Origin: Arachidicoccus sp. BS20
GTDB lineage: Bacteria; Bacteroidota; Bacteroidia; Chitinophagales; Chitinophagaceae
DNA: 64,000 nucleotides
Assembly: GCF_001659705.1 (NCBI RefSeq)
Contig: NZ_CP015971.1
Coordinates: 806,001-870,000 of the forward strand
Direction: 5' to 3'
Shown here: in pieces, positions 1 through 64,000 of the stretch
Position numbering within the stretch: the first letter of the stretch is position 1
Layout of the letters: each line of letters begins with the position of its first letter
Position numbers and translations under genes: made by a program
Notes under the pieces: generated by a model
Seen by the model: only the letters and a program-made list of their open reading frames with translations
The model's database searches: none
Told to the model about the DNA's origin: nothing

Positions 1-1
1 T

Positions 2-619
2 GTGATATTTGAAAATGATAATTTGACAAATACCCTTGGCGAAGTTTTACAAGACAATCACAAGAAACAAATCCGCATTGCGGAAACGGAAAAATATCCG
101 CACGTAACTTTCTTTTTCAGCGGCGGTCGCGAGAAAGAATTTGATGGCGAAAAAAGAATTATGGCGCCGTCGCCGAAAGTAGCAACGTATGATTTGCAGC
201 CCGAAATGAGCGCTTATGAAATCACTGAAAAAATTATTCCCGAAATCGAAAATGAAACGGCTGATTTTATTTGCTTAAACTTCGCAAATACAGATATGGT
301 GGGACATACAGGTGTTTTCAGCGCGGTAATCAAAGCCGCCGAAACGGTAGATAAATGTGTGGAAGAAATTGTAACCGAAGCGTTGAAACACGACTACACC
401 ATTTTCCTCACAGCCGACCACGGCAACGCCGATAATATGATTAATGAAGACGGCAGTCCGAATACGCAACACTCTGTAAACCTTGTTCCGTTGTTCATCA
501 TCAGCAATGATTTTAAAGGAACAATTAAACAGGGAAAACTCGGCGATATTGCTCCAACTATTTTAAAAGTTATGGGCGTTGAGATACCGAAAGAGATGAC
601 GGGAAATGTGTTGATTTAA
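2..619 (+). CDS. gpmI: 2,3-bisphosphoglycerate-independent phosphoglycerate mutase, C-terminal part
   Basis: This is the last 205 codons of a cytoplasmic glycolytic mutase that interconverts 3- and 2-phosphoglycerate without a bisphosphoglycerate cofactor. The gene runs off the left edge; complete members have about 510 residues. The alkaline-phosphatase-like metal-binding residues are visible in the fragment: NTDMVGHTG (Asp98 and His102 of the fragment), TADHGN (Asp139, His140) and TQHS (His157). The ending EMTGNVLI fits the normal C-terminus. No terminator is evident before the next gene, which appears to have its own -7 box at 656-663. Confidence 0.95.
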   Translation: MIFENDNLTNTLGEVLQDNHKKQIRIAETEKYPHVTFFFSGGREKEFDGEKRIMAPSPKVATYDLQPEMSAYEITEKIIPEIENETADFICLNFANTDMVGHTGVFSAVIKAAETVDKCVEEIVTEALKHDYTIFLTADHGNADNMINEDGSPNTQHSVNLVPLFIISNDFKGTIKQGKLGDIAPTILKVMGVEIPKEMTGNVLI

Positions 620-655
620 AAATAATTTTTCCGTTTTATCACAATATAAAAGGGG

Positions 656-663
656 TATATTTG
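656..663 (+). promoter_or_regulatory. Bacteroidota-type -7 box (TATATTTG)
   Basis: TATATTTG matches the TAnnTTTG consensus of the Bacteroidota primary sigma factor. It lies 24 bases before the ATG at 688. Because it overlaps the TTG at 661, that codon is unlikely to be the real start of the downstream gene. No clear TTTG element is seen at -33. Confidence 0.45.
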
Positions 664-687
664 ATAAAAATATATCCCTTGCTTTTT

Positions 688-1836
688 ATGTATAACGCAA
701 GATGTTCTCTATTGCTGTTTTTAACTGTATTACTGCTGCTTTCTTGCAAACACAAAAAAGCAGAATACTCTTTTTATTATTGGAAAAACACAAATAATTA
801 CAGCGATTATTTTACAAATAAAAAAGAAGATTCCCTTATTGTAAAATTAGGTGTGCAACATTTCTACATCAAGTTTATGGATGTTGACTGGAGTGAGCAT
901 TTGAAAATTCCCGTTCCTGCAAACAGTAACAATTATGAGTCTGCCATTTTTACTCCACTCACTGTTACACAAACATATACTCCCGTAATTTTTATTACAA
1001 ACAGAACTTTTGAAAGAATAGACAGCGTATGGTGCAACGATTCCCTGGCTGTAAAACTGAAAAGAAAAATCAACGAAACAAGCAGCGAAATAGAAAATGC
1101 AATAGCCGAAAACAAAATGTATAGATATAGAGACTCCGTCGGCTATTCGCCAAATTTTGATTATGATGCTTTCCGAGATTCGGTAAGAAAAACGCGACCG
1201 GTTCCATACAACGAAATCCAAATAGACTGCGACTGGACTGCATCTACACGCGATAAATATTTTGCTTTTTTACGCAGTCTTAAAAAACAATTTCCGGACA
1301 AAATTATTTCCGTAACCATTCGTTTGTACCCATATAAGTATCCAGATAAAATAGGCGTTCCACCTGTGGACAAAGGAATGCTGATGTGCTACAATTTAGG
1401 CGCTATCAATAACCCGGAAACAAAAAATTCTATTTTCGATTTGCATGAACTAAAAGCATATCTGAATGCGAAACATTACAAACTGCCATTAGACATTGCA
1501 TTGCCCATATTTGGTTGGTATGTTTGGTTCAGAGACAATCAGGTAAAAGGTTTAATTTATCAATCGCAATTAAACGAAAATATTATCAGGCATAATTTTG
1601 ACAGTATTGTACCGCACCGTTTTCAAATGAATAAAGATTTTGTAATAGATAATAACTATTTGCGTGAGGGCGACATTTTACGCGAAGAATTTCCCGACAA
1701 AGAAGAACTCATCACGGCAGCAACATTACTTCATAATAAATTCCCCAATGCACAACACATCACTTTTTTTGACTGGGATTATAAACGGGTAAAAGAATAT
1801 GAAAATACCATTCAAAAAATTTATACTGTTTTTTAG
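688..1836 (+). CDS. uncharacterised secreted lipoprotein
   Basis: The product is a 382-residue protein of unknown function. The ATG at 688 is preferred over the TTG at 661 because the former gives a compact lipoprotein signal (hydrophobic stretch, then LLLS-Cys20) and the latter overlaps a promoter-like box. A central segment with QIDCDWT followed by a helix and then ISVTIRLYPYKYP is reminiscent of an alternating beta/alpha barrel such as those in glycosidase-like proteins; this is an inference from pattern only. The last 38 bases overlap the next gene, so the two are probably translationally coupled and act together at the cell envelope. Confidence 0.7.
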   Translation: MYNARCSLLLFLTVLLLLSCKHKKAEYSFYYWKNTNNYSDYFTNKKEDSLIVKLGVQHFYIKFMDVDWSEHLKIPVPANSNNYESAIFTPLTVTQTYTPVIFITNRTFERIDSVWCNDSLAVKLKRKINETSSEIENAIAENKMYRYRDSVGYSPNFDYDAFRDSVRKTRPVPYNEIQIDCDWTASTRDKYFAFLRSLKKQFPDKIISVTIRLYPYKYPDKIGVPPVDKGMLMCYNLGAINNPETKNSIFDLHELKAYLNAKHYKLPLDIALPIFGWYVWFRDNQVKGLIYQSQLNENIIRHNFDSIVPHRFQMNKDFVIDNNYLREGDILREEFPDKEELITAATLLHNKFPNAQHITFFDWDYKRVKEYENTIQKIYTVF

Positions 1837-4282
1837 CGCGCTCTTCATGGGACTGGTTTACAGTCTTTGGGCTTGCGGACCTTCATTGTATCTTGATGAA
1901 GACAGGTTTGCATTGTTCCGCTCAACCATTGACGGGCAAAGTGGCTTGGAACCTTTTTATTATTCCGAAAGATTTTTAAACTCAAATATTCCCGACCCGG
2001 ACAACCTGGATTATAAACGTAACTGTGAGGAATGGCGCATATTTACCAATAATGAAGCAATCGAAAAAGATATTTATGAAATACAATACCAAACCACACC
2101 GAACGATTTTGAATACGCATACAACACGGGCAACTGGAAAGAATTTTCGGGCAATACATTCATTAAATGGCTGACCAAAAAACAAAATAAAAAAGCGTTG
2201 GACTATATGATGCTTTCCAAGCAAAGCGAGTTTACGCAATTTGGCAATATGGACCCTTGGAACGACAGCAACAATGTTTATGACAATACGCTGAAATACG
2301 TTGCCGTAGAAGCAAGCAGGCAAATGCGTTCTACATCATCCTCTTTCTTGCGCGAACGCTATGCTTTTCAGGCGGAGAAAGCATTTTATTATCTCACTAA
2401 AGATGAGGCTTTGAAGGGCACAGATTCGGTGGCAATGCTGTACCAAAAATATTTATGTAAAAGCAATTCTGTAATTCTCGGCTGGTCACAATTGTACTAT
2501 GCCATGATTCTCGACAGCACGCAACGAACCACTTACCTTTTAAAAACATTTGATAATTCCGAAGAAAAAAAATTGTTCTGCTATCATCAGATTTCCGCAA
2601 CCGACCTGGATACGCTGGAACAACGGACTTCCGACAAACATCTCTTGGCGTTAATTTATACCATGCGCGTCATCAACGATCCGGGAAGGGATTTGAATGC
2701 TATTCAAAAAGTATATTCGCTTGAACCGGAAAGCAAGTATTTACCTTTTTTGATAAGCCGTGAAATAAACAAGTTGGAAAACTGGCTTTGGTCGCCCGAA
2801 ATGCTTCATTTTAATGCTAAGGCAGATAACGATTATTACGGTCAGCATTATCCTTATCAAAAACCGTATTCTTATTTCGCAGAAAAAAATCTGGTTAAAG
2901 ACAAGGCGTATCTGAAAACATTCTGCTCATTTTTAGAGCAAATGAATAGCAATAAAGTCGGTAAAAATTATTTAAACATAGCGCTTGCCCATTTGTATAA
3001 CATGAGTGAAAATTATTCTCTCGCTTTGCAAAAAATCAATCAAATCAAAAACATCCGCGATACTTTATACGCTACACAAAAATTGATTGAATACACAATC
3101 GCACTATCCAACATTTACGACATAAGAAAAGATTCAATAAAAAATATTTTATATAAAAATATACAGTCATTAATTGCCATCAATCCCGTTTTTGTAAATG
3201 AAAAATACGACGACTATGAAAGCGGCAATTTTGCTTATGACGATGATAATCCCGAAGCAGAAAGAAACGACGACCTTTCGGAATTGCTCTTGCTTTTAAG
3301 CAGGCAATATCAAAATAAAAGCGATATTGTTACCGCAGGATTACTGTACAACAAAGCCGGTGTTATTACTAATGCGAATGACGGCAGCGGCAACTGGAAT
3401 TATTATTATGATGAAAATAATCCCGATACAAGCAATGACAATTATACTTCCATTGCCTACTTTGACAGAACAGCCAATCCCGCAACAATAGATTCTTTAC
3501 TATCCTTAAAACACAAAAAGAACAAAAGTAATTTTGAAAAATACATTACAACACAAAACTGGGCATCGGACGATTTTTATAAAGATTTAAAAGGAACGAT
3601 TTTGTTAAGGCAGCAAAAGTTTGCCGAAGCACTAAAAGTGTTCAAAGAAATGAATGCAAACTTTTGGGAAAAGACTTACGCTTACAAAGACTTTTTACCT
3701 AAAACATCTGTTACAAATTTAGCCTCACTCACACCCTGGATAAAAGATTATCAACCAGATTATCCTCTTGTTAGCAAGCGATATATAACGCAAGATATCG
3801 TCAATCTTTTAGAACAAATAAAAAATGAAAAAGATAATGAAAAGAAGTCGCAGTTATATTGCCTGTTGGGCAACGCAGAATATAATATGAGTTATATTGG
3901 TTTTCATTGGATGATGACGAGCTACGGCTGGTCGTCTGGCATTTCACTAAAACCGGATTGGTTTAATAACGGTTTTTGTTCCAAAAATGAGGATTATATG
4001 AAGAATTATTATGGTTGCGCACAAGCAATTTCACAATATAAAAATGCTCTGGCGCTTACAAAGAAGCCCGAACAAAAAGCCTCTATATTATTAATGCTCT
4101 CCCTATGCGACAAAGCAATGCAAAAATACAATGATGTAAAATACGATATCGACCATGATTATAATTACAAATATATTTCGCCTTACTTACTAATATTGAA
4201 AAAACAATACGGCAATACAGAAACATATAAACTGGCACTTACAGATTGCCCCGATATAAAAGGAAGTTTAAAAAATAAGTAA
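1799..4282 (+). CDS. large secreted protein of unknown function, repeat-rich helical
   Basis: The product is 827 residues and is not recognised as a known enzyme. The N-terminus is a signal peptide (MKIPFKKFILFFSALFMG, then SLWACGP). The Cys in LWAC could be a lipid-attachment site, although Trp at -2 is unusual. The rest is rich in Tyr, Asn, Lys and Leu, with amphipathic helices resembling degenerate tetratricopeptide repeats (for example near FAEALKVFKEMNANF and QAISQYKNALALTKKPEQKASILL). There are no catalytic motifs. It begins inside the preceding lipoprotein gene, which suggests a coupled two-protein unit. A surface or periplasmic scaffold role is plausible but unproven. Confidence 0.7.
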   Translation: MKIPFKKFILFFSALFMGLVYSLWACGPSLYLDEDRFALFRSTIDGQSGLEPFYYSERFLNSNIPDPDNLDYKRNCEEWRIFTNNEAIEKDIYEIQYQTTPNDFEYAYNTGNWKEFSGNTFIKWLTKKQNKKALDYMMLSKQSEFTQFGNMDPWNDSNNVYDNTLKYVAVEASRQMRSTSSSFLRERYAFQAEKAFYYLTKDEALKGTDSVAMLYQKYLCKSNSVILGWSQLYYAMILDSTQRTTYLLKTFDNSEEKKLFCYHQISATDLDTLEQRTSDKHLLALIYTMRVINDPGRDLNAIQKVYSLEPESKYLPFLISREINKLENWLWSPEMLHFNAKADNDYYGQHYPYQKPYSYFAEKNLVKDKAYLKTFCSFLEQMNSNKVGKNYLNIALAHLYNMSENYSLALQKINQIKNIRDTLYATQKLIEYTIALSNIYDIRKDSIKNILYKNIQSLIAINPVFVNEKYDDYESGNFAYDDDNPEAERNDDLSELLLLLSRQYQNKSDIVTAGLLYNKAGVITNANDGSGNWNYYYDENNPDTSNDNYTSIAYFDRTANPATIDSLLSLKHKKNKSNFEKYITTQNWASDDFYKDLKGTILLRQQKFAEALKVFKEMNANFWEKTYAYKDFLPKTSVTNLASLTPWIKDYQPDYPLVSKRYITQDIVNLLEQIKNEKDNEKKSQLYCLLGNAEYNMSYIGFHWMMTSYGWSSGISLKPDWFNNGFCSKNEDYMKNYYGCAQAISQYKNALALTKKPEQKASILLMLSLCDKAMQKYNDVKYDIDHDYNYKYISPYLLILKKQYGNTETYKLALTDCPDIKGSLKNK

Positions 4283-4397
4283 GGCATTAGCTCAATTGCC
4301 TGTTTCATTGGCAAAACATTCACAGCCGGTTGCTTGCTATGGTGTTGTTTCAGACAAAGCATTTACCGAACTTTACACTTCAAAATCATTTACTTAA
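4281..4397 (+). pseudogene. possible start-less gene remnant
   Basis: The short gap between the preceding gene and the SDR gene holds a 38-codon frame ending at TAA 4395-4397 with no ATG. Its translation (ending AFTELYTSKSFT) has balanced, protein-like composition rather than the A/T-rich look of the intergenic DNA here. It could be the tail of a decayed gene or chance. No family was recognised. Confidence 0.15.
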
Positions 4398-4419
4398 ATT
4401 ATAAAAAATTATCTCCATC

Positions 4420-5214
4420 ATGGAACTTCAATTAAAAGGAAAAACTGCATTAATTACAGGTTCAACCGCAGGCATTGGTTTTGCCATTGCAAAATCTTTG
4501 GCAAAAGAAGGCGCAAATGTTTTTATTAACGGAAGAACTGAAAGCCGTGTAAAAAGTGCAGTTCAGCAAATCGAACAAGAAACAAACAATGAAAATGTGC
4601 AAGGCATTGTTGCCGATTTTTCCGATGTAAAACAAATCGACCAATTAATTGCGCAACTTCCCGAAGTGGATATATTGGTAAACAATGTTGCAGTATTCGA
4701 GCCCAAGCCATTCGCAGAAATTACAGATGCTGATTGGTTTAAATTTTTCGAGATAAATGTGTTGAGCGGCGTGCGTTTGTCGAGAGCTTATTTCGATAAA
4801 ATGTTGCAGAAAAATTGGGGAAGGATTATTTTTATTTCAAGCGAATCGGCATTGCAAATTCCCGAAGAAATGATTCATTACGGTGTAAGCAAAACGGCTC
4901 AACTCGCCGTGGCACGCGGGCTTGCTGAGCTTACCAAAGGAACAAACGTAACCGTCAATTCAGTTTTACCGGGACCAACTTTGTCCGAAGGTGTAACCGG
5001 TTTTGTAGAAGCATTGGCAAAGCAAAACAACAAAACTGAAAAAGAAATGGAGTCCGAATTTTTCCAAACCATGCGCCCAACTTCTATCATCAAACGTTTT
5101 TTACAACCCGAAGAAATTGCAAATATGGTTACTTATCTTGTAAGTCCTTTATCGTCTGCAACCAACGGCGCAGCCTTGCGTGCCGACGGCGGTTTGGTAA
5201 AAACAGCTGTTTGA
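4420..5214 (+). CDS. SDR family NAD(P)-dependent oxidoreductase
   Basis: This 264-residue classical short-chain dehydrogenase/reductase is a cytoplasmic Rossmann-fold enzyme that oxidises or reduces an unidentified alcohol/carbonyl substrate with NAD(P). The coenzyme motif TGSTAGIG lies at residues 13-20, the NNVA motif follows near residue 87, and the catalytic Ser (FISSESA) and YxxxK (YGVSK) are present. The C-terminal RADGGLV is typical. It is the first of three SDR genes within 3 kb, and a hairpin at 5231-5260 separates it from the convergent HxlR gene. Confidence 0.9.
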   Translation: MELQLKGKTALITGSTAGIGFAIAKSLAKEGANVFINGRTESRVKSAVQQIEQETNNENVQGIVADFSDVKQIDQLIAQLPEVDILVNNVAVFEPKPFAEITDADWFKFFEINVLSGVRLSRAYFDKMLQKNWGRIIFISSESALQIPEEMIHYGVSKTAQLAVARGLAELTKGTNVTVNSVLPGPTLSEGVTGFVEALAKQNNKTEKEMESEFFQTMRPTSIIKRFLQPEEIANMVTYLVSPLSSATNGAALRADGGLVKTAV

Positions 5215-5230
5215 TAATTATAGCTTCCAA

Positions 5231-5260
5231 AAGAGTCGCCGTTTCTTTACGACGACTCTT
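5231..5260. terminator. hairpin between convergent SDR and hxlR-type genes
   Basis: The arms AAGAGTCGCCGT and ACGACGACTCTT pair at 11 of 12 positions around a 6-base loop. Short T-rich tracts follow on both strands, so it may terminate both converging genes. Confidence 0.65.
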
Positions 5261-5301
5261 CTTACTTCAATGAAAATTTAAAGTACAGTTTTAAAAGAGT
5301 T

Positions 5302-5688
5302 TCAGTTTTTAGGCAATTCCCTTTTTATTTTCCTGCGATGCTCTTTGCCCCATTTAATCATTTCAAGAATGATGGCGCCGAATGAGCGGCAATAACTTGT
5401 AACTGTATATTCCACCGAATTGGTGTTTTCATCAACGGTGCGCTTGACCAATTGGTTCAGCTCCATCTCTTTCAGCTCACGCGAAAGCATTCGTGTAGTA
5501 ATGCCGGGAATACTTCTTTCTATTTCTCGGAAACGCCTGTTGCCGTTGCACAACGAGTTAATAATGGGCAATTTCCACTTACCGCCGATAACGTAAATCG
5601 TGTCCTGCAAAGCCCTCACTTCATCTGCCTGATTTCTCGGGTTCGACAATATTTCGCTTGCTTTAGCTGCTATATTTTTTTGTTTCAT
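5302..5688 (-). CDS. HxlR family winged-helix transcriptional regulator
   Basis: This 128-residue DNA-binding protein has the hallmark HxlR core: VIGGKWKLPIINSL, then FREIERSIPGITTRMLSREL as the recognition region and a beta-wing ending near YTVT. HxlR proteins are usually redox- or aldehyde-responsive local regulators. It is transcribed divergently from the SDR gene at 5768, its most likely target. The 79-base gap contains a direct repeat of GTTATACC that may be its operator. Confidence 0.92.
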   Translation of the reverse strand: MKQKNIAAKASEILSNPRNQADEVRALQDTIYVIGGKWKLPIINSLCNGNRRFREIERSIPGITTRMLSRELKEMELNQLVKRTVDENTNSVEYTVTSYCRSFGAIILEMIKWGKEHRRKIKRELPKN

Positions 5689-5702
5689 TTTTGATATACT
5701 CC

Positions 5703-5727
5703 GTTATACCGGTTACAAAGTTATACC
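5703..5727. promoter_or_regulatory. direct repeat GTTATACC, candidate HxlR operator
   Basis: GTTATACC occurs at 5703-5710 and again at 5720-5727, start to start 17 bases, in the divergent hxlR/SDR promoter region. HxlR of Bacillus subtilis is known to bind tandem repeats; that this repeat is the operator is inference from position. Confidence 0.35.
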
Positions 5728-5737
5728 AATTCGCTTC

Positions 5738-5745
5738 TAATTTTG
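5738..5745 (+). promoter_or_regulatory. Bacteroidota-type -7 box (TAATTTTG)
   Basis: TAATTTTG fits TAnnTTTG and lies 22 bases before the ATG of the SDR gene at 5768, just downstream of the candidate operator repeat. The bases after it (TTTTGTATTCAT) resemble those before the next SDR gene (TTTTGCATTCAT at about 6577). Confidence 0.5.
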
Positions 5746-5767
5746 TATTCATTAAAAACAAAAAATC

Positions 5768-6511
5768 ATGAACACATTACACGAAAAAATTGCTTTGGTT
5801 ACGGGCGGTAACAGCGGCATTGGGTATGCAACGGCAAAAGAATTGATTGCACAAGGTGCAAAAACGATTATCACAGGAAGGCGCAAAGATGCTGTTGAAA
5901 AAGCAGCGCAAGAAATGGGTGCGATTCCGTTTGTTGCAGACCAAGCCAATCTGCAAGACACGGATTTATTGTTTGAAGCAATAAAAAATCAATTCGGGAA
6001 AATAGATATTCTCTTCATCAATGCAGGTATCACAGGCAGTTTAATGCCTATCGAAAACATGAGCGTGGAAAATTTTGACAGCGTAATGAATATCAATTTC
6101 AGAGGTGCGTATTTTACATTGAGTAAATTTATTCCGCTCCTGAATGACGGCGCTTCTGTGGTTGTATTATCATCTATTGTTGCTTCAACCTATAAGCCGA
6201 ATAGTTCCGTTTATCAGGCAAGCAAAGCGGCATTGAATTCCATTGCAAAAACGGCGGCAGCTGAATTAGCACCAAGAAAAATCAGGGTAAACTTGGTAAG
6301 TCCCGGTCCGCACAAAACGGAAATCATGAGCAAATCAGGCTTGGACGAAACTACTTTAAAAAGTATTCAGGAAAGATTGATTGGCGCAATTCCCTTAAAG
6401 AAAATGGGCGATGCAGGAGACGTTGCAAAATTGGTTGCTTACTTGTGCGGCGATAGTGCGAATTTTATTACAGGCGCAGAAATTATTGTTGACGGCGGTA
6501 TGACGTTGTAG
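5768..6511 (+). CDS. SDR family oxidoreductase
   Basis: This is a 247-residue classical short-chain dehydrogenase. TGGNSGIG forms the cofactor loop near residue 13, NAG is at about residue 87, and the catalytic Ser lies in VVLSSIVAS with Tyr and Lys in YQASK. The C-terminus reads ITGAEIIVDGGMTL. It is divergent from the HxlR regulator and probably controlled by it. The substrate is unknown; proteins of this kind are often annotated as general glucose-1-dehydrogenase-like or quinone-linked reductases. Confidence 0.9.
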   Translation: MNTLHEKIALVTGGNSGIGYATAKELIAQGAKTIITGRRKDAVEKAAQEMGAIPFVADQANLQDTDLLFEAIKNQFGKIDILFINAGITGSLMPIENMSVENFDSVMNINFRGAYFTLSKFIPLLNDGASVVVLSSIVASTYKPNSSVYQASKAALNSIAKTAAAELAPRKIRVNLVSPGPHKTEIMSKSGLDETTLKSIQERLIGAIPLKKMGDAGDVAKLVAYLCGDSANFITGAEIIVDGGMTL

Positions 6512-6601
6512 CCTCCTGAAAATTTTGGACACTTATTTCCGGGATTTGGATAATATCAACTACTGACTTTTATTGAATTTTGCATTCATAAAACACAAAA
6601 C

Positions 6602-7435
6602 ATGAGCAATAAAAAAGTATGGTTTATCACAGGATCGTCAAAAGGGTTTGGGCTTGCACTTACTAAATTAGCCTTATCGCAGGGAAATAAAGTTGTAGCA
6701 ACTTCGAGAAATATTGATGATTTAAGAAAATCTGTATCGGAAAATCAAGACAATTTTTTTCCTTTGAAAGTGGACATTACTTCCGATGAAGAAGTTAAGA
6801 ATGCCATCCGGCAAAGCATTGAAAAATTCGGGAGATTGGACGTACTTGTAAATAATGCAGGCTACTCATTGGTTGGCAGCATCGAAGAAATGACAGACAA
6901 AGAATTTCGTCAAACGGTGGACGTAAATCTTTTCGGAACAGTAAACGTTATTCGTAATGCAATGCCTTATTTACGGCAACAGCAATCGGGACATATCATC
7001 AACATTGCTTCCAATGCAGGTTATATAGGCTTTGCCAATGCTGCAAGTTACAATGCTTCAAAGTTTGCCGTAATAGGCGTTTCCGAAGCGTTGGCACAGG
7101 AAGTAAATGCTTTCGGCATAAAAGTTACAGTAGTTGCGCCGGGACAGTTCAGAACTAATTTTATGGACAAAGGTTCTATGCAATTTGCAAAAAAAAGGAT
7201 TGCAGCTTATGGGCTGGACAAAGCAGAAGAATTCTGGACAAGTTTCAGCGGGCAACAACAAGGCGACCCTGAAAAATTAGTGAAGATACTTACCGAAATC
7301 GTTGCATTAGAAAATCCTCCTTTACACCTGTTGTTAGGCACTGATACTTACGAGTTGATAAAAGAGCATCGGGAAAAAGAGATGCACGAATTTGAAAAGT
7401 GGAAACACCTAACTCTATCCACCAATTTTGATTGA
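6602..7435 (+). CDS. SDR family oxidoreductase (oxidoreductase with extended C-terminus)
   Basis: The product has 277 residues, with TGSSKGFG as the nucleotide-binding loop near residue 10, NNAGYSLVG in the middle, and Ser (IASNAG) plus YNASK as catalytic residues. The extra C-terminal segment (about residues 200-277) resembles the subgroup with a retinol-dehydrogenase-like tail. It is followed 18 bases later by an AraC-type regulator gene on the same strand. The substrate cannot be read from sequence. Confidence 0.88.
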   Translation: MSNKKVWFITGSSKGFGLALTKLALSQGNKVVATSRNIDDLRKSVSENQDNFFPLKVDITSDEEVKNAIRQSIEKFGRLDVLVNNAGYSLVGSIEEMTDKEFRQTVDVNLFGTVNVIRNAMPYLRQQQSGHIINIASNAGYIGFANAASYNASKFAVIGVSEALAQEVNAFGIKVTVVAPGQFRTNFMDKGSMQFAKKRIAAYGLDKAEEFWTSFSGQQQGDPEKLVKILTEIVALENPPLHLLLGTDTYELIKEHREKEMHEFEKWKHLTLSTNFD

Positions 7436-7440
7436 TTTTT

Positions 7441-7448
7441 TATTTTTG
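7441..7448 (+). promoter_or_regulatory. Bacteroidota-type -7 box (TATTTTTG) just before an AraC gene
   Basis: TATTTTTG matches TAnnTTTG and ends only five bases before the ATG at 7454, so any transcript from it would be leaderless or nearly so. Confidence 0.5.
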
Positions 7449-7453
7449 CATCA

Positions 7454-8374
7454 ATGAAAAAGGCAGGTAACAAACCGCATATTTTTAATTCCATATCCGA
7501 ATTGCACAGAGCATTGGCTTTGCCTAAGCCCAAACATCCGTTGGTAAGCGTCATCAATTTAGAGGAAACAAAATGCTTTGATGATGAAAGTCTGCGTAGC
7601 GTTTCCTATAACTTTTACTGCATTGCCATTAAAAAGAATTTTGAGGGTAAAATGAGGTACGGACAACAGTATTATGATTTTGACGAGGGAGTAATGACAT
7701 TCTTTTCGCCCATGCAGGTCGTTACCACCGACATCGTTGAAGGACTAAAATTATCCGGCTACTGGCTGGTTGTTCATGCCGATTTTCTGGCAGGTTATCC
7801 ATTGGCGAAAACCATAAAAGATTACGGCTTCTTTTCGTATGAAGTGAATGAAGCGTTGCATCTTTCCGAGCAGGAAGAGGCAATCGTGGAAAACATTATG
7901 AAGAATATTGAAACCGAATACCAATCCAACATAGACCGCTTCAGTCAGGACGTAATGATTGCACAGATTGAATTGCTTTTGCAGTACAGCAACCGATTTT
8001 ATAATCGTCAGTTTATTACAAGAAAACCTGCGAATGATGATATTTTAATTCGTATGGAAAATCTGTTGACGACTTTTTTCAGCAACAAAAATCTTTCAGA
8101 AAATGGCTTACCGAGCGTTCAGTACATTTCTGAACAGCTGCATGTTTCTCCGAATTATCTCAGTGATATGTTGCGCACTATCACAGGACAAACCACACAA
8201 CAGCATATTCATAACAGGCTCATCGAAAAAGCAAAAGAATTGTTGACAACAACCAATTTGTCCGTTCGAGAAATTGCATATCAATTAGGCTTTGAATATC
8301 CGCAATCATTCAACAAACTATTCAAGAAGAAAACCGATATTTCGCCGATGGAATTTCGGCAGTCGTTTAATTAA
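7454..8374 (+). CDS. AraC family transcriptional regulator
   Basis: This is a 306-residue regulator. The N-terminal half (starting FNSISELHRALALPKPKHP) is a cupin-like sensor seen in many Bacteroidota AraC proteins. The C-terminal ~100 residues carry two helix-turn-helix motifs (VSPNYLSDMLRTITGQT and VREIAYQLGFEYPQSFNKLF). It probably regulates the neighbouring reductase genes. Its -7 box is so close that the mRNA may lack a 5' leader. Confidence 0.92.
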   Translation: MKKAGNKPHIFNSISELHRALALPKPKHPLVSVINLEETKCFDDESLRSVSYNFYCIAIKKNFEGKMRYGQQYYDFDEGVMTFFSPMQVVTTDIVEGLKLSGYWLVVHADFLAGYPLAKTIKDYGFFSYEVNEALHLSEQEEAIVENIMKNIETEYQSNIDRFSQDVMIAQIELLLQYSNRFYNRQFITRKPANDDILIRMENLLTTFFSNKNLSENGLPSVQYISEQLHVSPNYLSDMLRTITGQTTQQHIHNRLIEKAKELLTTTNLSVREIAYQLGFEYPQSFNKLFKKKTDISPMEFRQSFN

Positions 8375-8449
8375 AATACTGATTTTAAATTATGATATGA
8401 TAACTACGCGGCTATTAAAAAAAACTGCGTTGTTTGATTTTTATAGTTT

Positions 8450-9169
8450 CTACAATCCTTTCTTTCCTTTAATCCAATAAGCCTGCGCAAAAATTTGATT
8501 ACTCAGAACGCCCAATTGCTTCAATTCTTTTCTCACATATTGCAAAGTTGTACCGTTGCCCGATACATAAAACGCTGTTTTGTCTTTGCGAATTACGCCG
8601 TCAAAAATATCGCACATAATTTGCTCCGTTATCTTATGCGGTTCATTTTTAGGAACATGGCTTCCGTATAGCTCCAGTATTTCCGGCACTTCATGGTTAT
8701 CCAACTCAAATACGCCGTTGAATTCATAGCTGTATTTTCCGGCTTCCTGCTTTAATTCTAACGCCAATCCTAACACCGTTTCATCGCCAATTACATAATG
8801 ATATTTGTATCTGTTCCTAAATGTGAATGATTCCCTTCCGCGCGGGATGAGCATTTTCATTACATCGTGTACATCAAGCGCATCCGCAAATTCGCTGCCC
8901 GGACCGCCGCCGTGAATATGAAACAAAATCTCAAAGCATCCAGTTACTTTATTAAAATTATACGGTGTATAATTGCGATAATCCGTATCATTCACACGAA
9001 AAGAAACGGCATAGCCCGGAGCATATTCCAATCCGTGCAGATTGCCCGAAAACTTTACTCTTTTTATGTTTTCGGAAATATATTCCGTTTCCGTCACGGA
9101 CACATCTCTGAACTTGGATGACAACAAATTTTCCACTGCGTTGTTCATCCATTTGGGCATACTCGGCAT
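8450..9169 (-). CDS. siderophore-interacting protein-type FAD-binding reductase
   Basis: The product is a 239-residue cytoplasmic flavoprotein of the SIP family, related to ferric-siderophore reductases such as ViuB and YqjH. The N-terminal FAD-binding barrel carries RNYTPYNF, the family's flavin-contact region, followed by HIHGGGPGSEFA. The C-terminal NAD(P)H-binding part ends in the characteristic AYWIKGKKG. The ATG at 9169 is preferred over an upstream TTG. It lies downstream of an AraC regulator on the same strand, and its real electron acceptor is unknown. Confidence 0.82.
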   Translation of the reverse strand: MPSMPKWMNNAVENLLSSKFRDVSVTETEYISENIKRVKFSGNLHGLEYAPGYAVSFRVNDTDYRNYTPYNFNKVTGCFEILFHIHGGGPGSEFADALDVHDVMKMLIPRGRESFTFRNRYKYHYVIGDETVLGLALELKQEAGKYSYEFNGVFELDNHEVPEILELYGSHVPKNEPHKITEQIMCDIFDGVIRKDKTAFYVSGNGTTLQYVRKELKQLGVLSNQIFAQAYWIKGKKGL

Positions 9170-9270
9170 AGTCAATATTTTTTACAAAGGAAGCGACAAA
9201 GCATAAATTGAAAGATAGCTGTTTCGAGGGAATGATTGGACAATTCAAGGTATTCTCCGGTCTGTAAGAA

Positions 9271-10137
9271 TTACTTGCGGCTTCTCTTCCTGAAAGCTAA
9301 AGCGGATTGACCGGATAATTTGGAAAACAAACGTGAGAAATAAGCATGGTCTTCATAGCCAAGTTCACAAGCTATTTCCTTTACTGTCATGTCTGTGTAA
9401 AAAAGCAATCGCTTCGCTTCGGTTAATATTTCCTGCTGAATCCAATAGCTTACGGATTTTCCCGTAGCATCTTTTACGATTTCGGTTAAATACACAGAAG
9501 AAATGTTTAATGCTTCGGCGTACCGTGATGGACTTTTTAAGGTTTTATATTTTTGCCTTGCAAGAATCCTGAACTGCCTCGTCAATTGCATGGCACGGCT
9601 TTCTTTTGTTTTTTCTCGGTTGATTGTCTGCGCATAAATCGACGCGAACATTCCCGTATAAGCGTTAAGCAAAGACTGAACAATGGCGACACCTTCTTTG
9701 GTTGTCATTAATTCATCCGAATAACTTGTATGTAAAAGTTTGACGCAAGCCTGCAATTTGTCTGACCATTCCTTGTTGATAGAAACAGGCTTTATCGCAA
9801 CAAGCGATTCTTCAAAAACGGTACGCACATAATCGGGAATAAAATCAACGTTCGCAGCAACGAACCAACCGGAAATATTTTCAATACCGAGACTCTGATG
9901 CACTTGTCCCGGCAGCACACAAAAAACACCCGCATTACTAAGTTTAAATGTTTTGAAATCCACCATCATTTTTGCTTCGCACGATTGTACAAACATAAAA
10001 ATATAATGACTGTCCCTGTGAATGCCTTTGGTAACAGGGTTTTCAATCGGGTCTTCAAAACGTTTTGTAATACGTTCGACAACCAATCCGTGCTTTGAAA
10101 TATTGTTTAAAGTATATGTGGGAATGTTTTTCTGCAT
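9271..10137 (-). CDS. AraC family transcriptional regulator
   Basis: This is a 288-residue regulator starting at ATG 10137; an upstream TTG at 10158 is less likely. The N-terminal ~150 residues form a cupin-like effector domain, and the C-terminus holds two helix-turn-helix motifs (ISSVYLTEIVKDATGKSV and VKEIACELGYEDHAYFSRLF). It is divergent from the aldo/keto reductase gene at 10319 and upstream of the SIP gene on its own strand. Both are candidate targets. Confidence 0.9.
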   Translation of the reverse strand: MQKNIPTYTLNNISKHGLVVERITKRFEDPIENPVTKGIHRDSHYIFMFVQSCEAKMMVDFKTFKLSNAGVFCVLPGQVHQSLGIENISGWFVAANVDFIPDYVRTVFEESLVAIKPVSINKEWSDKLQACVKLLHTSYSDELMTTKEGVAIVQSLLNAYTGMFASIYAQTINREKTKESRAMQLTRQFRILARQKYKTLKSPSRYAEALNISSVYLTEIVKDATGKSVSYWIQQEILTEAKRLLFYTDMTVKEIACELGYEDHAYFSRLFSKLSGQSALAFRKRSRK

Positions 10138-10318
10138 GATTAAGAACAGGCTTTGCAAAGTTATCCGAATGTTAATTCAATTTCATCTACATTATTCAAA
10201 AATAATCATTGTTTGATTTTTATAATTTTTTGTTTGAATCGGGGCAAATTTCTTTTCCCGAAAAGGCTGACCTTTGCACTGTCATTTGAATTATTCACAA
10301 TCTTAAAAATATACAACT

Positions 10319-11164
10319 ATGAGTACGAACAAGGTTCAGCTTACTTACAAGTTAGGCGGCGATTTGGAAATAAACCGTTTGGGCTACGGCGGTATGCAAT
10401 TAACAGGCGAAGGCGTTTTCGGCGATGCGCCCGACAGGGAAAATGCCATTAAAGTTTTGCAGGCGGCAGTTGCAGGCGGCGTAAACTTTCTGGACACGGC
10501 AGATTCTTACGGTCCGCATACGAATGAAGTATTGTTTCACGATGCGTTGAAAAACGATTACGATAAAATCGTGATTGCAACCAAAGGTGGATTAACGCGC
10601 CCCGGTCCGAATGTTTGGGTTCCCAACGGCAATCCCGAATACATTGCGCAAGCAATTGAAGACAGTTTACAACGTTTACAACTAAAGCAAATTCAGCTTT
10701 GGCAACTGCATCGCGTTGACCCGAATTTCCCGATTGAAGAAACCCTGAAACCCGTTGCAGATGCGGTAAAAGCAGGAAAAATAAAGCATGTCGGTTTATC
10801 AGAAGTGGGTATTGAAGAAATAGAAAAAGCGCAAAAAATCGTTCCGATTGCTTCGGTTCAAAACTTGTACAATCTTTCTGAAAGAAAATGGGAAAGCATT
10901 GTTGATTATACCGAACAGAACAATATTGCATTCATTCCTTGGTTCCCGTTGGCTTCCGGTCCAGATAAATTGAAGGACAAAATCACGCACATTGCAGAAG
11001 CGCATAATGCAACCGTTTCGCAGATTGCATTGGCTTGGCTGTTGAAACGCGCGGCTAATATCTTGTTGATTCCGGGAACAAAATCGTTGCATCATTTGCA
11101 GGACAATCTCAAAGCGGCAGATATCGTTTTGACTGACGAAGAGTTTGAACAATTATCTAAATAA
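10319..11164 (+). CDS. aldo/keto reductase
   Basis: This 281-residue TIM-barrel NADPH-dependent oxidoreductase has the catalytic tetrad in view: Asp and Tyr in LDTADSYGP, Lys in IATKGGL, and His in LWQLHRVDP. The cofactor-binding end reads LLIPGTKSLHHLQDN. It is divergent from the AraC gene at 10137. The physiological carbonyl substrate is unknown. Confidence 0.93.
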   Translation: MSTNKVQLTYKLGGDLEINRLGYGGMQLTGEGVFGDAPDRENAIKVLQAAVAGGVNFLDTADSYGPHTNEVLFHDALKNDYDKIVIATKGGLTRPGPNVWVPNGNPEYIAQAIEDSLQRLQLKQIQLWQLHRVDPNFPIEETLKPVADAVKAGKIKHVGLSEVGIEEIEKAQKIVPIASVQNLYNLSERKWESIVDYTEQNNIAFIPWFPLASGPDKLKDKITHIAEAHNATVSQIALAWLLKRAANILLIPGTKSLHHLQDNLKAADIVLTDEEFEQLSK

Positions 11165-11174
11165 AATGGCTGTA

Positions 11175-11272
11175 ACACAGAGAAACACTGAGATTTTACA
11201 CAGAGTGGCACAGAGAAAATAATTTACAAAAACTCTGTGAACCGCTGTGCTTACTCCGCGTAACTCTGTGAA
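11175..11272. repeat. CACAGAG/CTCTGTG intergenic repeat, copy 1
   Basis: Three copies of CACAGAG on the left and two of CTCTGTG on the right face each other around an A/T-rich centre, so the transcript could fold into a long imperfect hairpin. A related arrangement lies at 25665-25752. It is probably a non-coding repeat family between genes. Confidence 0.5.
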
Positions 11273-11298
11273 ACAAATAACTATAAAAAATCTCAATT

Positions 11299-12291
11299 AT
11301 GAAATACAGAAAACTTGGTAATACAGGTGTTGAAATTTCCGCCATCGGTTTGGGTTGCATGGGCATGAATCACGCTTACGGCGAACCGAATGATGATGAA
11401 TCTATCGCCACGTTGCACAAAGCATTGGACTTGGGCATCAACTTTTGGGACACGGCAGATATTTATGCCAACGGCAAAAATGAAGAACTGGTTTCAAAAG
11501 TTTTAGTACCGAATCGTGATAAAATTTTTATCGCCACAAAGTTCGGTTTTACCAATATGCAGCTCGGCGGCGGTAAAATGCAAAGCGCTTTTGACGGTTC
11601 GCCAAAACACGTTAGAGAAGCCGCAGAAGCGAGTTTAAAGCGTTTGAAAATCGATACGATTGATTTGTATTACGCGCATCGCGTGGACCCGAATGTGCCG
11701 GTTGAAGAAACGGTTGGCGCAATGGCAGATTTGGTCAAAGAAGGTAAAGTGCGTTTTCTCGGGTTGAGCGAAGCATCCGTTGCATCTATTCGCAAGGCGA
11801 ATGCCGTTCATCCGATTGCGGCTCTGCAAAGCGAATATTCTTTATTGACAAGAGATGTTGAAAAAGAGATTTTACCAACATTGCGCGAACTGAATATTTC
11901 GCTCGTTCCGTTCAGTCCGTTGTCAAGAGGTTTGATTACGAACGACGGATTTGATACGAATTTAAAGGATAATGATTTTCGCAAAACCACTCCCCGATTC
12001 AGTGGCGAGCATTTGGAAAATAATCTTTCGCTGGCACAAGCGTTTAAAGAATTTGCAACAAGCAAGAATGTTTCTGCTGCACAACTTGCATTGGCTTGGG
12101 TATTGGCACAAGGCGATAATATTATTCCGATTCCCGGAACGAAGAAACAAAAATATCTGATTGAAAATTCTGAATCCGTGAACGTTGAATTATCAAAAGA
12201 CGATTTGAACGCGATTGAAGAAATTCTGAAAAAATATCCGAATGTGGGCGCACGTTACCGCGAAGACCAAATGAAGATGGTGAACAACTAA
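11299..12291 (+). CDS. aldo/keto reductase (YajO/Tas-like)
   Basis: This is a 330-residue aldo/keto reductase with [19 protein letters not shown] at its start. The tetrad is visible as Asp and Tyr in [10 protein letters not shown], Lys in IATKFGF and His in [24 protein letters not shown] forms the NADPH-binding end. It is about 50 residues longer than its neighbour and belongs to the larger AKR13-like subgroup by pattern. A terminator separates it from the convergent ssb gene. Confidence 0.93.
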
Positions 12292-12296
12292 AAAAT

Positions 12297-12332
12297 AAGT
12301 CCGTTCCCTAATATTGTAAAAGAAACGGACTT
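12297..12332. terminator. bidirectional terminator between aldo/keto reductase and ssb
   Basis: AAGTCCGTT and AACGGACTT form a perfect 9-bp stem with an 18-base loop. T-rich tracts follow on each strand (TTTTC on plus, ATTTTTT on minus). Confidence 0.75.
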
Positions 12333-12344
12333 TTCATTCAAAAT

Positions 12345-12749
12345 TCAAAACGGCAGACTATCATCATCTGCCGTTTGTAATATTCCAGCAGCTTCAGGCG
12401 AAGCATTATTAGAAATTTTTTTATCCAATTTTATCATGCTCATTGCGCGTACTTCGGAAATATATTTTTTCTGTCCCGAAGCATCCGTATAGCTGCGATT
12501 TACCAGTTTGCCTTCAATCATTACATAACTGCCTTTTTGCAAATTCAGTTGCATTCTTTCCGCAAGATTTTCCCACGCCACCACGTTGTGCCACGTCGTT
12601 TCTTCCTTCCATTCGCCGCTTTGCGTACGGTAATTTTCGGTAGTGGCTAAACGAATGTGTGCCAATTTTGCGCCGCTTTCAATGGTTTTCACTTCAGGAT
12701 CTGCTCCCAAGTGTCCAATCAGTTGAACTCTGTTTCTTAATGTGCTCAT
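12345..12749 (-). CDS. ssb: single-stranded DNA-binding protein
   Basis: This 134-residue SSB coats single-stranded DNA during replication and repair. The OB fold occupies about residues 1-105, with the opening RNRVQLIGHLGADPEVK and the segment WHNVVAWENLAERMQLNLQKG. The acidic C-terminal tip DDDSLPF, which recruits partner proteins, is intact. It lies alone between a reductase gene and the divergent zinc-ribbon gene. Bacteroidota often carry more than one SSB, so this may not be the main copy. Confidence 0.93.
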   Translation of the reverse strand: MSTLRNRVQLIGHLGADPEVKTIESGAKLAHIRLATTENYRTQSGEWKEETTWHNVVAWENLAERMQLNLQKGSYVMIEGKLVNRSYTDASGQKKYISEVRAMSMIKLDKKISNNASPEAAGILQTADDDSLPF

Positions 12750-12850
12750 AACTTTAAATTTTTAAAAATGAAATAAAATACTTGCGATGAAAACATTTAT
12801 CGTCATCATCGCTGCAAAGATGAAGCAAGCAAAAAACCCCAATCGGTTTT

Positions 12851-12900
12851 TAATCGCTTATGAACGAATGTAATTGATTGTAACCGTTTGTAATCGGATA
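12851..12900. repeat. five 10-bp phased repeats (T-R-A-N-Y-G)
   Basis: Five consecutive 10-base units begin TAATCG, TGAACG, TAATTG, TAACCG and TAATCG. Positions 1 (T), 3 (A) and 6 (G) of each unit are invariant. The array ends 17 bases before the ATG at 12918 and sits in the divergent region between ssb and the zinc-ribbon gene. Spacing of one helical turn suggests protein binding along one face of the DNA. Confidence 0.45.
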
Positions 12901-12905
12901 ATTTG

Positions 12906-12913
12906 TATCTTTA
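12906..12913 (+). promoter_or_regulatory. -7-like box (TATCTTTA)
   Basis: TATCTTTA differs from TAnnTTTG only at the last base. It lies four bases before the ATG at 12918, again giving a near-leaderless arrangement. Confidence 0.4.
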
Positions 12914-12917
12914 GCCT

Positions 12918-13295
12918 ATGGAAAACGCTGCCATTAAAACCTGCCTTGCTTGTGGCAAACCATTGAGAGGTCGCACGGATAAAAAGTTTTGCGACGATTA
13001 TTGCCGTAATACTTACAATAATCAGCAGAACAGCGACAAGAATAATTATGTGCGCAATCTCAACAATATTTTGCGCAAAAACCGCCGCATACTGGAAGAT
13101 GTAATACCTGATAACGAAGAAATGAAAAAGGTGCAACGCGATAAGCTACTTGCACAAGGATTCAATTTTAAATACCACACGCATCAATACCAAAATCAAA
13201 AAGGACAAATTTATTTCTTCAATTACGAGTATGGTTATCTGCCATTGGATAATGGCGAATGGATTTTGATAGTAAAAAGAAAAACGGAAGTATAA
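12918..13295 (+). CDS. small zinc-ribbon protein of unknown function
   Basis: The product is 125 residues. The first 30 residues contain CLACGKPL and FCDDYCRNTY, a four-cysteine zinc-ribbon of the kind found in small Bacteroidota proteins. The rest is a basic, Asn-rich segment followed by a beta-rich C-terminus. No catalytic motif is present. The zinc ribbon suggests nucleic-acid or protein binding. It lies downstream of the phased repeat array and may be autoregulated there, which is inference. Confidence 0.75.
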   Translation: MENAAIKTCLACGKPLRGRTDKKFCDDYCRNTYNNQQNSDKNNYVRNLNNILRKNRRILEDVIPDNEEMKKVQRDKLLAQGFNFKYHTHQYQNQKGQIYFFNYEYGYLPLDNGEWILIVKRKTEV

Positions 13296-13304
13296 ATTTA
13301 ACAA

Positions 13305-13331
13305 TTTGACAAAATTTGATAATTTGTCAAA
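13305..13331. promoter_or_regulatory. palindromic operator TTTGACA-N13-TGTCAAA upstream of TetR gene
   Basis: TTTGACA (13305-13311) and TGTCAAA (13325-13331) are perfect inverted repeats 13 bases apart; the arms extend to nine bases (AATTTGACA/TGTCAAATT). The palindrome covers the -33 element of the TetR promoter. The same motif with the same spacing recurs at 14004-14030. Confidence 0.65.
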
Positions 13332-13344
13332 TTCATTATCTTTG
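13315..13344 (+). promoter_or_regulatory. promoter of the TetR gene (TTTG-N18-TATCTTTG)
   Basis: TTTG at 13315-13318 and TATCTTTG at 13337-13344 match the Bacteroidota -33 and -7 elements with an 18-base spacer. The promoter overlaps the palindrome at 13305-13331, consistent with autorepression. Confidence 0.65.
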
Positions 13345-13369
13345 TACAGAAATTAATTAATCATTCATC

Positions 13370-13987
13370 ATGTCATCTATACAAACTACACAAGAAGATA
13401 TTTTGCCGGAACAGATTCTTCAAGCTGCTCTGCAACTGTATTTGAAGCACGGCATCAAAAAAGTAACGATGGATGATGTGTCAAAAGTTATCGGCAAAAC
13501 AAGAAGTTCGCTTTATTATTATTACAAAAACAAAGACGAAATTTTTGAAGCCGTAATGGAAGCGCTCGTGCGTGAAGTGATTAATGAAATCTCTGCTGTC
13601 GTAAACACCGTTGATTCCATTGAAGATAAAATACGTGCTTTCTGCCTGAGTAAAATCAAAACTTCCGAAGACAGGAAAGCATTATTTGTAGCTTTAGAAA
13701 CAGGCATGGATGCCGATGAAATATCAAAACACGCAACCGCAATGATAACCATTCACAAACTTTTGATGAAACAGGAAGCATCGTTATTAAAAAAAGTTTT
13801 ATCTGCAAGTGCTAAAAGTGGCGAGGTTCGCGCACTAAAACCTAAAGAGCAGGATACATTTACTTTCATCATTCAAAGCGGCATTCGGGGCATCAAACGC
13901 GAAATGAGCCACGACAACGATTTCAGCAAGTTAAATACAACTGTTGATATTTTAACAGCTATGGCAGCGAAATGGCTGAAAGAATAA
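13370..13987 (+). CDS. TetR/AcrR family transcriptional regulator
   Basis: This 205-residue repressor-type protein has a TetR helix-turn-helix at about residues 15-60 (ALQLYLKHGIKKVTMDDVSK, then KTRSSLYYYYKNKDEIFEAV). The remaining helical domain is the ligand-binding and dimerisation part. It is followed by a membrane protein and an MFS exporter on the same strand, and both its own promoter and that of the downstream pair carry the same 27-bp palindrome. A local drug- or metabolite-responsive repressor is the natural reading. Confidence 0.93.
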   Translation: MSSIQTTQEDILPEQILQAALQLYLKHGIKKVTMDDVSKVIGKTRSSLYYYYKNKDEIFEAVMEALVREVINEISAVVNTVDSIEDKIRAFCLSKIKTSEDRKALFVALETGMDADEISKHATAMITIHKLLMKQEASLLKKVLSASAKSGEVRALKPKEQDTFTFIIQSGIRGIKREMSHDNDFSKLNTTVDILTAMAAKWLKE

Positions 13988-14003
13988 ATTTTTTTGAATA
14001 AAA

Positions 14004-14030
14004 TTTGACATTTTTACATTTTTTGTCAAA
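14004..14030. promoter_or_regulatory. palindromic operator TTTGACA-N13-TGTCAAA upstream of the exporter operon
   Basis: TTTGACA (14004-14010) and TGTCAAA (14024-14030) repeat the motif and 13-base spacing found at the TetR promoter. A weak promoter (TTTG 13993-13996, 18 bases, TACATTTT) overlaps it. Confidence 0.6.
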
Positions 14031-14058
14031 ACGTAATAATTATAAAAAAAATAGAATT

Positions 14059-14373
14059 ATGGAATGGTACAATTATCTAAGCACATTCTTCGCAGGAGTT
14101 TTTCTCGCCAACTTCGTTCCACATTTTGTAAATGGAATCTCAGGCAACTCCTTCCCTACACCGTTTGCAAAACCGCCGGGCAAGGGACTTTCGTCGCCTG
14201 TCGTAAATATTGCATGGAGTTTATTTAATTTGATTGGCGGCTTTTTCCTATTTAAAGCGGCTAAAGTTTCGTGTAGCAATTATCTTTCATTAATTATATT
14301 TTTTGCAGGTATTGCATCTATTAGTTTATGGTTAGCCAAACATTTTGCAAGCAAAGAAAAGCCAAAAGATTAA
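14059..14373 (+). CDS. small inner-membrane protein of unknown function
   Basis: The product has 104 residues from ATG 14059; the frame is open farther upstream but that part overlaps the operator palindrome. It has an N-terminal membrane helix with MEWYNYLSTFFAGVFLANFVP, a short loop with SFPTPFAKPPGKG, and two more hydrophobic segments. No known motif was found. It ends 10 bases before the MFS gene, so the two probably form one operon under the TetR regulator. Confidence 0.75.
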   Translation: MEWYNYLSTFFAGVFLANFVPHFVNGISGNSFPTPFAKPPGKGLSSPVVNIAWSLFNLIGGFFLFKAAKVSCSNYLSLIIFFAGIASISLWLAKHFASKEKPKD

Positions 14374-14383
14374 AAAAGTGAAG

Positions 14384-15655
14384 ATGAGCAAAATCAGTAC
14401 ATTCAGAGCATTTCGAAGCAGAAATTACACTTTCTATTTTATCGGGCGTTCGGTATCGCAATTCGGTACATGGATGCAGCGGACAGCAGTCGTGTGGGTG
14501 GTTTACAGCATCACACATTCGCCTTTCATGCTCGGTCTCAGTGTGTTTGCGGAGCAGTTTCCATCGTTTCTGTTTTCTGCCTTCGGCGGCGTTGCGGCAG
14601 ATAGGTACAACCGTTACAAGATTGTCAATATCACACAAATTACATCTATGATTCAGGCAACATTACTTGCCGTTTTGGTAATGACGAAACATTATGTAGT
14701 TTGGGAAATATTAGCGCTTAGCGTGGTTCTCGGCATTATCAATGCCTACGACATTCCGGCAAGACAATCCATGATTAATGAAGTAGTAACCGATGAAGCC
14801 GATTTGCCAAGCGCGCTTTCGCTAAGCGCTTCAATGGCAAGTCTCGCAAAGTTGCTTGGTCCTGCGCTGTCGGGAATTATACTGGAAAAATTCGGAGCAG
14901 GAATTTGCTTCCTTATAAACGCTGCAAGTTTCGGCGGCGTTATGCTTTCTATCGCGTTTATGAAAGTGCCCAAAAATATAAAACCTACGCGTCCGAAAAA
15001 AAATGTGTTCAAGGAATTAAAAGACGGATTTGATTATTTGACGCAGGAATCATCCATCGGTTTAGTGATTGTAATGCTCAGTATCACAGGTTTATTGGTA
15101 TTGCCTTACGATACGCTTATCCCTGTTTTCGCAAAAGAAATTTTCAAAGGCAACGCCGCGACTTTCGGCTATATTTCAAGTTTCATCGGCATTGGCGCAG
15201 TAGCAGGCACCATTCTTTTAGCATCGTTTAAGAAAGATGCTCCACTAAGATTAGTATTGGTACTCAGCACAATTATTCTTAGTGCCGGATTGATTTGTTT
15301 TTCTCACACAACCAATTTTCCTTTAGCTATGTTATTCGCCACAATTACAGGATTTGGCGGCGTGGCGCAATTCACAACCTGCAATATCATTGTTCAGTCT
15401 GAATCTTCTCCCGAAATGAGAGGAAGAGCCATCAGCATTTTACTGACTGCAATCTTTGGTATGCTACCGCTCGGAAGTCTTGTCGTTGGCGCAATTTCCG
15501 AACACATAGGCGCGCCGAACACAATACTTGCTCAAGGAATTATCGGGATTACTGTTGCGCTCTTTTTCGCAAAAATTTTGAAAAAGAAAAGACAGAACGC
15601 CGCAACATTGCAAGCAAATATTGAAGCTGAAGAAGAAATGCTGGAAAGTATTTGA
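14384..15655 (+). CDS. MFS transporter (EntS-like major facilitator)
   Basis: This is a 423-residue inner-membrane protein with about 12 predicted helices. It resembles the MFS_3 group of exporters: FRSRNYTFYFIGRSVSQFGTWM at the start, and the loop-2 motif GGVAADRYNRYKI. The ATG at 14384 is chosen because it begins the conserved N-terminus and follows the upstream gene by 10 bases. Export of a siderophore-like or toxic small molecule is likely by family; the cargo is unknown. Confidence 0.9.
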   Translation: MSKISTFRAFRSRNYTFYFIGRSVSQFGTWMQRTAVVWVVYSITHSPFMLGLSVFAEQFPSFLFSAFGGVAADRYNRYKIVNITQITSMIQATLLAVLVMTKHYVVWEILALSVVLGIINAYDIPARQSMINEVVTDEADLPSALSLSASMASLAKLLGPALSGIILEKFGAGICFLINAASFGGVMLSIAFMKVPKNIKPTRPKKNVFKELKDGFDYLTQESSIGLVIVMLSITGLLVLPYDTLIPVFAKEIFKGNAATFGYISSFIGIGAVAGTILLASFKKDAPLRLVLVLSTIILSAGLICFSHTTNFPLAMLFATITGFGGVAQFTTCNIIVQSESSPEMRGRAISILLTAIFGMLPLGSLVVGAISEHIGAPNTILAQGIIGITVALFFAKILKKKRQNAATLQANIEAEEEMLESI

Positions 15656-15804
15656 ATATCATCAACAAAAATTTTACAACTACTCAAAGCACATAGACAC
15701 AATAGCTTTTTATATAAATAAAGTGAAGTGGAAAATAGGCAACATAAAGTATTTCATCTTTAATGAAAAATATTTTAAACCAATCAATTATAAAAAACAA
15801 AAAA

Positions 15805-16365
15805 ATGGAACAGACAAACAAAGCATTGCTCGTAATGGATATGCAATTGCCTATCGTCGGGATGCTCCCCGATTCAACAAGTATTCTTGCAAATGTTACA
15901 AAAGCGATTGAAAGTGCGCGGCAACAACACATTCCGGTTATTTATGTAGTTGTCGGTTTTCGTCAGGGAATGCCCGAAATTAGTGCGAACAACAAAGGCT
16001 TTTCCGAAGTCAAACAAAGAATGGCAAATGCCGACATGAACGAATGGATAAAAATTCATCCGGATGTTGCGCCGCAGGAAAGCGACATTATTGTTACAAA
16101 ACGCCGCATCAGCGCGTTTGCAGGAAGCGATTTAGAAATTGTGCTGCGCGGACAAAATGTACAACACCTTGTACTGACGGGCATTTCAACAAGCGGTGTG
16201 GTTTTATCAACGTTGCGCGAAGCGGCGGATAAAGATTATCAACTGACTGTAATTGCCGACTGCTGCGCGGACGGCGATGAAGAAGTACACCGCGTATTAA
16301 CAACAAAAATTTTTCCAAGACAGGCAAATGTGATTAATGTACAAGACTGGAGCAACCTGCATTAA
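15805..16365 (+). CDS. isochorismatase-like hydrolase lacking the catalytic cysteine
   Basis: The product is a 186-residue alpha/beta protein of the isochorismatase/nicotinamidase superfamily. Asp12 (VMDMQ) and Lys99 (VTKRR) of the usual catalytic triad are present. In TGISTSGVVLSTLREA the position normally held by the nucleophilic Cys is Val132. The stretch EVHRVLTTKIFPRQANV is typical of the subgroup. The ATG at 15805 gives the normal N-terminus; an upstream ATG at 15763 is in frame but precedes non-conserved sequence. It may be a non-hydrolytic member or act by another mechanism. Confidence 0.85.
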   Translation: MEQTNKALLVMDMQLPIVGMLPDSTSILANVTKAIESARQQHIPVIYVVVGFRQGMPEISANNKGFSEVKQRMANADMNEWIKIHPDVAPQESDIIVTKRRISAFAGSDLEIVLRGQNVQHLVLTGISTSGVVLSTLREAADKDYQLTVIADCCADGDEEVHRVLTTKIFPRQANVINVQDWSNLH

Positions 16366-16393
16366 TTCCCATTGTTTAGTTATACAAAAAAGA

Positions 16394-16432
16394 TTGCCTC
16401 TTTGTTTGCGCTTGGCTCAAACAAAGAGGCAA
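16394..16432 (-). terminator. strong hairpin terminator for the beta-CASP gene
   Basis: TTGCCTCTTTGTTTG pairs perfectly over 15 bases with CAAACAAAGAGGCAA around a 9-base loop. On the minus strand it is followed by TCTTTTTTG. It also separates the convergent isochorismatase-like gene. Confidence 0.8.
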
Positions 16433-16465
16433 CATACAAATTCATGCTGCTTTAAAATTTAAATG

Positions 16466-17869
16466 TTATTCCAAGGGAAATGTCTCGTGCAAATCAGGCA
16501 CCTGCACATCTTTAAAACCTTTTTTCAGCAACCTGCGTTGAAACTCTTGCTGCACATCATATTCGCCGTGAACAATAAATAATCGTTTGACTTCCGCAGG
16601 ATTTTGGCAAGCAAGGAACTGAGATAAATCATCATAATCGCCGTGCGCACTCATGCTCCGCATCACGCCAATATCTGCAAGCACCTTATATTCATCGCCG
16701 AAAATGCGTACTTCTTTTGCACCGCGCATCAGTCTTCCGCCAAGGGAATTCGGCTCGCAATACCCCACCAATAAAATGGTATTTTGATTGTTGCCAATAT
16801 TGTTTAAAATATGATGTTGCACGCGACCGGCATCAGCCATACCGCTTGCTGAAATAATAATCATCGGTCGGTGGTCGGTATTCAAAGCCTTACTCTCATC
16901 AACATTTTCGATAAAATGAACACCCTGAAAACCAAACGGGTCTTCATCGGTTTCCAATAGTTTTTTAAGACGCGGATTAAATGCTTCCGGATGATTTTTT
17001 ACAACCTGCGTAGCTTCATAGCTCAACGGGCTGTCTACATACACAGGCACATTCGGCAGTTGATGCTCATTGTACAATTGATTCAAAAAATACAATAACT
17101 CTTGCGTACGCCCAACGCTGAACGCGGGAATTATCAGCTTACCTTTTTTCTCCACACAAGTCTTTTGTACAAAACCCAACAATTGTTCCGGAGAATTAAA
17201 TACATCTTCATGCAGACTGTTGCCATATGTGCTTTCAATAATCACAAAATCTGCTTGCGGAAAGGACTCCGGCGATTTCAAAATAATATCTCTGTAACGC
17301 CCGACATCGCCGCTGAAAGATATTTGCTGCGTTTTTCCATCTTCCGTAATGCGCATATGCACCGACGCACTACCGATAATATGCCCGGCATCGGCATACA
17401 TGACTTCAATATCTTCATCAATTTTTGTCCATGTGTTGTAATCGACCTTTGTCAAGCGAGGAAGTGCCTTTGCCACATCATCCAAATCATACAAAGGTGC
17501 GAGCGGCGGCAAATGTTGTCTCGCTCTTCTTTTATTCAAATATGCTACGTCATCCACCTGAATTTTTCCTGAATCTTCAAGCAAAACCTCCGTCAAATCT
17601 TTTGTGCCGCTTGTACAATAGATGTTGCCGCTAAATCCCTCTTTTACCAACTTCGGGATTAATCCGGTATGGTCGATATGCGCGTGCGAAAGCAGCATAT
17701 ACGTTACCTGCGAAGCATCGAAACCAAGTTGTTGATTAAGCGAATCCGTTTCCTTTCCCAATCCCTGAAACAAACCGCAATCGAGTAAAATTTGTTTGCC
17801 GTTTTTTAATTTGATTAAGTGTTTAGAACCTGTAACTGTGCGCGCCGCGCCGTGAAATGTGATGTTCAT
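16466..17869 (-). CDS. MBL-fold / beta-CASP metallo-hydrolase (RNA-processing type)
   Basis: This 467-residue protein belongs to the metallo-beta-lactamase beta-CASP family, whose studied members are RNA nucleases similar to CPSF-73. The zinc motif HAHIDH lies at residues 62-67, followed by FSGDVGR and the beta-CASP motifs IIESTYG and SASGMADAGRVQHH, with VHGEYD near the end. No signal peptide is seen, so it is cytoplasmic. RNA or nucleic-acid hydrolysis is inferred from family. Confidence 0.9.
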   Translation of the reverse strand: MNITFHGAARTVTGSKHLIKLKNGKQILLDCGLFQGLGKETDSLNQQLGFDASQVTYMLLSHAHIDHTGLIPKLVKEGFSGNIYCTSGTKDLTEVLLEDSGKIQVDDVAYLNKRRARQHLPPLAPLYDLDDVAKALPRLTKVDYNTWTKIDEDIEVMYADAGHIIGSASVHMRITEDGKTQQISFSGDVGRYRDIILKSPESFPQADFVIIESTYGNSLHEDVFNSPEQLLGFVQKTCVEKKGKLIIPAFSVGRTQELLYFLNQLYNEHQLPNVPVYVDSPLSYEATQVVKNHPEAFNPRLKKLLETDEDPFGFQGVHFIENVDESKALNTDHRPMIIISASGMADAGRVQHHILNNIGNNQNTILLVGYCEPNSLGGRLMRGAKEVRIFGDEYKVLADIGVMRSMSAHGDYDDLSQFLACQNPAEVKRLFIVHGEYDVQQEFQRRLLKKGFKDVQVPDLHETFPLE

Positions 17870-17958
17870 AGATGTTGTTTATATAAATTAATGTTCGTAA
17901 GGTAAAATAAAAACTGAATGATTATCAAGTAAATAAATGTACATCAATACATTAAATT

Positions 17959-18477
17959 TTATAAGCCCAGCACTTTCTTATAGGTGCTTGCCTGCAAGGC
18001 TTTCGGAGTCCACCTGTAAAAAAAATGAAACACTTTGTCTTTATCATAGCTACTGCCTTTTTCAAGATAGGCACTATCCTGAATATGAATTTCCTTTCCG
18101 TTTTCATCTAAAATAATAAAACAAGGGAAACCAAATCTGTTGGGAAATTGCAATCGTTCCAGTGTTTTTGCATTTTTATTTTCAGGGCTATAATTCAGAT
18201 GATAAACTACATAATTAGTGTGCAGCGTGGAATCCAATTCGCTGTCCGTTGTTACAAAACGATTAAACTCCAAACACCACGGACACCAATTGCCGCCAAG
18301 CTGAATGAAGACGTTTTTATGTTCGCGCTTCGCCTGTGCAACAGCTTTCGCAATATCCGCTTCGGCATTTGCCTTCGGATTATATAAATGAACTTTTGCC
18401 GTAGTGTCGGCATTTGTATTCGCCTTAGCAAAAGAAAACGCAGTGATAGCGACTGCGAATAAAAACATCTTTTTCAT
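17959..18477 (-). CDS. secreted thioredoxin-fold protein
   Basis: The product has 172 residues. An N-terminal signal peptide ends near AKANTNA. The thioredoxin-like domain has the redox motif CPWC at residues 65-68 in GGNWCPWCLEF, and FGFPCFIILDENGKEI provides the region where a cis-proline is expected. Periplasmic disulfide reduction or isomerisation is likely. Its upstream region carries the inverted-repeat element at 18514-18565 that recurs before the M28 peptidase gene. Confidence 0.87.
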   Translation of the reverse strand: MKKMFLFAVAITAFSFAKANTNADTTAKVHLYNPKANAEADIAKAVAQAKREHKNVFIQLGGNWCPWCLEFNRFVTTDSELDSTLHTNYVVYHLNYSPENKNAKTLERLQFPNRFGFPCFIILDENGKEIHIQDSAYLEKGSSYDKDKVFHFFYRWTPKALQASTYKKVLGL

Positions 18478-18513
18478 CTGTTTATTTTTTATTGTTTTTT
18501 AATTGTCAGATGG

Positions 18514-18565
18514 AATGAGCTAAAATAATCATCGCTTTGTGTATGCGAAATTCTTATGGCTCATT
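18514..18565 (-). repeat. inverted-repeat-bounded element, copy 1
   Basis: The 52-base segment is bounded by AATGAGC and GCTCATT and resembles the 51-base element at 35662-35712 along most of its length, including GCTTTG, TGC and TCTT blocks. It lies 37 bases upstream of the thioredoxin-like gene, probably in its promoter or 5' leader. Confidence 0.5.
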
Positions 18566-18720
18566 TCATAAATTAATTTTTAAAAGAGATTAAAAATAAG
18601 AAGTAATTGTTGATTGAATCAAAGGTCTAATTACTGTTCCAATTATTATCAACTTTGAAAAATATGAACACGCTGAACTTCGCACTTCTATATAATCATA
18701 CATGTCCCACAAATCACGGT

Positions 18721-21540
18721 TCAGACATATTTCCCGGTAAAACTCTCTTTTACCTTTTTCAAATCCTTCGGAACGCCCGCAAACACAAGGCTTCCGCCAC
18801 CGTCGCCCGCTTCGGGACCTAAATCAATGACCCAATCTGCGGACTTAATCACATCGGTATTATGTTCAATAATGATTAGTGAATGTCCTTGTTCTATCAA
18901 TGCATTGAACGATGCAAGCAGTTTTTTAATATCATGAAAATGCAATCCCGTCGTAGGTTCATCAAAGATGAATAAAATATTTCCGTTGCCTTTTCCTTTG
19001 CCCAAAAAACTTGCGAGCTTCACGCGCTGCGCTTCGCCGCCGCTCAACGTGTCGGATGACTGACCGAGCTTGATGTAGCCCAAACCAACGTCCTGCAAGG
19101 GTTGCAGCGCTTTCGCCAATTGTTTTTCATCTTTAAAAAATTCAATCGCTTCGTCCACACTCATTTCCAAAACATCGTACACACTTTTATTTTTGTACTG
19201 AACTTCCAATACTTCTTCCTTGAAACGTTTGCCTTTGCACACTTCACAAGTCAAGTGAACATCCGCAAGAAATTGCATCTCTATAGTTTGTTCGCCTTCG
19301 CCTTTGCACGCATCGCAGCGACCGCCATCCACATTGAACGAAAAGTGTTTCGGTTGATAGCCGCGAATTTTTGCCAAGTGCTGTTTTGCAAATAAATTCC
19401 TGATTTCGTCATACGCTTTAATGTAAGTAACGGGATTACTCCGCGATGATTTTCCTATCGGGTTTTGGTCAATGATTTCTATTTGTTGAATCTCGTCAAT
19501 ATTGCCCGTAAGCGCTTTGTGCGCACCCACTTTTTCAGTCGTGCCTTGTTTCATTTTCATTAACGCAGGATAAAGAATTTGTTTTACCAAAGTCGTCTTG
19601 CCGCTGCCAGAAACACCCGTTACCACACACATTACGTTCAATGGAAAAGTTACATCAATGTTCTTCAGATTGTTTTGCGTAGCGCCTTCAATGATAATGC
19701 TTGAACGAAATTTTCTCGTGGTTTTCGGCGGTTCGATTTTGTATTCGCCTGTCAGATATTTTCCTGTAAGACTTTCCGGATTTTTGATAATGGCATCATA
19801 ATTTCCTTCTGCAATTACCTCGCCGCCGAGGTGTGAAGCCAAAGGTCCCATATCGATAATATGGTCAGCTTCGCGCATCATCATTTCATCGTGTTCAACT
19901 ACAACGACTGTATTGTTGAGCGATTTTAATTGCTTCAATACTTTGATTAACCTGTCCGTATCGCGCGAATGCAAACCGATGGAAGGCTCGTCGAGAATGT
20001 ATAACGAATCTGTTAAATTACTACCTAAACTTCTCGTTAATTGTATTCTTTGGCTTTCGCCGCCGCTTAACGAATTTGCCAATCTATCCAAAGTCAAATA
20101 GCCCAAACCTACGTCCAGCAAGGTTTGCAAGCGTTGATGAATTTCTATCAACAATCTTTTTGCAATTTCATTTTCGTGCTTTGATAATTTCAATTCATCG
20201 AACCAAAGTTTTAAATCTTTCACGGGCATACGGCAAAGTTCGCCGATATGTTTGCTTCCGATTTTCACATACAACGCTTCGGGGCGCAAACGATAACCAT
20301 CGCAATCGGGACAATCCGTTCGTCCGCGATAGCGGCTTTGCAATACGCGATACTGAACTTTATATAAATTCTGCTGCACGTCTTTAAAGAAATCATCAAT
20401 GCCATAAACATCGCTGTTGCCTTTCCATAAAACCTTGATTTGTTCGGGTGTCAATTCGCTATAAGGCTTATGAATAGGAAATTTGAAGAGATGCGCCTTC
20501 TTAATGAACTGCTCTTTCCACCAAACCATCTTCTCTCCTTTCCACGGTGCAACCGCGCCTTCAAAGACACTCAATCTTTTATCGGGAATGACGAGCTCTT
20601 TATCAATGCCCAACACTTGCCCGAAACCTTCGCAGGTTGGGCACGCGCCGAAAGGATTATTGAATGAAAACAAATTCGGCACAGGCTCTTCAAACACCAT
20701 TCCGTCCAACTCAAATTTATTGTTGAAAGGAATTAAATCTTTCTCGTCAATAAGCAATTGCATTTCGCCTTCGCCTTCGTAAAATGCTGTTGAAATCGAA
20801 TCCGTTAAGCGATGAAAATCTTCTTCCGAAAAATCTTTTTTAATCATTCTGTCAACCAAAAGATAAACATCATTCAAAGAAAATTTCTTCTTCAATTCAT
20901 TTTTATCAATCGACAATACATCTTCGATTTGTTCCAGTTCAAGTGTTTCATTTTTCTTTTTCGGAAAAAATAAAATTCTCGCAAAGCCTTTCTGCATCAG
21001 TATTTGAAGTTCTTCTTCTGTGTCGCGGTTGCTGTGTTGCTTAAATTTTGAAAGAATATAAATCTTAGCGCCGAGCGATGTTTTATCAATGCTTTTTAAT
21101 ACATCGTCCACATCATCTTTTTTCACTTCTCTCCCACTAATTGGCGAAATAGTTTTACCGATTCTTGCATACAACAAACGCAGATAATCGTAAATTTCCG
21201 TCATACTGCCGACGGTGCTGCGCGGCGTGCGCGTGGTAACCTTTTGCTCAATCGCAATCGCGGGACAAAGTCCTTTGATAAAATCAACATCGGGCTTGTT
21301 CATTCGCGCCATAAATTGACGCACATAAGCATTCAGGCTTTCCGCATAGCGACGTTGTCCTTCGGCAAACAAAGTGTCAATCGTAAGCGAAGATTTTCCG
21401 CTGCCGGAAACGCCTGTAACCACAATGAATTTATTGCGCGGAAATTTTACATCAACATTTTTAAGATTGTGCGTGCGTGCGCCTTTTACGAAAATATCAT
21501 TGTCCTGCACCGCATTTTTTTGAGATAGATTCTTAGCCAT
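18721..21540 (-). CDS. uvrA: excinuclease ABC subunit UvrA
   Basis: This 939-residue ATPase recognises DNA damage and loads UvrB in nucleotide excision repair. It has two ABC cassettes: Walker A GVSGSGKSS near the N-terminus and GVSGSGKTT in the second half, with signatures LSGGESQRIQL and LSGGEAQRVKL. The zinc-binding pairs CPTCEGFG/CPDCDGYR and CDACKGEG/CEVCKGKR are intact. The ATG at 21540 is preferred to a GTG nine codons upstream. The length is normal for the family. Confidence 0.98.
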   Translation of the reverse strand: MAKNLSQKNAVQDNDIFVKGARTHNLKNVDVKFPRNKFIVVTGVSGSGKSSLTIDTLFAEGQRRYAESLNAYVRQFMARMNKPDVDFIKGLCPAIAIEQKVTTRTPRSTVGSMTEIYDYLRLLYARIGKTISPISGREVKKDDVDDVLKSIDKTSLGAKIYILSKFKQHSNRDTEEELQILMQKGFARILFFPKKKNETLELEQIEDVLSIDKNELKKKFSLNDVYLLVDRMIKKDFSEEDFHRLTDSISTAFYEGEGEMQLLIDEKDLIPFNNKFELDGMVFEEPVPNLFSFNNPFGACPTCEGFGQVLGIDKELVIPDKRLSVFEGAVAPWKGEKMVWWKEQFIKKAHLFKFPIHKPYSELTPEQIKVLWKGNSDVYGIDDFFKDVQQNLYKVQYRVLQSRYRGRTDCPDCDGYRLRPEALYVKIGSKHIGELCRMPVKDLKLWFDELKLSKHENEIAKRLLIEIHQRLQTLLDVGLGYLTLDRLANSLSGGESQRIQLTRSLGSNLTDSLYILDEPSIGLHSRDTDRLIKVLKQLKSLNNTVVVVEHDEMMMREADHIIDMGPLASHLGGEVIAEGNYDAIIKNPESLTGKYLTGEYKIEPPKTTRKFRSSIIIEGATQNNLKNIDVTFPLNVMCVVTGVSGSGKTTLVKQILYPALMKMKQGTTEKVGAHKALTGNIDEIQQIEIIDQNPIGKSSRSNPVTYIKAYDEIRNLFAKQHLAKIRGYQPKHFSFNVDGGRCDACKGEGEQTIEMQFLADVHLTCEVCKGKRFKEEVLEVQYKNKSVYDVLEMSVDEAIEFFKDEKQLAKALQPLQDVGLGYIKLGQSSDTLSGGEAQRVKLASFLGKGKGNGNILFIFDEPTTGLHFHDIKKLLASFNALIEQGHSLIIIEHNTDVIKSADWVIDLGPEAGDGGGSLVFAGVPKDLKKVKESFTGKYV

Positions 21541-21612
21541 AATAGAAGATAAAATTACTTCACACAATTTTCAAAACAATAGCTTTTTGAAGAATTAATT
21601 GCCAAAAAAGAA

Positions 21613-21637
21613 AAAGCCCGCCGTGAAAGCGAGCTTT
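21613..21637 (-). terminator. terminator of the outer-membrane barrel gene
   Basis: On the minus strand AAAGCTCGC, a 7-base loop and GCGGGCTTT are followed by a T-rich run. It lies between the stop of the barrel gene (21660) and the uvrA start (21540). Confidence 0.75.
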
Positions 21638-21659
21638 AAAAATAAATTGTGTTCTCTCT

Positions 21660-22322
21660 TTAAAACCTTATTCCTGCCGTCAGGAAAAAAGCATTATTAT
21701 GAATTGTCGTACCGTAGTCTATAGCTCCATTATTTACATTTACGAAACCGAACTGGTAACGAACGCTTAACCCGAATTTTGCGCCCGGCATTCCGTTGTT
21801 GGGGAAATAATATTCCAAACCTACTACACCGGAAAAATCGCTGTTGTGATAATAATCCTTCACATCTTCGCTTTCATATTCATGTTTCTGAGAACCGGTA
21901 GCATTCTGATGCGCACTTAACAAATAGCTGTATTGCGGACCGAAGAAAACACCTAATCCCGTAAACGGTTCGCTATACTTGAATAAAACCGGAACATTCA
22001 GATAGTTCATGTGCAAGTTCACATTTCCTTGATATGCATCGTCTGATTGGTAAAACTGTGTTCCCATATTGCTATACGAAACTTCCGGCTGAATATACCA
22101 ACCGTAGCTGACCGGCAAAGCCAACTGTATGCCCGCAATGCCGCCTGCCAAAGCATTATCGGAATAATCGCCGTCATAAGGAACATGAACATATTGATTG
22201 GCAACAGACAACCCGCCAAAAATACCTACCTGCGGTTGAATCACAATACTGTTTCCACGACGATACTGTCCAAAAGCGGTAGTGGTTGCGAGCGCAAATA
22301 AACCGATTATTAATTTTTTCAT
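21660..22322 (-). CDS. small outer-membrane beta-barrel protein
   Basis: The product has 220 residues. A signal peptide (MKKLIIGLFALATTTAFGQ) precedes alternating hydrophobic and polar strands rich in Tyr, Gly and aromatic residues, ending in the outer-membrane-type FFLTAGIRF with a terminal Phe. It resembles porin-family or PorT-like beta-barrels common in Bacteroidota. The ATG at 22322 is chosen because it begins the signal peptide. The function is unknown. Confidence 0.8.
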   Translation of the reverse strand: MKKLIIGLFALATTTAFGQYRRGNSIVIQPQVGIFGGLSVANQYVHVPYDGDYSDNALAGGIAGIQLALPVSYGWYIQPEVSYSNMGTQFYQSDDAYQGNVNLHMNYLNVPVLFKYSEPFTGLGVFFGPQYSYLLSAHQNATGSQKHEYESEDVKDYYHNSDFSGVVGLEYYFPNNGMPGAKFGLSVRYQFGFVNVNNGAIDYGTTIHNNAFFLTAGIRF

Positions 22323-22430
22323 CTTCTTGTTATTTTTAGTAATGTAAATATAAACCAAACAATTATATCATTAGAATTAAACGAATGTTTTAAGTTTAAA
22401 ATAACGGAAAAAAGTTTTTCAAACAAAACG

Positions 22431-23543
22431 TTAAACTGCAAGCAAACTGCATCCGCGCAAATCGCTGTTGTCCAGCCTGCCCCAGATTTCAAAATAATTT
22501 TCTTCGATACTACCCACATCGTCCGTTGCAATGAATGAGCAACTGTAAATGTTTGCAAGGTCAATTATATTGATTAGACCTTTGCCTTTTTGCCGCACGA
22601 GCAATGGGTCGTTTTCGTCGCGCAGCAACACTTTCATCCACGGCGGGCAAACATATTTTCCGTCGCCTTTGGAATAAGCCTGACTCAGTAATTCCGTCAT
22701 ACCATATTCCGAATGAATTGCTTTTACGCCTAAATTTTGTTTCAAAAAACCATGCACTTCATCGCGCGTCATTTCTTTTTTACGACCTTTCATACCACCT
22801 GTGTCCATTACAATTGTATTTTTTAATTGCATGGGAAATTGCTCCGCAAAATCGAGCAGCGCAAATGTAACGCCAAACAGCAACGTCTTTTGTTTTTTAT
22901 TTTCCAAATTCTGCAAGAGCAAATGTAATTTGTCAAATTCGTACAAATAAAATCCGCTGTCAGCATGATTGGACAGCTTAATTAATTCATCCACCATTTT
23001 TACCAAAGACGAATTTCCTCGCTCCAAATAATTAGGCAGAAGCCCTACAATGCAGTATTCATCAATATTTCCGTAAAACAGCTCAAAGCATTTTATGAAA
23101 CTTTCTTTATACAGGTTTTCATTTTTTATAAAATGTTTGCTGTTAACCGTTTGCGTGGTGCCGCTGCTTTCAAAAACCAATTCCGGTTCAAAATTTCCAC
23201 ATACAACTTTATGTGTTTTGAAAAAAGAAATTGGCAAAAAAGGAATGTTTTCAACCGCATCCACTTTGTCAATATCGATTTTCAGACAATCGCACCAGGC
23301 GCGATACACCTCGTTGTTCAGATATTGAAAACGAAAAATTTCCAATATCTGCGACAGTTGAATGTGCGAACCTGAAAAAATATTTTTGATAAAAGTTTTA
23401 TCCACACTTTGAAAAATGAAAGGCAAAATTAAGTGAATTTGATATTCCCACGCAGGCGGAAATATCTTCTGACACGATAAAAGATTATTGAATATTTTTA
23501 CATCATTAAAAACATCATTTTCTTGCGCAACAAATTCATTCAT
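22431..23543 (-). CDS. LuxE-like acyl-protein synthetase / acyl-activating protein
   Basis: This 370-residue protein resembles the LuxE/acyl-protein synthetase group of the adenylate-forming superfamily. Visible landmarks are FLPISFFKTH, the phosphate-binding loop FESSGTTQ, MDTGGMKGR, HSEYGMTELLSQ and TDDVGSIEENYFEIWGR. Members activate a fatty acid or other acyl group with ATP. Its start overlaps that of the divergent UbiA-like gene by about 20 bases. The acyl substrate and partner are unknown. Confidence 0.75.
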   Translation of the reverse strand: MNEFVAQENDVFNDVKIFNNLLSCQKIFPPAWEYQIHLILPFIFQSVDKTFIKNIFSGSHIQLSQILEIFRFQYLNNEVYRAWCDCLKIDIDKVDAVENIPFLPISFFKTHKVVCGNFEPELVFESSGTTQTVNSKHFIKNENLYKESFIKCFELFYGNIDEYCIVGLLPNYLERGNSSLVKMVDELIKLSNHADSGFYLYEFDKLHLLLQNLENKKQKTLLFGVTFALLDFAEQFPMQLKNTIVMDTGGMKGRKKEMTRDEVHGFLKQNLGVKAIHSEYGMTELLSQAYSKGDGKYVCPPWMKVLLRDENDPLLVRQKGKGLINIIDLANIYSCSFIATDDVGSIEENYFEIWGRLDNSDLRGCSLLAV

Positions 23544-24482
23544 TTCATTTTTTTCGGCAATTATTTTTACGCGCTTTGTACTGTTGCATTGTCTGTTGAG
23601 GCGTCATTACAACAAGGCATTCCGCTGAATACGCCGGTATATTATTTGTTTCTGATTACAGGCACCATTGTTTATTATTCTTACGCATATCTGGGCGAAA
23701 TAAATTTATCGGGAGCATTGCGCAAAAATGCTTTGCCCAAAACTGCCGGAAATACAAATCCTTATTACAATAAACGCACGCAGTGGTATATCAATAATTA
23801 TTTGACAATAACTATTACGCAAATAATTTATACGCTTATTATGCTCGGCTCTGCATTGTATTTATGCGTGGTAGAGTTTCACGAAATTTTCAGTTTGCAC
23901 TGGGACGAATGGCTCGCATTGCTGATTGTACCTTTGGTTGCGCTGTTTTATTACGGCAGCGATTATTTTCCTTTTATCAAAATCAATCTTCGCAAAAGCG
24001 GCTGGGCAAAACCTTTTTTGATAGGTTTCGTTTGGGCAGGCGCGGTTACCATTTATCCCATTATGTTTTATAAATGGCAAATTAACCGGCATTATCTGAT
24101 TACGATAAGCGGCGTATGGTTATTTATCAAAAACCTGATGTTTATTTCTGTTCTTTGCATCATGTTCGACATTAAAGACTATGCCGACGATTATAATAAG
24201 CAACTAAAAACATTTGTGGTGCGCGTAGGTTTGCGCAGAACAATTTTCACAATTTTGTTGCCGCTTGCGTTAATGGGCTTGATGTCGTTTTGGTTTTTCA
24301 CAAGCGTAATGCATTTTAGTTTTTTTAGTATTGCAATTAATACTATTCCTTTTATTTGCTTATTAAGCGTCGCTTATTCCATGCACCATCGCAAACCTAT
24401 TTTGTATTATTTAATTGTAATTGACGGACTGATGCTCGTAAAAGCTGCGTGTGGAATTGCTGCGAGTCTGTGGATTAAATAA
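23523..24482 (+). CDS. UbiA-like integral membrane protein, TTG start
   Basis: The product has 319 residues and about eight hydrophobic segments. The FIHFIFFGNYFYALCTVALS start and the loop FDIKDYADDYNKQLKT (in place of a second Asp-rich motif) resemble the UbiA prenyltransferase fold, but the first canonical NDxxD motif is not clear. No ATG is available; TTG at 23523 is the only plausible start after the in-frame TAA at 23478. It overlaps the 5' end of the divergent LuxE-like gene. Lipid-linked transferase activity is inference. Confidence 0.7.
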   Translation: MRNKFIHFIFFGNYFYALCTVALSVEASLQQGIPLNTPVYYLFLITGTIVYYSYAYLGEINLSGALRKNALPKTAGNTNPYYNKRTQWYINNYLTITITQIIYTLIMLGSALYLCVVEFHEIFSLHWDEWLALLIVPLVALFYYGSDYFPFIKINLRKSGWAKPFLIGFVWAGAVTIYPIMFYKWQINRHYLITISGVWLFIKNLMFISVLCIMFDIKDYADDYNKQLKTFVVRVGLRRTIFTILLPLALMGLMSFWFFTSVMHFSFFSIAINTIPFICLLSVAYSMHHRKPILYYLIVIDGLMLVKAACGIAASLWIK

Positions 24483-24532
24483 CTTGTTTTTATTTTTTAA
24501 TTTTTACTTTTGATTCCAAATAAAAAAACCTC

Positions 24533-25648
24533 ATGGCAAAGACAAAAAAGAAAGAATCTAAAAAACAAATCTTAGACGACAAATCGTTAGAATTTTTAAA
24601 AACATACATCAACAACGCATCGCCGGTAGGCTTTGAAACAAGCGGGCAAAAATTGTGGCTCGAATACCTGAAACCCTTTATTGATACACATTTTACAGAT
24701 GCTTATGGCACAGCAGTCGGCGTAATAAATCCTGAACATCCGTTTAAAGTTGTGATAGAAGCGCACGCCGATGAAATCAGTTGGTTTGTAAATTACATCA
24801 ATGAGCAAGGCTTTATTTATTTAAGAAGAAACGGCGGTGTTGACCACCAGATTGCACCTGCAAAGCGTGTGTGGATTCACGGGAAAAAAGGCGCCGTAAA
24901 AGCCGTTTTCGGTTGGCCCGCCATTCACACAAGACACAATCCTGACCAAAAAGAACCTACACCGAAACCCGACAATTTATTTCTCGATTGCGGTGCAAGA
25001 AGTAAAAAAGAAGTGGAAGATTTAGGCATTCACGTAGGTGCGGTTGTAACGTATGAAGATGGTTTTGAAGAATTGGCAAATGGTTATTATATAGGTCGTG
25101 CATTTGACAATCGTATCGGCGGATTTATGATTGCGCAAGTGGCGCGATTGCTGAAAGAGAACGATGTGAAATTACCTTTCGGTTTGTATATTGTAAATGC
25201 GGTACAGGAAGAAATTGGTTTGCGCGGCGCGGAAATGATTGCACGAAGAATCAAACCGAACGTAGCAATTATCACAGATGTAACACATGATACACAAACG
25301 CCTTTCATCAACAAAAACATCGAAGGCGACACGGCTTGCGGCAAAGGTCCCGCACTAACCTACGGTCCTGCAGTGCAAAATAAATTGCTGAATTTAATAC
25401 AAGACGTTGCAAAGAAATCGAAGATTGATGTGCAGCTTCGCGCTACAAGCCGCAGCACGGGAACGGATACAGACAGTTTTGCCTACGCGAACGACGGATG
25501 CCCGTCGGCATTGATTTCTATTCCTTTGCGTTATATGCACACAACAGTTGAAATGCTGCATAAAGACGATATTAAAAACACGATTCAACTGATGTACGAT
25601 ACGTTGAAAACAATTACGCCTGAAACGAGTTTCAGTTATTTCGAATAA
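24533..25648 (+). CDS. M42 family metallopeptidase (glucanase-like aminopeptidase)
   Basis: This is a 371-residue cytoplasmic aminopeptidase of the M42/M18 fold. Metal ligands and catalytic residues are seen in AHADEISWFV, AFDNRIGGF, VQEEIGLRGA and TDVTHDTQTP, with the final ligand in RYMHTTVEML. The family removes N-terminal residues from peptides and usually forms dodecamers. It lies 50 bases after the UbiA-like gene on the same strand. Confidence 0.93.
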   Translation: MAKTKKKESKKQILDDKSLEFLKTYINNASPVGFETSGQKLWLEYLKPFIDTHFTDAYGTAVGVINPEHPFKVVIEAHADEISWFVNYINEQGFIYLRRNGGVDHQIAPAKRVWIHGKKGAVKAVFGWPAIHTRHNPDQKEPTPKPDNLFLDCGARSKKEVEDLGIHVGAVVTYEDGFEELANGYYIGRAFDNRIGGFMIAQVARLLKENDVKLPFGLYIVNAVQEEIGLRGAEMIARRIKPNVAIITDVTHDTQTPFINKNIEGDTACGKGPALTYGPAVQNKLLNLIQDVAKKSKIDVQLRATSRSTGTDTDSFAYANDGCPSALISIPLRYMHTTVEMLHKDDIKNTIQLMYDTLKTITPETSFSYFE

Positions 25649-25664
25649 AATTTATTCAGCGCAT

Positions 25665-25752
25665 TCTCTATGTGTTTCTGTGCAGACTTCGTGTAGCTCT
25701 GTGTAATAATTTGCAATAGGGCTACACGAAGAAAACACAACGTTGCACAGAG
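25665..25752. repeat. CACAGAG/CTCTGTG intergenic repeat, copy 2
   Basis: CTCTGTG (25697-25703) and CACAGAG (25746-25752) flank a perfect 11-bp stem formed by CTTCGTGTAGC and GCTACACGAAG (25687-25731). The style matches copy 1 at 11175-11272. It lies between two plus-strand genes and lacks a T-run. Confidence 0.45.
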
Positions 25753-25789
25753 ATTTTTCAAGCTGTCCAATCATTTCTCTTTACATAAA

Positions 25790-27127
25790 ATGACCTTAAA
25801 AAAAGTATCTTACATTCTCTTAATCCTTTGCTGCATTGGCATTTCAGCGGATGCGCAGGATAGCATACCAAAGCAACAAGACAGCATTTATCAATACGAT
25901 ATTCGTACAATACAATCGCCGTTTACCTTGGGAACAAGAAGGGAAAAGTTTGAAAATTATTTGTACAATAAAACCATTAAAGAAACTTATACAGGACCAT
26001 TAAATCAATATACCGAAGACAGGTTCCAGGATGCAACATTGTCGGCAATTCAGTTTTTGATTGATACTCCTTATACGAAACGCGGTTTTGAAAAAATGTT
26101 TGACTGGTATTTTCAGTCAGATGAATACACGCGTGAAACTTTGCTAATGGGCATTTATGGCATTTATCCAACATTGTACAATCAGAAAGTTGCGGCAGTT
26201 CTTCCTTATGAAAAAAATCCGAAGCTGTTTGCAATGGAAGCATTATACAATTTCCGCAACGACTCATCGGCGGAATTTGTACGAAGAATTTTGCATCAAA
26301 TGGACATTCAATTTGCGCAATATCAGTCCATTCCCATTCTTGCGGAACTGAGAAAATATCTGTTAAACCATGTGAAAGATGAACATAGCGCAACGCCTTC
26401 ACTGAGGGAATTATTCAACTATCAAAGATTGTTCGGGCAAAAAGTCATTTACAGCTTTCAGCGCTGGAACCGCGATTACTCGGGCATTTGCATTGTTCAG
26501 TACGAGGACGGGAGTTTTGCCAAAGACAGTTCCGGAAAATTGATTACCATAAAACAGCTCGCGCGTTCGGGCAGCGGAATGCCTTATTTTATCACAAACG
26601 GAAATACGCCGCAAGGCGTTTATCGAATTGCCGGCATTGGTTCGTCAATAGACCATTTAATCGGTCCGACACCGAATTTACAATCCGTTATTCCGTTTCA
26701 AAACGATTCTGTTTTTTATCGCGGTATTACATACGACCCGACTGCAAGCCAGTTGGATAATTATAAAAGATTATTGCCGCCGTCGTGGCAAAATTATTTG
26801 CCCATGCAGGAAAGTTTTTATGCAGGAAAAATCGGTCGTCGATATATTATTGTTCACGGCAGTACGCTGGATGCAAAGTTTTTTGCCGGCAGAACTTTCT
26901 ACCCTTTAACCCCGACAGACGGCTGTCTTGCAACGGCTGAAACCTGGAATCCGCAGAGCGGTTATTTGCAGCAAAGCGACCAATTAAAATTGGTTAATAC
27001 ATTTTTGCGAACATCTTCCACAATGGGTTTATTGATTGTTATTAACTTAAATAATCAGCCAAGAAATGTAACGCCTGAAGAAATAGAAGAACTAATTAAA
27101 AACTATGAAATTAGTATTACAAACTAA
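25790..27127 (+). CDS. secreted protein with L,D-transpeptidase-like C-terminal motif
   Basis: The product has 445 residues with a signal peptide ending near ISADAQ. The C-terminal third contains RRYIIVHGS and, 24 residues after the His, PTDGCLA. This resembles the His and Cys motifs of YkuD L,D-transpeptidases (HG...S/T-x-G-C), although the spacing is longer than usual. The N-terminal part is helical and unrecognised. Peptidoglycan crosslinking in the periplasm is a possible role, not established. Confidence 0.6.
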   Translation: MTLKKVSYILLILCCIGISADAQDSIPKQQDSIYQYDIRTIQSPFTLGTRREKFENYLYNKTIKETYTGPLNQYTEDRFQDATLSAIQFLIDTPYTKRGFEKMFDWYFQSDEYTRETLLMGIYGIYPTLYNQKVAAVLPYEKNPKLFAMEALYNFRNDSSAEFVRRILHQMDIQFAQYQSIPILAELRKYLLNHVKDEHSATPSLRELFNYQRLFGQKVIYSFQRWNRDYSGICIVQYEDGSFAKDSSGKLITIKQLARSGSGMPYFITNGNTPQGVYRIAGIGSSIDHLIGPTPNLQSVIPFQNDSVFYRGITYDPTASQLDNYKRLLPPSWQNYLPMQESFYAGKIGRRYIIVHGSTLDAKFFAGRTFYPLTPTDGCLATAETWNPQSGYLQQSDQLKLVNTFLRTSSTMGLLIVINLNNQPRNVTPEEIEELIKNYEISITN

Positions 27128-27157
27128 TAATACAGCTATAAGACTAATAATTAGTTG

Positions 27158-27532
27158 TGGAGCTGGCGAGAGTCGAACTCGCGTCCAAACATCGTTGCCA
27201 TAAGCTTTCTACATGCTTAGTTTATTATTATTTGTCGGCGAAAGACAGGAAATAAACCAACCAATCTTTCACTTAGCTGAATAAATCTTTTGCAACCGGC
27301 ACAGCCTGAGGTTGCAGCAATCTGCATTTTGATTTGAGTCGGCGGCGGAGCTTGGCAGCAGACCAACCTGCTCAACGCGGCCCGAACGGATGTCTAATTA
27401 ACTAATTAGGCAGCCATAGCAAACTGAGTGTTGCCATTTGAATTTTGAGTATTCAGATTAAAGCGCTAATTACACAACGCGCTGCATGCTTACACTTACC
27501 GCTACTGATGCTGTCAAAACCAATACAGCCCC
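27158..27532 (-). ncRNA. ssrA: transfer-messenger RNA (tmRNA)
   Basis: The RNA rescues stalled ribosomes and tags the incomplete protein for degradation. Its 5' end GGGGCTGTATTGG pairs with the 3' end CAGCTCC, and the T-arm GAGTTCGACTCTCGCC is intact. The tag frame runs from 27435 to 27409 and encodes GNTQFAMAA, followed by TAA at 27408-27406. It has the nine-residue length and initial Gly seen in known Bacteroidota tags. The 3' CCA is not encoded (the genome reads ACAA), so it must be added enzymatically. Length is about 375 bases. Confidence 0.95.
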
Positions 27533-27629
27533 AATATTTTGTAAAATGTTTTTATCAAAGAGCTTTTTAGAAATATTCAATAAGCAATATCTCAATATTC
27601 AATTAACATATAAACCAATAACTCCAAAA

Positions 27630-28754
27630 TCAATAATCAATCACCTGCTCCTGAATCGCTTCGGGAATTTCACGCCATTCATATTGTTGGTTACGCAACT
27701 GCGGTTCAAAACCTGCTTCTCGAATGGCGCTTTGAATGGTTTTGTATGTAAACCTGTGCGGCGCACCTGCCGCGCTTACTACGTTTTCTTCAATCATAAT
27801 GCTGCCGAAATCATTCGCGCCTGCGTGCAAACAAACCTGCGCTGTTTGTTTACCGACAGTCAACCAACTCGCCTGAATATTTTTAATATTCGGCAACATA
27901 ATTCTGCTCAATGCAATCATGCGGATATACTCATCTGCCGTTGTGAGATTATGCACACCTCGAATGCGCGTGAGCAAAGTATCTACATCCTGAAAAGTCC
28001 AGGTAATAAATGCCAAAAAGCCTTTTGCATTTTCCGGCTTTGCAGCCTGCACTTCGCGAAGTTTTACCAAATGAATAAAACGCTCTTCAATCGTTTCCAC
28101 ATGACCGAACATCATGGTTGCGCTGGTCGTTATATTCAATTGATGCGCTTCTCGCATAATGTCAAGCCATTCATCAGAGCCGCATTTTCCTTTGCTGATT
28201 AAACGGCGAACCCTGTCCACCAAAATCTCTGCGCCAGCGCCCGGCAACGTATCCAAACCTGCCCCTTTCAATGCAATCAGCACGTCGCGATGACTCATAC
28301 CTTCGAGCTTGCAAATATGCGCTACTTCCGGCGGACCGAGCGCATTTAATTTAATATTCGGAAATTCATTTTTAATAGCGCTGAAAGTGTCCACATAAAA
28401 CTGCAAACCCAATTCGGGATGATGACCACCTTGCAGCAACAATTGGTCGCCGCCGAATTTCATCATCTCAACAATCTTCTTGCGGTAGGTATCCATGCCT
28501 GTAATGTATGCATCTTTATGACCGGGAATACGGAAGAAATTACAGAACTTACAATTCGCCACACACACATTTGTCGTGTTTACATTGCGGTCAATCTGCC
28601 ACGTAACTTTTCCGTGCGGCACTTGCTTTTTACGCAGTTCGTCTGCGATAAACATTAAGTCCGTCAAGGCTGCATTGTGATACAAATACATACCTTCTTC
28701 CACAGAAAGAAATTCAAAGTCTAAGGCACGTTTATATAGTTCCGCTAAATCCAT
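27630..28754 (-). CDS. mqnC: cyclic dehypoxanthinyl futalosine synthase
   Basis: This 374-residue radical-SAM enzyme cyclises dehypoxanthine futalosine in the futalosine route to menaquinone. The [4Fe-4S] ligands are Cys64, Cys68 and Cys71 in CVANCKFC. GGDQLLLQGGHHPELGL and GLDTLPGAGAEILVDRVR are family landmarks. It indicates that this organism makes menaquinone by the futalosine pathway. A -7 box at 28774-28781 gives it its own promoter. Other mqn genes are not in the window. Confidence 0.95.
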   Translation of the reverse strand: MDLAELYKRALDFEFLSVEEGMYLYHNAALTDLMFIADELRKKQVPHGKVTWQIDRNVNTTNVCVANCKFCNFFRIPGHKDAYITGMDTYRKKIVEMMKFGGDQLLLQGGHHPELGLQFYVDTFSAIKNEFPNIKLNALGPPEVAHICKLEGMSHRDVLIALKGAGLDTLPGAGAEILVDRVRRLISKGKCGSDEWLDIMREAHQLNITTSATMMFGHVETIEERFIHLVKLREVQAAKPENAKGFLAFITWTFQDVDTLLTRIRGVHNLTTADEYIRMIALSRIMLPNIKNIQASWLTVGKQTAQVCLHAGANDFGSIMIEENVVSAAGAPHRFTYKTIQSAIREAGFEPQLRNQQYEWREIPEAIQEQVIDY

Positions 28755-28773
28755 TTCACAAATTTATAGTTTG

Positions 28774-28781
28774 CAAATTTA
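28774..28781 (-). promoter_or_regulatory. -7 box of mqnC (TAAATTTG)
   Basis: Read on the minus strand the bases are TAAATTTG, a full match to TAnnTTTG, about 20 bases upstream of the mqnC ATG at 28754. Confidence 0.5.
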
Positions 28782-28799
28782 CGAATTAAAAATACATTA

Positions 28800-30713
28800 T
28801 CAGTTACTAACCTCAAACATATGCTGCTTATCTTTCGGCAAAATGCCCAACTGAATATTCGACGGCAAATCTTTCTGATGATACAAACGGATTGTTGCTT
28901 TTTTAAAGTCTTCGGGCTTTGCTTTGTAAATATCTTCAAATACTTGCGGGTTCATATCCAGCAAAGGAAACCACGAGCTTTGCACTTGCAACATTATTTT
29001 ATGCCCTTTCTTAAAAGTGTATAAAACATCCGGCACATGGAATTTTACCAAAGTCGGTTTGTTCGGCACAAAAGGTTCGGGCTTTGAAAAGCTGTTGCGG
29101 AATTTGCCGCGCATCACTTCCGCGCGTACCAACGCCTGGTATCCGCCTGCGGGAACAATTTTATTATCGATTCTGTAATTGCTCGCTGTGTCAGGCGAAA
29201 CGTCAATCAGCTTTACAATAAAATCTGCATCTGTTCCCGAGACAGATACATATAAATTCGCAGCCACTTCGCCCGCAAGCGTTACGTCGCTGTCAAGCAC
29301 AGGCGTTTCAAACGCAAGCACATCGGGACGTTGCGAAGCAAAGCGTTGGTCGTCATCCATATAAGTAACACCTCTGTCTGCTTTGATGCCGCCTTGATAC
29401 GGAACGGGTTTATTCGGGTCGGAAATATATTCGTCATAAGAATTGGTTGCCGTAGGCGGCGTAAAAGTAACGGCATTATTTTCGTTGAAATACAACTTCG
29501 CGGGAACGATATCTTTCGATGCCCATTCTGAAAAACTGTCCCATTGATTTAAGCCCACATCGTACAACAATGCTTCGGGCAGATGCGGCAAAGGAGCATC
29601 TTTCAGATAGTGCATAAAGAAAGGGAACTGAATATTTTTCTGAAACCATTTACTTGTATTAAAGCCAAAAGGAATATCGCCCAAATGGTCCATATTTCCG
29701 CTCGCCCAGCCACCGTGATACCAGGGACCCATAATCAAAGTGTTTTGATTATTTGCATTTTTATGCTCGATGCTTTCGTAAGTATTCATTGCGCCCCATT
29801 GGTCTTCCGCATCGTAAAAGCCGCCGACCACCAGCGTTGCAGGTTTTACATTGCTCATAAATCTTCTGATGTCGCGCGCCTGCCACCATTCATCGTAGTT
29901 CGGATGCATTAAAATTGTATCCCAAAACGGAACCAGATGATGATAGTATAATTCATTCGCACGGGGAACAGTTTTCATATTGAGATAGAACTGATAATTA
30001 TCGCTGAACTTCGCATTCAACGGCGGCATTTTATCCTTATTCGGACCATTGGTCGAATTGGCAAACCAATAATCAAAATCAAATTCGTCCATCAAAAACA
30101 GGGCGCCGTTATGATGCGTATCATCTCCTAAAAACCAATTGGTTACGGGCGCTTGCGGCGATACGGCTTTAATTGCGGGATGCCCCGCCAACGCAGCGTT
30201 CGTGGCAAAAAATCCGGGATAAGAAATTCCCCACACGCCTACTTTCCCGTTGTTGTGCGGAATATTTTTTATTAACCAATCAACAGCGTCATACGTGTCG
30301 GAAGCTTCATCATGTTGCGCGCCCTTTTTATTTTCTATAAAAGGGGTAATCTCCGTCCAGTTACCTTCGCTGTGATGCTTTCCGCGTACATCCTGATAAA
30401 CAAAAATAAACCCTTCGGTAGTGAAATCCGGCGATGGTCCAAGCGAATAAGGATATTTATCTTCGCCGTAAGGCGCAACGGAATAACAGGTTCTTTCCAT
30501 CATAAACGGATAAGATTTTGCAGTGTCCTTTGGTGTGTAAACTGCCGTAAACAACTTAACACCGTCGCGCATCGGAATCATGTATTCGTGTTTGGTATAA
30601 TGCGTGCGTACAAAGGAAGTGTCAAACGGTAAGGTTCGCTGGCGTCGCTGTGCATAAATACTACTGAACAACAGGAATAAGAATACAGGGAAAATGATAA
30701 CTTTTCTCATCAT
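28800..30713 (-). CDS. CocE/NonD family secreted hydrolase
   Basis: This 637-residue exported serine hydrolase belongs to the X-Pro dipeptidyl-peptidase S15/CocE fold. Its N-terminal signal peptide ends near SSIYAQ. The nucleophile motif is GISYPG in VGVWGISYPGFFA, and the C-terminal jelly-roll begins around the VTLAGEVAANLYVS segment. Members hydrolyse cocaine-like esters, glutaryl-acylase substrates or X-Pro peptides. Two consecutive ATGs at 30713 and 30710 are possible starts. It is divergent from rpsA. Confidence 0.9.
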   Translation of the reverse strand: MMRKVIIFPVFLFLLFSSIYAQRRQRTLPFDTSFVRTHYTKHEYMIPMRDGVKLFTAVYTPKDTAKSYPFMMERTCYSVAPYGEDKYPYSLGPSPDFTTEGFIFVYQDVRGKHHSEGNWTEITPFIENKKGAQHDEASDTYDAVDWLIKNIPHNNGKVGVWGISYPGFFATNAALAGHPAIKAVSPQAPVTNWFLGDDTHHNGALFLMDEFDFDYWFANSTNGPNKDKMPPLNAKFSDNYQFYLNMKTVPRANELYYHHLVPFWDTILMHPNYDEWWQARDIRRFMSNVKPATLVVGGFYDAEDQWGAMNTYESIEHKNANNQNTLIMGPWYHGGWASGNMDHLGDIPFGFNTSKWFQKNIQFPFFMHYLKDAPLPHLPEALLYDVGLNQWDSFSEWASKDIVPAKLYFNENNAVTFTPPTATNSYDEYISDPNKPVPYQGGIKADRGVTYMDDDQRFASQRPDVLAFETPVLDSDVTLAGEVAANLYVSVSGTDADFIVKLIDVSPDTASNYRIDNKIVPAGGYQALVRAEVMRGKFRNSFSKPEPFVPNKPTLVKFHVPDVLYTFKKGHKIMLQVQSSWFPLLDMNPQVFEDIYKAKPEDFKKATIRLYHQKDLPSNIQLGILPKDKQHMFEVSN

Positions 30714-30871
30714 AAAAAATTTAGAAGCAGCTAAAGATAGGAATTGTTATGAAATATTGTTAGGTAAAAAGAAAACACATTTGACAAATACATTTCATTT
30801 TACATCATTTTTCAAAAAAAAGTCTCTGCCTTCAAATTCTTTTGAAATCCTCATAAATGCTGAAAAATGCT

Positions 30872-30879
30872 TATCTTTG
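30872..30879 (+). promoter_or_regulatory. -7 box of rpsA (TATCTTTG)
   Basis: TATCTTTG is a perfect TAnnTTTG match 35 bases before the rpsA ATG at 30915. A TTTG lies upstream at 30841-30844, though the spacer of 27 bases is longer than usual. Confidence 0.55.
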
Positions 30880-30914
30880 CAACCCCGAAATAAAAACCCT
30901 TCGGGAATTTTAAG

Positions 30915-32798
30915 ATGAGTGAAAACAATATTGTTAATCAAAACGCTGAACAGGAAGTAGCGGCAACGGTTGAAACCGAAGCTACAACAGCGACAACAAA
31001 TGTTCCTGAAATTGCTGAAACAGCACACGACGATTTCGATTGGTCTATTGACAAACGCAATGTTTCTCATTATTCCAAAGAAGAAAAAGAAAAATTCGAC
31101 AAAGTGTACGAAAACACTTTCGTGCAAATTGAAGACGGCGAACTGGTAAACGGCACTATCGTTGGTCTTACCAAAACCGATGCTGTAGTAAACATTGGCT
31201 TCAAAAGCGACGGCTTAATTTCTCTGAACGAATTCCGTGACTTACCCGGCACAAAAATCGGCGACGAAGTAGAAGTAATGGTGGTAGAAAAAGAAGACCG
31301 CCAGGGTAATCTTCACCTTAGCCGTAAATCTGCACGTACGCACCGCGCTTGGGAACGCATTGTGGAAGTAAACAAAACAGGCGAAATTGTTACAGGTTTG
31401 GTTACCAGCAAAACAAAAGGCGGCTTGATTGTAGATATCTTTGGCATGGAAACTTTCTTGCCGGGTTCTCAAATCGACGTGAAGCCTGTTACTGACTACG
31501 ACCAATTCGTAGGCAAAACAATGGAATTCAAAGTAGTGAAGGTAAACGAAACTATCAAGAATGCCGTTGTATCGCACAAAGCGCTTATCGAAAGCGATAT
31601 AGAAGCACAACGCGCGCAAATCATCAGCCAATTGGAAAAAGGACAGGTGTTGGAAGGAACTGTAAAAAACATTACAGACTTCGGCGCGTTCATGGACTTG
31701 GGCGGATTGGATGGTTTGTTGTACATCACAGATATTTCCTGGGGCAGAATTTCCCACCCGGCAGAGGTGTTGAAATTAGACCAGAAAATTCAAGTGGTTG
31801 TATTGGATTTCGACGACGACAAAAAACGTATCAGCCTTGGCTTGAAACAATTGACTCCGCATCCTTGGGATGTGTTGCCTGAAACAATTGTTGAAGGTGC
31901 AGTTGTAAAAGGCAAAGTGGTTAATATCGAAGATTACGGTGCATTCCTGGAAATTCTTCCGGGTGTTGAAGGTTTGGTTCACGTGAGTGAAATCACTTGG
32001 GCTAACACGCCTATCAATGCAAAAGAATTTTTCAAGCTCGGCGACGAATACGAAGCTAAAGTGGTAACACTTGATAAAGATGCGCGCAAAATGAGCCTTT
32101 CTATCAAACAATTGACAGAAGACCCGTGGAGCACAATCGAAGATAAATTCCCTGAAGAAAGCAAACACAAAGGTTTGGTTAAAAACATCACTCCGTACGG
32201 CGTGTTTGTTGAACTTGAACCGGGCATCGGCGGTATGATTCACATCAGCGATTTGAGCTGGTTGAAACGTTTCAACCATCCATCCGAATATGTGAAAGTG
32301 GGCGATGAAATCGACACCATCATTTTGTCTATCGACAAAGAAAACCGCAAATTGCAGTTGGGACACAAACAATTGGAAGAAGACCCCTGGAATGCTTTGG
32401 AAGATACATTTGCAGTAGGCACTAAGCTGGAAGCAACTGTTACCCGCAAAGATGAAAAAGGCGCTTTGGTACAATTGCCTTACGGAATTGAAGGTTTTGT
32501 TCCTAATCGTCATTTAGCTAAACAAGACGGCACAAGCCTGAATGTTGACGATACTGCGGAATTCGTTGTAATCGAATTTGACAGAAACGAAAAACGCATT
32601 GTATTGAGTCATGCCCGCGTGTGGGAACAGGCAGAAGCTGAAGTAAAAGAAGTAGCTAAGAAAGAAGCTAAAGCAGAAGCAGAAAGTACTAAGAAAGCTG
32701 TAAAAGCTATTCAAAGCAAAGTTGAAAAAACAACTTTGGGCGACCTCGGCGCTTTGGCAGATATTAAAGCTAAATTGAAATCAGAAGAAGATAAATAA
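30915..32798 (+). CDS. rpsA: 30S ribosomal protein S1
   Basis: This 627-residue RNA-binding ribosomal protein helps load mRNA on the 30S subunit. About six S1 (OB-fold) domains follow an acidic N-terminal extension. Repeats are recognisable by KxxDxGAFxxxxGxxGLxHxSxI-like segments such as NITDFGAFMDLGGLDGLLYI, NIEDYGAFLEILPGVEGLV and NITPYGVFVELEPGIGGMIH. The C-terminal ~60 residues are Lys/Ala/Glu rich. The gene ends in a strong terminator. Confidence 0.97.
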   Translation: MSENNIVNQNAEQEVAATVETEATTATTNVPEIAETAHDDFDWSIDKRNVSHYSKEEKEKFDKVYENTFVQIEDGELVNGTIVGLTKTDAVVNIGFKSDGLISLNEFRDLPGTKIGDEVEVMVVEKEDRQGNLHLSRKSARTHRAWERIVEVNKTGEIVTGLVTSKTKGGLIVDIFGMETFLPGSQIDVKPVTDYDQFVGKTMEFKVVKVNETIKNAVVSHKALIESDIEAQRAQIISQLEKGQVLEGTVKNITDFGAFMDLGGLDGLLYITDISWGRISHPAEVLKLDQKIQVVVLDFDDDKKRISLGLKQLTPHPWDVLPETIVEGAVVKGKVVNIEDYGAFLEILPGVEGLVHVSEITWANTPINAKEFFKLGDEYEAKVVTLDKDARKMSLSIKQLTEDPWSTIEDKFPEESKHKGLVKNITPYGVFVELEPGIGGMIHISDLSWLKRFNHPSEYVKVGDEIDTIILSIDKENRKLQLGHKQLEEDPWNALEDTFAVGTKLEATVTRKDEKGALVQLPYGIEGFVPNRHLAKQDGTSLNVDDTAEFVVIEFDRNEKRIVLSHARVWEQAEAEVKEVAKKEAKAEAESTKKAVKAIQSKVEKTTLGDLGALADIKAKLKSEEDK

Positions 32799-32822
32799 TA
32801 ATTACATCTTCTCATAACACAA

Positions 32823-32854
32823 AAATGCCTCGCAAATTTTGCGGGGCATTTTTT
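32823..32854 (+). terminator. rpsA intrinsic terminator
   Basis: AAATGCCTCGC, a short A/T loop and GCGGGGCATTT form a stable stem followed by a run of T. It lies about 25 bases after the rpsA stop. Confidence 0.9.
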
Positions 32855-32892
32855 GTTGCAAGGTTGTACATTTACCCTTCAAAGATTTTTAT

Positions 32893-34281
32893 ATGAAAAA
32901 GTACTTCATTGTTTTAGCAACTATATTTTTCGTTTATCAAACTAAAGCCCAAATAAGACTGCCAAATATCTTATCCGATGGAATGGTTTTACAACAAAAT
33001 TCAGAGGTAAATCTTTGGGGTTGGGGTGACCCGGCAGAAAAAATTTCCATACAACCTTCATGGACAAAAGACACCGTAAAAACCATAACAGATGGTAACG
33101 GAAAATGGAATGTCCAACTTCACACGCCAAAAGCAGGCGGACCTTATTCTATTACATTTAAAGATTACAATACCATTGTTTTACATAATGTCTGGCTTGG
33201 CGAAGTTTGGATTTGCTCAGGACAATCTAACATGGAATTTACCTACAACTGGCGCAATTCTCCGGACATTGCAGCAGATTTTCCTACCTGTAATCAGTTG
33301 CAGTTGCATTTCTTCAAAGTTCCTCGAACAACAGCGCAATATCCACAGGACAATTGCGGCGGAAATTGGTTAAACTGCGATTCCAATACATTGAAAAATT
33401 TTAGCGCGGTCGCATATTTCTTTGGAAAGAAGTTAGATAAAAATCTGAATGTTCCCATCGGACTGATTTCTTCCAACTGGGGCGGAACGCCTGCGGAAGT
33501 ATGGACACCGAAAAATGTGATTAATAAAAATCCATTCCTAAAAAAATGGCAGCAAAAACTGAAACCCTCCGATAGTTGGACTACGTCTTCCGGCTTTGCT
33601 TATAATGCGATGATTTATCCACTGAAAAATTTTAAAATAGCAGGAGCCATCTGGTATCAGGGCGAATCGAATGTGGATACTTATCAATCTTATTCGGAAT
33701 TGTTTAAAGATCTGATTCTGTCATGGCGCAGGTCCTGGCATTATGAATTACCTTTTTATTTTGTGCAAATTGCACCTTTTTCTTACGGAACAAAAGATGG
33801 AGCGGCTTACATAAGACAAGCACAAACAGATGCACTTCAATTGCCGAACACAGGAATGGTCATTACTTCCGATTTAGCAGAAGACACTTCTGACATTCAT
33901 CCGCATTACAAGCACGAAGTCGGTTACAGGCTCGCGGAAATTGCATTGAATAAAACATATCATCTTGCGAATTTTCACAATTTCTCTCCTATGTACGAAT
34001 CTTATCATTTGGATAAAAATAAAATAGTGATACAACTAAACAATGCAGAACAAGGCGTGTATTGCAAAGACAAAACGATAAGAAACATGTATATTGCCGG
34101 AGCGGACAGCGTATTTTATCCTGCCGAAACAAAATTAGCAGGAAACACCATTATCGTTTACAATAAAAATATTGCAAAACCGAAAACTGTAAAATACGGA
34201 TTTGACAATACACGGATGGGCAATATTTTTTCCAAAGGAAATAATATGCCGGTCGCGCCTTTCTTTATCAAAATAGAATAA
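32893..34281 (+). CDS. secreted sialate O-acetylesterase (SGNH-type)
   Basis: The product has 462 residues from ATG 32893, which begins the signal peptide ending near QTKAQ. It removes O-acetyl groups from sialic acid or other carbohydrates. Landmarks are the Ser nucleophile in CSGQSNMEF, GAIWYQGESN, and the Asp/His end motif SDIHPHYKHEVGYRLAEIAL. The N-terminal ~100 residues form a beta-rich domain typical of the family. It is convergent with the M28 peptidase gene with only four bases between stops. Confidence 0.92.
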   Translation: MKKYFIVLATIFFVYQTKAQIRLPNILSDGMVLQQNSEVNLWGWGDPAEKISIQPSWTKDTVKTITDGNGKWNVQLHTPKAGGPYSITFKDYNTIVLHNVWLGEVWICSGQSNMEFTYNWRNSPDIAADFPTCNQLQLHFFKVPRTTAQYPQDNCGGNWLNCDSNTLKNFSAVAYFFGKKLDKNLNVPIGLISSNWGGTPAEVWTPKNVINKNPFLKKWQQKLKPSDSWTTSSGFAYNAMIYPLKNFKIAGAIWYQGESNVDTYQSYSELFKDLILSWRRSWHYELPFYFVQIAPFSYGTKDGAAYIRQAQTDALQLPNTGMVITSDLAEDTSDIHPHYKHEVGYRLAEIALNKTYHLANFHNFSPMYESYHLDKNKIVIQLNNAEQGVYCKDKTIRNMYIAGADSVFYPAETKLAGNTIIVYNKNIAKPKTVKYGFDNTRMGNIFSKGNNMPVAPFFIKIE

Positions 34282-34285
34282 GAAA

Positions 34286-35641
34286 TTAACGTCCCGGCAT
34301 CGGCACGACAGGCAGACTTTCATTGCCCGATTCGTTCACGCTTTGCACGGCAAAGAAATAATTGTCTTTTGAATATGGCAATTCAATAGATGTGCTTGTT
34401 GTGAAGATTTTCTTTTGCCACACCGCACTCGAGGTTTCTCGCATCAGTACATAATAACCTTTTACATTGCCGGTTTTCGGCGCTTTCCACGAGAGTAATG
34501 TGCTGTTGGTCAATTTTCGTACTTCTACCGAAACATCTGTAGGAACAGACGGAGCCTTTGCAAGATTTGCAAGGTTGCACAAATTCAACGCCGTATTTTT
34601 TCGCAGGTAGTCAAAATCCACAAACTCCGTTAAATCTCCGTATTGAATCCCATTTTCTTTTCTCACATCCTGATGCTGATGGTTAAAATTTTCATTCATT
34701 TCCGTGATGCGCACAGCCGTAAAACCATTATCAAGAAAAGGAACATGGTCGCCGCTACGCAAAAAACGGTCGATTCTGTAAATTAATTTGACTTCAAGAT
34801 TGTCCACATAACGCTCGCCTGTTTCTTTCACATAACGCGCAAGTTCTCTCGACTTGCTGTCATTTTCCAAACCGAGCTGCCGTATTATTCTGATTTCTCT
34901 TTCAGATGCATTTGCCGGAATACCTTCGCTGAAAACACGCACTTGCGTGTTGTTGATGATATTTGTTTCGTTGCTGTTATTGCTGCCGACAATATCATTG
35001 TTCAGCATAGCCTCTACATTCCAGTTTTCCTTTTTTGCACGTTCTGCTAAATGATGCGAACCGAACAGACCTTGTTCTTCGCCGCTTACAGTAACAAAAA
35101 TTATCGTCGCCGGAAACCGGTGCTTACTCATAATTCTCGCACATTCGATAACAGCTGCACTCCCGCTTCCGTCGTCGTTTGCACCCGGTGCATCATTGGT
35201 GCTGTCCATGACATCTGTACGGCGACTGTCTAAATGCCCGCTGATAATAAAAATGCGCCGGTCAGCAGTATCCGTACCTTTCAATACAGCCATTACATTG
35301 CCCAACACTACATTTCTGTTGATACGTTTCCCGTCCGATGGCACGGTAAATGTATCAATGTATGCGCTCAATCTGCCTCCTGATTGTTTGGCAAACGAAT
35401 TGAATTTTCCAAGCACCCAATTGCGTGCCGCGCCAATGCCTTTGGTTGCACTCGTTTGATTACTCAATGTGCTTCGCGTACCGAAAGCCACCAACGATTT
35501 GATATAAGATTGCAAAGAATCTGCATTTACCTGTTGAACCATTTGTTCAATTTCTGCATCGTGCTGAATAATGGTTTGTGCAAAGAGACAATTGCAAAAT
35601 GCAACACAGAACAATAAAAAAGAAAACTTTTTCATTCGCAT
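34286..35641 (-). CDS. secreted M28 family zinc peptidase with fibronectin type III domain
   Basis: The product has 451 residues. The signal peptide (from MRMKKFSFLL to CLFAQ) is followed by the M28 catalytic domain with zinc ligands and acid/base residues in SGHLDSRR, PGANDDGSGSA, SGEEQGLFGS and LNNDIVGSN. The last ~85 residues, starting PSVPTDVSVEVRK, look like a fibronectin type III domain. ATGs at 35641 and 35635 are both plausible. The promoter region contains the inverted-repeat element at 35662-35712 shared with the thioredoxin-like gene. Confidence 0.92.
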   Translation of the reverse strand: MRMKKFSFLLFCVAFCNCLFAQTIIQHDAEIEQMVQQVNADSLQSYIKSLVAFGTRSTLSNQTSATKGIGAARNWVLGKFNSFAKQSGGRLSAYIDTFTVPSDGKRINRNVVLGNVMAVLKGTDTADRRIFIISGHLDSRRTDVMDSTNDAPGANDDGSGSAAVIECARIMSKHRFPATIIFVTVSGEEQGLFGSHHLAERAKKENWNVEAMLNNDIVGSNNSNETNIINNTQVRVFSEGIPANASEREIRIIRQLGLENDSKSRELARYVKETGERYVDNLEVKLIYRIDRFLRSGDHVPFLDNGFTAVRITEMNENFNHQHQDVRKENGIQYGDLTEFVDFDYLRKNTALNLCNLANLAKAPSVPTDVSVEVRKLTNSTLLSWKAPKTGNVKGYYVLMRETSSAVWQKKIFTTSTSIELPYSKDNYFFAVQSVNESGNESLPVVPMPGR

Positions 35642-35661
35642 AGTTTTTATAGTTAAATGAA

Positions 35662-35712
35662 AATGAGCCAAATAATTGTTGCTTTGGTTGTGCAAAAATA
35701 TCTTGGCTCATT
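35662..35712 (-). repeat. inverted-repeat-bounded element, copy 2
   Basis: The 51-base segment begins AATGAGC and ends GCTCATT and is similar to 18514-18565. On the minus strand it contains TATTTTTG (35700-35693), a perfect -7 box, so its downstream half would form the first part of the M28 peptidase mRNA leader. Confidence 0.55.
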
Positions 35713-35746
35713 CACAATAATTCAGCTTTAGGACTTCTCAAAAATC

Positions 35747-37249
35747 CTATCCATTCGCAATTACCATATTCTCATCCTTGCTTTCCAATAAAGACGCACC
35801 CATTAAAAACTCATCCACCCGCCTTGCGCATTCGCGTCCTTCGCTGATAGCCCAAACCACGAGCGACTGACCGCGGCGCATATCGCCGCAGGCAAATATT
35901 TTCGTGATATTGGTACGATAGCTTTGTTCTGTCGCACGCACGTTTCCTTTGGTATCGAGTTCAACGCCTAAATCTTCCAGCAAGCCGTTATGTTCCGGAT
36001 GCGCAAAACCGATGGCGAGCAATGCCAATTCGCATGGCAGTTCGCGTTCCGTGCCCGGCACTTCGTAATATTGTATGCGTTTCCCTTTTTCGATTTTCCA
36101 TTCCAAATCTACCACTTTGATGGCGCGTAAATTTCCGTTTTCGTCGCCCAGAAATTCTTTCGTACCGATTGCCCAATGTCTTTCCACACCTTCTTCGTGT
36201 GAAGAGGATGTTCTTAAAACCATCGGGTAAAGCGGCCAAGGATTGTATTCATCTCTGTCTTCAGGCGGCAACGGCGCGCGCGCAAAAAGACGAATAGATT
36301 TTGCATTTTGGCGATTTGCCGTTCCTACGCAATCGCTTCCTGTGTCGCCGCCGCCGATGATAATAACGTTTTTGTTTGTCGCAATAATTTCTTCCTCCGC
36401 AACATTGCTTTCAATCTTCGGCAACGCCAACGGGTCTTTGGATGCGTTGCGTTTATTTTGTTGCTTAAGATAAGGCATTGCAAAATGAACGCCTTTCAAT
36501 TCTCTGCCGCGCAAAGGCAAATCAATCGGCTCATTGGCGCCGCCGCAAAGCACGACCGCATTGAACTCGCGCAGAATATCATTCATCTTCACATTCACGC
36601 CTACGTTGGCATTGTACTTAAATACAATACCTTCTTGTTCCATCAATGCAATCCTTCTGTCAATTACATTTTTTTCCAGTTTAAAATCGGGAATGCCATA
36701 GCGCAGCAATCCGCCCGCAGCATCGTCTCGTTCAAAAACGGTAACGGAATGCCCGGCTTCGTTGAGTTGCGCAGCCGCTGCCAATCCCGCAGGTCCCGAA
36801 CCAATCACGGCAACTTTTTTTCCTGTGCGAACGATTGCCGTGCGCGGTTTTACCAAGCCTAAATCAAACGCTTTTTCGATGATGTGTTTTTCAATTTCTT
36901 CAATCGCAACCGGAGGTTGGTTGATACCCAGCACACATGCGCTTTCGCAAGGCGCAGGACAAATTCTTCCCGTAAACTCAGGGAAATTATTGGTAGATGA
37001 AAGTACTTCATAAGCCTCTTTCCAATCCTTGCGATAAACGGCATCGTTAAATTCAGGAATCACATTACCCAACGGACAACCGCTGTGGCAAAACGGAACG
37101 CCGCAGTTCATGCAGCGCGCAGCCTGCTCATTCAACATTTTATCCGAATACAACGATTCAAATTCCTTGTAATCTTTCACACGCTCTTCCACGCTCTTTT
37201 TCTTCGGAAGCTCTCTGGTAAATTCTAAAAATCCTGTTGTTTTACCCAT
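35747..37249 (-). CDS. gltD: glutamate synthase (NADPH) small subunit
   Basis: This 500-residue flavoprotein passes electrons from NADPH to the large subunit for glutamate synthesis. The N-terminal iron-sulfur ligands are in CMNCGVPFCHSGCPLGN. Two dinucleotide-binding motifs follow, VIGSGPAGLAAAAQL for FAD and IIGGGDTGSDCVG for NADPH, and the end has ACGDMRRGQSLVVWAI. It lies downstream of gltB on the same strand, with a 115-residue membrane-protein gene between them. Confidence 0.97.
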   Translation of the reverse strand: MGKTTGFLEFTRELPKKKSVEERVKDYKEFESLYSDKMLNEQAARCMNCGVPFCHSGCPLGNVIPEFNDAVYRKDWKEAYEVLSSTNNFPEFTGRICPAPCESACVLGINQPPVAIEEIEKHIIEKAFDLGLVKPRTAIVRTGKKVAVIGSGPAGLAAAAQLNEAGHSVTVFERDDAAGGLLRYGIPDFKLEKNVIDRRIALMEQEGIVFKYNANVGVNVKMNDILREFNAVVLCGGANEPIDLPLRGRELKGVHFAMPYLKQQNKRNASKDPLALPKIESNVAEEEIIATNKNVIIIGGGDTGSDCVGTANRQNAKSIRLFARAPLPPEDRDEYNPWPLYPMVLRTSSSHEEGVERHWAIGTKEFLGDENGNLRAIKVVDLEWKIEKGKRIQYYEVPGTERELPCELALLAIGFAHPEHNGLLEDLGVELDTKGNVRATEQSYRTNITKIFACGDMRRGQSLVVWAISEGRECARRVDEFLMGASLLESKDENMVIANG

Positions 37250-37286
37250 CTTTGATTTATGATTTAAGATGTATGATTTGTGGTTT

Positions 37287-37634
37287 TTACTGTTTTTTTA
37301 TCAGTTGATATAAAATCACACCTAATCCCAAGCAAGTCATTATATAACTCCAATATTGAAAAGGAATAAAAAAAAGTCTATTCCGGTTGCCTTTCGCAAT
37401 TGTCACTTTATCGAATACGCGAGTTCCTTTACCTTCACTTTTTCTCTTATCGAAATATTTTGAGAATAGCATAATTACTAAAGCTGAGAACAAAAAAGAA
37501 ACGCCTAAAGGAATTAAATTTTCGCTATAAAAATTCTCATCTTTTGTAATGGAATCGCTAATGAAATTTGCGATTAGAGAATCTATAAACACGATAACAA
37601 AAACTAAAAAACCGTAGCCTGACCAAATAATCAT
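37287..37634 (-). CDS. small membrane protein between gltB and gltD
   Basis: The product has 115 residues and three hydrophobic stretches: FLVFVIVFIDSLIANFI, IPLGVSFLFSALVIMLF and WSYIMTCLGLGVILYQLI. A basic loop (FDKRKSEGKGTR) separates the last two. No family was recognised. Short intergenic gaps on both sides (about 37 and 41 bases) put it in the glt transcript. A role in nitrogen metabolism is suggested only by position. Confidence 0.7.
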   Translation of the reverse strand: MIIWSGYGFLVFVIVFIDSLIANFISDSITKDENFYSENLIPLGVSFLFSALVIMLFSKYFDKRKSEGKGTRVFDKVTIAKGNRNRLFFIPFQYWSYIMTCLGLGVILYQLIKKQ

Positions 37635-37675
37635 ATCATAGTTTTACTAAGTAAATTAAATGAATTTTCTATTTC

Positions 37676-40600
37676 TTACTTTTTAATTTTCACTTTCTCC
37701 CTCTGCTCTTCCAAAGCTTTCTTATAATCTCTCGGCATTACTTTAATAAAACTCTTCAGCTGACTATCCCAATCGCTTAAAATGAATTTCGCCACATTGC
37801 TTTCGGTGTAAGCAAAATGTTTTTCGAGCATATCTTTCAACGTGTTCAAATCTTCTTCATCCAATGTTTCAAGGTCAGCCATTTCATCGTTGAAATTTTG
37901 TTTGAATGAATTGTTTACGTCATACACAAACGCCATGCCACCACTCATGCCCGCGCCGAAGTTACGGCCTGTATTGCCGAGTATTACAGCAATTCCACCC
38001 GTCATGTATTCGCAGCCGTGGTCGCCAACGCCTTCGACAACTACCTTTGCCCCCGAATTTCTTACACAGAATCTTTCGCCCGCTTTACCGCGAATGTATG
38101 CCTCGCCCGAAGTCGCACCGATGAACGCCGTATTGCCGACAATGATGTTTTCTTCTGCAACAAATGTTGATTTCTTTGAAGGATAAACCACGAGTTTCGC
38201 TCCGCTCAAACCTTTCCCGAAATAATCGTTGGCATCCCCTTCGAGTTCGAGCGTAACACCTTTTGTATTGAATGCCGCAAAGCTCTGTCCCGCGCTGCCG
38301 TTGAATTTCAGATGAATGGTATCTTCGGGCAAACCTGCGTCTTTATAAATTTTGGTAATCTCGTTGGACAAAATTGTGCCCACCGTTCTGTCTGTATTTC
38401 TGATGTCAAATGTTGCAGAAATGCGTACTTGATTTTCCAATGCAGGCCGGGCAACTTCCAACAATTTCCAATCCAACACATTGTCCAGCAAATGGTCTTG
38501 CTGCTCGCTGTGATACAAGCCAACGCCTTCTTCCGCAGGCTCTTTGTATAAGATGGGCGAAAGGTCGAGTTTGGAAAATTTCCAATGCGTAATATTTTCT
38601 TTCTTTACCAAACAATCCACTTGTCCAATCATTTCATCCACCGTACGGAAGCCAAGCTCCGCCATTATTTCGCGCAAATCCTGCACTAAAAATTTGAAGA
38701 AATTTACCACATGGTCAGGGTCGCCCGTGAAGCGTTTACGCAATGTTTCATTTTGCGTAGCCACACCAACGGGACAAGTATTGAGATGACATTTGCGCAT
38801 CATAATACAGCCTTCCACAATCAGCGCAGCCGTTGCTACGCCCCATTCTTCCGCGCCAAGCAAAGCCGCAACCGCAATGTCCAAGCCTGTTTTCATTTGC
38901 CCGTCGGCTTGTAACACAACTCTGCTGCGCAATTTATTTTTAACCAAAGTTTGGTGCGTTTCTGCTACGCCAAGCTCCCAAGGCAAGCCCGCGTGTCTAA
39001 TAGAACTCATCGGCGAAGCGCCTGTGCCGCCGTCCCAGCCTGAAACCAAAATCACATCGGCTTTGGCTTTTGCCACGCCTGCGGCAATCGTACCGACTCC
39101 TGCTTTGGAAACCAATTTTACATTGATGCGTGCAGCGCGGTTGGCATTTTTTAAATCATAAATTAATTGCGCCAAATCTTCAATCGAATAAATATCGTGG
39201 TGCGGCGGCGGCGATATCAGACCCACGCCGGGCGTGGAATGCCGCGTGCGCCCGATCCATTCGTCCACCTTATGTCCGGGCAACTGTCCGCCTTCGCCAG
39301 GCTTCGCGCCCTGTGCCATTTTTATTTGTAATTCATCCGCTTCCGTGAGATAATGACTCGTAACGCCGAACCTTGCAGACGCGACTTGTTTAATTGCCGA
39401 ACGCATGGAATCGCCGTTCGGCAAAGGTTTGTAGCGAATCGGGTCTTCGCCGCCTTCGCCGGTATTGCTTTTCGCACCAAGTCTGTTCATCGCAATGGCA
39501 AGCGTAGTATGCGCTTCCCAGGAAATAGAACCAAAGCTCATGGCGCCGGTGGCGAAACGCTTGTAAATGTTTTCCGCCGCTTCCACTTCATCAATCGAAA
39601 TGGAGGGGCGATTGGGTTTTAATGCAAATAAACTTCTTAACGTAACTGCTTTTTCGCCTTGCTCGTTAATGAGCTTCGCGTATTTTTTATAAATAGCATA
39701 ATCATTCATTCTTGTTGAATACTGCAACAAATGAATGGTTTGCGGATTGAACAAATGCACTTCGCCCTTACGCAGCCATTGATAAATACCGCCTTCGGGC
39801 AACCTGTCCACCGGAATGGTTGATTTGCTGAACGCAAACCGGTGCTTATACAATGCTTCTTTTGCAATTTCGTCCAAGCCCAAACCTTCGATGCGCGAAG
39901 TTGCGCCCGTGAAATATCTATCAACTACCGTTTTGTTCAACCCGATGATTTCAAAGATTTGCGCGCCTTGGTAAGATTGCAAGGTTGAAATGCCCATCTT
40001 GGAAAAGACTTTCAGCAAGCCGTTACACACAGCTTTGATATAATTATTTTTCAGTTTATCAACGGACTCATCCGATTGGATTTTTCCTGTCAGTTTTAAG
40101 GAACGAATAGTCGATAAAGCTAAATAAGGATTAATCGCAGTAGCGCCAAAACCGATGAGACAGGCAAAATGATGCACTTCCCAAATGTCGCCGGCTTCCA
40201 CAACCAACGCCACTTTGCCGCGCAATTTTTTCCTGATTAAATGATGATGCACTGCAGAAACAGCCAGCAACGACGGAATAGCTGCGTGCCCGCTGTCAAT
40301 GGCGCGGTCGCTCAACACCAGCACCTGAAAACCGTCTTTAACGGCATCGGCGGCGTAGCGGCAAAGCCTTTCAATGCCGGCTTGCAGCGAGCCGTGTTTG
40401 CCGTCGGCAACGAAGTAGGTTTGCAATGTTTTTGCCTGAAAATTGCCGGTATCAATCGAGCGCAATTTTTCCAAATCTTTATTGTTCAAAATCGGATGTT
40501 TCAATCCTACGGTGTGGCAATATTCCGGTTCTTCTCTTAAAATATTTCCGGATGCACCAAGATAGGTTGCCAAAGACATAACCATCCTTTCACGAATCGG

Positions 40601-42202
40601 GTCAATCGGCGGGTTGGTAACTTGTGCAAACAACTGCTTGAAATACGACGACAAATGTTGCGGCTGGTTGCTCAACACAGCCAACGGCGTGTCCATGCCC
40701 ATCGCGCCAAGCGGCTCTTTTGCATCCACCGCCATTGGTGCAATAATGTTTGTAATATCTTCCTGAGAATAGCCGAACGCTTTTTGATATTTAAACACCT
40801 GTGCATCTTCCAAGTGCGTAAACATGATGCGCGGTTCGGATAATTCTTCCAGCTTGATTTTATATTTATTCAGCCATTCGCCGTAAGGCTTTTGCGAACA
40901 GATTTTTTGTTTCACTTCTTCATCGGAAATAATTCTTCCCTGCTCCATGTCCACGATAAACATTTTGCCCGGCTGCAATCTTCCGTTGTGAATAATGTTT
41001 TCGGGCGCAACAGGCAGTGCGCCTGTTTCCGAAGCCATAATTACGCGGTCATCATTCGTAAGGCAAAAACGCGACGGACGCAAACCGTTTCTATCAAGCG
41101 TGGCGCCGATGATTTTTCCGTCGGTAAAAGAAATGGTTGCAGGTCCGTCCCAAGGCTCCATGAGGCAAGCGTGATACTCGTAAAATGCTTTCTTCACAGG
41201 GTCCATCAAATCGTTATTGTCCCACGCTTCGGGAACCAGCATCATCATTACGTGCGGCAGCGAACGACCTGTGTGATACAAAAGTTCCGCAATATTGTCA
41301 AGACAAGCAGAATCCGATTGCTCGCCGGGAACAACCGGCAAAATCATATCGATTTCTTCATCGGTAAAATATTCGCTTACAAAATCGCCCTCGCTTGTTT
41401 TGAGCCAATTGAGATTGCCTTGCAATGTATTGATTTCGCCATTGTGCGCAAGAAAACGGAAAGGCTGCGCCAGCCTCCACGAAGGAAAAGTATTGGTGGC
41501 AAAACGCGAATGTACCAGCGCAAACGCAGACACCACGCGCCTGTTGCGCAAATCGGGGAAATACTCACGCACCTGCGCACTCGTTAACTGCCCTTTATAA
41601 ACTACAGTTTTAGTTGATAGCGATGCAATATAAAAATCCACCGCGCTCTTCTTCACGGTATTGCTGATGGTATGCGTTGCGTAATTGCGCAGCACAAACA
41701 ATTTGCGCTCAAATTCATCCACATTCGTGATATGGTCGGGACACGCAATGAATACGTGCTCCATTTCCGGTTCAACAGACAAAGCCACAGAACCGATATT
41801 AGTTGTATCAACCGGAACTTTCCTGTATGTAATGATTTCCAAGCCCAAACGTTCTGCCGCACGATGAAAAATTTCGCGGCATTCTTCGCGCAGGCGGATT
41901 TCATTCGGGAAAAACAAAACGCCTGTTGCATACCTGCCAAAACTTGGCAGATGCACGCCGAGCTTTAAACATTCTTCAAAGAAAAATTCGTGCGGAATCT
42001 GGAGCATAATGCCCGCGCCGTCGCCGGTATTCTGTTCAAAACCGCTCGCGCCGCGATGTTCCATATTTTCCAAAACCGTCAATGCATCGGCAATATTCTG
42101 GTGCGACTTTCGTCCTTTGATATTGGCTACAAAGCCCACGCCGCACGCATCGTGCTCAAACGCGCTGCTGTACAATCCTTGCTGTTCTTCTGTCTGAACC
42201 AT
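37676..42202 (-). CDS. gltB: glutamate synthase large subunit
   Basis: This 1508-residue enzyme converts glutamine and 2-oxoglutarate to two glutamates. The glutaminase domain starts after a short propeptide with Cys20 in DACGVGF. The central domain, the FMN-binding synthase domain (with KPGEGGQLPGHKV and the 3Fe-4S ligands in RKCHLNTCPVG) and the C-terminal beta-helix (GXGXG repeats) follow in the standard order. The ATG at 42202 is preferred over a GTG two codons upstream. The length is normal. Confidence 0.97.
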   Translation of the reverse strand: MVQTEEQQGLYSSAFEHDACGVGFVANIKGRKSHQNIADALTVLENMEHRGASGFEQNTGDGAGIMLQIPHEFFFEECLKLGVHLPSFGRYATGVLFFPNEIRLREECREIFHRAAERLGLEIITYRKVPVDTTNIGSVALSVEPEMEHVFIACPDHITNVDEFERKLFVLRNYATHTISNTVKKSAVDFYIASLSTKTVVYKGQLTSAQVREYFPDLRNRRVVSAFALVHSRFATNTFPSWRLAQPFRFLAHNGEINTLQGNLNWLKTSEGDFVSEYFTDEEIDMILPVVPGEQSDSACLDNIAELLYHTGRSLPHVMMMLVPEAWDNNDLMDPVKKAFYEYHACLMEPWDGPATISFTDGKIIGATLDRNGLRPSRFCLTNDDRVIMASETGALPVAPENIIHNGRLQPGKMFIVDMEQGRIISDEEVKQKICSQKPYGEWLNKYKIKLEELSEPRIMFTHLEDAQVFKYQKAFGYSQEDITNIIAPMAVDAKEPLGAMGMDTPLAVLSNQPQHLSSYFKQLFAQVTNPPIDPIRERMVMSLATYLGASGNILREEPEYCHTVGLKHPILNNKDLEKLRSIDTGNFQAKTLQTYFVADGKHGSLQAGIERLCRYAADAVKDGFQVLVLSDRAIDSGHAAIPSLLAVSAVHHHLIRKKLRGKVALVVEAGDIWEVHHFACLIGFGATAINPYLALSTIRSLKLTGKIQSDESVDKLKNNYIKAVCNGLLKVFSKMGISTLQSYQGAQIFEIIGLNKTVVDRYFTGATSRIEGLGLDEIAKEALYKHRFAFSKSTIPVDRLPEGGIYQWLRKGEVHLFNPQTIHLLQYSTRMNDYAIYKKYAKLINEQGEKAVTLRSLFALKPNRPSISIDEVEAAENIYKRFATGAMSFGSISWEAHTTLAIAMNRLGAKSNTGEGGEDPIRYKPLPNGDSMRSAIKQVASARFGVTSHYLTEADELQIKMAQGAKPGEGGQLPGHKVDEWIGRTRHSTPGVGLISPPPHHDIYSIEDLAQLIYDLKNANRAARINVKLVSKAGVGTIAAGVAKAKADVILVSGWDGGTGASPMSSIRHAGLPWELGVAETHQTLVKNKLRSRVVLQADGQMKTGLDIAVAALLGAEEWGVATAALIVEGCIMMRKCHLNTCPVGVATQNETLRKRFTGDPDHVVNFFKFLVQDLREIMAELGFRTVDEMIGQVDCLVKKENITHWKFSKLDLSPILYKEPAEEGVGLYHSEQQDHLLDNVLDWKLLEVARPALENQVRISATFDIRNTDRTVGTILSNEITKIYKDAGLPEDTIHLKFNGSAGQSFAAFNTKGVTLELEGDANDYFGKGLSGAKLVVYPSKKSTFVAEENIIVGNTAFIGATSGEAYIRGKAGERFCVRNSGAKVVVEGVGDHGCEYMTGGIAVILGNTGRNFGAGMSGGMAFVYDVNNSFKQNFNDEMADLETLDEEDLNTLKDMLEKHFAYTESNVAKFILSDWDSQLKSFIKVMPRDYKKALEEQREKVKIKK

Positions 42203-42517
42203 AATCACAAATCGAATGTTGAATAAATATTTTTCGTTCGTAAATAGCGGATGAAATTACAAATAAATCTGAAAATTAAATGGATAATCTGCAAATGATT
42301 GTGCAAAACCATTAAACTAATAAACGTTATTTTCAATTTAATTAAATAAAATATAACAAATTAGTTATTTCATAAAATAAATTTCAAAATAAAAAACTAA
42401 ATGGCACACAAATTGAATATTTGAAAACAAAATTATTTGGTTTAAAAGTTCATCTTCATTCATCATTTTTTTACCTTGCAAAACAGAATACGGTTTCGTA
42501 AAAATATCATACATACA
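42203..42517. other. A/T-rich intergenic region between gltB and NlpC/P60 genes
   Basis: This 315-base divergent gap is very A/T-rich. The only feature seen is TACCTTGC near 42472, a weak -7-like box for the plus-strand gene. No convincing riboswitch, hairpin or ORF was found. Confidence 0.4.
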
Positions 42518-43231
42518 ATGAGCATAGTACAATATTCATCTATTCATAAATTATCCCTCGTTCTTTTTTTCTCTTTGTCAATTCTGCTGTTTTCGTGCAG
42601 CTCGACTAAAAATATTTCCGCAGACAATAACAACCGTCGGCACAGCAATCCGCCGCATTTTCTCAACAGCATCGATGTTTCGCCGGGCGAAAAAACGGCT
42701 ACAAAATCTAAAAGCTATGGTTATGTGGAAAATCATAAAGCTACGACTACGTCAAATAGCATTTCGCCTGACAATGATGCGGCTTCGTTACAGGCGAAAT
42801 ATGCAACTATTCTCAACGTACCGCCAACGACTATTACCAATGTTCCGCTGATGGAAGAAATTGATAGCTGGTACGGTATTCCGTATCTGTATGGCGGAAA
42901 CAGCAAAGACGGTATTGACTGTTCTGCTTTCGCAAAAATGCTGCTGAAAGATATATACGATGAGCAAGTACCTCGCACTTCGGAAGAACAATATGAACAC
43001 AGTAAACGTATTGCTAAAAATGATTTGCGGGAAGGCGACCTTGTATTTTTTCATACTTCAAGAGGCGCGCGCATTACGCACGTGGGCGTGTATTTGCAGA
43101 ACAATAAATTTGTACACGCATCGTCCAGCGGCGTAATGATTAGCGACCTGAATGATGATTATTGGCAGAAAACATATAGAGGTGCAGGAAGGGTTTCGGA
43201 TGAGACAGACAATGATGATTCGGATAAATAA
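42518..43231 (+). CDS. NlpC/P60 family lipoprotein (peptidoglycan hydrolase)
   Basis: This 237-residue outer-envelope lipoprotein has the lipobox LLFS-Cys27. The C-terminal NlpC/P60 domain carries Cys135 in GIDCSAF and His188 in ITHVGVYL, with a third polar residue in VHASS. Such enzymes cut the D-Glu to diaminopimelate bond or related peptide bonds in the cell wall. The ATG at 42518 is chosen because it starts the signal peptide. It ends in a hairpin shared with the convergent beta-propeller gene. Confidence 0.92.
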   Translation: MSIVQYSSIHKLSLVLFFSLSILLFSCSSTKNISADNNNRRHSNPPHFLNSIDVSPGEKTATKSKSYGYVENHKATTTSNSISPDNDAASLQAKYATILNVPPTTITNVPLMEEIDSWYGIPYLYGGNSKDGIDCSAFAKMLLKDIYDEQVPRTSEEQYEHSKRIAKNDLREGDLVFFHTSRGARITHVGVYLQNNKFVHASSSGVMISDLNDDYWQKTYRGAGRVSDETDNDDSDK

Positions 43232-43265
43232 AAGCGCATAAAGTTTTTTCTTCACGCGCTTTTAT
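43228..43265. terminator. bidirectional terminator between NlpC/P60 and beta-propeller genes
   Basis: ATAAAAGCGC and GCGCTTTTAT form a perfect 10-bp stem. T-rich sequence follows on the plus strand and the mirrored A/T tract serves the minus strand. It overlaps the NlpC/P60 stop codon. Confidence 0.7.
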
Positions 43266-43272
43266 GTATTTT

Positions 43273-44367
43273 TTATCTTAAAAACACAACTTTATCGGGA
43301 AAAATATTTGCCCAAAATGTAAATGTCATCTTTCCGGTTTTATCAAAGCAATACACTTCCCCTGGACTTTGTCCGTCTTTTGCATCTGTTACATAAACAT
43401 TTCCATTGCTTTCATCGACATTGATACCATAAGGATACATCAGCGTTGTACCATCTGTTATGAAATTGACGAAATTATCGTGCAGGTTATTTGTATTTAA
43501 TGTAAATACAGGTTGATTTCCTGAACCATCCAAATAAAGTACATCGTTATAAATAGCCATTTTATCAGCGGTGGTTATGACAGACGATGAATCAGTTACT
43601 GTTTGAGTGGTTGCATCTATTTTATAAATCTTTGAGGGTGCTATTACTTTAGGGTTAGAAGGATTTGAATAGTCGGAATAGCCCCATACTAAAACATAAA
43701 CGTTGCCTTTGAAATCGGCTACAACCTTTTGAGGATTGATACCTACTTTAAGCCTTTTTGTTTCTTTCATTGTGTTTAAATCAACAATAGAAACAGTACT
43801 GTCCAATTGCGGATAAGTTGCTCCACCGGAACTGGCTACATACAATGTGTTTCCTACAACAGTCATTGTTTCAAGATTTGTTCCGGCTTTAATTGTATTG
43901 GTAATTGTCAAAGACGACGTGTCAATTACCGAAACAGTTCCATCCCATGCAGATACTAATATTTCGCCATTATAAGTAGCAAGGTTTCTTGGCTGCCAGC
44001 TATCTCCATCGGCTGCATTTATCTGCGCGAGCAATTTTGCAGTTCTTTTATCCATTACACTTACATAATTTGAACCATTTATAACTACATACAATTTATT
44101 TCCATAAATCAATTCGTCATTACCAAAATTTCCCAATTGAGTACTATTCACATTAGAATAAATGTCTGTAGTTGTATCTTTTGTGATAGAATCATAATAA
44201 GTAATGTATGTATTATTATGTCCTGATCCTTCATTCAATACATACAATCCGTCATTTAATGATTTGTACGTTTTGTCCGGCGTAGACGGCGAATCGTTTT
44301 TACTACAACCTACAATCAACAAGGTTGCACCCAAAGCCAATGTACATAAGTGTTTTGTGTGTTTCAT
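43273..44367 (-). CDS. YncE-like beta-propeller surface lipoprotein (BtuG-like, vitamin B12 uptake)
   Basis: The product has 364 residues with lipobox LIVG-Cys near residue 20. The rest is a repeating beta-propeller pattern (for example GDELIYGNKLYVVINGSNYVS-like blades and FNVYVTDAKDG-like ends). It lies 46 bases after the TonB-dependent receptor gene controlled by a cobalamin riboswitch. In Bacteroides, BtuG is a beta-propeller surface lipoprotein that binds B12 and sits beside BtuB. The position and fold support the same role here. The ATG at 44367 begins the lipoprotein signal. Confidence 0.75.
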   Translation of the reverse strand: MKHTKHLCTLALGATLLIVGCSKNDSPSTPDKTYKSLNDGLYVLNEGSGHNNTYITYYDSITKDTTTDIYSNVNSTQLGNFGNDELIYGNKLYVVINGSNYVSVMDKRTAKLLAQINAADGDSWQPRNLATYNGEILVSAWDGTVSVIDTSSLTITNTIKAGTNLETMTVVGNTLYVASSGGATYPQLDSTVSIVDLNTMKETKRLKVGINPQKVVADFKGNVYVLVWGYSDYSNPSNPKVIAPSKIYKIDATTQTVTDSSSVITTADKMAIYNDVLYLDGSGNQPVFTLNTNNLHDNFVNFITDGTTLMYPYGINVDESNGNVYVTDAKDGQSPGEVYCFDKTGKMTFTFWANIFPDKVVFLR

Positions 44368-44413
44368 CTTTGTTCTGTTTTTTATTTTTGAATAATGATT
44401 TGTATAAAAAATT

Positions 44414-46393
44414 TTAAATGTTCCAGTTAATACCAATCTTGAAATTTCTTCCCGGCATGGGATAATAACTTACTATCTGATATTGTTGATTGAATAAATT
44501 ATTCAGTTCCAAAGTCAATTTCCAAGCAGATTTCTTATTAATGAATTTGTATGAAAGCGTTACATCCTGCGCGTTCCATTTGGGCAAAAGCGCATCGGCG
44601 CTATTGTACACTGCATCGTATCTATTGCCCGAAAACAGCGCATTCCATGCAAATGAAAATGCTTTATAATCTGCCGACAAATTGAACGAAGCAAAATGCT
44701 TCGGCGTATAAGGAATCTTGTGTTTATACTCCGGCGATGCCGGGTCATTGTTCAATGATTGTTGTAGCGTATAGTTCGCATCGAAAGAGAAATGCCATTC
44801 TTCAATCGGTTCAAAATTCAACTTTGCCGTTAAATCCAAACCTTTAATAAAAGCCTTGCCTACATTCTGCATACTCCATTGCGAAATGTTTTGACGCGGC
44901 ATGGCAAGTATCATATCGTTGATACGATTATTATATCCATCAGCAATGAATAATATTGATTGTATAAAATTATTAAAGTTTTGTCGCCACGTAATTCCCA
45001 AATTATACTGCTTGGTATATTCCGGTTTCAGATTGGTGTTTCCTACTTGTGTGTAATACAAATCGTTGAAAGTAGGTATTCGGAAAATGTCTTTATAAAA
45101 CGCTCTTAACCTTAATGGAACATTTTTCGATGGCTGATAAATAAATTCTACCGTCGGGCTGAAATGGTGATAATTAGCGGGTTTTGAGCGATGTTCTACT
45201 TTGTTGTTTACTGTTGTACTTAATAAGTTCCCGGCAATTTGCAATTGCTCAAATGAAAATTTTACGTTTACATTATTTAGCAAAGTATATCTCGTAGGTG
45301 TTGCAAAGTCTTGTTGGTTGCTGTGCAAATTATCAATAAAAAAATCGGTTGCATACGCTGCTTTCATAAAAGAAAAAAGTTGAAAAGAGTATGCACCGCT
45401 CACATAAAATTCGCGTTGGTAGAAAATCATTTCCAATCTATGTTGCGCGTTTTGATAAGCCGTGTCCAAGTAATCGGTATAAGTGTAATTATATTTTCCA
45501 TTGAGCAATAATTCGCTTCGCGCTGATAACTTTTTTTTCCAAAAAGCCTGCGCGAAAAAATTATCGTCCCATTGGCGTTGTGTTCCTTGTCCGCTGTATA
45601 AAATAATAGCGCCGGGCAAGCCTCTTTGCGAATGATAATAATACGCATCAACATTCACAATATTGCTGTCATTAATGGCATATTGCAAATTATAAGCTGC
45701 ATGAAAATCGTGAATATCCGCATTTGTTCTTCTGCCCTTTTCCGTAACAGAACCGTTTTTATAAGTGAAGTTATATTCGCCGTTTGCCTTTTCCCACGCG
45801 GCATTCAGCGAACTCGCGAGTTTATTGTTGAACTTGTAATGAATAGTTGCAGCAGGATTGATTAAACCAAAAGAACCCGTGTTTAATGAAGCATTTAGTT
45901 TTATTTTTTCCGAATCATTATATAATGGTTTTATCGTTTTCAATTCCAAAACAGATGCATATGAAAATGCACGTGCAGGTTGCAAAATATTTGTCGGTTG
46001 TGCATTATACAAACTGATTTGTTCAACATTATCCAACGAAATTTTTCCCAAATCAATCTGCCCGTTTTGTGCATCGTTCAGCATAATTCCATCATAGCTC
46101 ACACCTGTGTGATTCGCGCCCAAACTGCGAACAGATATAGTTTTCAGTCCACCGATTCCGCCGTAATCTTTTACCTGAACACCCGAAAAATATTTGACTG
46201 CATCGGCAACAGTTGAACCGTTGATGTTTTGTAAATCATTTTGTTGCAGCGTTTGTACAGGTGTGATTGATTTTGTTGATAGTGGAATTATTTTGCCTTT
46301 TACTTCCACTTCTCTTAAATGATGCGCGGTATCTTCCTGTGCAAAAACGCACGATGAAATCAATAAAAATATAAAAGGTAAAATCTGCCGCAC
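44414..46393 (-). CDS. btuB: TonB-dependent vitamin B12 receptor (BtuB-like), GTG start
   Basis: This 659-residue outer-membrane receptor has a signal peptide ending ISSCVFAQ, then a plug domain with ADAVKYFSGVQVKDYGG and IGGLKTISVRSLG, and a long beta-barrel ending GRNFKIGINWNI. The start must be GTG 46393 or later, because a TAA lies directly upstream at 46399-46397. A cobalamin riboswitch at about 46505-46680 sits in its leader, so it should be repressed when B12 is plentiful. The next gene is a BtuG-like lipoprotein. Confidence 0.85.
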   Translation of the reverse strand: MRQILPFIFLLISSCVFAQEDTAHHLREVEVKGKIIPLSTKSITPVQTLQQNDLQNINGSTVADAVKYFSGVQVKDYGGIGGLKTISVRSLGANHTGVSYDGIMLNDAQNGQIDLGKISLDNVEQISLYNAQPTNILQPARAFSYASVLELKTIKPLYNDSEKIKLNASLNTGSFGLINPAATIHYKFNNKLASSLNAAWEKANGEYNFTYKNGSVTEKGRRTNADIHDFHAAYNLQYAINDSNIVNVDAYYYHSQRGLPGAIILYSGQGTQRQWDDNFFAQAFWKKKLSARSELLLNGKYNYTYTDYLDTAYQNAQHRLEMIFYQREFYVSGAYSFQLFSFMKAAYATDFFIDNLHSNQQDFATPTRYTLLNNVNVKFSFEQLQIAGNLLSTTVNNKVEHRSKPANYHHFSPTVEFIYQPSKNVPLRLRAFYKDIFRIPTFNDLYYTQVGNTNLKPEYTKQYNLGITWRQNFNNFIQSILFIADGYNNRINDMILAMPRQNISQWSMQNVGKAFIKGLDLTAKLNFEPIEEWHFSFDANYTLQQSLNNDPASPEYKHKIPYTPKHFASFNLSADYKAFSFAWNALFSGNRYDAVYNSADALLPKWNAQDVTLSYKFINKKSAWKLTLELNNLFNQQYQIVSYYPMPGRNFKIGINWNI

Positions 46394-46504
46394 GCCTTAT
46401 AAATAGCGGCTTCGAGAAGAAAATAGCAAAGCTGAACAAGACACAGCAAAATAGTTGCACGTCAAAATTCGTTCTTCAACTTTTCGTCCCGAAAGCCAAT
46501 GAAA

Positions 46505-46680
46505 TAATATGTGATAAAGGCAGGTCTTCCGGCTTGAAGCATTGTTGAAACCTTCCCATTTCTTACAACGAAACAGTGGTAATCTTCAACAACTTGTTTT
46601 ATAAAAACTGCTTGTTACGGCTACGGGGATAGCGTTGGAATTTACACCAATCTTCCCTTTTAATTTTGTGTAAACAAAAA
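46505..46680 (-). promoter_or_regulatory. cobalamin riboswitch
   Basis: On the minus strand the leader reads GGGAAGATTGGTG near its 5' end, then TACCACTG, and the conserved B12 box AAGCCGGAAGACCTGCC at 46535-46519. These are the hallmarks of the adenosylcobalamin riboswitch. The element ends about 115 bases before the btuB-like GTG. Boundaries are approximate. Confidence 0.9.
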
Positions 46681-46708
46681 CCTTAATCGAGCGCGAAGAT
46701 AAAAGAAA

Positions 46709-47179
46709 TTATTTGTGATAAATACTATTCTTCACAACATCGGGTAAGAAAGAACTCGCATCGCCGCCATTACGGATAACATCTCGCACAAGTGTTGATG
46801 CAACAGAAGAATATTGCGGCAAACAAGTAAGGAAAATAGTTTCAATGGAATTATCCAAACTGCGGTTCATATCAGCAATGGTTTTTTCATATTCAAAATC
46901 ACTCACAAAACGAATGCCGCGAAGAATATACTGCGCACCTGTTTTTTTACAAAAATCAACTGTCAAACCCTCATAAACAGCGGCTTCCACGCGATTATCA
47001 TTTTTATAAATCTCTTTAATCCATTGCAGGCGTTGCTCATCAGAATACATAGGAATTTTGCTGGCATTCGTGCCTATGCCGATAATTATTTTATCGAATA
47101 GATTCAATGAGCGGTTTACAATATCCACGTGTCCCAAAGTAATCGGGTCGAAGGTTCCGGGAAATAAAGCGATGCGCAT
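46709..47179 (-). CDS. coaD: phosphopantetheine adenylyltransferase
   Basis: This 156-residue cytoplasmic enzyme transfers AMP to 4'-phosphopantetheine, the fourth step of coenzyme A synthesis. The nucleotidyltransferase motif GTFDPITLGH is at residues 8-17, and the C-terminal YSSVASTLVRD is typical. It lies downstream of pyrB on the same strand. Confidence 0.97.
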   Translation of the reverse strand: MRIALFPGTFDPITLGHVDIVNRSLNLFDKIIIGIGTNASKIPMYSDEQRLQWIKEIYKNDNRVEAAVYEGLTVDFCKKTGAQYILRGIRFVSDFEYEKTIADMNRSLDNSIETIFLTCLPQYSSVASTLVRDVIRNGGDASSFLPDVVKNSIYHK

Positions 47180-47260
47180 TTAATTAAAAATTAGTAATTA
47201 AAAATTAATAATTGTTGTGTGTTCAATCCCAACAATCTTTTCAATCTTTCAAATCAAGGT

Positions 47261-48184
47261 TCAGACTTTCCCCGACAACAAATACAATGCAGCCATCCTC
47301 ACGGCAACGCCGTTTTCTACCTGATTTAAAATAATGGAAAATTCGCCGTCGGCAACATCGCTGTCGAGTTCCACGCCGCGGTTAATCGGACCCGGATGCA
47401 TAATGACGATTTCTTTTTTCAAAGAATCCAACAGTTTCCGGTTGATGCCGTAAGCCAGATTATATTCTCTCAACGAAGAAAATAGTGGTTGATTTTGCCG
47501 TTCCAATTGAATGCGCAGCACATTCGCCACATCGCACCAATCGAGTGCATCTTTTACTTTATATTCGATGTGGACATCCAGCGCTTCCTGCAAATATTTC
47601 GGAATCAAAGTTGGTGGACCACAAACCACAATCTCTGCTCCCATTTTCTTTAAAAGATAAATATTACTCAAAGCTACGCGGCTATGCATCACATCTCCGA
47701 TAATCGCAACTTTTAATCCTTCAAGCGTTCCGAATTTTTCTTTCATCGAAAACGCATCAAGCAAAGCCTGCGTAGGATGTTCGTTGATGCCGTCGCCTGC
47801 GTTGATAATAGCCGCATCAATATGTTTTGCTAAAAAATGCGGCGCACCGCTTGCACTGTGACGCATTACCACCATATCTACTTTCATGCTCAGGATGTTG
47901 TTCACGGTATCGAGCAAAGTTTCGCCTTTTTTCACCGACGATGCGGATGCGGAAAAATTGAGCGTGTCTGCCGAAAGCCTTTTCTCCGCAAGCTCAAACG
48001 ACATTCGAGTGCGCGTGGAATTTTCAAAAAACAGATTGACAACGGTAACATCGCGCAACGAAGGAACTTTTTTTACGGGGCGTTGCAATACTTCTTTGAA
48101 TTGATTGGCAGTTGAAAGAATGAGGCTAATGTCTTCTTTCGTAAGGTCTTTAATGCCTAACAAGTGTTTTGTTGAGAGTGTCAT
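47261..48184 (-). CDS. pyrB: aspartate carbamoyltransferase catalytic subunit
   Basis: This 307-residue enzyme makes carbamoyl-aspartate in pyrimidine synthesis. The carbamoyl-phosphate site STRTRMSFELA, the HPTQALLDAF motif and the C-terminal MHPGPINRGVEL are present. Its -7 box (48192-48199) ends only seven bases before the ATG, so its leader is nearly absent. No pyrI gene follows, which fits the bacterial class without a regulatory subunit in this locus. Confidence 0.97.
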   Translation of the reverse strand: MTLSTKHLLGIKDLTKEDISLILSTANQFKEVLQRPVKKVPSLRDVTVVNLFFENSTRTRMSFELAEKRLSADTLNFSASASSVKKGETLLDTVNNILSMKVDMVVMRHSASGAPHFLAKHIDAAIINAGDGINEHPTQALLDAFSMKEKFGTLEGLKVAIIGDVMHSRVALSNIYLLKKMGAEIVVCGPPTLIPKYLQEALDVHIEYKVKDALDWCDVANVLRIQLERQNQPLFSSLREYNLAYGINRKLLDSLKKEIVIMHPGPINRGVELDSDVADGEFSIILNQVENGVAVRMAALYLLSGKV

Positions 48185-48191
48185 TAAAAAG

Positions 48192-48199
48192 CAAAGTTA
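48192..48199 (-). promoter_or_regulatory. -7 box of pyrB (TAACTTTG)
   Basis: TAACTTTG read on the minus strand is a full TAnnTTTG match. Seven bases separate it from the pyrB ATG, implying a leader of about 0-3 bases. Confidence 0.55.
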
Positions 48200-48238
48200 G
48201 GAGATTTTTTATAAAAACAATTCTGACTTATTCACATT

Positions 48239-48270
48239 AAAAAACCATCCGTTTTCACGAATGGTTTTTC
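48239..48270 (-). terminator. rpoD terminator
   Basis: On the minus strand AAAACCATTCGT, a short loop and ACGGATGGTTTTTT form a stem with a T-tail, 20 bases after the rpoD stop. Confidence 0.85.
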
Positions 48271-48289
48271 AAACTTTTCCTTATTCAAA

Positions 48290-49147
48290 TTAACCTAAAT
48301 AAGATTTCAGCGAACCGCTGTAACGTGCTTTCTGCAAGCGTTTGATAGCTCTTTCTTTAATCTGGCGAATACGTTCTTTCGTCAAATCGTACTTCTGTCC
48401 TATCTGCTCAATGGTAATTCCATTTTCGCCTTCAAGACCAAAATACGCATTCACGATTTCGGCTTCGCGCGGACTCAAAGATTTCAACACACGACGAATT
48501 TCTTCGCGCAAAGAATCTTTCATCACATCATCGTCCGTGTCATCACTACCTTCGAGCAAATCGCCCATCGCTACGTCTTCCGCTTCGTGAACAGGCGCGT
48601 CCAAAGATGTGTGGCGCGTGTTGCTTTGGAAAATGTTGTTGATCTCTGTTTCGCTCATTTCGAGAATGCTTGCAAGCTCTTCCGTGCTTGGTTCGCGTTC
48701 ATGCTCCTGCTCAAAAGCCATATAAGCTTTATTCGCCTTGTTGTAGGTGCCAATTTTGTTTTGCGGCAAGCGGACTAATCTGCCCTGCTCTGCCAACGCT
48801 TGTAAAATGGATTGGCGAATCCACCATACGGCGTAAGAAATGAATTTGAAACCTTTGGTTTCGTCGAACCGCTGTGCGGCTTTGATTAAGCCGAGGTTAC
48901 CCTCGTTGATTAAATCGCTAAGTGATAAACCCTGATGTTGGTACTGCTTAGCCACAGATACCACAAAACGTAAGTTGGATTGCACCAACTTGTCCAAAGC
49001 CCTTTGATCGCCCATCTTGATTTTTTGCGCGAGCGTAGTTTCCTCTTCCGGTGTAATCATCGAAATCTTTGAAATCTCCTGAAGATACTTTTCTACTGCC
49101 TGTGAATCACGATTGGTAATCTGCGTGGCAATTTTTAGCTGCCTCAT
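48290..49147 (-). CDS. rpoD: RNA polymerase primary sigma factor (RpoD/SigA)
   Basis: This 285-residue sigma-70 factor has regions 1.2 to 4 but no long region 1.1, as in Bacteroidota primary sigma factors. Visible parts include the core-binding LRFVVSVAKQY and DLINEGNLGLIKAAQRFD, the -10 recognition segment SYAVWWIRQSI, and the C-terminal helix-turn-helix TIEQIGQKYDLTKERIRQIK. It recognises the TAnnTTTG boxes noted elsewhere in this window. A -7 box lies about 107 bases upstream. Confidence 0.97.
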   Translation of the reverse strand: MRQLKIATQITNRDSQAVEKYLQEISKISMITPEEETTLAQKIKMGDQRALDKLVQSNLRFVVSVAKQYQHQGLSLSDLINEGNLGLIKAAQRFDETKGFKFISYAVWWIRQSILQALAEQGRLVRLPQNKIGTYNKANKAYMAFEQEHEREPSTEELASILEMSETEINNIFQSNTRHTSLDAPVHEAEDVAMGDLLEGSDDTDDDVMKDSLREEIRRVLKSLSPREAEIVNAYFGLEGENGITIEQIGQKYDLTKERIRQIKERAIKRLQKARYSGSLKSYLG

Positions 49148-49432
49148 AATAATGGCTTTTTATTGGTTGATAAACGAAAAAACAAACTATTTATTATCAA
49201 ATCTAATCCTAAAAACTGAAATTACGAATAAATTTTATCTAAAACAGCGCGCAAAGGTACAACTTTTTTGTATATTATGGCAACTATTCCACGTTTAATA
49301 TTTCGTATCCTTTCATTTTCAATCAGTATTTGACTGAATTAATTGGGCAAAGTTACATTTGTAATAAAAATTTATGATGTTTTACTTCGCCAAAAAACAT
49401 TCAATTAACAATTCATTTCATTATATAAAAAC
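49148..49432. other. rpoD promoter region and untranslated leader
   Basis: The gap is A/T-rich. A minus-strand promoter for rpoD (-7 box at 49254-49261) lies in its middle. No RNA gene or further ORF is supported. Confidence 0.5.
49254..49261 (-). promoter_or_regulatory. -7 box of rpoD (TACCTTTG)
   Basis: TACCTTTG on the minus strand is a full consensus match. A TTG lies 21 bases upstream of it. The mRNA leader before rpoD would be about 105 bases. Confidence 0.55.
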
Positions 49433-49462
49433 AAAAAGCGCCGCTATTAGGCGACGCTTTTT
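49433..49462 (-). terminator. terminator of the TPR membrane protein gene
   Basis: On the minus strand AAAAAGCGTCGC and GCGGCGCTTTTT form a long stem (one mismatch) followed by T-rich sequence. It lies 22 bases after the TPR gene stop. Confidence 0.85.
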
Positions 49463-49484
49463 GTTTTTACAAAATATTTTTCTA

Positions 49485-50141
49485 CTAACCCGGAACGCGG
49501 GAAATGTATTTCTGAATTTCTTTGATTTGGCTTACCACTTCGGGCGTTGTAGGTTTACAAGCCTGCGCCCGGCGGAAAAAATCTTTTGCCGCACGAAATT
49601 CACGCCTGTTCATCATAATCTGGCACATCCCCAAATTGGCAACGGCTTTACTTTCGTTATCAGGAATCCCTATTTTTAAAGCCGCACGCAAATACCCTTC
49701 CGCCGCTTTCATATCGCCGCGCTGCATTGCCATCATGCCGAGTTGTAATTTGTTTGCACCGTCAGCTTCCGGCACTGCCGATCCAATAGATGAAGATTTT
49801 TTCAGATGCTTTTCCGCCTCGTCAAAATCCTTATTCATCATTGCAATATTTCCTTTCAATGTATAATATGTGGAGCGAACAGGCTTGATGAGCAAATTGG
49901 GAAACCAAATCGTGCTCATAATTTTTTGCACTTCTTCAATATTACCATCTTCCATCGGCTTTTGAATCAGGCGCATAGGACCGATTAAGAAATGCGACAG
50001 CAAACCAATGAAAGCAATGAAATACAAAGGGAACATTGCCCAAAAACCCGCGACACCTGTGATATTCAGCACAATAGCTATAACAGCAAGCAGCAGGCTT
50101 AACCAAAAACGATACTTAATTATAAAGTTGTAAAATTTCAT
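49485..50141 (-). CDS. membrane-anchored TPR protein
   Basis: The product has 218 residues. Two N-terminal membrane helices (residues about 12-50, including LLLAVIAIVLNITGVAGF and FPLYFIAFIGLLSHFLIG) precede several tetratricopeptide repeats, such as YTLKGNIAMMNKDFDEAEKH and LQLGMMAMQRGDMKAAEGYL. TPR domains mediate protein-protein contacts. No enzymatic motif is present. A similar architecture is common in Bacteroidota but its role is unknown. Confidence 0.82.
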   Translation of the reverse strand: MKFYNFIIKYRFWLSLLLAVIAIVLNITGVAGFWAMFPLYFIAFIGLLSHFLIGPMRLIQKPMEDGNIEEVQKIMSTIWFPNLLIKPVRSTYYTLKGNIAMMNKDFDEAEKHLKKSSSIGSAVPEADGANKLQLGMMAMQRGDMKAAEGYLRAALKIGIPDNESKAVANLGMCQIMMNRREFRAAKDFFRRAQACKPTTPEVVSQIKEIQKYISRVPG

Positions 50142-50337
50142 TCTTCTTTTTTAAGAGCGGCAAAGATAAGAGGTTTTATGAATGTCTGAACGAAGATTTG
50201 GACAGATTTAAGAGATTGATACGAATATTATTTTGCCTTCCCATTTATTTTATGAAATAATTCCAAAAGAAACCACTAAGAAATCCTTATAATCCAACGA
50301 ATCTTCCTAAATCTTCGCTTAGCTTCTTAAAATAAAT

Positions 50338-50369
50338 TTTGCATTTTAAAATGTACTGCTATATTTTTG
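50338..50369 (+). promoter_or_regulatory. promoter of the asd leader (TTTG-N20-TATTTTTG)
   Basis: TTTG at 50338-50341 and TATTTTTG at 50362-50369 match the Bacteroidota -33 and -7 elements with a 20-base spacer. Transcription should start around 50374, a few bases before the leader-peptide ATG at 50382. Confidence 0.7.
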
Positions 50370-50381
50370 CACTCGTTAAAA

Positions 50382-50438
50382 ATGAGCAACATAAAGAAAC
50401 ATACAAAGAAGATTAAACCATCTCATAAGGAAGGCTGA
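50382..50438 (+). CDS. 18-residue lysine-rich leader peptide, candidate asd attenuator
   Basis: The ORF MSNIKKHTKKIKPSHKEG ends at TGA 50436-50438. It holds six Lys codons (two adjacent pairs), two Ile and one Thr, which are end products or near-products of the aspartate pathway that asd feeds. It begins within about 10 bases of the predicted transcription start and is followed by a stem (50399-50408 with 50440-50449), an antiterminator segment and a terminator, all before asd. It is too short for normal gene prediction, and its function is inferred from the arrangement. Confidence 0.6.
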   Translation: MSNIKKHTKKIKPSHKEG

Positions 50439-50449
50439 ACTTTGTATGT
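50399..50449 (+). promoter_or_regulatory. leader stem of the asd attenuator
   Basis: ACATACAAAG (50399-50408) pairs perfectly over 10 bases with CTTTGTATGT (50440-50449). The left arm lies within the leader-peptide codons, so a stalled ribosome would block the pairing. AGGAAGG at 50428-50434, in the loop, can instead pair with CCTTCCT at 50473-50479 and so compete with the terminator. Confidence 0.55.
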
Positions 50450-50470
50450 GCTTAAAATAAAAATATAAAG

Positions 50471-50499
50471 AACCTTCCTCGAAACGGGAAGGTTTTTTT
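50471..50499 (+). terminator. attenuator terminator upstream of asd
   Basis: AACCTTCC (50471-50478) and GGAAGGTT (50487-50494) form an 8-bp stem followed by seven T. It lies 30 bases before the asd ATG, with no other gene between. Confidence 0.85.
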
Positions 50500-50529
50500 A
50501 TACATTCATTCATCAAAAAAAATATACAA

Positions 50530-51519
50530 ATGAAAGTAGCCGTAGTGGGCGCCACAGGACTTGTAGGAACAAAAATGTTGCAGGTGTTAGCCGAAAGAAA
50601 TTTTCCCGTTACTGAATTATTGCCCGTCGCTTCCGAAAAGAGCGTTGGAAAAGAAGTTGAATTTAAAGGGGAAAAATATAAGGTAATCGGTATGCAGGAA
50701 GCAATTGATGCAAAACCAAACGTGGCGTTATTTTCCGCGGGCGGTACTACTTCACTGGAATGGGCGCCAAAGTTTGCCCAAGCCGGCATTACGGTTATCG
50801 ACAATTCTTCGGCATGGCGAATGGACGCTACTAAAAAATTAGTCGTTCCGGAAATCAATGCCGATGCGCTTACCGCAGAAGATAAAATTATCGCAAATCC
50901 CAACTGTTCTACTATTCAAATGGTAGTTGCTTTAAATCCATTGCACAAAAAATATAAAATCAACCGCATTGTTGTAAGCACCTATCAAAGCGTTACGGGA
51001 ACAGGCAAAAAAGCCGTTGACCAATTGTTCAACGAACGTAAACATATCGACGGAACAATGGCTTACCCCTATCCTATCGACCTGAATGTAATTCCGCAAA
51101 TCGATGTGTTTACCGATAATGGCTACACCAAAGAAGAAATGAAAATGGTAAACGAAACCAAGAAAATTCTGCGGGATGATTCTATTCGCGTAACGGCTAC
51201 AACTGTACGCATTCCGGTAATCGGCGGACACAGCGAGAGCGTGAATGTAGAGTTTGCAAACGACTTTGATTTGGATGAAGTGAAAGATATTTTGTCCAAA
51301 GCCGAAGGTGTGATTGTAGAAGACAACATCAATGAGAATATTTATCCCATGCCGCTTAACGCTCACGAAAAAGACGAAGTTTTTGTAGGAAGATTAAGAA
51401 GAGACGATACACAACCCAATACTTTAAACCTTTGGGTCGTGAGCGACAATCTGCGCAAAGGCGCTGCCACCAACGCCGTGCAGATTGCGGAATATTTGCT
51501 AAAGAAAGGATTGTTATAG
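50530..51519 (+). CDS. asd: aspartate-semialdehyde dehydrogenase
   Basis: This 329-residue NADPH enzyme makes aspartate semialdehyde, the branch point to lysine, diaminopimelate, threonine, methionine and isoleucine. GATGLVG at residues 7-13 binds the cofactor. The catalytic Cys126 lies in NPNCSTIQ and His234 in GGHSESV. It is preceded by a lysine-rich leader peptide and a terminator, so expression is likely attenuated by supply of aspartate-family amino acids. Confidence 0.97.
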   Translation: MKVAVVGATGLVGTKMLQVLAERNFPVTELLPVASEKSVGKEVEFKGEKYKVIGMQEAIDAKPNVALFSAGGTTSLEWAPKFAQAGITVIDNSSAWRMDATKKLVVPEINADALTAEDKIIANPNCSTIQMVVALNPLHKKYKINRIVVSTYQSVTGTGKKAVDQLFNERKHIDGTMAYPYPIDLNVIPQIDVFTDNGYTKEEMKMVNETKKILRDDSIRVTATTVRIPVIGGHSESVNVEFANDFDLDEVKDILSKAEGVIVEDNINENIYPMPLNAHEKDEVFVGRLRRDDTQPNTLNLWVVSDNLRKGAATNAVQIAEYLLKKGLL

Positions 51520-51525
51520 AAAAAA

Positions 51526-51551
51526 CAGCCCGCGGTCTTAATAGTGGGCTG
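51526..51551 (-). terminator. terminator after the convergent carboxypeptidase-regulatory-domain gene
   Basis: CAGCCCGC and GTGGGCTG form an 8-bp stem (one G-U pair). On the minus strand a run of six T follows, and it may also stop the plus-strand asd transcript. Confidence 0.75.
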
Positions 51552-51577
51552 AATTAAATCTTTCGTTTTTTCTTCAA

Positions 51578-52204
51578 TTAATCTCCGCCTTCCTTCAGCG
51601 ACTTCACAAAATCGTACCACGACAATGGGTTTAAAATACCTGTCGAAGGCAGCAATCCTTTTTGAGAACCACTCTGAATATTTTGTTGCTGATGCAATAA
51701 ATTTATAGAACCCGGTCCTGAAGGACGATAATATTTTATTTGCTGCATCAGATGCTTGATATTCAAATTTTCCAATGCGACGGCATAATGGTCATCTGGC
51801 ACTCTCGTTTTTAAAAAGATAATTCTGAAAATTGCCGGTAAGGGCAAAGGTGTTACTACTGCCGTTGGAAGATAACTGGTATCTTCCTGCAAAACGGGCG
51901 CCAACATCAGGCGGTCGTCTTTCATGTTTTTCGGAATATCAACAGTTACACTTTTGTACCCTACAAAAGAAATCTCCACTTTATCGCCCGGCGAAGCCGC
52001 AATAGAAAAAATACCTACATCATTGGCTATCGTTCCCCGGTGTGTGTTTTTAATAAAAATACTTGCGCCCGGCAATACGCCCGAACTATCGCTGCCGCGC
52101 ACAATGCCGTACAACTCAATCACTTTATTTTGAGCGTAGGTTTTGTGTACAAACAATATTGAAGCTACAAAACTTATCAATAATATATATAGTATCCGCT
52201 TCAT
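51578..52204 (-). CDS. secreted protein with carboxypeptidase-regulatory-like domain
   Basis: The product has 208 residues with a signal peptide ending near KTYAQ. Residues about 30-105 form a CarboxypepD_reg-like beta-sandwich (VIELYGIVRGSDSSGVLPGA, then NTHRGTIANDVGIFSI, ISFVGYKSVTV) that is common at the N-terminus of SusC-type receptors. The remaining ~100 residues are unrecognised. No barrel follows, so it is a stand-alone envelope protein of unknown role. Confidence 0.82.
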   Translation of the reverse strand: MKRILYILLISFVASILFVHKTYAQNKVIELYGIVRGSDSSGVLPGASIFIKNTHRGTIANDVGIFSIAASPGDKVEISFVGYKSVTVDIPKNMKDDRLMLAPVLQEDTSYLPTAVVTPLPLPAIFRIIFLKTRVPDDHYAVALENLNIKHLMQQIKYYRPSGPGSINLLHQQQNIQSGSQKGLLPSTGILNPLSWYDFVKSLKEGGD

Positions 52205-52315
52205 TATATCCGATACAAATGTTTTAGCAAAATTATTTAATTTTTTCGTAAGCCGGTTTTACTGTTTCTTTTAGAATTGATGTTCAAATTAAAACAAAGT
52301 AACCCAATGATGAAG

Positions 52316-52323
52316 TATTTTTG
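52316..52323 (+). promoter_or_regulatory. -7 box of mrp (TATTTTTG)
   Basis: TATTTTTG is a full TAnnTTTG match 35 bases before the ATG at 52359. Confidence 0.45.
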
Positions 52324-52358
52324 CAACCTGATTTTTTCTTTTAACAAAAATATGTGTG

Positions 52359-53441
52359 ATGACTGTACCTGATATTTTACAAGCGTTAAGCAACGTAATC
52401 AACCCGGATTTGAAAAAAGACATCGTTTCCCTCGCAATGGTTTCCGATATAAAAATTCAAGATAAAAATGTTTCATTTACGATTGCAATACCTATGACTT
52501 CCGCGCCATATAAAGACAGCATTAATGCGCAGTGCGAAGAAGCTATTAAAAAATCGTTTGGCGATGATGTGCAGGTGCATGTAACCTTTACATCAAAAAC
52601 ATCATCCGGCAGAACAAGTGCTCCGGCAGTGTTGCCAAAAGTAAAAAACATTATTGCCGTTGTGAGCGGTAAAGGCGGCGTGGGCAAAAGCACCATATCG
52701 GCAAACCTTGCACTCGCACTTTCCCAAAACGGCGCAACCGTGGGATTGATGGACGCCGATATCTACGGACCAAGCGCGCCCATTATGTTCGGCGTGCGTG
52801 GCGAAAGACCCCGTATGATTGATGTGGATGGCAAAGGGAAAATTTTGCCTTTGGAAAAATACGGTATCAAACTGATGAGCATCGGTTTGCTGGTGGACGA
52901 ACGGCAAGCCGTAGTATGGCGCGGACCAATGGTCAGCAGCGCCATCCGTCAATTTGTAACCGACGTGTTTTGGGATGAATTGGATTATTTAATCATTGAT
53001 ATGCCGCCCGGCACAGGCGATATTCATTTAACGCTGATGCAGCTTGTTCCCGTAACAGGCGTTGTAATTGTTACCACGCCGCAGGACGTTGCGCTTGCCG
53101 ATGCCAAAAAAGGCATTGCTATGTTTGCTCAGGCTCAACTGAATGTTCCTATTATCGGCTTGGTGGAAAATATGGCTTACTTCACGCCTGCCGAATTGCC
53201 GGAAAATAAATATTACATATTCGGAAAAGAAGGCGGCAAGCGACTTGCCAGCGAATACGAATTGAATTTTTTAGGACAAATTCCATTGGTGCAAAGCATT
53301 CGTGAAGGCGGCGACAAGGGGGTTCCGGCTATGTTAGGCGATGACGATATTACCAAACAGGCGTTAAAAAATTTCGCAGCGGCAACGGCAAAACAAATCG
53401 AATTGCAGAATGCAGAGAAAATAATTCATGTGAAGTTGTAA
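52359..53441 (+). CDS. mrp: Mrp/NBP35-family iron-sulfur carrier ATPase
   Basis: This 360-residue cytoplasmic P-loop protein is likely to help assemble or deliver iron-sulfur clusters. An N-terminal MIP18/DUF59 domain (residues about 1-85) is followed by the deviant Walker A GKGGVGKST and MDADIYGPS. The CxxC motif expected near ENMAYFTPAELPENKYYIFG is absent, so cluster binding through that site is doubtful. The ATG at 52359 is preferred over the GTG at 52356. Confidence 0.92.
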   Translation: MTVPDILQALSNVINPDLKKDIVSLAMVSDIKIQDKNVSFTIAIPMTSAPYKDSINAQCEEAIKKSFGDDVQVHVTFTSKTSSGRTSAPAVLPKVKNIIAVVSGKGGVGKSTISANLALALSQNGATVGLMDADIYGPSAPIMFGVRGERPRMIDVDGKGKILPLEKYGIKLMSIGLLVDERQAVVWRGPMVSSAIRQFVTDVFWDELDYLIIDMPPGTGDIHLTLMQLVPVTGVVIVTTPQDVALADAKKGIAMFAQAQLNVPIIGLVENMAYFTPAELPENKYYIFGKEGGKRLASEYELNFLGQIPLVQSIREGGDKGVPAMLGDDDITKQALKNFAAATAKQIELQNAEKIIHVKL

Positions 53442-53939
53442 TTGAACATTTCATTGTTAACGATGCGCTTTGTCGCATCGCTAACAGATGATAAAGATTA
53501 AACAGAAACTAAAAATATAGGACACAACCTCTTTATACAACTTGTGAACATCAACTCAGGGTGCTCAAATTCAACAAGATTTAACTGCTCCATTTAAGCA
53601 GATTTTGCAGGCTAACTTCAATAAACCCAACTTGGGTTGAATCAACTTTTGTGTCTGTGTCATCTTAATCTGTTTTTAATCGTTATCAAATTTAATAACT
53701 GTCAGATTAAGTCTTAACTATTGCATATAAATATTTTTCTCCACTATCCGCAATGCTTTTAACGTAAGTAAGTTACACTCTTTAAAGCAATTACAAAAAA
53801 ATCAAGGCAACTATTTTTATAGTGGAATCAGCGACTTCAGTTTCCGTAAACCGCTCGCATCTTAATATAATTTTCACTCCCCATGCTCATACTCATTTGA
53901 CAAAATATCCCGTTGACTGTATGGTTGTTTATCTTGGGC
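53442..53939. other. gene-poor region with insertion-sequence remnant
   Basis: The 498-base gap holds a transposase-like remnant at 53571-53663 and a small hairpin (CGATGCG/CGCATCG, 53461-53480) without a T-run. No intact gene is supported. Confidence 0.5.
53571..53663 (-). pseudogene. N-terminal remnant of an IS481-like transposase
   Basis: From ATG 53663 the minus strand reads MTQTQKLIQPKLGLLKLA and then breaks down to a stop at 53573-53571. The first 18 residues resemble the start of IS481-group transposases of Bacteroidota (QPKLGLLxLA). The conserved helix-turn-helix and catalytic core are missing. The assignment rests on memory of the family N-terminus and was not searched. Confidence 0.4.
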
Positions 53940-54665
53940 TCACAATATCGTCGCTCCCGTAAATATGCCCGCCTGGTAGCGCTTGTCCTCAATACGAAGA
54001 AATGTGTTCCTGAATGGTTGTTCAAAATATATACACAGCATTATTGCGACAAGCCGCTTGCCTTTGTCAGGCAAATAAAAACTGACTTCCGTACCTGCAA
54101 AAACCTTGTCTTTTTCTATTATTATCTCATCTATGCAAAAGGCATCATCATCGTGCCCTTCAAGACTGACAGAGACGCCTGCAATGCTCAGTATGGCACG
54201 GGCTGCATGTTTCGGCATACTTATATGAGCGTTCGGGTCAATCGGCGGTATTGCAATAGTTACAGTATCGTCCGCAATATAAGTAACGCATGTTACATAC
54301 AGCAATTGGTCAAAGCGTACATGGTTATTTAATTCAAGCCCGTTCAGCAAAGCAATATTTCCATCTGTTACATTTCTTTTGCCATTCATATTTGTTGGTC
54401 CGCTTAGGCTTACCGCCCGCAGGCGCGCGGTAAGCCGGCTGTGCAGCATCCGGTCAAATGCCGGCAGGAAATACGGCAACAATGCTTTCCTTAGTTTCGC
54501 GCTAAGGCTGCTGGCTCTTCCAAACTCGGTGCTTGCCTTTCTGCTCTCTTTTGACATTCGGTAATTCTTAGCGCAGCTTCTCTTGCACAGCTTGCCATTA
54601 CGTATGTAATAAATTTCATTACCCACCTTACCGGTAAAGGTTTGCAGCTTATATTGTCTTGCCAT
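53940..54665 (-). CDS. orphan protein of unknown function, Bacteroidota-type
   Basis: The product has 241 residues with no signal peptide. The N-terminus contains QTFTGKVGNEIYYIRNGKL followed by CKRSCAKNYRMSKESRK, a basic motif with paired cysteines. The middle has FGRASSLSAKLRKALLPYF and NMNGKRNVTDGN, and the C-terminus is beta-rich. It resembles hypothetical proteins that occur in many copies in some Bacteroidota, but no function is known. The flanks are gene-poor, and the DNA around 54420-54480 is locally more G+C-rich, suggesting transfer. Confidence 0.65.
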   Translation of the reverse strand: MARQYKLQTFTGKVGNEIYYIRNGKLCKRSCAKNYRMSKESRKASTEFGRASSLSAKLRKALLPYFLPAFDRMLHSRLTARLRAVSLSGPTNMNGKRNVTDGNIALLNGLELNNHVRFDQLLYVTCVTYIADDTVTIAIPPIDPNAHISMPKHAARAILSIAGVSVSLEGHDDDAFCIDEIIIEKDKVFAGTEVSFYLPDKGKRLVAIMLCIYFEQPFRNTFLRIEDKRYQAGIFTGATIL

Positions 54666-55076
54666 TCATAGAACGTTTTTATCTTATAAAGTTAATAAAT
54701 TAAAAATTATAGCATATCAAGTGCGTATTATCTCCGCATCAAATGCACATTAAATGCATCCATTTTTGGCACATACCTGCTGCATGCCGGGCACAGGAAG
54801 TACAAATACTTCATTTATTATTACTTATTATGGCTAACGCGGAAAGCAATACACTTCTCACATACATTCATGTCAGTTTGAACTGCTTACATTATTTCCG
54901 TAATACATAAGACTGTATAAGAAGACTTCCGCTCGCTCCCGTCGGCAGACGTAAACTCGGCAACCTCAATAACAACACAATAATGTTCTTTCCACACAGT
55001 AAGTCAGAACACACAATGGCAGAAAATATTTGCAAACCATTATGAGCTAATTGAAAATGTTTATTTATTTTCAGTT
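54666..55076. other. intergenic region before the Omp85-like gene
   Basis: This 411-base gap has no confident gene, RNA or repeat. A 91-codon minus-strand frame across its right end is not supported. Confidence 0.4.
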
Positions 55077-56945
55077 GTGCAATTAACATTGAAAATATGC
55101 TTTCTGTTCGGCACTTGCTGTGTTTTGCTTTGCGTTTCAGCATCGGCGCAGAACAAAGCCGATTCATTGCCCGGGCACAAAAAAACTTTCTTCAACAAAT
55201 GGATACAAAAAGGCATGAAGAGCATTACGCACCATGCATCTATCGATACTATTGATGCACGCACGGCATATAACACGCGCATTGCCACATATTACCAACC
55301 TTACCAGGGAAAAATTATCAGGCATATTACCTATCGGCAATTTGATTTTGACAGAAGCTTTGCCGATACAGCCACCAGCATCAATTATTTCGGCACCAAC
55401 ATTCTGAACCACTTGCACACACGCTCGCGGTCCTGGGTTATCCGCAACAATATGTTTGTGCATGAAGGAATGCCGCTTAATGCCAATACCATTGCCGATA
55501 ATGAACGCTACCTGCGCTCGCTGAACTTTATAAGAGATGCCCGCATATTGGTACGACCTGTCGCTGCAAATTCAGATTCTGTGGACTTGCTCGTTATAAC
55601 AAAAGACCTCTTTAGCCTCACAGGAGAAATTCATGACCTGAGCACAACCAAGCAATATATCTCGGTGTCCGATGTTAATTTTTTAGGATTGGGGCAATCC
55701 ATCTCCGGAGCTATTGTTAACGATAAAAACCGGAAACCCAATGTCGGAACCGATTTAAAATATACAAAATACAATTTGTTCAATTCTTTCACAAGCCTCG
55801 GTGTTGAATATACCGATGTTGGACATAATATTTACACACACCAGCAAAATGAGCACGGCTTCTATATCAATGCCGACCGACCGCTATTTTCGCAATATGC
55901 AAGCTATTACTGGTCGCTGCATTTAAGTGATGTAGAATCGGAACCCAACTACGGAACTTTTTCTGTGGATGATTCCACTTTTTACAAATATCACTACAAA
56001 ATGTTCGATGCCACATTCGGCTACAACATAGGTGCAGTTAAAAGCAGGTATAGTACCAAAATTCCGTTGCGGAAAGTTATCAGCTTACGCTATTACAATT
56101 ACGATTTTCTGCAATCTCCGCAGCAGTTTTATGACCGCTATGTCGAAATGCTGAATGGACGGCAGGCATTGCTGGCGCAATTCACACTATTTAAACAACA
56201 ATTTTATAAGACCAATTATGTACTCGGCTTTGGAACTACGGAAGATATTCCATACGGCTTCAATATTTCCTTTACAAGCGGATGGTATAAGCTAAAAGAC
56301 TTATCAAGACCTTATGTAGGTGTTGACGCCAATCGCTATCTTTATTCCAATAAAGGCGACATCGCGCAATTTTTTTTAAGAACGGGCGGATATTTCAAAG
56401 GCGGTTTACAAGATGCCACAGTTTTGCTTGGCTCATCTTTTTACAGCCGTCTGTTGCTTTGGAACAATGTTAAGATAAGGCAGTTTATGAGACTAAGCTA
56501 TACCGGGCAATTTAGCACTTTTGCTGCCGAGCCGCTGCGCATCAACAATGCTTTCGGACTGGAAAATTTTCGCCAGGATTCTGTGCAGGGAAATCAACGT
56601 TTAACATTGCGGAGCCAAACAATATTTTTCGGTCCTGGAAAAGTATTTGGTTTTGCTTATGCGCCTTTCCTAACCGGCGATTTATCTTATTTAAAAGCAA
56701 CGCAAAAAAGTATTGACCATTCGCCCTTCTATTATAGCATCGGCGGCGGTTTGAGGGTAAGAAACGAAAACCTTGTATTTGGAACGATAGAATTAAAAGG
56801 TGTATTTCTACCAAGAAAAATTGCGGGAGAAAACCGGTTCAAAATCGGCATCAGTACCAATCTTCGATTCCGCTACAACTCAAGCTACGTAAGTCCGCCG
56901 GCATTGCTTGAGTATAACGGCGATGTGAGCAATGATATTTTCTAA
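55077..56945 (+). CDS. Omp85/BamA-like outer-membrane protein with one POTRA domain, GTG start
   Basis: The product has 622 residues. The GTG at 55077 begins a signal peptide (ICFLFGTCCVLLCVSASAQ). A POTRA-like segment (residues about 75-180) ends with ERYLRSLNFIRDARILVRP and VDLLVITKDLFSL. A beta-barrel of about 430 residues follows, with NLRFRYNSSYV near its end. The family inserts or secretes proteins at the outer membrane. With only one POTRA domain it is more like a specialised secretion or lipid-linked Omp85 member than BamA itself. Confidence 0.78.
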   Translation: MQLTLKICFLFGTCCVLLCVSASAQNKADSLPGHKKTFFNKWIQKGMKSITHHASIDTIDARTAYNTRIATYYQPYQGKIIRHITYRQFDFDRSFADTATSINYFGTNILNHLHTRSRSWVIRNNMFVHEGMPLNANTIADNERYLRSLNFIRDARILVRPVAANSDSVDLLVITKDLFSLTGEIHDLSTTKQYISVSDVNFLGLGQSISGAIVNDKNRKPNVGTDLKYTKYNLFNSFTSLGVEYTDVGHNIYTHQQNEHGFYINADRPLFSQYASYYWSLHLSDVESEPNYGTFSVDDSTFYKYHYKMFDATFGYNIGAVKSRYSTKIPLRKVISLRYYNYDFLQSPQQFYDRYVEMLNGRQALLAQFTLFKQQFYKTNYVLGFGTTEDIPYGFNISFTSGWYKLKDLSRPYVGVDANRYLYSNKGDIAQFFLRTGGYFKGGLQDATVLLGSSFYSRLLLWNNVKIRQFMRLSYTGQFSTFAAEPLRINNAFGLENFRQDSVQGNQRLTLRSQTIFFGPGKVFGFAYAPFLTGDLSYLKATQKSIDHSPFYYSIGGGLRVRNENLVFGTIELKGVFLPRKIAGENRFKIGISTNLRFRYNSSYVSPPALLEYNGDVSNDIF

Positions 56946-56948
56946 AGA

Positions 56949-57743
56949 TTAAAAACTTGCGTTTTGCAAAATCGAATTTAGATTGTTCCAATCCTTCAGG
57001 CTGCCCTTAAGCTTATCAATAAATTCTTTTTGATTTACCGCTTTTCCCTTTTTGGGCGGCGTAAGCGTTGCATCGGTTACAGCCGGATTGAGCGTTACTT
57101 TGGTTGCAGTCCATTCTATGTGCTGGTGCGGCAAAGCTAACAGCATTATCATGCCCGGCAAACCGCTGAAAGATTCCGGTCCGCCGCTCGTGGGAATTTG
57201 ATTGGTATAAAAAGCTACAACATACACCGAATCCATAATAACGGCATTGGCTCGACGGCAATGGAAGCCTGCAATATCGCGAAGTTCATCGGTTATTTTC
57301 CACCGTATTTTGCGCGTGCTGTCAGTAATTAAAAACTGGTCTCCATAAACTGTTTTCTGCGCTATTGATTGGTCTTTATCAAAATCGGAATATACAATAT
57401 TTCCCTGCTTCCCCGATGACATATCGATAAAATAAAAATCGCTTGTATTCGGGTTACTCTCTTCAATAGGCGTATAAAGCGTTTTGTCGTCTTTGAACGC
57501 AAGATTGGCGTGCGTTACCGTAAAACCGTTATTATTCTTTTTGGATGCATCAAGTATTGCATCGTCCCACCCGGCATTATCTGCTTCATTCTTCGACATA
57601 CGCTCTTTTTGCAGGGCATAAGTATTTACTTTTTTCTCAAAAACGATATTTCCATGATTGAGAAATAAGGCATTCTGCGCAGTAACGCGAAATGCCAGGA
57701 AAAGCGCTATGATAAAAACCGTGTATTGAATTTTGCGTTGCAT
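56949..57743 (-). CDS. GLPGLI family secreted protein
   Basis: The product has 264 residues with a signal peptide ending RVTAQ. The family-naming motif appears as GLPGMIMLL, and the beta-rich middle (YVVAFYTNQIPTSGGPESF) is typical. GLPGLI proteins are found in Bacteroidota, often beside TonB-receptor-like barrels; their exact function is unknown. It lies 23 bases after such a barrel gene on the same strand, which supports a paired outer-membrane role. Confidence 0.85.
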   Translation of the reverse strand: MQRKIQYTVFIIALFLAFRVTAQNALFLNHGNIVFEKKVNTYALQKERMSKNEADNAGWDDAILDASKKNNNGFTVTHANLAFKDDKTLYTPIEESNPNTSDFYFIDMSSGKQGNIVYSDFDKDQSIAQKTVYGDQFLITDSTRKIRWKITDELRDIAGFHCRRANAVIMDSVYVVAFYTNQIPTSGGPESFSGLPGMIMLLALPHQHIEWTATKVTLNPAVTDATLTPPKKGKAVNQKEFIDKLKGSLKDWNNLNSILQNASF

Positions 57744-57766
57744 AAAATATTTTTTAACAGATTAAT

Positions 57767-60547
57767 CTATTTGGTCGTTGCTACGCCGCCCATTTTTGAG
57801 AAGTTCCAAACTACAGACAACATGAAATATCTTTTAATGGTCGTATGGAAACTTTGCGTGTATTGGTCGCGTGTATAACTGTTATTTTGATTCAAAATAT
57901 CGTTTGCCGAAATATTTATCAATAAATTTTCTTTCTTAAAAAATTTCTTGCCAATCCATGCGTTCCAAATAAACTGGCTGTAAGCCGGAAGCGTTTCTGT
58001 TTTTTGATTCCAGGTATATGTTCCTTCTGTATGAATCTGGAACTTCGCAGGAAGAAAGACATCTATATTCGGGCTAAATTCCAATGTCCAATAATTATTG
58101 TTGATTTGATTTTGTAGAGTGGCATTGTTGGTCGTATATTTTGCATTACCGCTCAGGCTGACGTCTAATTTATTCTCTTTGTATTTGCCTAACCGTAAAC
58201 CAAGCGAGTATGAATTGCTCGTTATAGTATTTGAAGCATCATTGATATAATTTATCGATTTATATCCGTTGTATCTGACACTTACATCATAGTTTATATC
58301 CCACTTTTTTATTTTCCGCCCATAATCCACATAAGAATAATAATTCCTTGTAGGCGTATTTATATTGAAATAATTATGAACGCTTTTGCCTGTTGCAGTA
58401 TCGGTAGTCACATTTTCTACAATTGGATTTGTTGTAAAATTATAACTAATATATCCCCAGATATTCTGCTGAGAAATCACTTTGAACATATTGTAATTCA
58501 GAGACAGTGAATTACTGAAAGACGGCTTGAGATAGGGGTTTCCGATATAAATATTCAATACATCCGCATTATTCAGTACAGGCTGTATCTGCTCGGCAGA
58601 TGGTTGCCGGGTGGAACCACGATAATTGAAACTTAAATTGGATTGCGTAGCAACTTTGTAACGGAGATATGCATTCGGCGCCCAGTTGATAAAACTTCTG
58701 TTGAGTTTCTCATCTGTAAATGTATTGGTTTGATGATACTGTGAAGAGCCTACATTTGTTCCTACGTTAAAATTCAGTTTTCCTCTGTTGTACGCAAATG
58801 CAACGCCGCCGCTATTAGTCAGTTGGTTGTAAATATAATGATTGCTGTATGTACTGTCAAGCAAACTGTATGCACTGTCCGTGTTTCTGTTGTAGGAACG
58901 TAAATCGGAATTTGTATTTTCAATATCAATACTGTAATTGGCGACCAAAGAAAGCCATTTGGTTAACGGCTCGGTATATGCCAGTTTCCCGGTCGTGGAA
59001 TTGGTTTTATTTTTATTTGTTTTTCTCTGGTCAACAGACGATGTACTATCATTATCATAAAAGTAATTATAGCTATTCATAAAGCCGGAATTGTCCGAGT
59101 TTTTCAGATATTCATTGAAATTCAGACTGATGGTTCTACCTTTTTTCTTAAACTTTTTCCGCCACAAAAGGCTGCCGTTGAATGCCTGCGCATTTCCCGA
59201 ACCGGTTGTATTATTCCAACCGTCGTTTACCAAAGAACCGTCCGCTCTTGTGGTTTGGTTTGCACTATACGTATCCGACTTCAAATGCGCCAAAGAACCA
59301 CCGGCAGTCAATTTTAAAGAAGAGGACGAATCGAATTGCAAATTATAAATGGCATCTAATTTTTGACGAAATACTTCTTTATAAAAATTATTGGCAGAGC
59401 TGTCAAATAGAACTCCCGTAGGTAAATTTTCCTGCGACAATGTTTGCCCATTGCCTTTTTCACTAATGCTTCCTATTTTATAATTCAGGTTAATGCCCTG
59501 CTTATCATCATTCCATTTATTATCGAAATGGACACCGCCCGTTTTTGCATTTGGAATGCCGTTTCCATCGTAATTTCCGTCCCATCCTTCTACCGAACTC
59601 AAAGGGTCGTTATTATTCCCACCTCCGAAAACCACGATTCCTCCACCATCTAAAACCTGCATATTGTCGCCGGAAGAACCATATTTCATTTCATCTTCAA
59701 AACCCAAGCCTGTTTTTCCGGTATTCGCCATAGTAAGATATGCTGCTATTTTTCTCTTGCCTTTGAAATAGTTGAACATATCCTGCGTTTCCTTATAATT
59801 GTCTGTTCCCAGGCCGCCGGATACTTTTCCGAAGTAACCGTTCTTTTTATCTTCTTTCAGCTTAATGTTAATCGTCTTTGTTTTATTGCCATCATCAATT
59901 CCCGTAAATGCAGACTGGTCGCTTTGCTTGTCATATACCTGTACTCTGTCCACCATATCCGCACGAAGATTTTTTGTAACAAGCGTAGGGTCATCGCCAA
60001 AAAATTCTTCTCCATCCACCAAAACCTTTGGAACCGTTTGCCCCTGCGCCGTTATTTTCCCGTCTTTGTCCACCTGGATTCCCGGAAGTTTTTTCAATAA
60101 ATCCTCAACGGTCGCATTGGGTTGTGTTTTAAAACTGTCAGCAACGAACTCAGTCGTATCTCCTTTGATTCTTATAGCACCAAGTTGCTGTTTTACAATC
60201 ACGTCTTTCAGCAAATGTTCCATCTGTATCATATTAATTGTACCTAAATCAACATTCTTACTGCTATCTGCAACAGTAATGGTACTAACGAAATCTGCAA
60301 ACTCCGGGTAAGAAACGAGTAATATATATTTTCCTGTATCAACATTATTAATATTGAACGAGCCGTCTTGCTTTATGCGGGTAAATTTATACAGCATCGA
60401 ATCTTTTGCTTCTATCAGGCAGGCTGCGGCATTGGTAAGATTTTGTCCGGAAGTAGTGTCTATCACTTTCCCGTGAATTGAACTTTGCGCATTTGCATAG
60501 TATAAACACAAAAATAATATACAGTCGAGCAATATAAATTTCTTCAT
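57767..60547 (-). CDS. TonB-dependent receptor-like outer-membrane barrel (OMP_b-brl_3 type)
   Basis: The product has 926 residues. A signal peptide ends near YYANAQ, then a carboxypeptidase-regulatory-like domain (residues about 22-105), a plug-like segment with VEDLLKKLPGIQVDKDGKI and VLVDGEEFFGDDP, and a large beta-barrel. It is paired with the GLPGLI gene, probably in one transcript. The substrate is unknown; no SusD partner is present. Confidence 0.88.
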   Translation of the reverse strand: MKKFILLDCILFLCLYYANAQSSIHGKVIDTTSGQNLTNAAACLIEAKDSMLYKFTRIKQDGSFNINNVDTGKYILLVSYPEFADFVSTITVADSSKNVDLGTINMIQMEHLLKDVIVKQQLGAIRIKGDTTEFVADSFKTQPNATVEDLLKKLPGIQVDKDGKITAQGQTVPKVLVDGEEFFGDDPTLVTKNLRADMVDRVQVYDKQSDQSAFTGIDDGNKTKTINIKLKEDKKNGYFGKVSGGLGTDNYKETQDMFNYFKGKRKIAAYLTMANTGKTGLGFEDEMKYGSSGDNMQVLDGGGIVVFGGGNNNDPLSSVEGWDGNYDGNGIPNAKTGGVHFDNKWNDDKQGINLNYKIGSISEKGNGQTLSQENLPTGVLFDSSANNFYKEVFRQKLDAIYNLQFDSSSSLKLTAGGSLAHLKSDTYSANQTTRADGSLVNDGWNNTTGSGNAQAFNGSLLWRKKFKKKGRTISLNFNEYLKNSDNSGFMNSYNYFYDNDSTSSVDQRKTNKNKTNSTTGKLAYTEPLTKWLSLVANYSIDIENTNSDLRSYNRNTDSAYSLLDSTYSNHYIYNQLTNSGGVAFAYNRGKLNFNVGTNVGSSQYHQTNTFTDEKLNRSFINWAPNAYLRYKVATQSNLSFNYRGSTRQPSAEQIQPVLNNADVLNIYIGNPYLKPSFSNSLSLNYNMFKVISQQNIWGYISYNFTTNPIVENVTTDTATGKSVHNYFNINTPTRNYYSYVDYGRKIKKWDINYDVSVRYNGYKSINYINDASNTITSNSYSLGLRLGKYKENKLDVSLSGNAKYTTNNATLQNQINNNYWTLEFSPNIDVFLPAKFQIHTEGTYTWNQKTETLPAYSQFIWNAWIGKKFFKKENLLINISANDILNQNNSYTRDQYTQSFHTTIKRYFMLSVVWNFSKMGGVATTK

Positions 60548-60818
60548 TTACGAGCAGATTATAATTAACAAAGAAAAAGTTTATAAACTAAAAATTTAAA
60601 CAATAATATAAAAACTTAGTTATAACAAAAAGTTAAACGTGGCATACCGCATAAATAAATTGATGAATGGTAAAAATCGTTCTGTTTTTATTTTTTCATT
60701 AATTAAGCGACTCTAAACTAATAAGATGCAAAAACCGGGAAGATTCCATAAAAAGAAATGAACTTTTTTATGGAGAGTATTAAAAAATTTCTGTCAATTG
60801 AATCAAGGCAAAAAATAA

Positions 60819-60838
60819 GCCCCTATGGAAATAGGGGC
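60819..60838 (-). terminator. minus-strand terminator downstream of carB half
   Basis: GCCCCTAT and ATAGGGGC form a perfect 8-bp stem with a 4-base loop, followed on the minus strand by TTATTTTTTG. It lies about 160 bases after the carB stop. Confidence 0.8.
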
Positions 60839-60888
60839 CGCAACCAAAACTAACTGCTTATGAGAAAAATTTAAACTGCTCTTGTTTA

Positions 60889-60936
60889 TTATAATTTCAA
60901 ATACTGTGCCAAAAGAAAAAAAATAATATTCTGCAT
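60889..60936 (-). CDS. 15-codon ORF in a possible small transcript
   Basis: The minus-strand ORF MQNIIFFLLAQYLKL lies between a -7-like box TATCTTTG (60970-60963) and the terminator at 60838-60819. It could be a leader peptide, part of a small RNA, or chance. No ribosome-binding evidence is visible. Confidence 0.2.
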   Translation of the reverse strand: MQNIIFFLLAQYLKL

Positions 60937-60962
60937 ATTTCTAAATTTCTTATTGGGGCTGC

Positions 60963-60970
60963 AAAGATAA
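60963..60970 (-). promoter_or_regulatory. -7-like box (TATCTTTG) downstream of carB half
   Basis: TATCTTTG on the minus strand is a full TAnnTTTG match located just after the carB stop. It could start a roughly 140-base RNA ending at the terminator 60838-60819. Confidence 0.4.
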
Positions 60971-60996
60971 ATACTTTTTCCGAAAAAAAGGGAAAT

Positions 60997-62190
60997 TTAT
61001 TTACTTAAATGCATACTTCTTTCTTTATACAAATTCCTGAAATATGGGTCGCGCAGGTCCTTAATAAAACGTATGGCTTCTCCGGTACTTTTCATTTCAG
61101 GTCCAAGCTCTTTATTTACACCCGGAAACTTATTAAAACTAAAAACCGGCTCTTTTATTGCAAATCCACTCAACTTTTTTTCTATGGTAAAATCTTTCAG
61201 CTTCTTCTCTCCCAACATCACTTTTGTGGCAATATTCAAAAATGGAACACCATAAGCCTTTGCTATAAAAGGAGTTGTACGACTTGCCCGAGGATTTGCT
61301 TCAATCACAAAGACCTTTCCGTCTTTGATAGCAAACTGAATATTGATTAACCCGCGAATGTCTAAAGCACGTGCAATCTTCTCTGCGTAATGCTCCATTG
61401 TGGTTACTTCCAGCGGCGAAAGATTGAACGCCGGCAATACCGCGTTGCTGTCTCCGCTATGGATTCCCGCAGGTTCAATGTGTTCCATCACACCCATTAC
61501 GTGAAAATCTTCTCCGTCGAAAATAGCGTCCACTTCTGCTTCCTGGCACCTATCGAGAAAATGGTCAATCAAAATTTTATTGTCCGGAATATGCTTCAGC
61601 AAACTTACCACCGCGCTCTCCAATTCGGTATCGTTAATAACGATTCTCATTCGTTGTCCGCCTAATACATAACTTGGACGTACCAGCACCGGATAACCAA
61701 CCTGGTTAGCTACTTCCAGCGCTTCATCGGCATTAAATGCCGTTCCGTATTGAGGATAAGGTATATTTAGTTCTTTCAGCAAATCGCTGAAACGCCCGCG
61801 GTCCTCAGCAATATCCATATTATCAAATGAAGTCCCGATGATTTTTATACCTTTTTCATGCAAACGTTTAGCAAGCTTCAACGCAGTTTGCCCGCCCAAC
61901 TGCACAATTACACCTTCGGGTTTTTCCAGTTCAATAATTTCCCAAAGATGCTCCCAGAAAACGGGCTCGAAATACAATTTATCGGCAATATCAAAATCGG
62001 TTGAAACGGTTTCGGGATTACAATTGACCATAATTGCCTCATAGCCGCATTCTTTAATCGCCATTAAGCCGTGTACACAACAATAGTCAAATTCAATGCC
62101 CTGACCGATTCTGTTAGGACCGCTGCCTAAAACTATAATTTTCTTTTTACCGGAAGGAATAGATTCGTTAGAGGAGATAATATCGTTCAT
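60997..62190 (-). CDS. carB: carbamoyl-phosphate synthase large subunit, C-terminal synthetase half only
   Basis: The product has 397 residues and matches the second ATP-grasp synthetase domain of CarB, which phosphorylates carbamate. Landmarks are VLGSGPNRIGQGIEFDYCCVH at the start, NCNPETVSTDFD, VQLGGQTALKLA, and the ATP-grasp end FVIEANPRASRTTPF. The first half is not in this gene or directly upstream, where pyrD lies. The MGS-like regulatory domain normally at the end is also missing. The ATG at 62190 follows its own -7 box; an upstream TTG at 62208 is less likely. Confidence 0.9.
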   Translation of the reverse strand: MNDIISSNESIPSGKKKIIVLGSGPNRIGQGIEFDYCCVHGLMAIKECGYEAIMVNCNPETVSTDFDIADKLYFEPVFWEHLWEIIELEKPEGVIVQLGGQTALKLAKRLHEKGIKIIGTSFDNMDIAEDRGRFSDLLKELNIPYPQYGTAFNADEALEVANQVGYPVLVRPSYVLGGQRMRIVINDTELESAVVSLLKHIPDNKILIDHFLDRCQEAEVDAIFDGEDFHVMGVMEHIEPAGIHSGDSNAVLPAFNLSPLEVTTMEHYAEKIARALDIRGLINIQFAIKDGKVFVIEANPRASRTTPFIAKAYGVPFLNIATKVMLGEKKLKDFTIEKKLSGFAIKEPVFSFNKFPGVNKELGPEMKSTGEAIRFIKDLRDPYFRNLYKERSMHLSK

Positions 62191-62205
62191 TTTTTTGGAA
62201 TTGTG

Positions 62206-62213
62206 CAAAGTTA
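62206..62213 (-). promoter_or_regulatory. -7 box of the carB half (TAACTTTG)
   Basis: TAACTTTG on the minus strand is a full consensus match and overlaps the alternative TTG start, which favours ATG 62190 with a leader of about 10 bases. Confidence 0.5.
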
Positions 62214-62259
62214 ATCATTGTACCTTAAAGCCGAAAGTATATTTGAAAAAAGTTTTTTA

Positions 62260-63303
62260 TTATAACAGGCTTTTGCAAATTTTTCCGGCAATACCCGGAC
62301 CTTCATAAATAAATCCTGTCCATACTTGCAACAAATCGGCTCCGGCGCTTATTTTTTCTTTAGCATCTTCGCCGGTAAAAATGCCGCCGCTTGCAATCAA
62401 TGGAATTTTATTGTCCAATCGTGAAGATAAATACTGTAAAACATCGGTCGATTTTTCCTTCAATGGCTTTCCACTCAAACCGCCTGCACCTATTTTTTCT
62501 ATTTCGGCTAGCGGAGTTTTCAGTTCATTCCTTTCAATAGTTGTATTAGTTAATATCAATCCTTTTAAATTGATTTCTAATGAAATAGATACAATATCTT
62601 CCAATTGTTCTTTAGTTAAATCAGGGGCAATTTTCAGTAGAATTGGTTTTTGAATTTTCCTTCTTTGATTGATATTTTCCAACTCGGAAAATATTTTCAT
62701 CAAGCTGTCTTTCTGCTGCAATTCGCGCAAACCCGGTGTATTTGGCGAACTTACATTGACTGTAAAATAATCCACTAACTCATGTAACTCATTGAAACAT
62801 ATAGCATAATCCTTCCACGCATTTTCATTGAGCGTTATTTTATTCTTCCCGATGTTTCCTCCAACAATAAAGTTCGCGGAAGCGGTCAAATCGTTGCGCC
62901 AGCTTTCCAACTGTTTTTTTATAACTGATACTCCGTTATTATTGAAACCCATACGGTTAACTAATGCTTTATCTTTAGGTAAACGAAACAATCTTGGCAG
63001 TTCGTTCCCCGCCTGAGGACGCGGCGTTACCGTTCCAATTTCAGTAAATCCAAATCCCAATGCTTTTATTTCCTGTAAATACAAAGCATTCTTATCAAAA
63101 CCTGCTCCCAGCCCTACGGGATTTTTAAATTTTAATCCGAATACTTCTTTTTCCAAAGCGGGATTTTCATAAGCAAACATTTTACTTACAACATTTCTTC
63201 CGGCAGGAAGGTTACAAATTTTTTTCAAACTATTCATTGAAAAATAGTGCGCTTTCTCCGGCGAAAGCGTAAACAGAATATCGCGCAGCAATGGATAAAT
63301 CAT
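62260..63303 (-). CDS. pyrD: dihydroorotate dehydrogenase (quinone), class 2
   Basis: This 347-residue membrane-associated flavoprotein oxidises dihydroorotate and passes electrons to menaquinone. The class 2 mark is the catalytic Ser in NVSSPNTPGLREL. FKNPVGLGAGFDKNA, GNIGKNK and ASGGIFTGEDA are standard FMN-site segments. Its -7 box ends four bases before the ATG, so the mRNA is probably leaderless. It lies upstream of the carB half on the same strand; both serve pyrimidine synthesis. Confidence 0.97.
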   Translation of the reverse strand: MIYPLLRDILFTLSPEKAHYFSMNSLKKICNLPAGRNVVSKMFAYENPALEKEVFGLKFKNPVGLGAGFDKNALYLQEIKALGFGFTEIGTVTPRPQAGNELPRLFRLPKDKALVNRMGFNNNGVSVIKKQLESWRNDLTASANFIVGGNIGKNKITLNENAWKDYAICFNELHELVDYFTVNVSSPNTPGLRELQQKDSLMKIFSELENINQRRKIQKPILLKIAPDLTKEQLEDIVSISLEINLKGLILTNTTIERNELKTPLAEIEKIGAGGLSGKPLKEKSTDVLQYLSSRLDNKIPLIASGGIFTGEDAKEKISAGADLLQVWTGFIYEGPGIAGKICKSLL

Positions 63304-63307
63304 AATG

Positions 63308-63315
63308 CAAATATA
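63308..63315 (-). promoter_or_regulatory. -7 box of pyrD (TATATTTG)
   Basis: TATATTTG on the minus strand is a full match, and only four bases separate it from the pyrD ATG. Confidence 0.6.
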
Positions 63316-63451
63316 ACTGGCATTTAGGAGAAGTTTTGCTCACATCCGTCTTTTTGAAAAAAGTTTAGGGAGAATGTAATAATCAAATATTATTTTCGTT
63401 TCTAAGGAACTAAAGATTGTTCATTTGCACTTAAAATCAAATTTAAACTAC

Positions 63452-64000
63452 ATGATTCTTCAATGGAAAAAAGCGGCAGCACTTGCAGCAATAAGTATTG
63501 TTTTAGGCAAAGCGGCTTCCGCACAAACAACCGAAAAAGTAAACATCGTAACAACAGCAACTCCATTTTTACGCATCTCTCCCGATGCACGCAGCGGCGC
63601 AATGGGCGATGCAGGAATCGCAATTTCGCCTGATGCGAATGCAACCTTTTGGAATAATGCAAAAACACCGTTTGCCAAATCCAACGGGCAAATCGGATTT
63701 ACATACACTCCATGGTTACAAGATATTGCCAGCGATGTTTATTTAATAACACTTGGCGGATTTTACAAACCTGATGAAAACCAGGCAATTACAGGAGGTG
63801 TTCGTTATTTTAATTTAGGACAAATTCAATTAACTGATGAATCTGGTGCTTTACAGGGAAGTTCAACTCCAAAAGAATTTTCCATAGAACTTGGTTATTC
63901 ACGCAAAGTGAGTGATAAATTTGGCGTAGGTATTACGGGGCGTTTTATCAATTCAAATTTAGGAACGGGAAATATCAGTTCAAGCGAAGGCGATGTTGTA
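63452..64000 (+). CDS. porV: type IX secretion outer-membrane protein PorV, N-terminal part
   Basis: The first 183 codons of PorV (LptO) are present; the gene runs off the right edge. A signal peptide ends at ASA-Q25. The PorV landmarks PFLRISPDARSGAMGDAG and NATFWNNAKT follow, then barrel strands (GGVRYFNLG, ELGYSRKVSD). PorV is an outer-membrane beta-barrel that shuttles cargo to the attachment complex of the type IX system. It implies a working type IX secretion system in this organism. Confidence 0.93.
   Translation, partial: MILQWKKAAALAAISIVLGKAASAQTTEKVNIVTTATPFLRISPDARSGAMGDAGIAISPDANATFWNNAKTPFAKSNGQIGFTYTPWLQDIASDVYLITLGGFYKPDENQAITGGVRYFNLGQIQLTDESGALQGSSTPKEFSIELGYSRKVSDKFGVGITGRFINSNLGTGNISSSEGDVV

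Follow-up and report, generated by a model that had tools for sequence, protein, structure and literature searches.

A probable lysine-codon attenuator upstream of asd, conserved in relatives of Arachidicoccus

The DNA immediately upstream of asd in Arachidicoccus sp. BS20 very probably encodes a ribosome-mediated transcription attenuator of the his/trp type, which, judging from its sequence, would sense charged tRNA-Lys and control asd. It lies at positions 50338 to 50529 of the window, the 64,000 nucleotide stretch of DNA that was analysed. Such an attenuator had been proposed in a sequence-only reading of this DNA, and the proposal is supported by a conserved Lys-rich ORF, by covariation of the stems, by leaders before dapA and lysA, and by sibling leaders for other amino acids. 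In Escherichia coli, hisL, trpL, and thrL are ribosome-mediated attenuators. The asd leader shares with these a promoter, a short ORF containing pathway codons, a 1:2 hairpin overlapping the ORF, a 2:3 antiterminator, and a 3:4 terminator. It differs from them in its Lys codons, in its association with asd, dapA, and lysA, in its Bacteroidota-type promoter, and in that the 1:2 stem is interrupted, with the left strand of the antiterminator (strand B) in an apical hairpin. The mechanism is of the known his/trp kind, while the signal, the genes, and the lineage appear to be new.

All of the elements of the sequence-only reading are present in the window in the order given there, based on sequence and folding, and all are on the plus strand. 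TTTG (50338-50341), followed after 20 nucleotides by TATTTTTG (50362-50369), is read from the sequence as a promoter, and we take TTTG-N20-TATTTTTG (50338-50369) to be the Bacteroidota-type consensus. A consensus scan found a promoter-like match at 50338-50365, although the excess is unclear (region total of 13 vs 9.5 ± 3.2 in shuffles); comparable boxes are seen by eye directly 5′ of the leader ATG in relatives. The leader ORF (50382..50438) has its ATG at 50382-50384, codes to 50435, and ends with TGA at 50436-50438. Its 18 codons encode MSNIKKHTKKIKPSHKEG, containing six Lys, two Ile, and one Thr, which bears out the earlier count of nine of 18 residues, and Lys codons 5, 6, 9, 10, and 12 are 5′ of strand B. 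Strand A, the left arm of the first stem (P1), is within the ORF (ACATACAAAG, 50399-50408; sequence, folding, and the partner test described below) and pairs at ten out of ten positions with the right arm, strand A′ (CTTTGTATGT, 50440-50449; sequence and folding), confirming the perfect 10 bp stem that had been described.

Strand B, AGGAAGG (50428-50434), is within the final ORF codons and is able to pair with CCTTCCT (50473-50479). Strand C (50471-50479) is common to the antiterminator, with B, and to the terminator, with strand D; both B and C are supported by folding and the partner test. Strand D and its T-run (50487-50499; sequence, hairpin scan, and folding) are the right arm of the terminator, in which AACCTTCC (50471-50478) pairs with GGAAGGTT (50487-50494) and seven T are found at 50493-50499. 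An intrinsic terminator 5′ of the structural gene is thereby present, as in his/trp-type attenuators. The consensus scan listed this hairpin on the minus strand alone; a separate search for hairpins recovered it on the plus strand. The gene that would be regulated, a 329 aa ORF (50530..51519) with homologues in other genomes, is presumed from its sequence to be asd, encoding aspartate-semialdehyde dehydrogenase. Folding of the 132 nt leader gave z = -4.6, with no equal among 200 shuffles; values were z -2.2 for the leader without its terminator (5/200 shuffles as good), z -3.1 for the antiterminator stretch (1/200), and z -3.6 for the terminator (1/200). The leader stretch is unique in its own genome, the sole match being itself.

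Homologues of asd were found in 56 of 59 relatives, plus 80 named loci, and 110 upstream regions were compared, 30 from the search of relatives and 80 from the named loci. A duplicate of the window (L031) was removed before counting, no two of the 110 regions are identical over the last 200 nt, and two truncated regions with 84 nt (L067) and 46 nt (L073) of upstream sequence were kept and scored as not found. The leader ORF, with a core of KHTKxxKK, and the terminator are present in 50 of the 110 regions (48 identified by script and two by hand) and absent from 60. This design is conserved and does not arise by chance. The presence of the terminator in all 50 is by construction of the selection script, which required CC[TC]TC or CCCC, and leaders with another C strand could escape it; a motif-free hairpin scan found a terminator at five leaderless loci, and in no case was it of the CCTTCC kind.

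Based on the titles of the records, the carriers include Limnovirga, Sediminibacterium roseum, Filimonas, Flavihumibacter, Niastella, Parafilimonas, Niabella, and one MAG titled Chitinophaga pinensis, the others being MAGs titled Chitinophagaceae, Chitinophagales, Sphingobacteriales, Sphingobacteriia, or Bacteroidetes. The selection script found no leader in loci titled Mucilaginibacter, Pedobacter, Sphingobacterium, Dyadobacter, Spirosoma, Hymenobacter, Pontibacter, Algoriphagus, or Fulvivirga; the same was true of Chitinophaga sp. CF118, one Sediminibacterium MAG, and a number of other Chitinophaga-titled MAGs. The 50 leaders were used to build a covariance model (R1), which due to gaps is mostly sequence and terminator. 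At E 0.01 it matched 207 of 294 genomes in the family of the window, identified through the named relatives as Chitinophagaceae; this is an upper bound for the asd or dapA leader, since weak matches such as the his leader are included. Thirty of the family matches were given loci, 28 before asd and two before dapA, with at least eight in genomes that were the source of the model. For two of the loci (L140 and L141), the peptide extracted is not that of the leader, owing to mis-anchoring or to an overlapping frame. Among the R1 matches listed for 119 genomes of the order, all of those above 60 bits are in the window's family, and the best outside it is weak, at 44 bits. Sixteen loci outside the family and a weak second match within it (L223) were read and by eye looked like plain terminators, with the exception of L230, before lysA, the one leader among these 17 weak loci.

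The pattern of substitutions within the 50 leaders is that of a coding sequence. As the sequence-only reading had proposed to check, the ORF is not only conserved in relatives (the 50 of 110 loci) but also Lys-rich: at four columns of the codon alignment, Lys is present in 44, 45, 44, and 34 of the leaders (167 out of 200), encoded by AAA 100 times and by AAG 67 times, with Asn codons just twice. The Thr and Arg columns likewise vary at the third base, and the peptide tail 3′ of the Lys block varies freely. A short ORF under coding constraint is therefore found between promoter and gene, as in the his/trp type, and the codon pattern suggests that it is translated.

Coding constraint would equally be conserved in a gene for a small functional basic peptide, and the leader has the promoter and terminator that such a gene would own, with asd being expressed independently. 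This explanation is highly improbable, because the end of the T-run is separated from asd by 30 nt, with no promoter-like site between them in the consensus scan, the peptide ranges from 12 to 29 residues across the 50 leaders, the stop codon is 5′ of strand B in 13 of them, and the leader accompanies both asd and dapA. In addition, strand B covaries with strand C, for which a simple terminator has no need.

This covariation was assessed by a partner test, in which pairing in silico was calculated for the left strand of each leader both against the partner from the same leader and against those from all others, using windows fixed without reference to pairing (n=50 leaders, 5000 permutations). 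For A:A′, own partners gave a mean of -13.23 kcal/mol vs -10.22 kcal/mol for swapped partners (z -9.2), and for B:C the means were -14.89 vs -13.12 kcal/mol (z -7.1); in neither case were any of the 5000 permutations as good. When the set was thinned to 28 sequences, 0/5000 and 1/5000 permutations, respectively, were as good, and six control pairings with neighbouring DNA in the 50 leaders gave z values of -1.5 to 0.2. In an earlier B:C test, 35 of 50 leaders had an own pairing better than the row mean, but the position of B had been chosen as the best match to the C of the same leader, a procedure biased towards own partners; the repeat with fixed windows upheld the result, the thinned set giving one permutation as good where it had previously given none.

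Individual leaders show the strands altered in concert. In L021 the three strands read GGAAAGG, CCTTTCC, and GGAAAGG, in L025 GGAGAAG is found alongside CTTCTCC, and in L016 an Arg to Cys change in the ORF (CGC to TGC) is matched in A′; in L045, strand B follows the change in C incompletely. Covariation of the stems, which had been put forward as a check, is thus supported for both A:A′ and B:C. Two further features of his/trp-type attenuators are represented by these results, a 1:2 hairpin that overlaps the ORF and sequesters B (A:A′) and a mutually exclusive antiterminator with covariation and a null control (B:C).

RNAalifold, run on the gapped alignment, returned seven terminator pairs only and did not recover P1, due to the gaps, and the case for P1 therefore rests on the per-sequence tests. 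A scan of column pairs was discarded as uninformative, since A-rich and T-rich columns pair everywhere. When the leaders were folded without the terminator, most of them showed B, on inspection by eye, in an apical hairpin enclosed by P1; its pairing probability was 0.39-0.89, the partner not being upstream in L012. According to this folding, the 1:2 structure amounts to a single long hairpin with interruptions, the inner hairpin around B being weak in the window's own copy. The earlier statement that AGGAAGG can pair with the terminator's left arm stands, with the qualification that the segment is not simply free, being, by eye, in the apical hairpin in most relatives.

The codons of the pathway product are placed where they could control the switch, again as in the his/trp type: across the 50 leaders, Lys accounts for 176 of 400 codons located 12-35 nt before B, vs 52 of 530 elsewhere. 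In a simple footprint model, which assumed that the ribosome protects 11 nt past the A-site codon, this is the region in which a stalled ribosome would free B. Nascent B:C is predicted to form in 50 of 50 leaders when the A-site codon is at a distance of 15-39 nt from B on its 5′ side; the number falls to 44 at 12 nt and one at 6 nt, and no leader forms it at 0 nt or beyond. In the finished transcript, C:D is modelled as stronger on average than B:C at every ribosome position (mean P(C:D) of 0.66-0.96), and timing would therefore have to decide in favour of the antiterminator. With no ribosome, the modelled nascent RNA favours B:C (mean 0.68, 35 of 50 leaders), and shut-off without translation is therefore not cleanly predicted.

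In the proposed mechanism, RNA polymerase would initiate just 5′ of the leader ORF, with a ribosome trailing. When lysine is ample, the ribosome would reach the stop codon and mask B, and A′ as well; with B masked, C would pair with D and transcription would terminate 5′ of asd. When charged Lys-tRNA is scarce, the ribosome would stall within KK..KK and would mask A and the strand opposite B. Strand B would then be free to capture C on its emergence, the terminator would form too late, and asd would be transcribed.

The same design is present before dapA in 14 of the 46 dapA genes examined in a search of 49 genomes (for example, MQLIKKHTKQVKKHSMYGEG), a proportion that is not a frequency, as the genomes were partly chosen for having two model matches, and from which the best matches of three genomes (G005, G165, and G288) are left out. 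The 14 leaders come from five genera (g3, g107, g29, g24, and g58), and no leader was found at the other 32 genes. Re-anchoring by tblastn allowed 42 dapA genes to be assessed and flagged 14; among these L187 is apparently spurious, whereas L174 was missed by the Lys filter. The partner test for P1 is weaker in the dapA leaders, 26 of 5000 permutations being as good.

Lys-rich leaders that differ in sequence from the asd leader were found before two of 45 lysA genes (MIYKHKSSKRFLPKW in G356 and MNLLKHKNAKKRLTFSGR in G397), in two families of the order (f14 and f3), the other 43 having none. With their terminators, they are approximately 234 nt (L240) and 135 nt (L259) upstream of the lysA match; re-anchoring by tblastn assessed 42 lysA genes and flagged three, one of which (L247) looks spurious. 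No such leader precedes the dapA and lysA genes of the window's own genome. The names hisG, ilvD, thrA, dapA, lysA, and asd are presumptive, having been assigned from the sequences, with asd, dapA, and lysA also matched across genomes by search. These three genes serve lysine and its precursor DAP.

Other leaders of this kind are present in the window's genome. A His-rich leader (MILNVHTHHHHFLSKG), with a nested hairpin and terminator, precedes a hisG-like gene (L143, G000:C1:1147139-1147257, minus strand), an Ile/Val-rich leader frame (MRIMSIRVKNIIRIITVIIVVVVIIPSAQGSGFVL) with a terminator precedes an ilvD-like gene (L146, G000:C1:1044776-1044856, plus strand), and a Thr/Ile-rich leader (MNNRSINIISTSSVVLRGTIATIIITTL) precedes a thrA-like fused kinase, an open frame of 816 aa (L286, upstream of the gene whose match ends at G000:C1:1174771, minus strand). 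The leader residue thus follows the pathway of the gene, asd having the Lys leader. No Rfam matches were found for five loci with his, ilv, dapA, and lysA leaders.

Lys, Ile, and Thr were treated together as signals in the sequence-only reading. The evidence points to Lys as probably the main signal rather than Thr or Ile. The same attenuator could respond mainly to threonine, or to threonine and lysine jointly, since asd feeds both branches; the E. coli thrL leader uses Thr plus Ile. Thr is present in 41 of the 50 leaders at one column of the codon alignment and Thr or Ile in 35 at another (22 Thr and 13 Ile). This possibility is unlikely when the dapA and lysA leaders are considered: Lys is kept in 14 of 14 dapA leaders, the second Thr is replaced by Val or Ser in 12 of these, two (L192 and L193) are without any Thr, and the two lysA leaders have none and one. 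Likewise, the window's genome carries a separate Thr/Ile leader for thrA, and the His-Thr codons of the asd leader double as the A arm of P1. Lys is thus favoured as the main signal, if not necessarily the sole one given the conserved Thr.

No Rfam family reaches its gathering score at the window leader. The top-scoring weak match is Bacteroid-trp (RF01692), at 27.4 bits against a gathering score of 49 (E 0.32), with other families having a lower E, including Phe_leader (24.9 bits, E 0.033). Bacteroid-trp is, by its Rfam description, likewise a leader-peptide RNA of Bacteroidota, but is tryptophan by name and concerns another gene. The lysine riboswitch, or L-box (RF00168), causes premature termination at lysine-pathway genes, as is proposed here, but binds lysine directly and needs no ORF. 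A metabolite- or protein-binding leader such as this, containing the ORF by chance, would also be structured and have a terminator. It is a very improbable explanation here, in that no family reached its gathering score, the L-box is absent from the Rfam matches at the leader, and conservation tracks the codons, with synonymous third bases at the Lys and Thr columns.

We know of no leader peptide in the asd RNA motif (RF01732), which is also absent from the Rfam matches at the window leader. That motif is linked to asd by name but is assigned to another lineage, the Lactobacillales (PMC2864571). Within the same phylum as the window, leader-peptide attenuation has been proposed before amino-acid operons of Flavobacterium psychrophilum, with no lysine leader named in the available part of that report (PMC9723704), and leader-like sORFs are mentioned for Bacteroides, lysine not being named in the available text (PMC7366714). 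By title or abstract, the open-licence literature contained no lysine leader-peptide attenuator. Two other RNAs were identified in the window, a Cobalamin riboswitch (46502-46700, minus strand, 94.7 bits) upstream of a TonB-receptor-like ORF (44414-46393), and a tmRNA gene (27155-27532, minus strand, 131.8 bits).

To our knowledge, the control of lysine and DAP synthesis in Bacteroidota is poorly described, and DAP is part of the cell wall in many bacteria. It is rather probable that the Chitinophagales have a lysine regulon controlled through leader-peptide attenuation, comprising asd, dapA, and lysA, in which the Shine-Dalgarno-like AGGAAGG serves as the antiterminator. Bacteroidota ribosomes largely ignore Shine-Dalgarno-like sequences, and a strong one would therefore be usable in this role. 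The asd leader would be widespread in the window's family, with copies before dapA in five genera and counterparts before lysA in other families, and would make a new entry among RNA families. One genome would have a set of leader-peptide attenuators, for Lys, His, Ile/Val, and Thr/Ile. The switch appears to have been kept through much of a family, and its clear predictions, which concern the Lys codons, the stems, and strand B, are open to testing in soil bacteria that can be cultured. The L-box handles lysine genes in Firmicutes and gammaproteobacteria; if this reading is true, lysine leaders do the same in the Chitinophagales.
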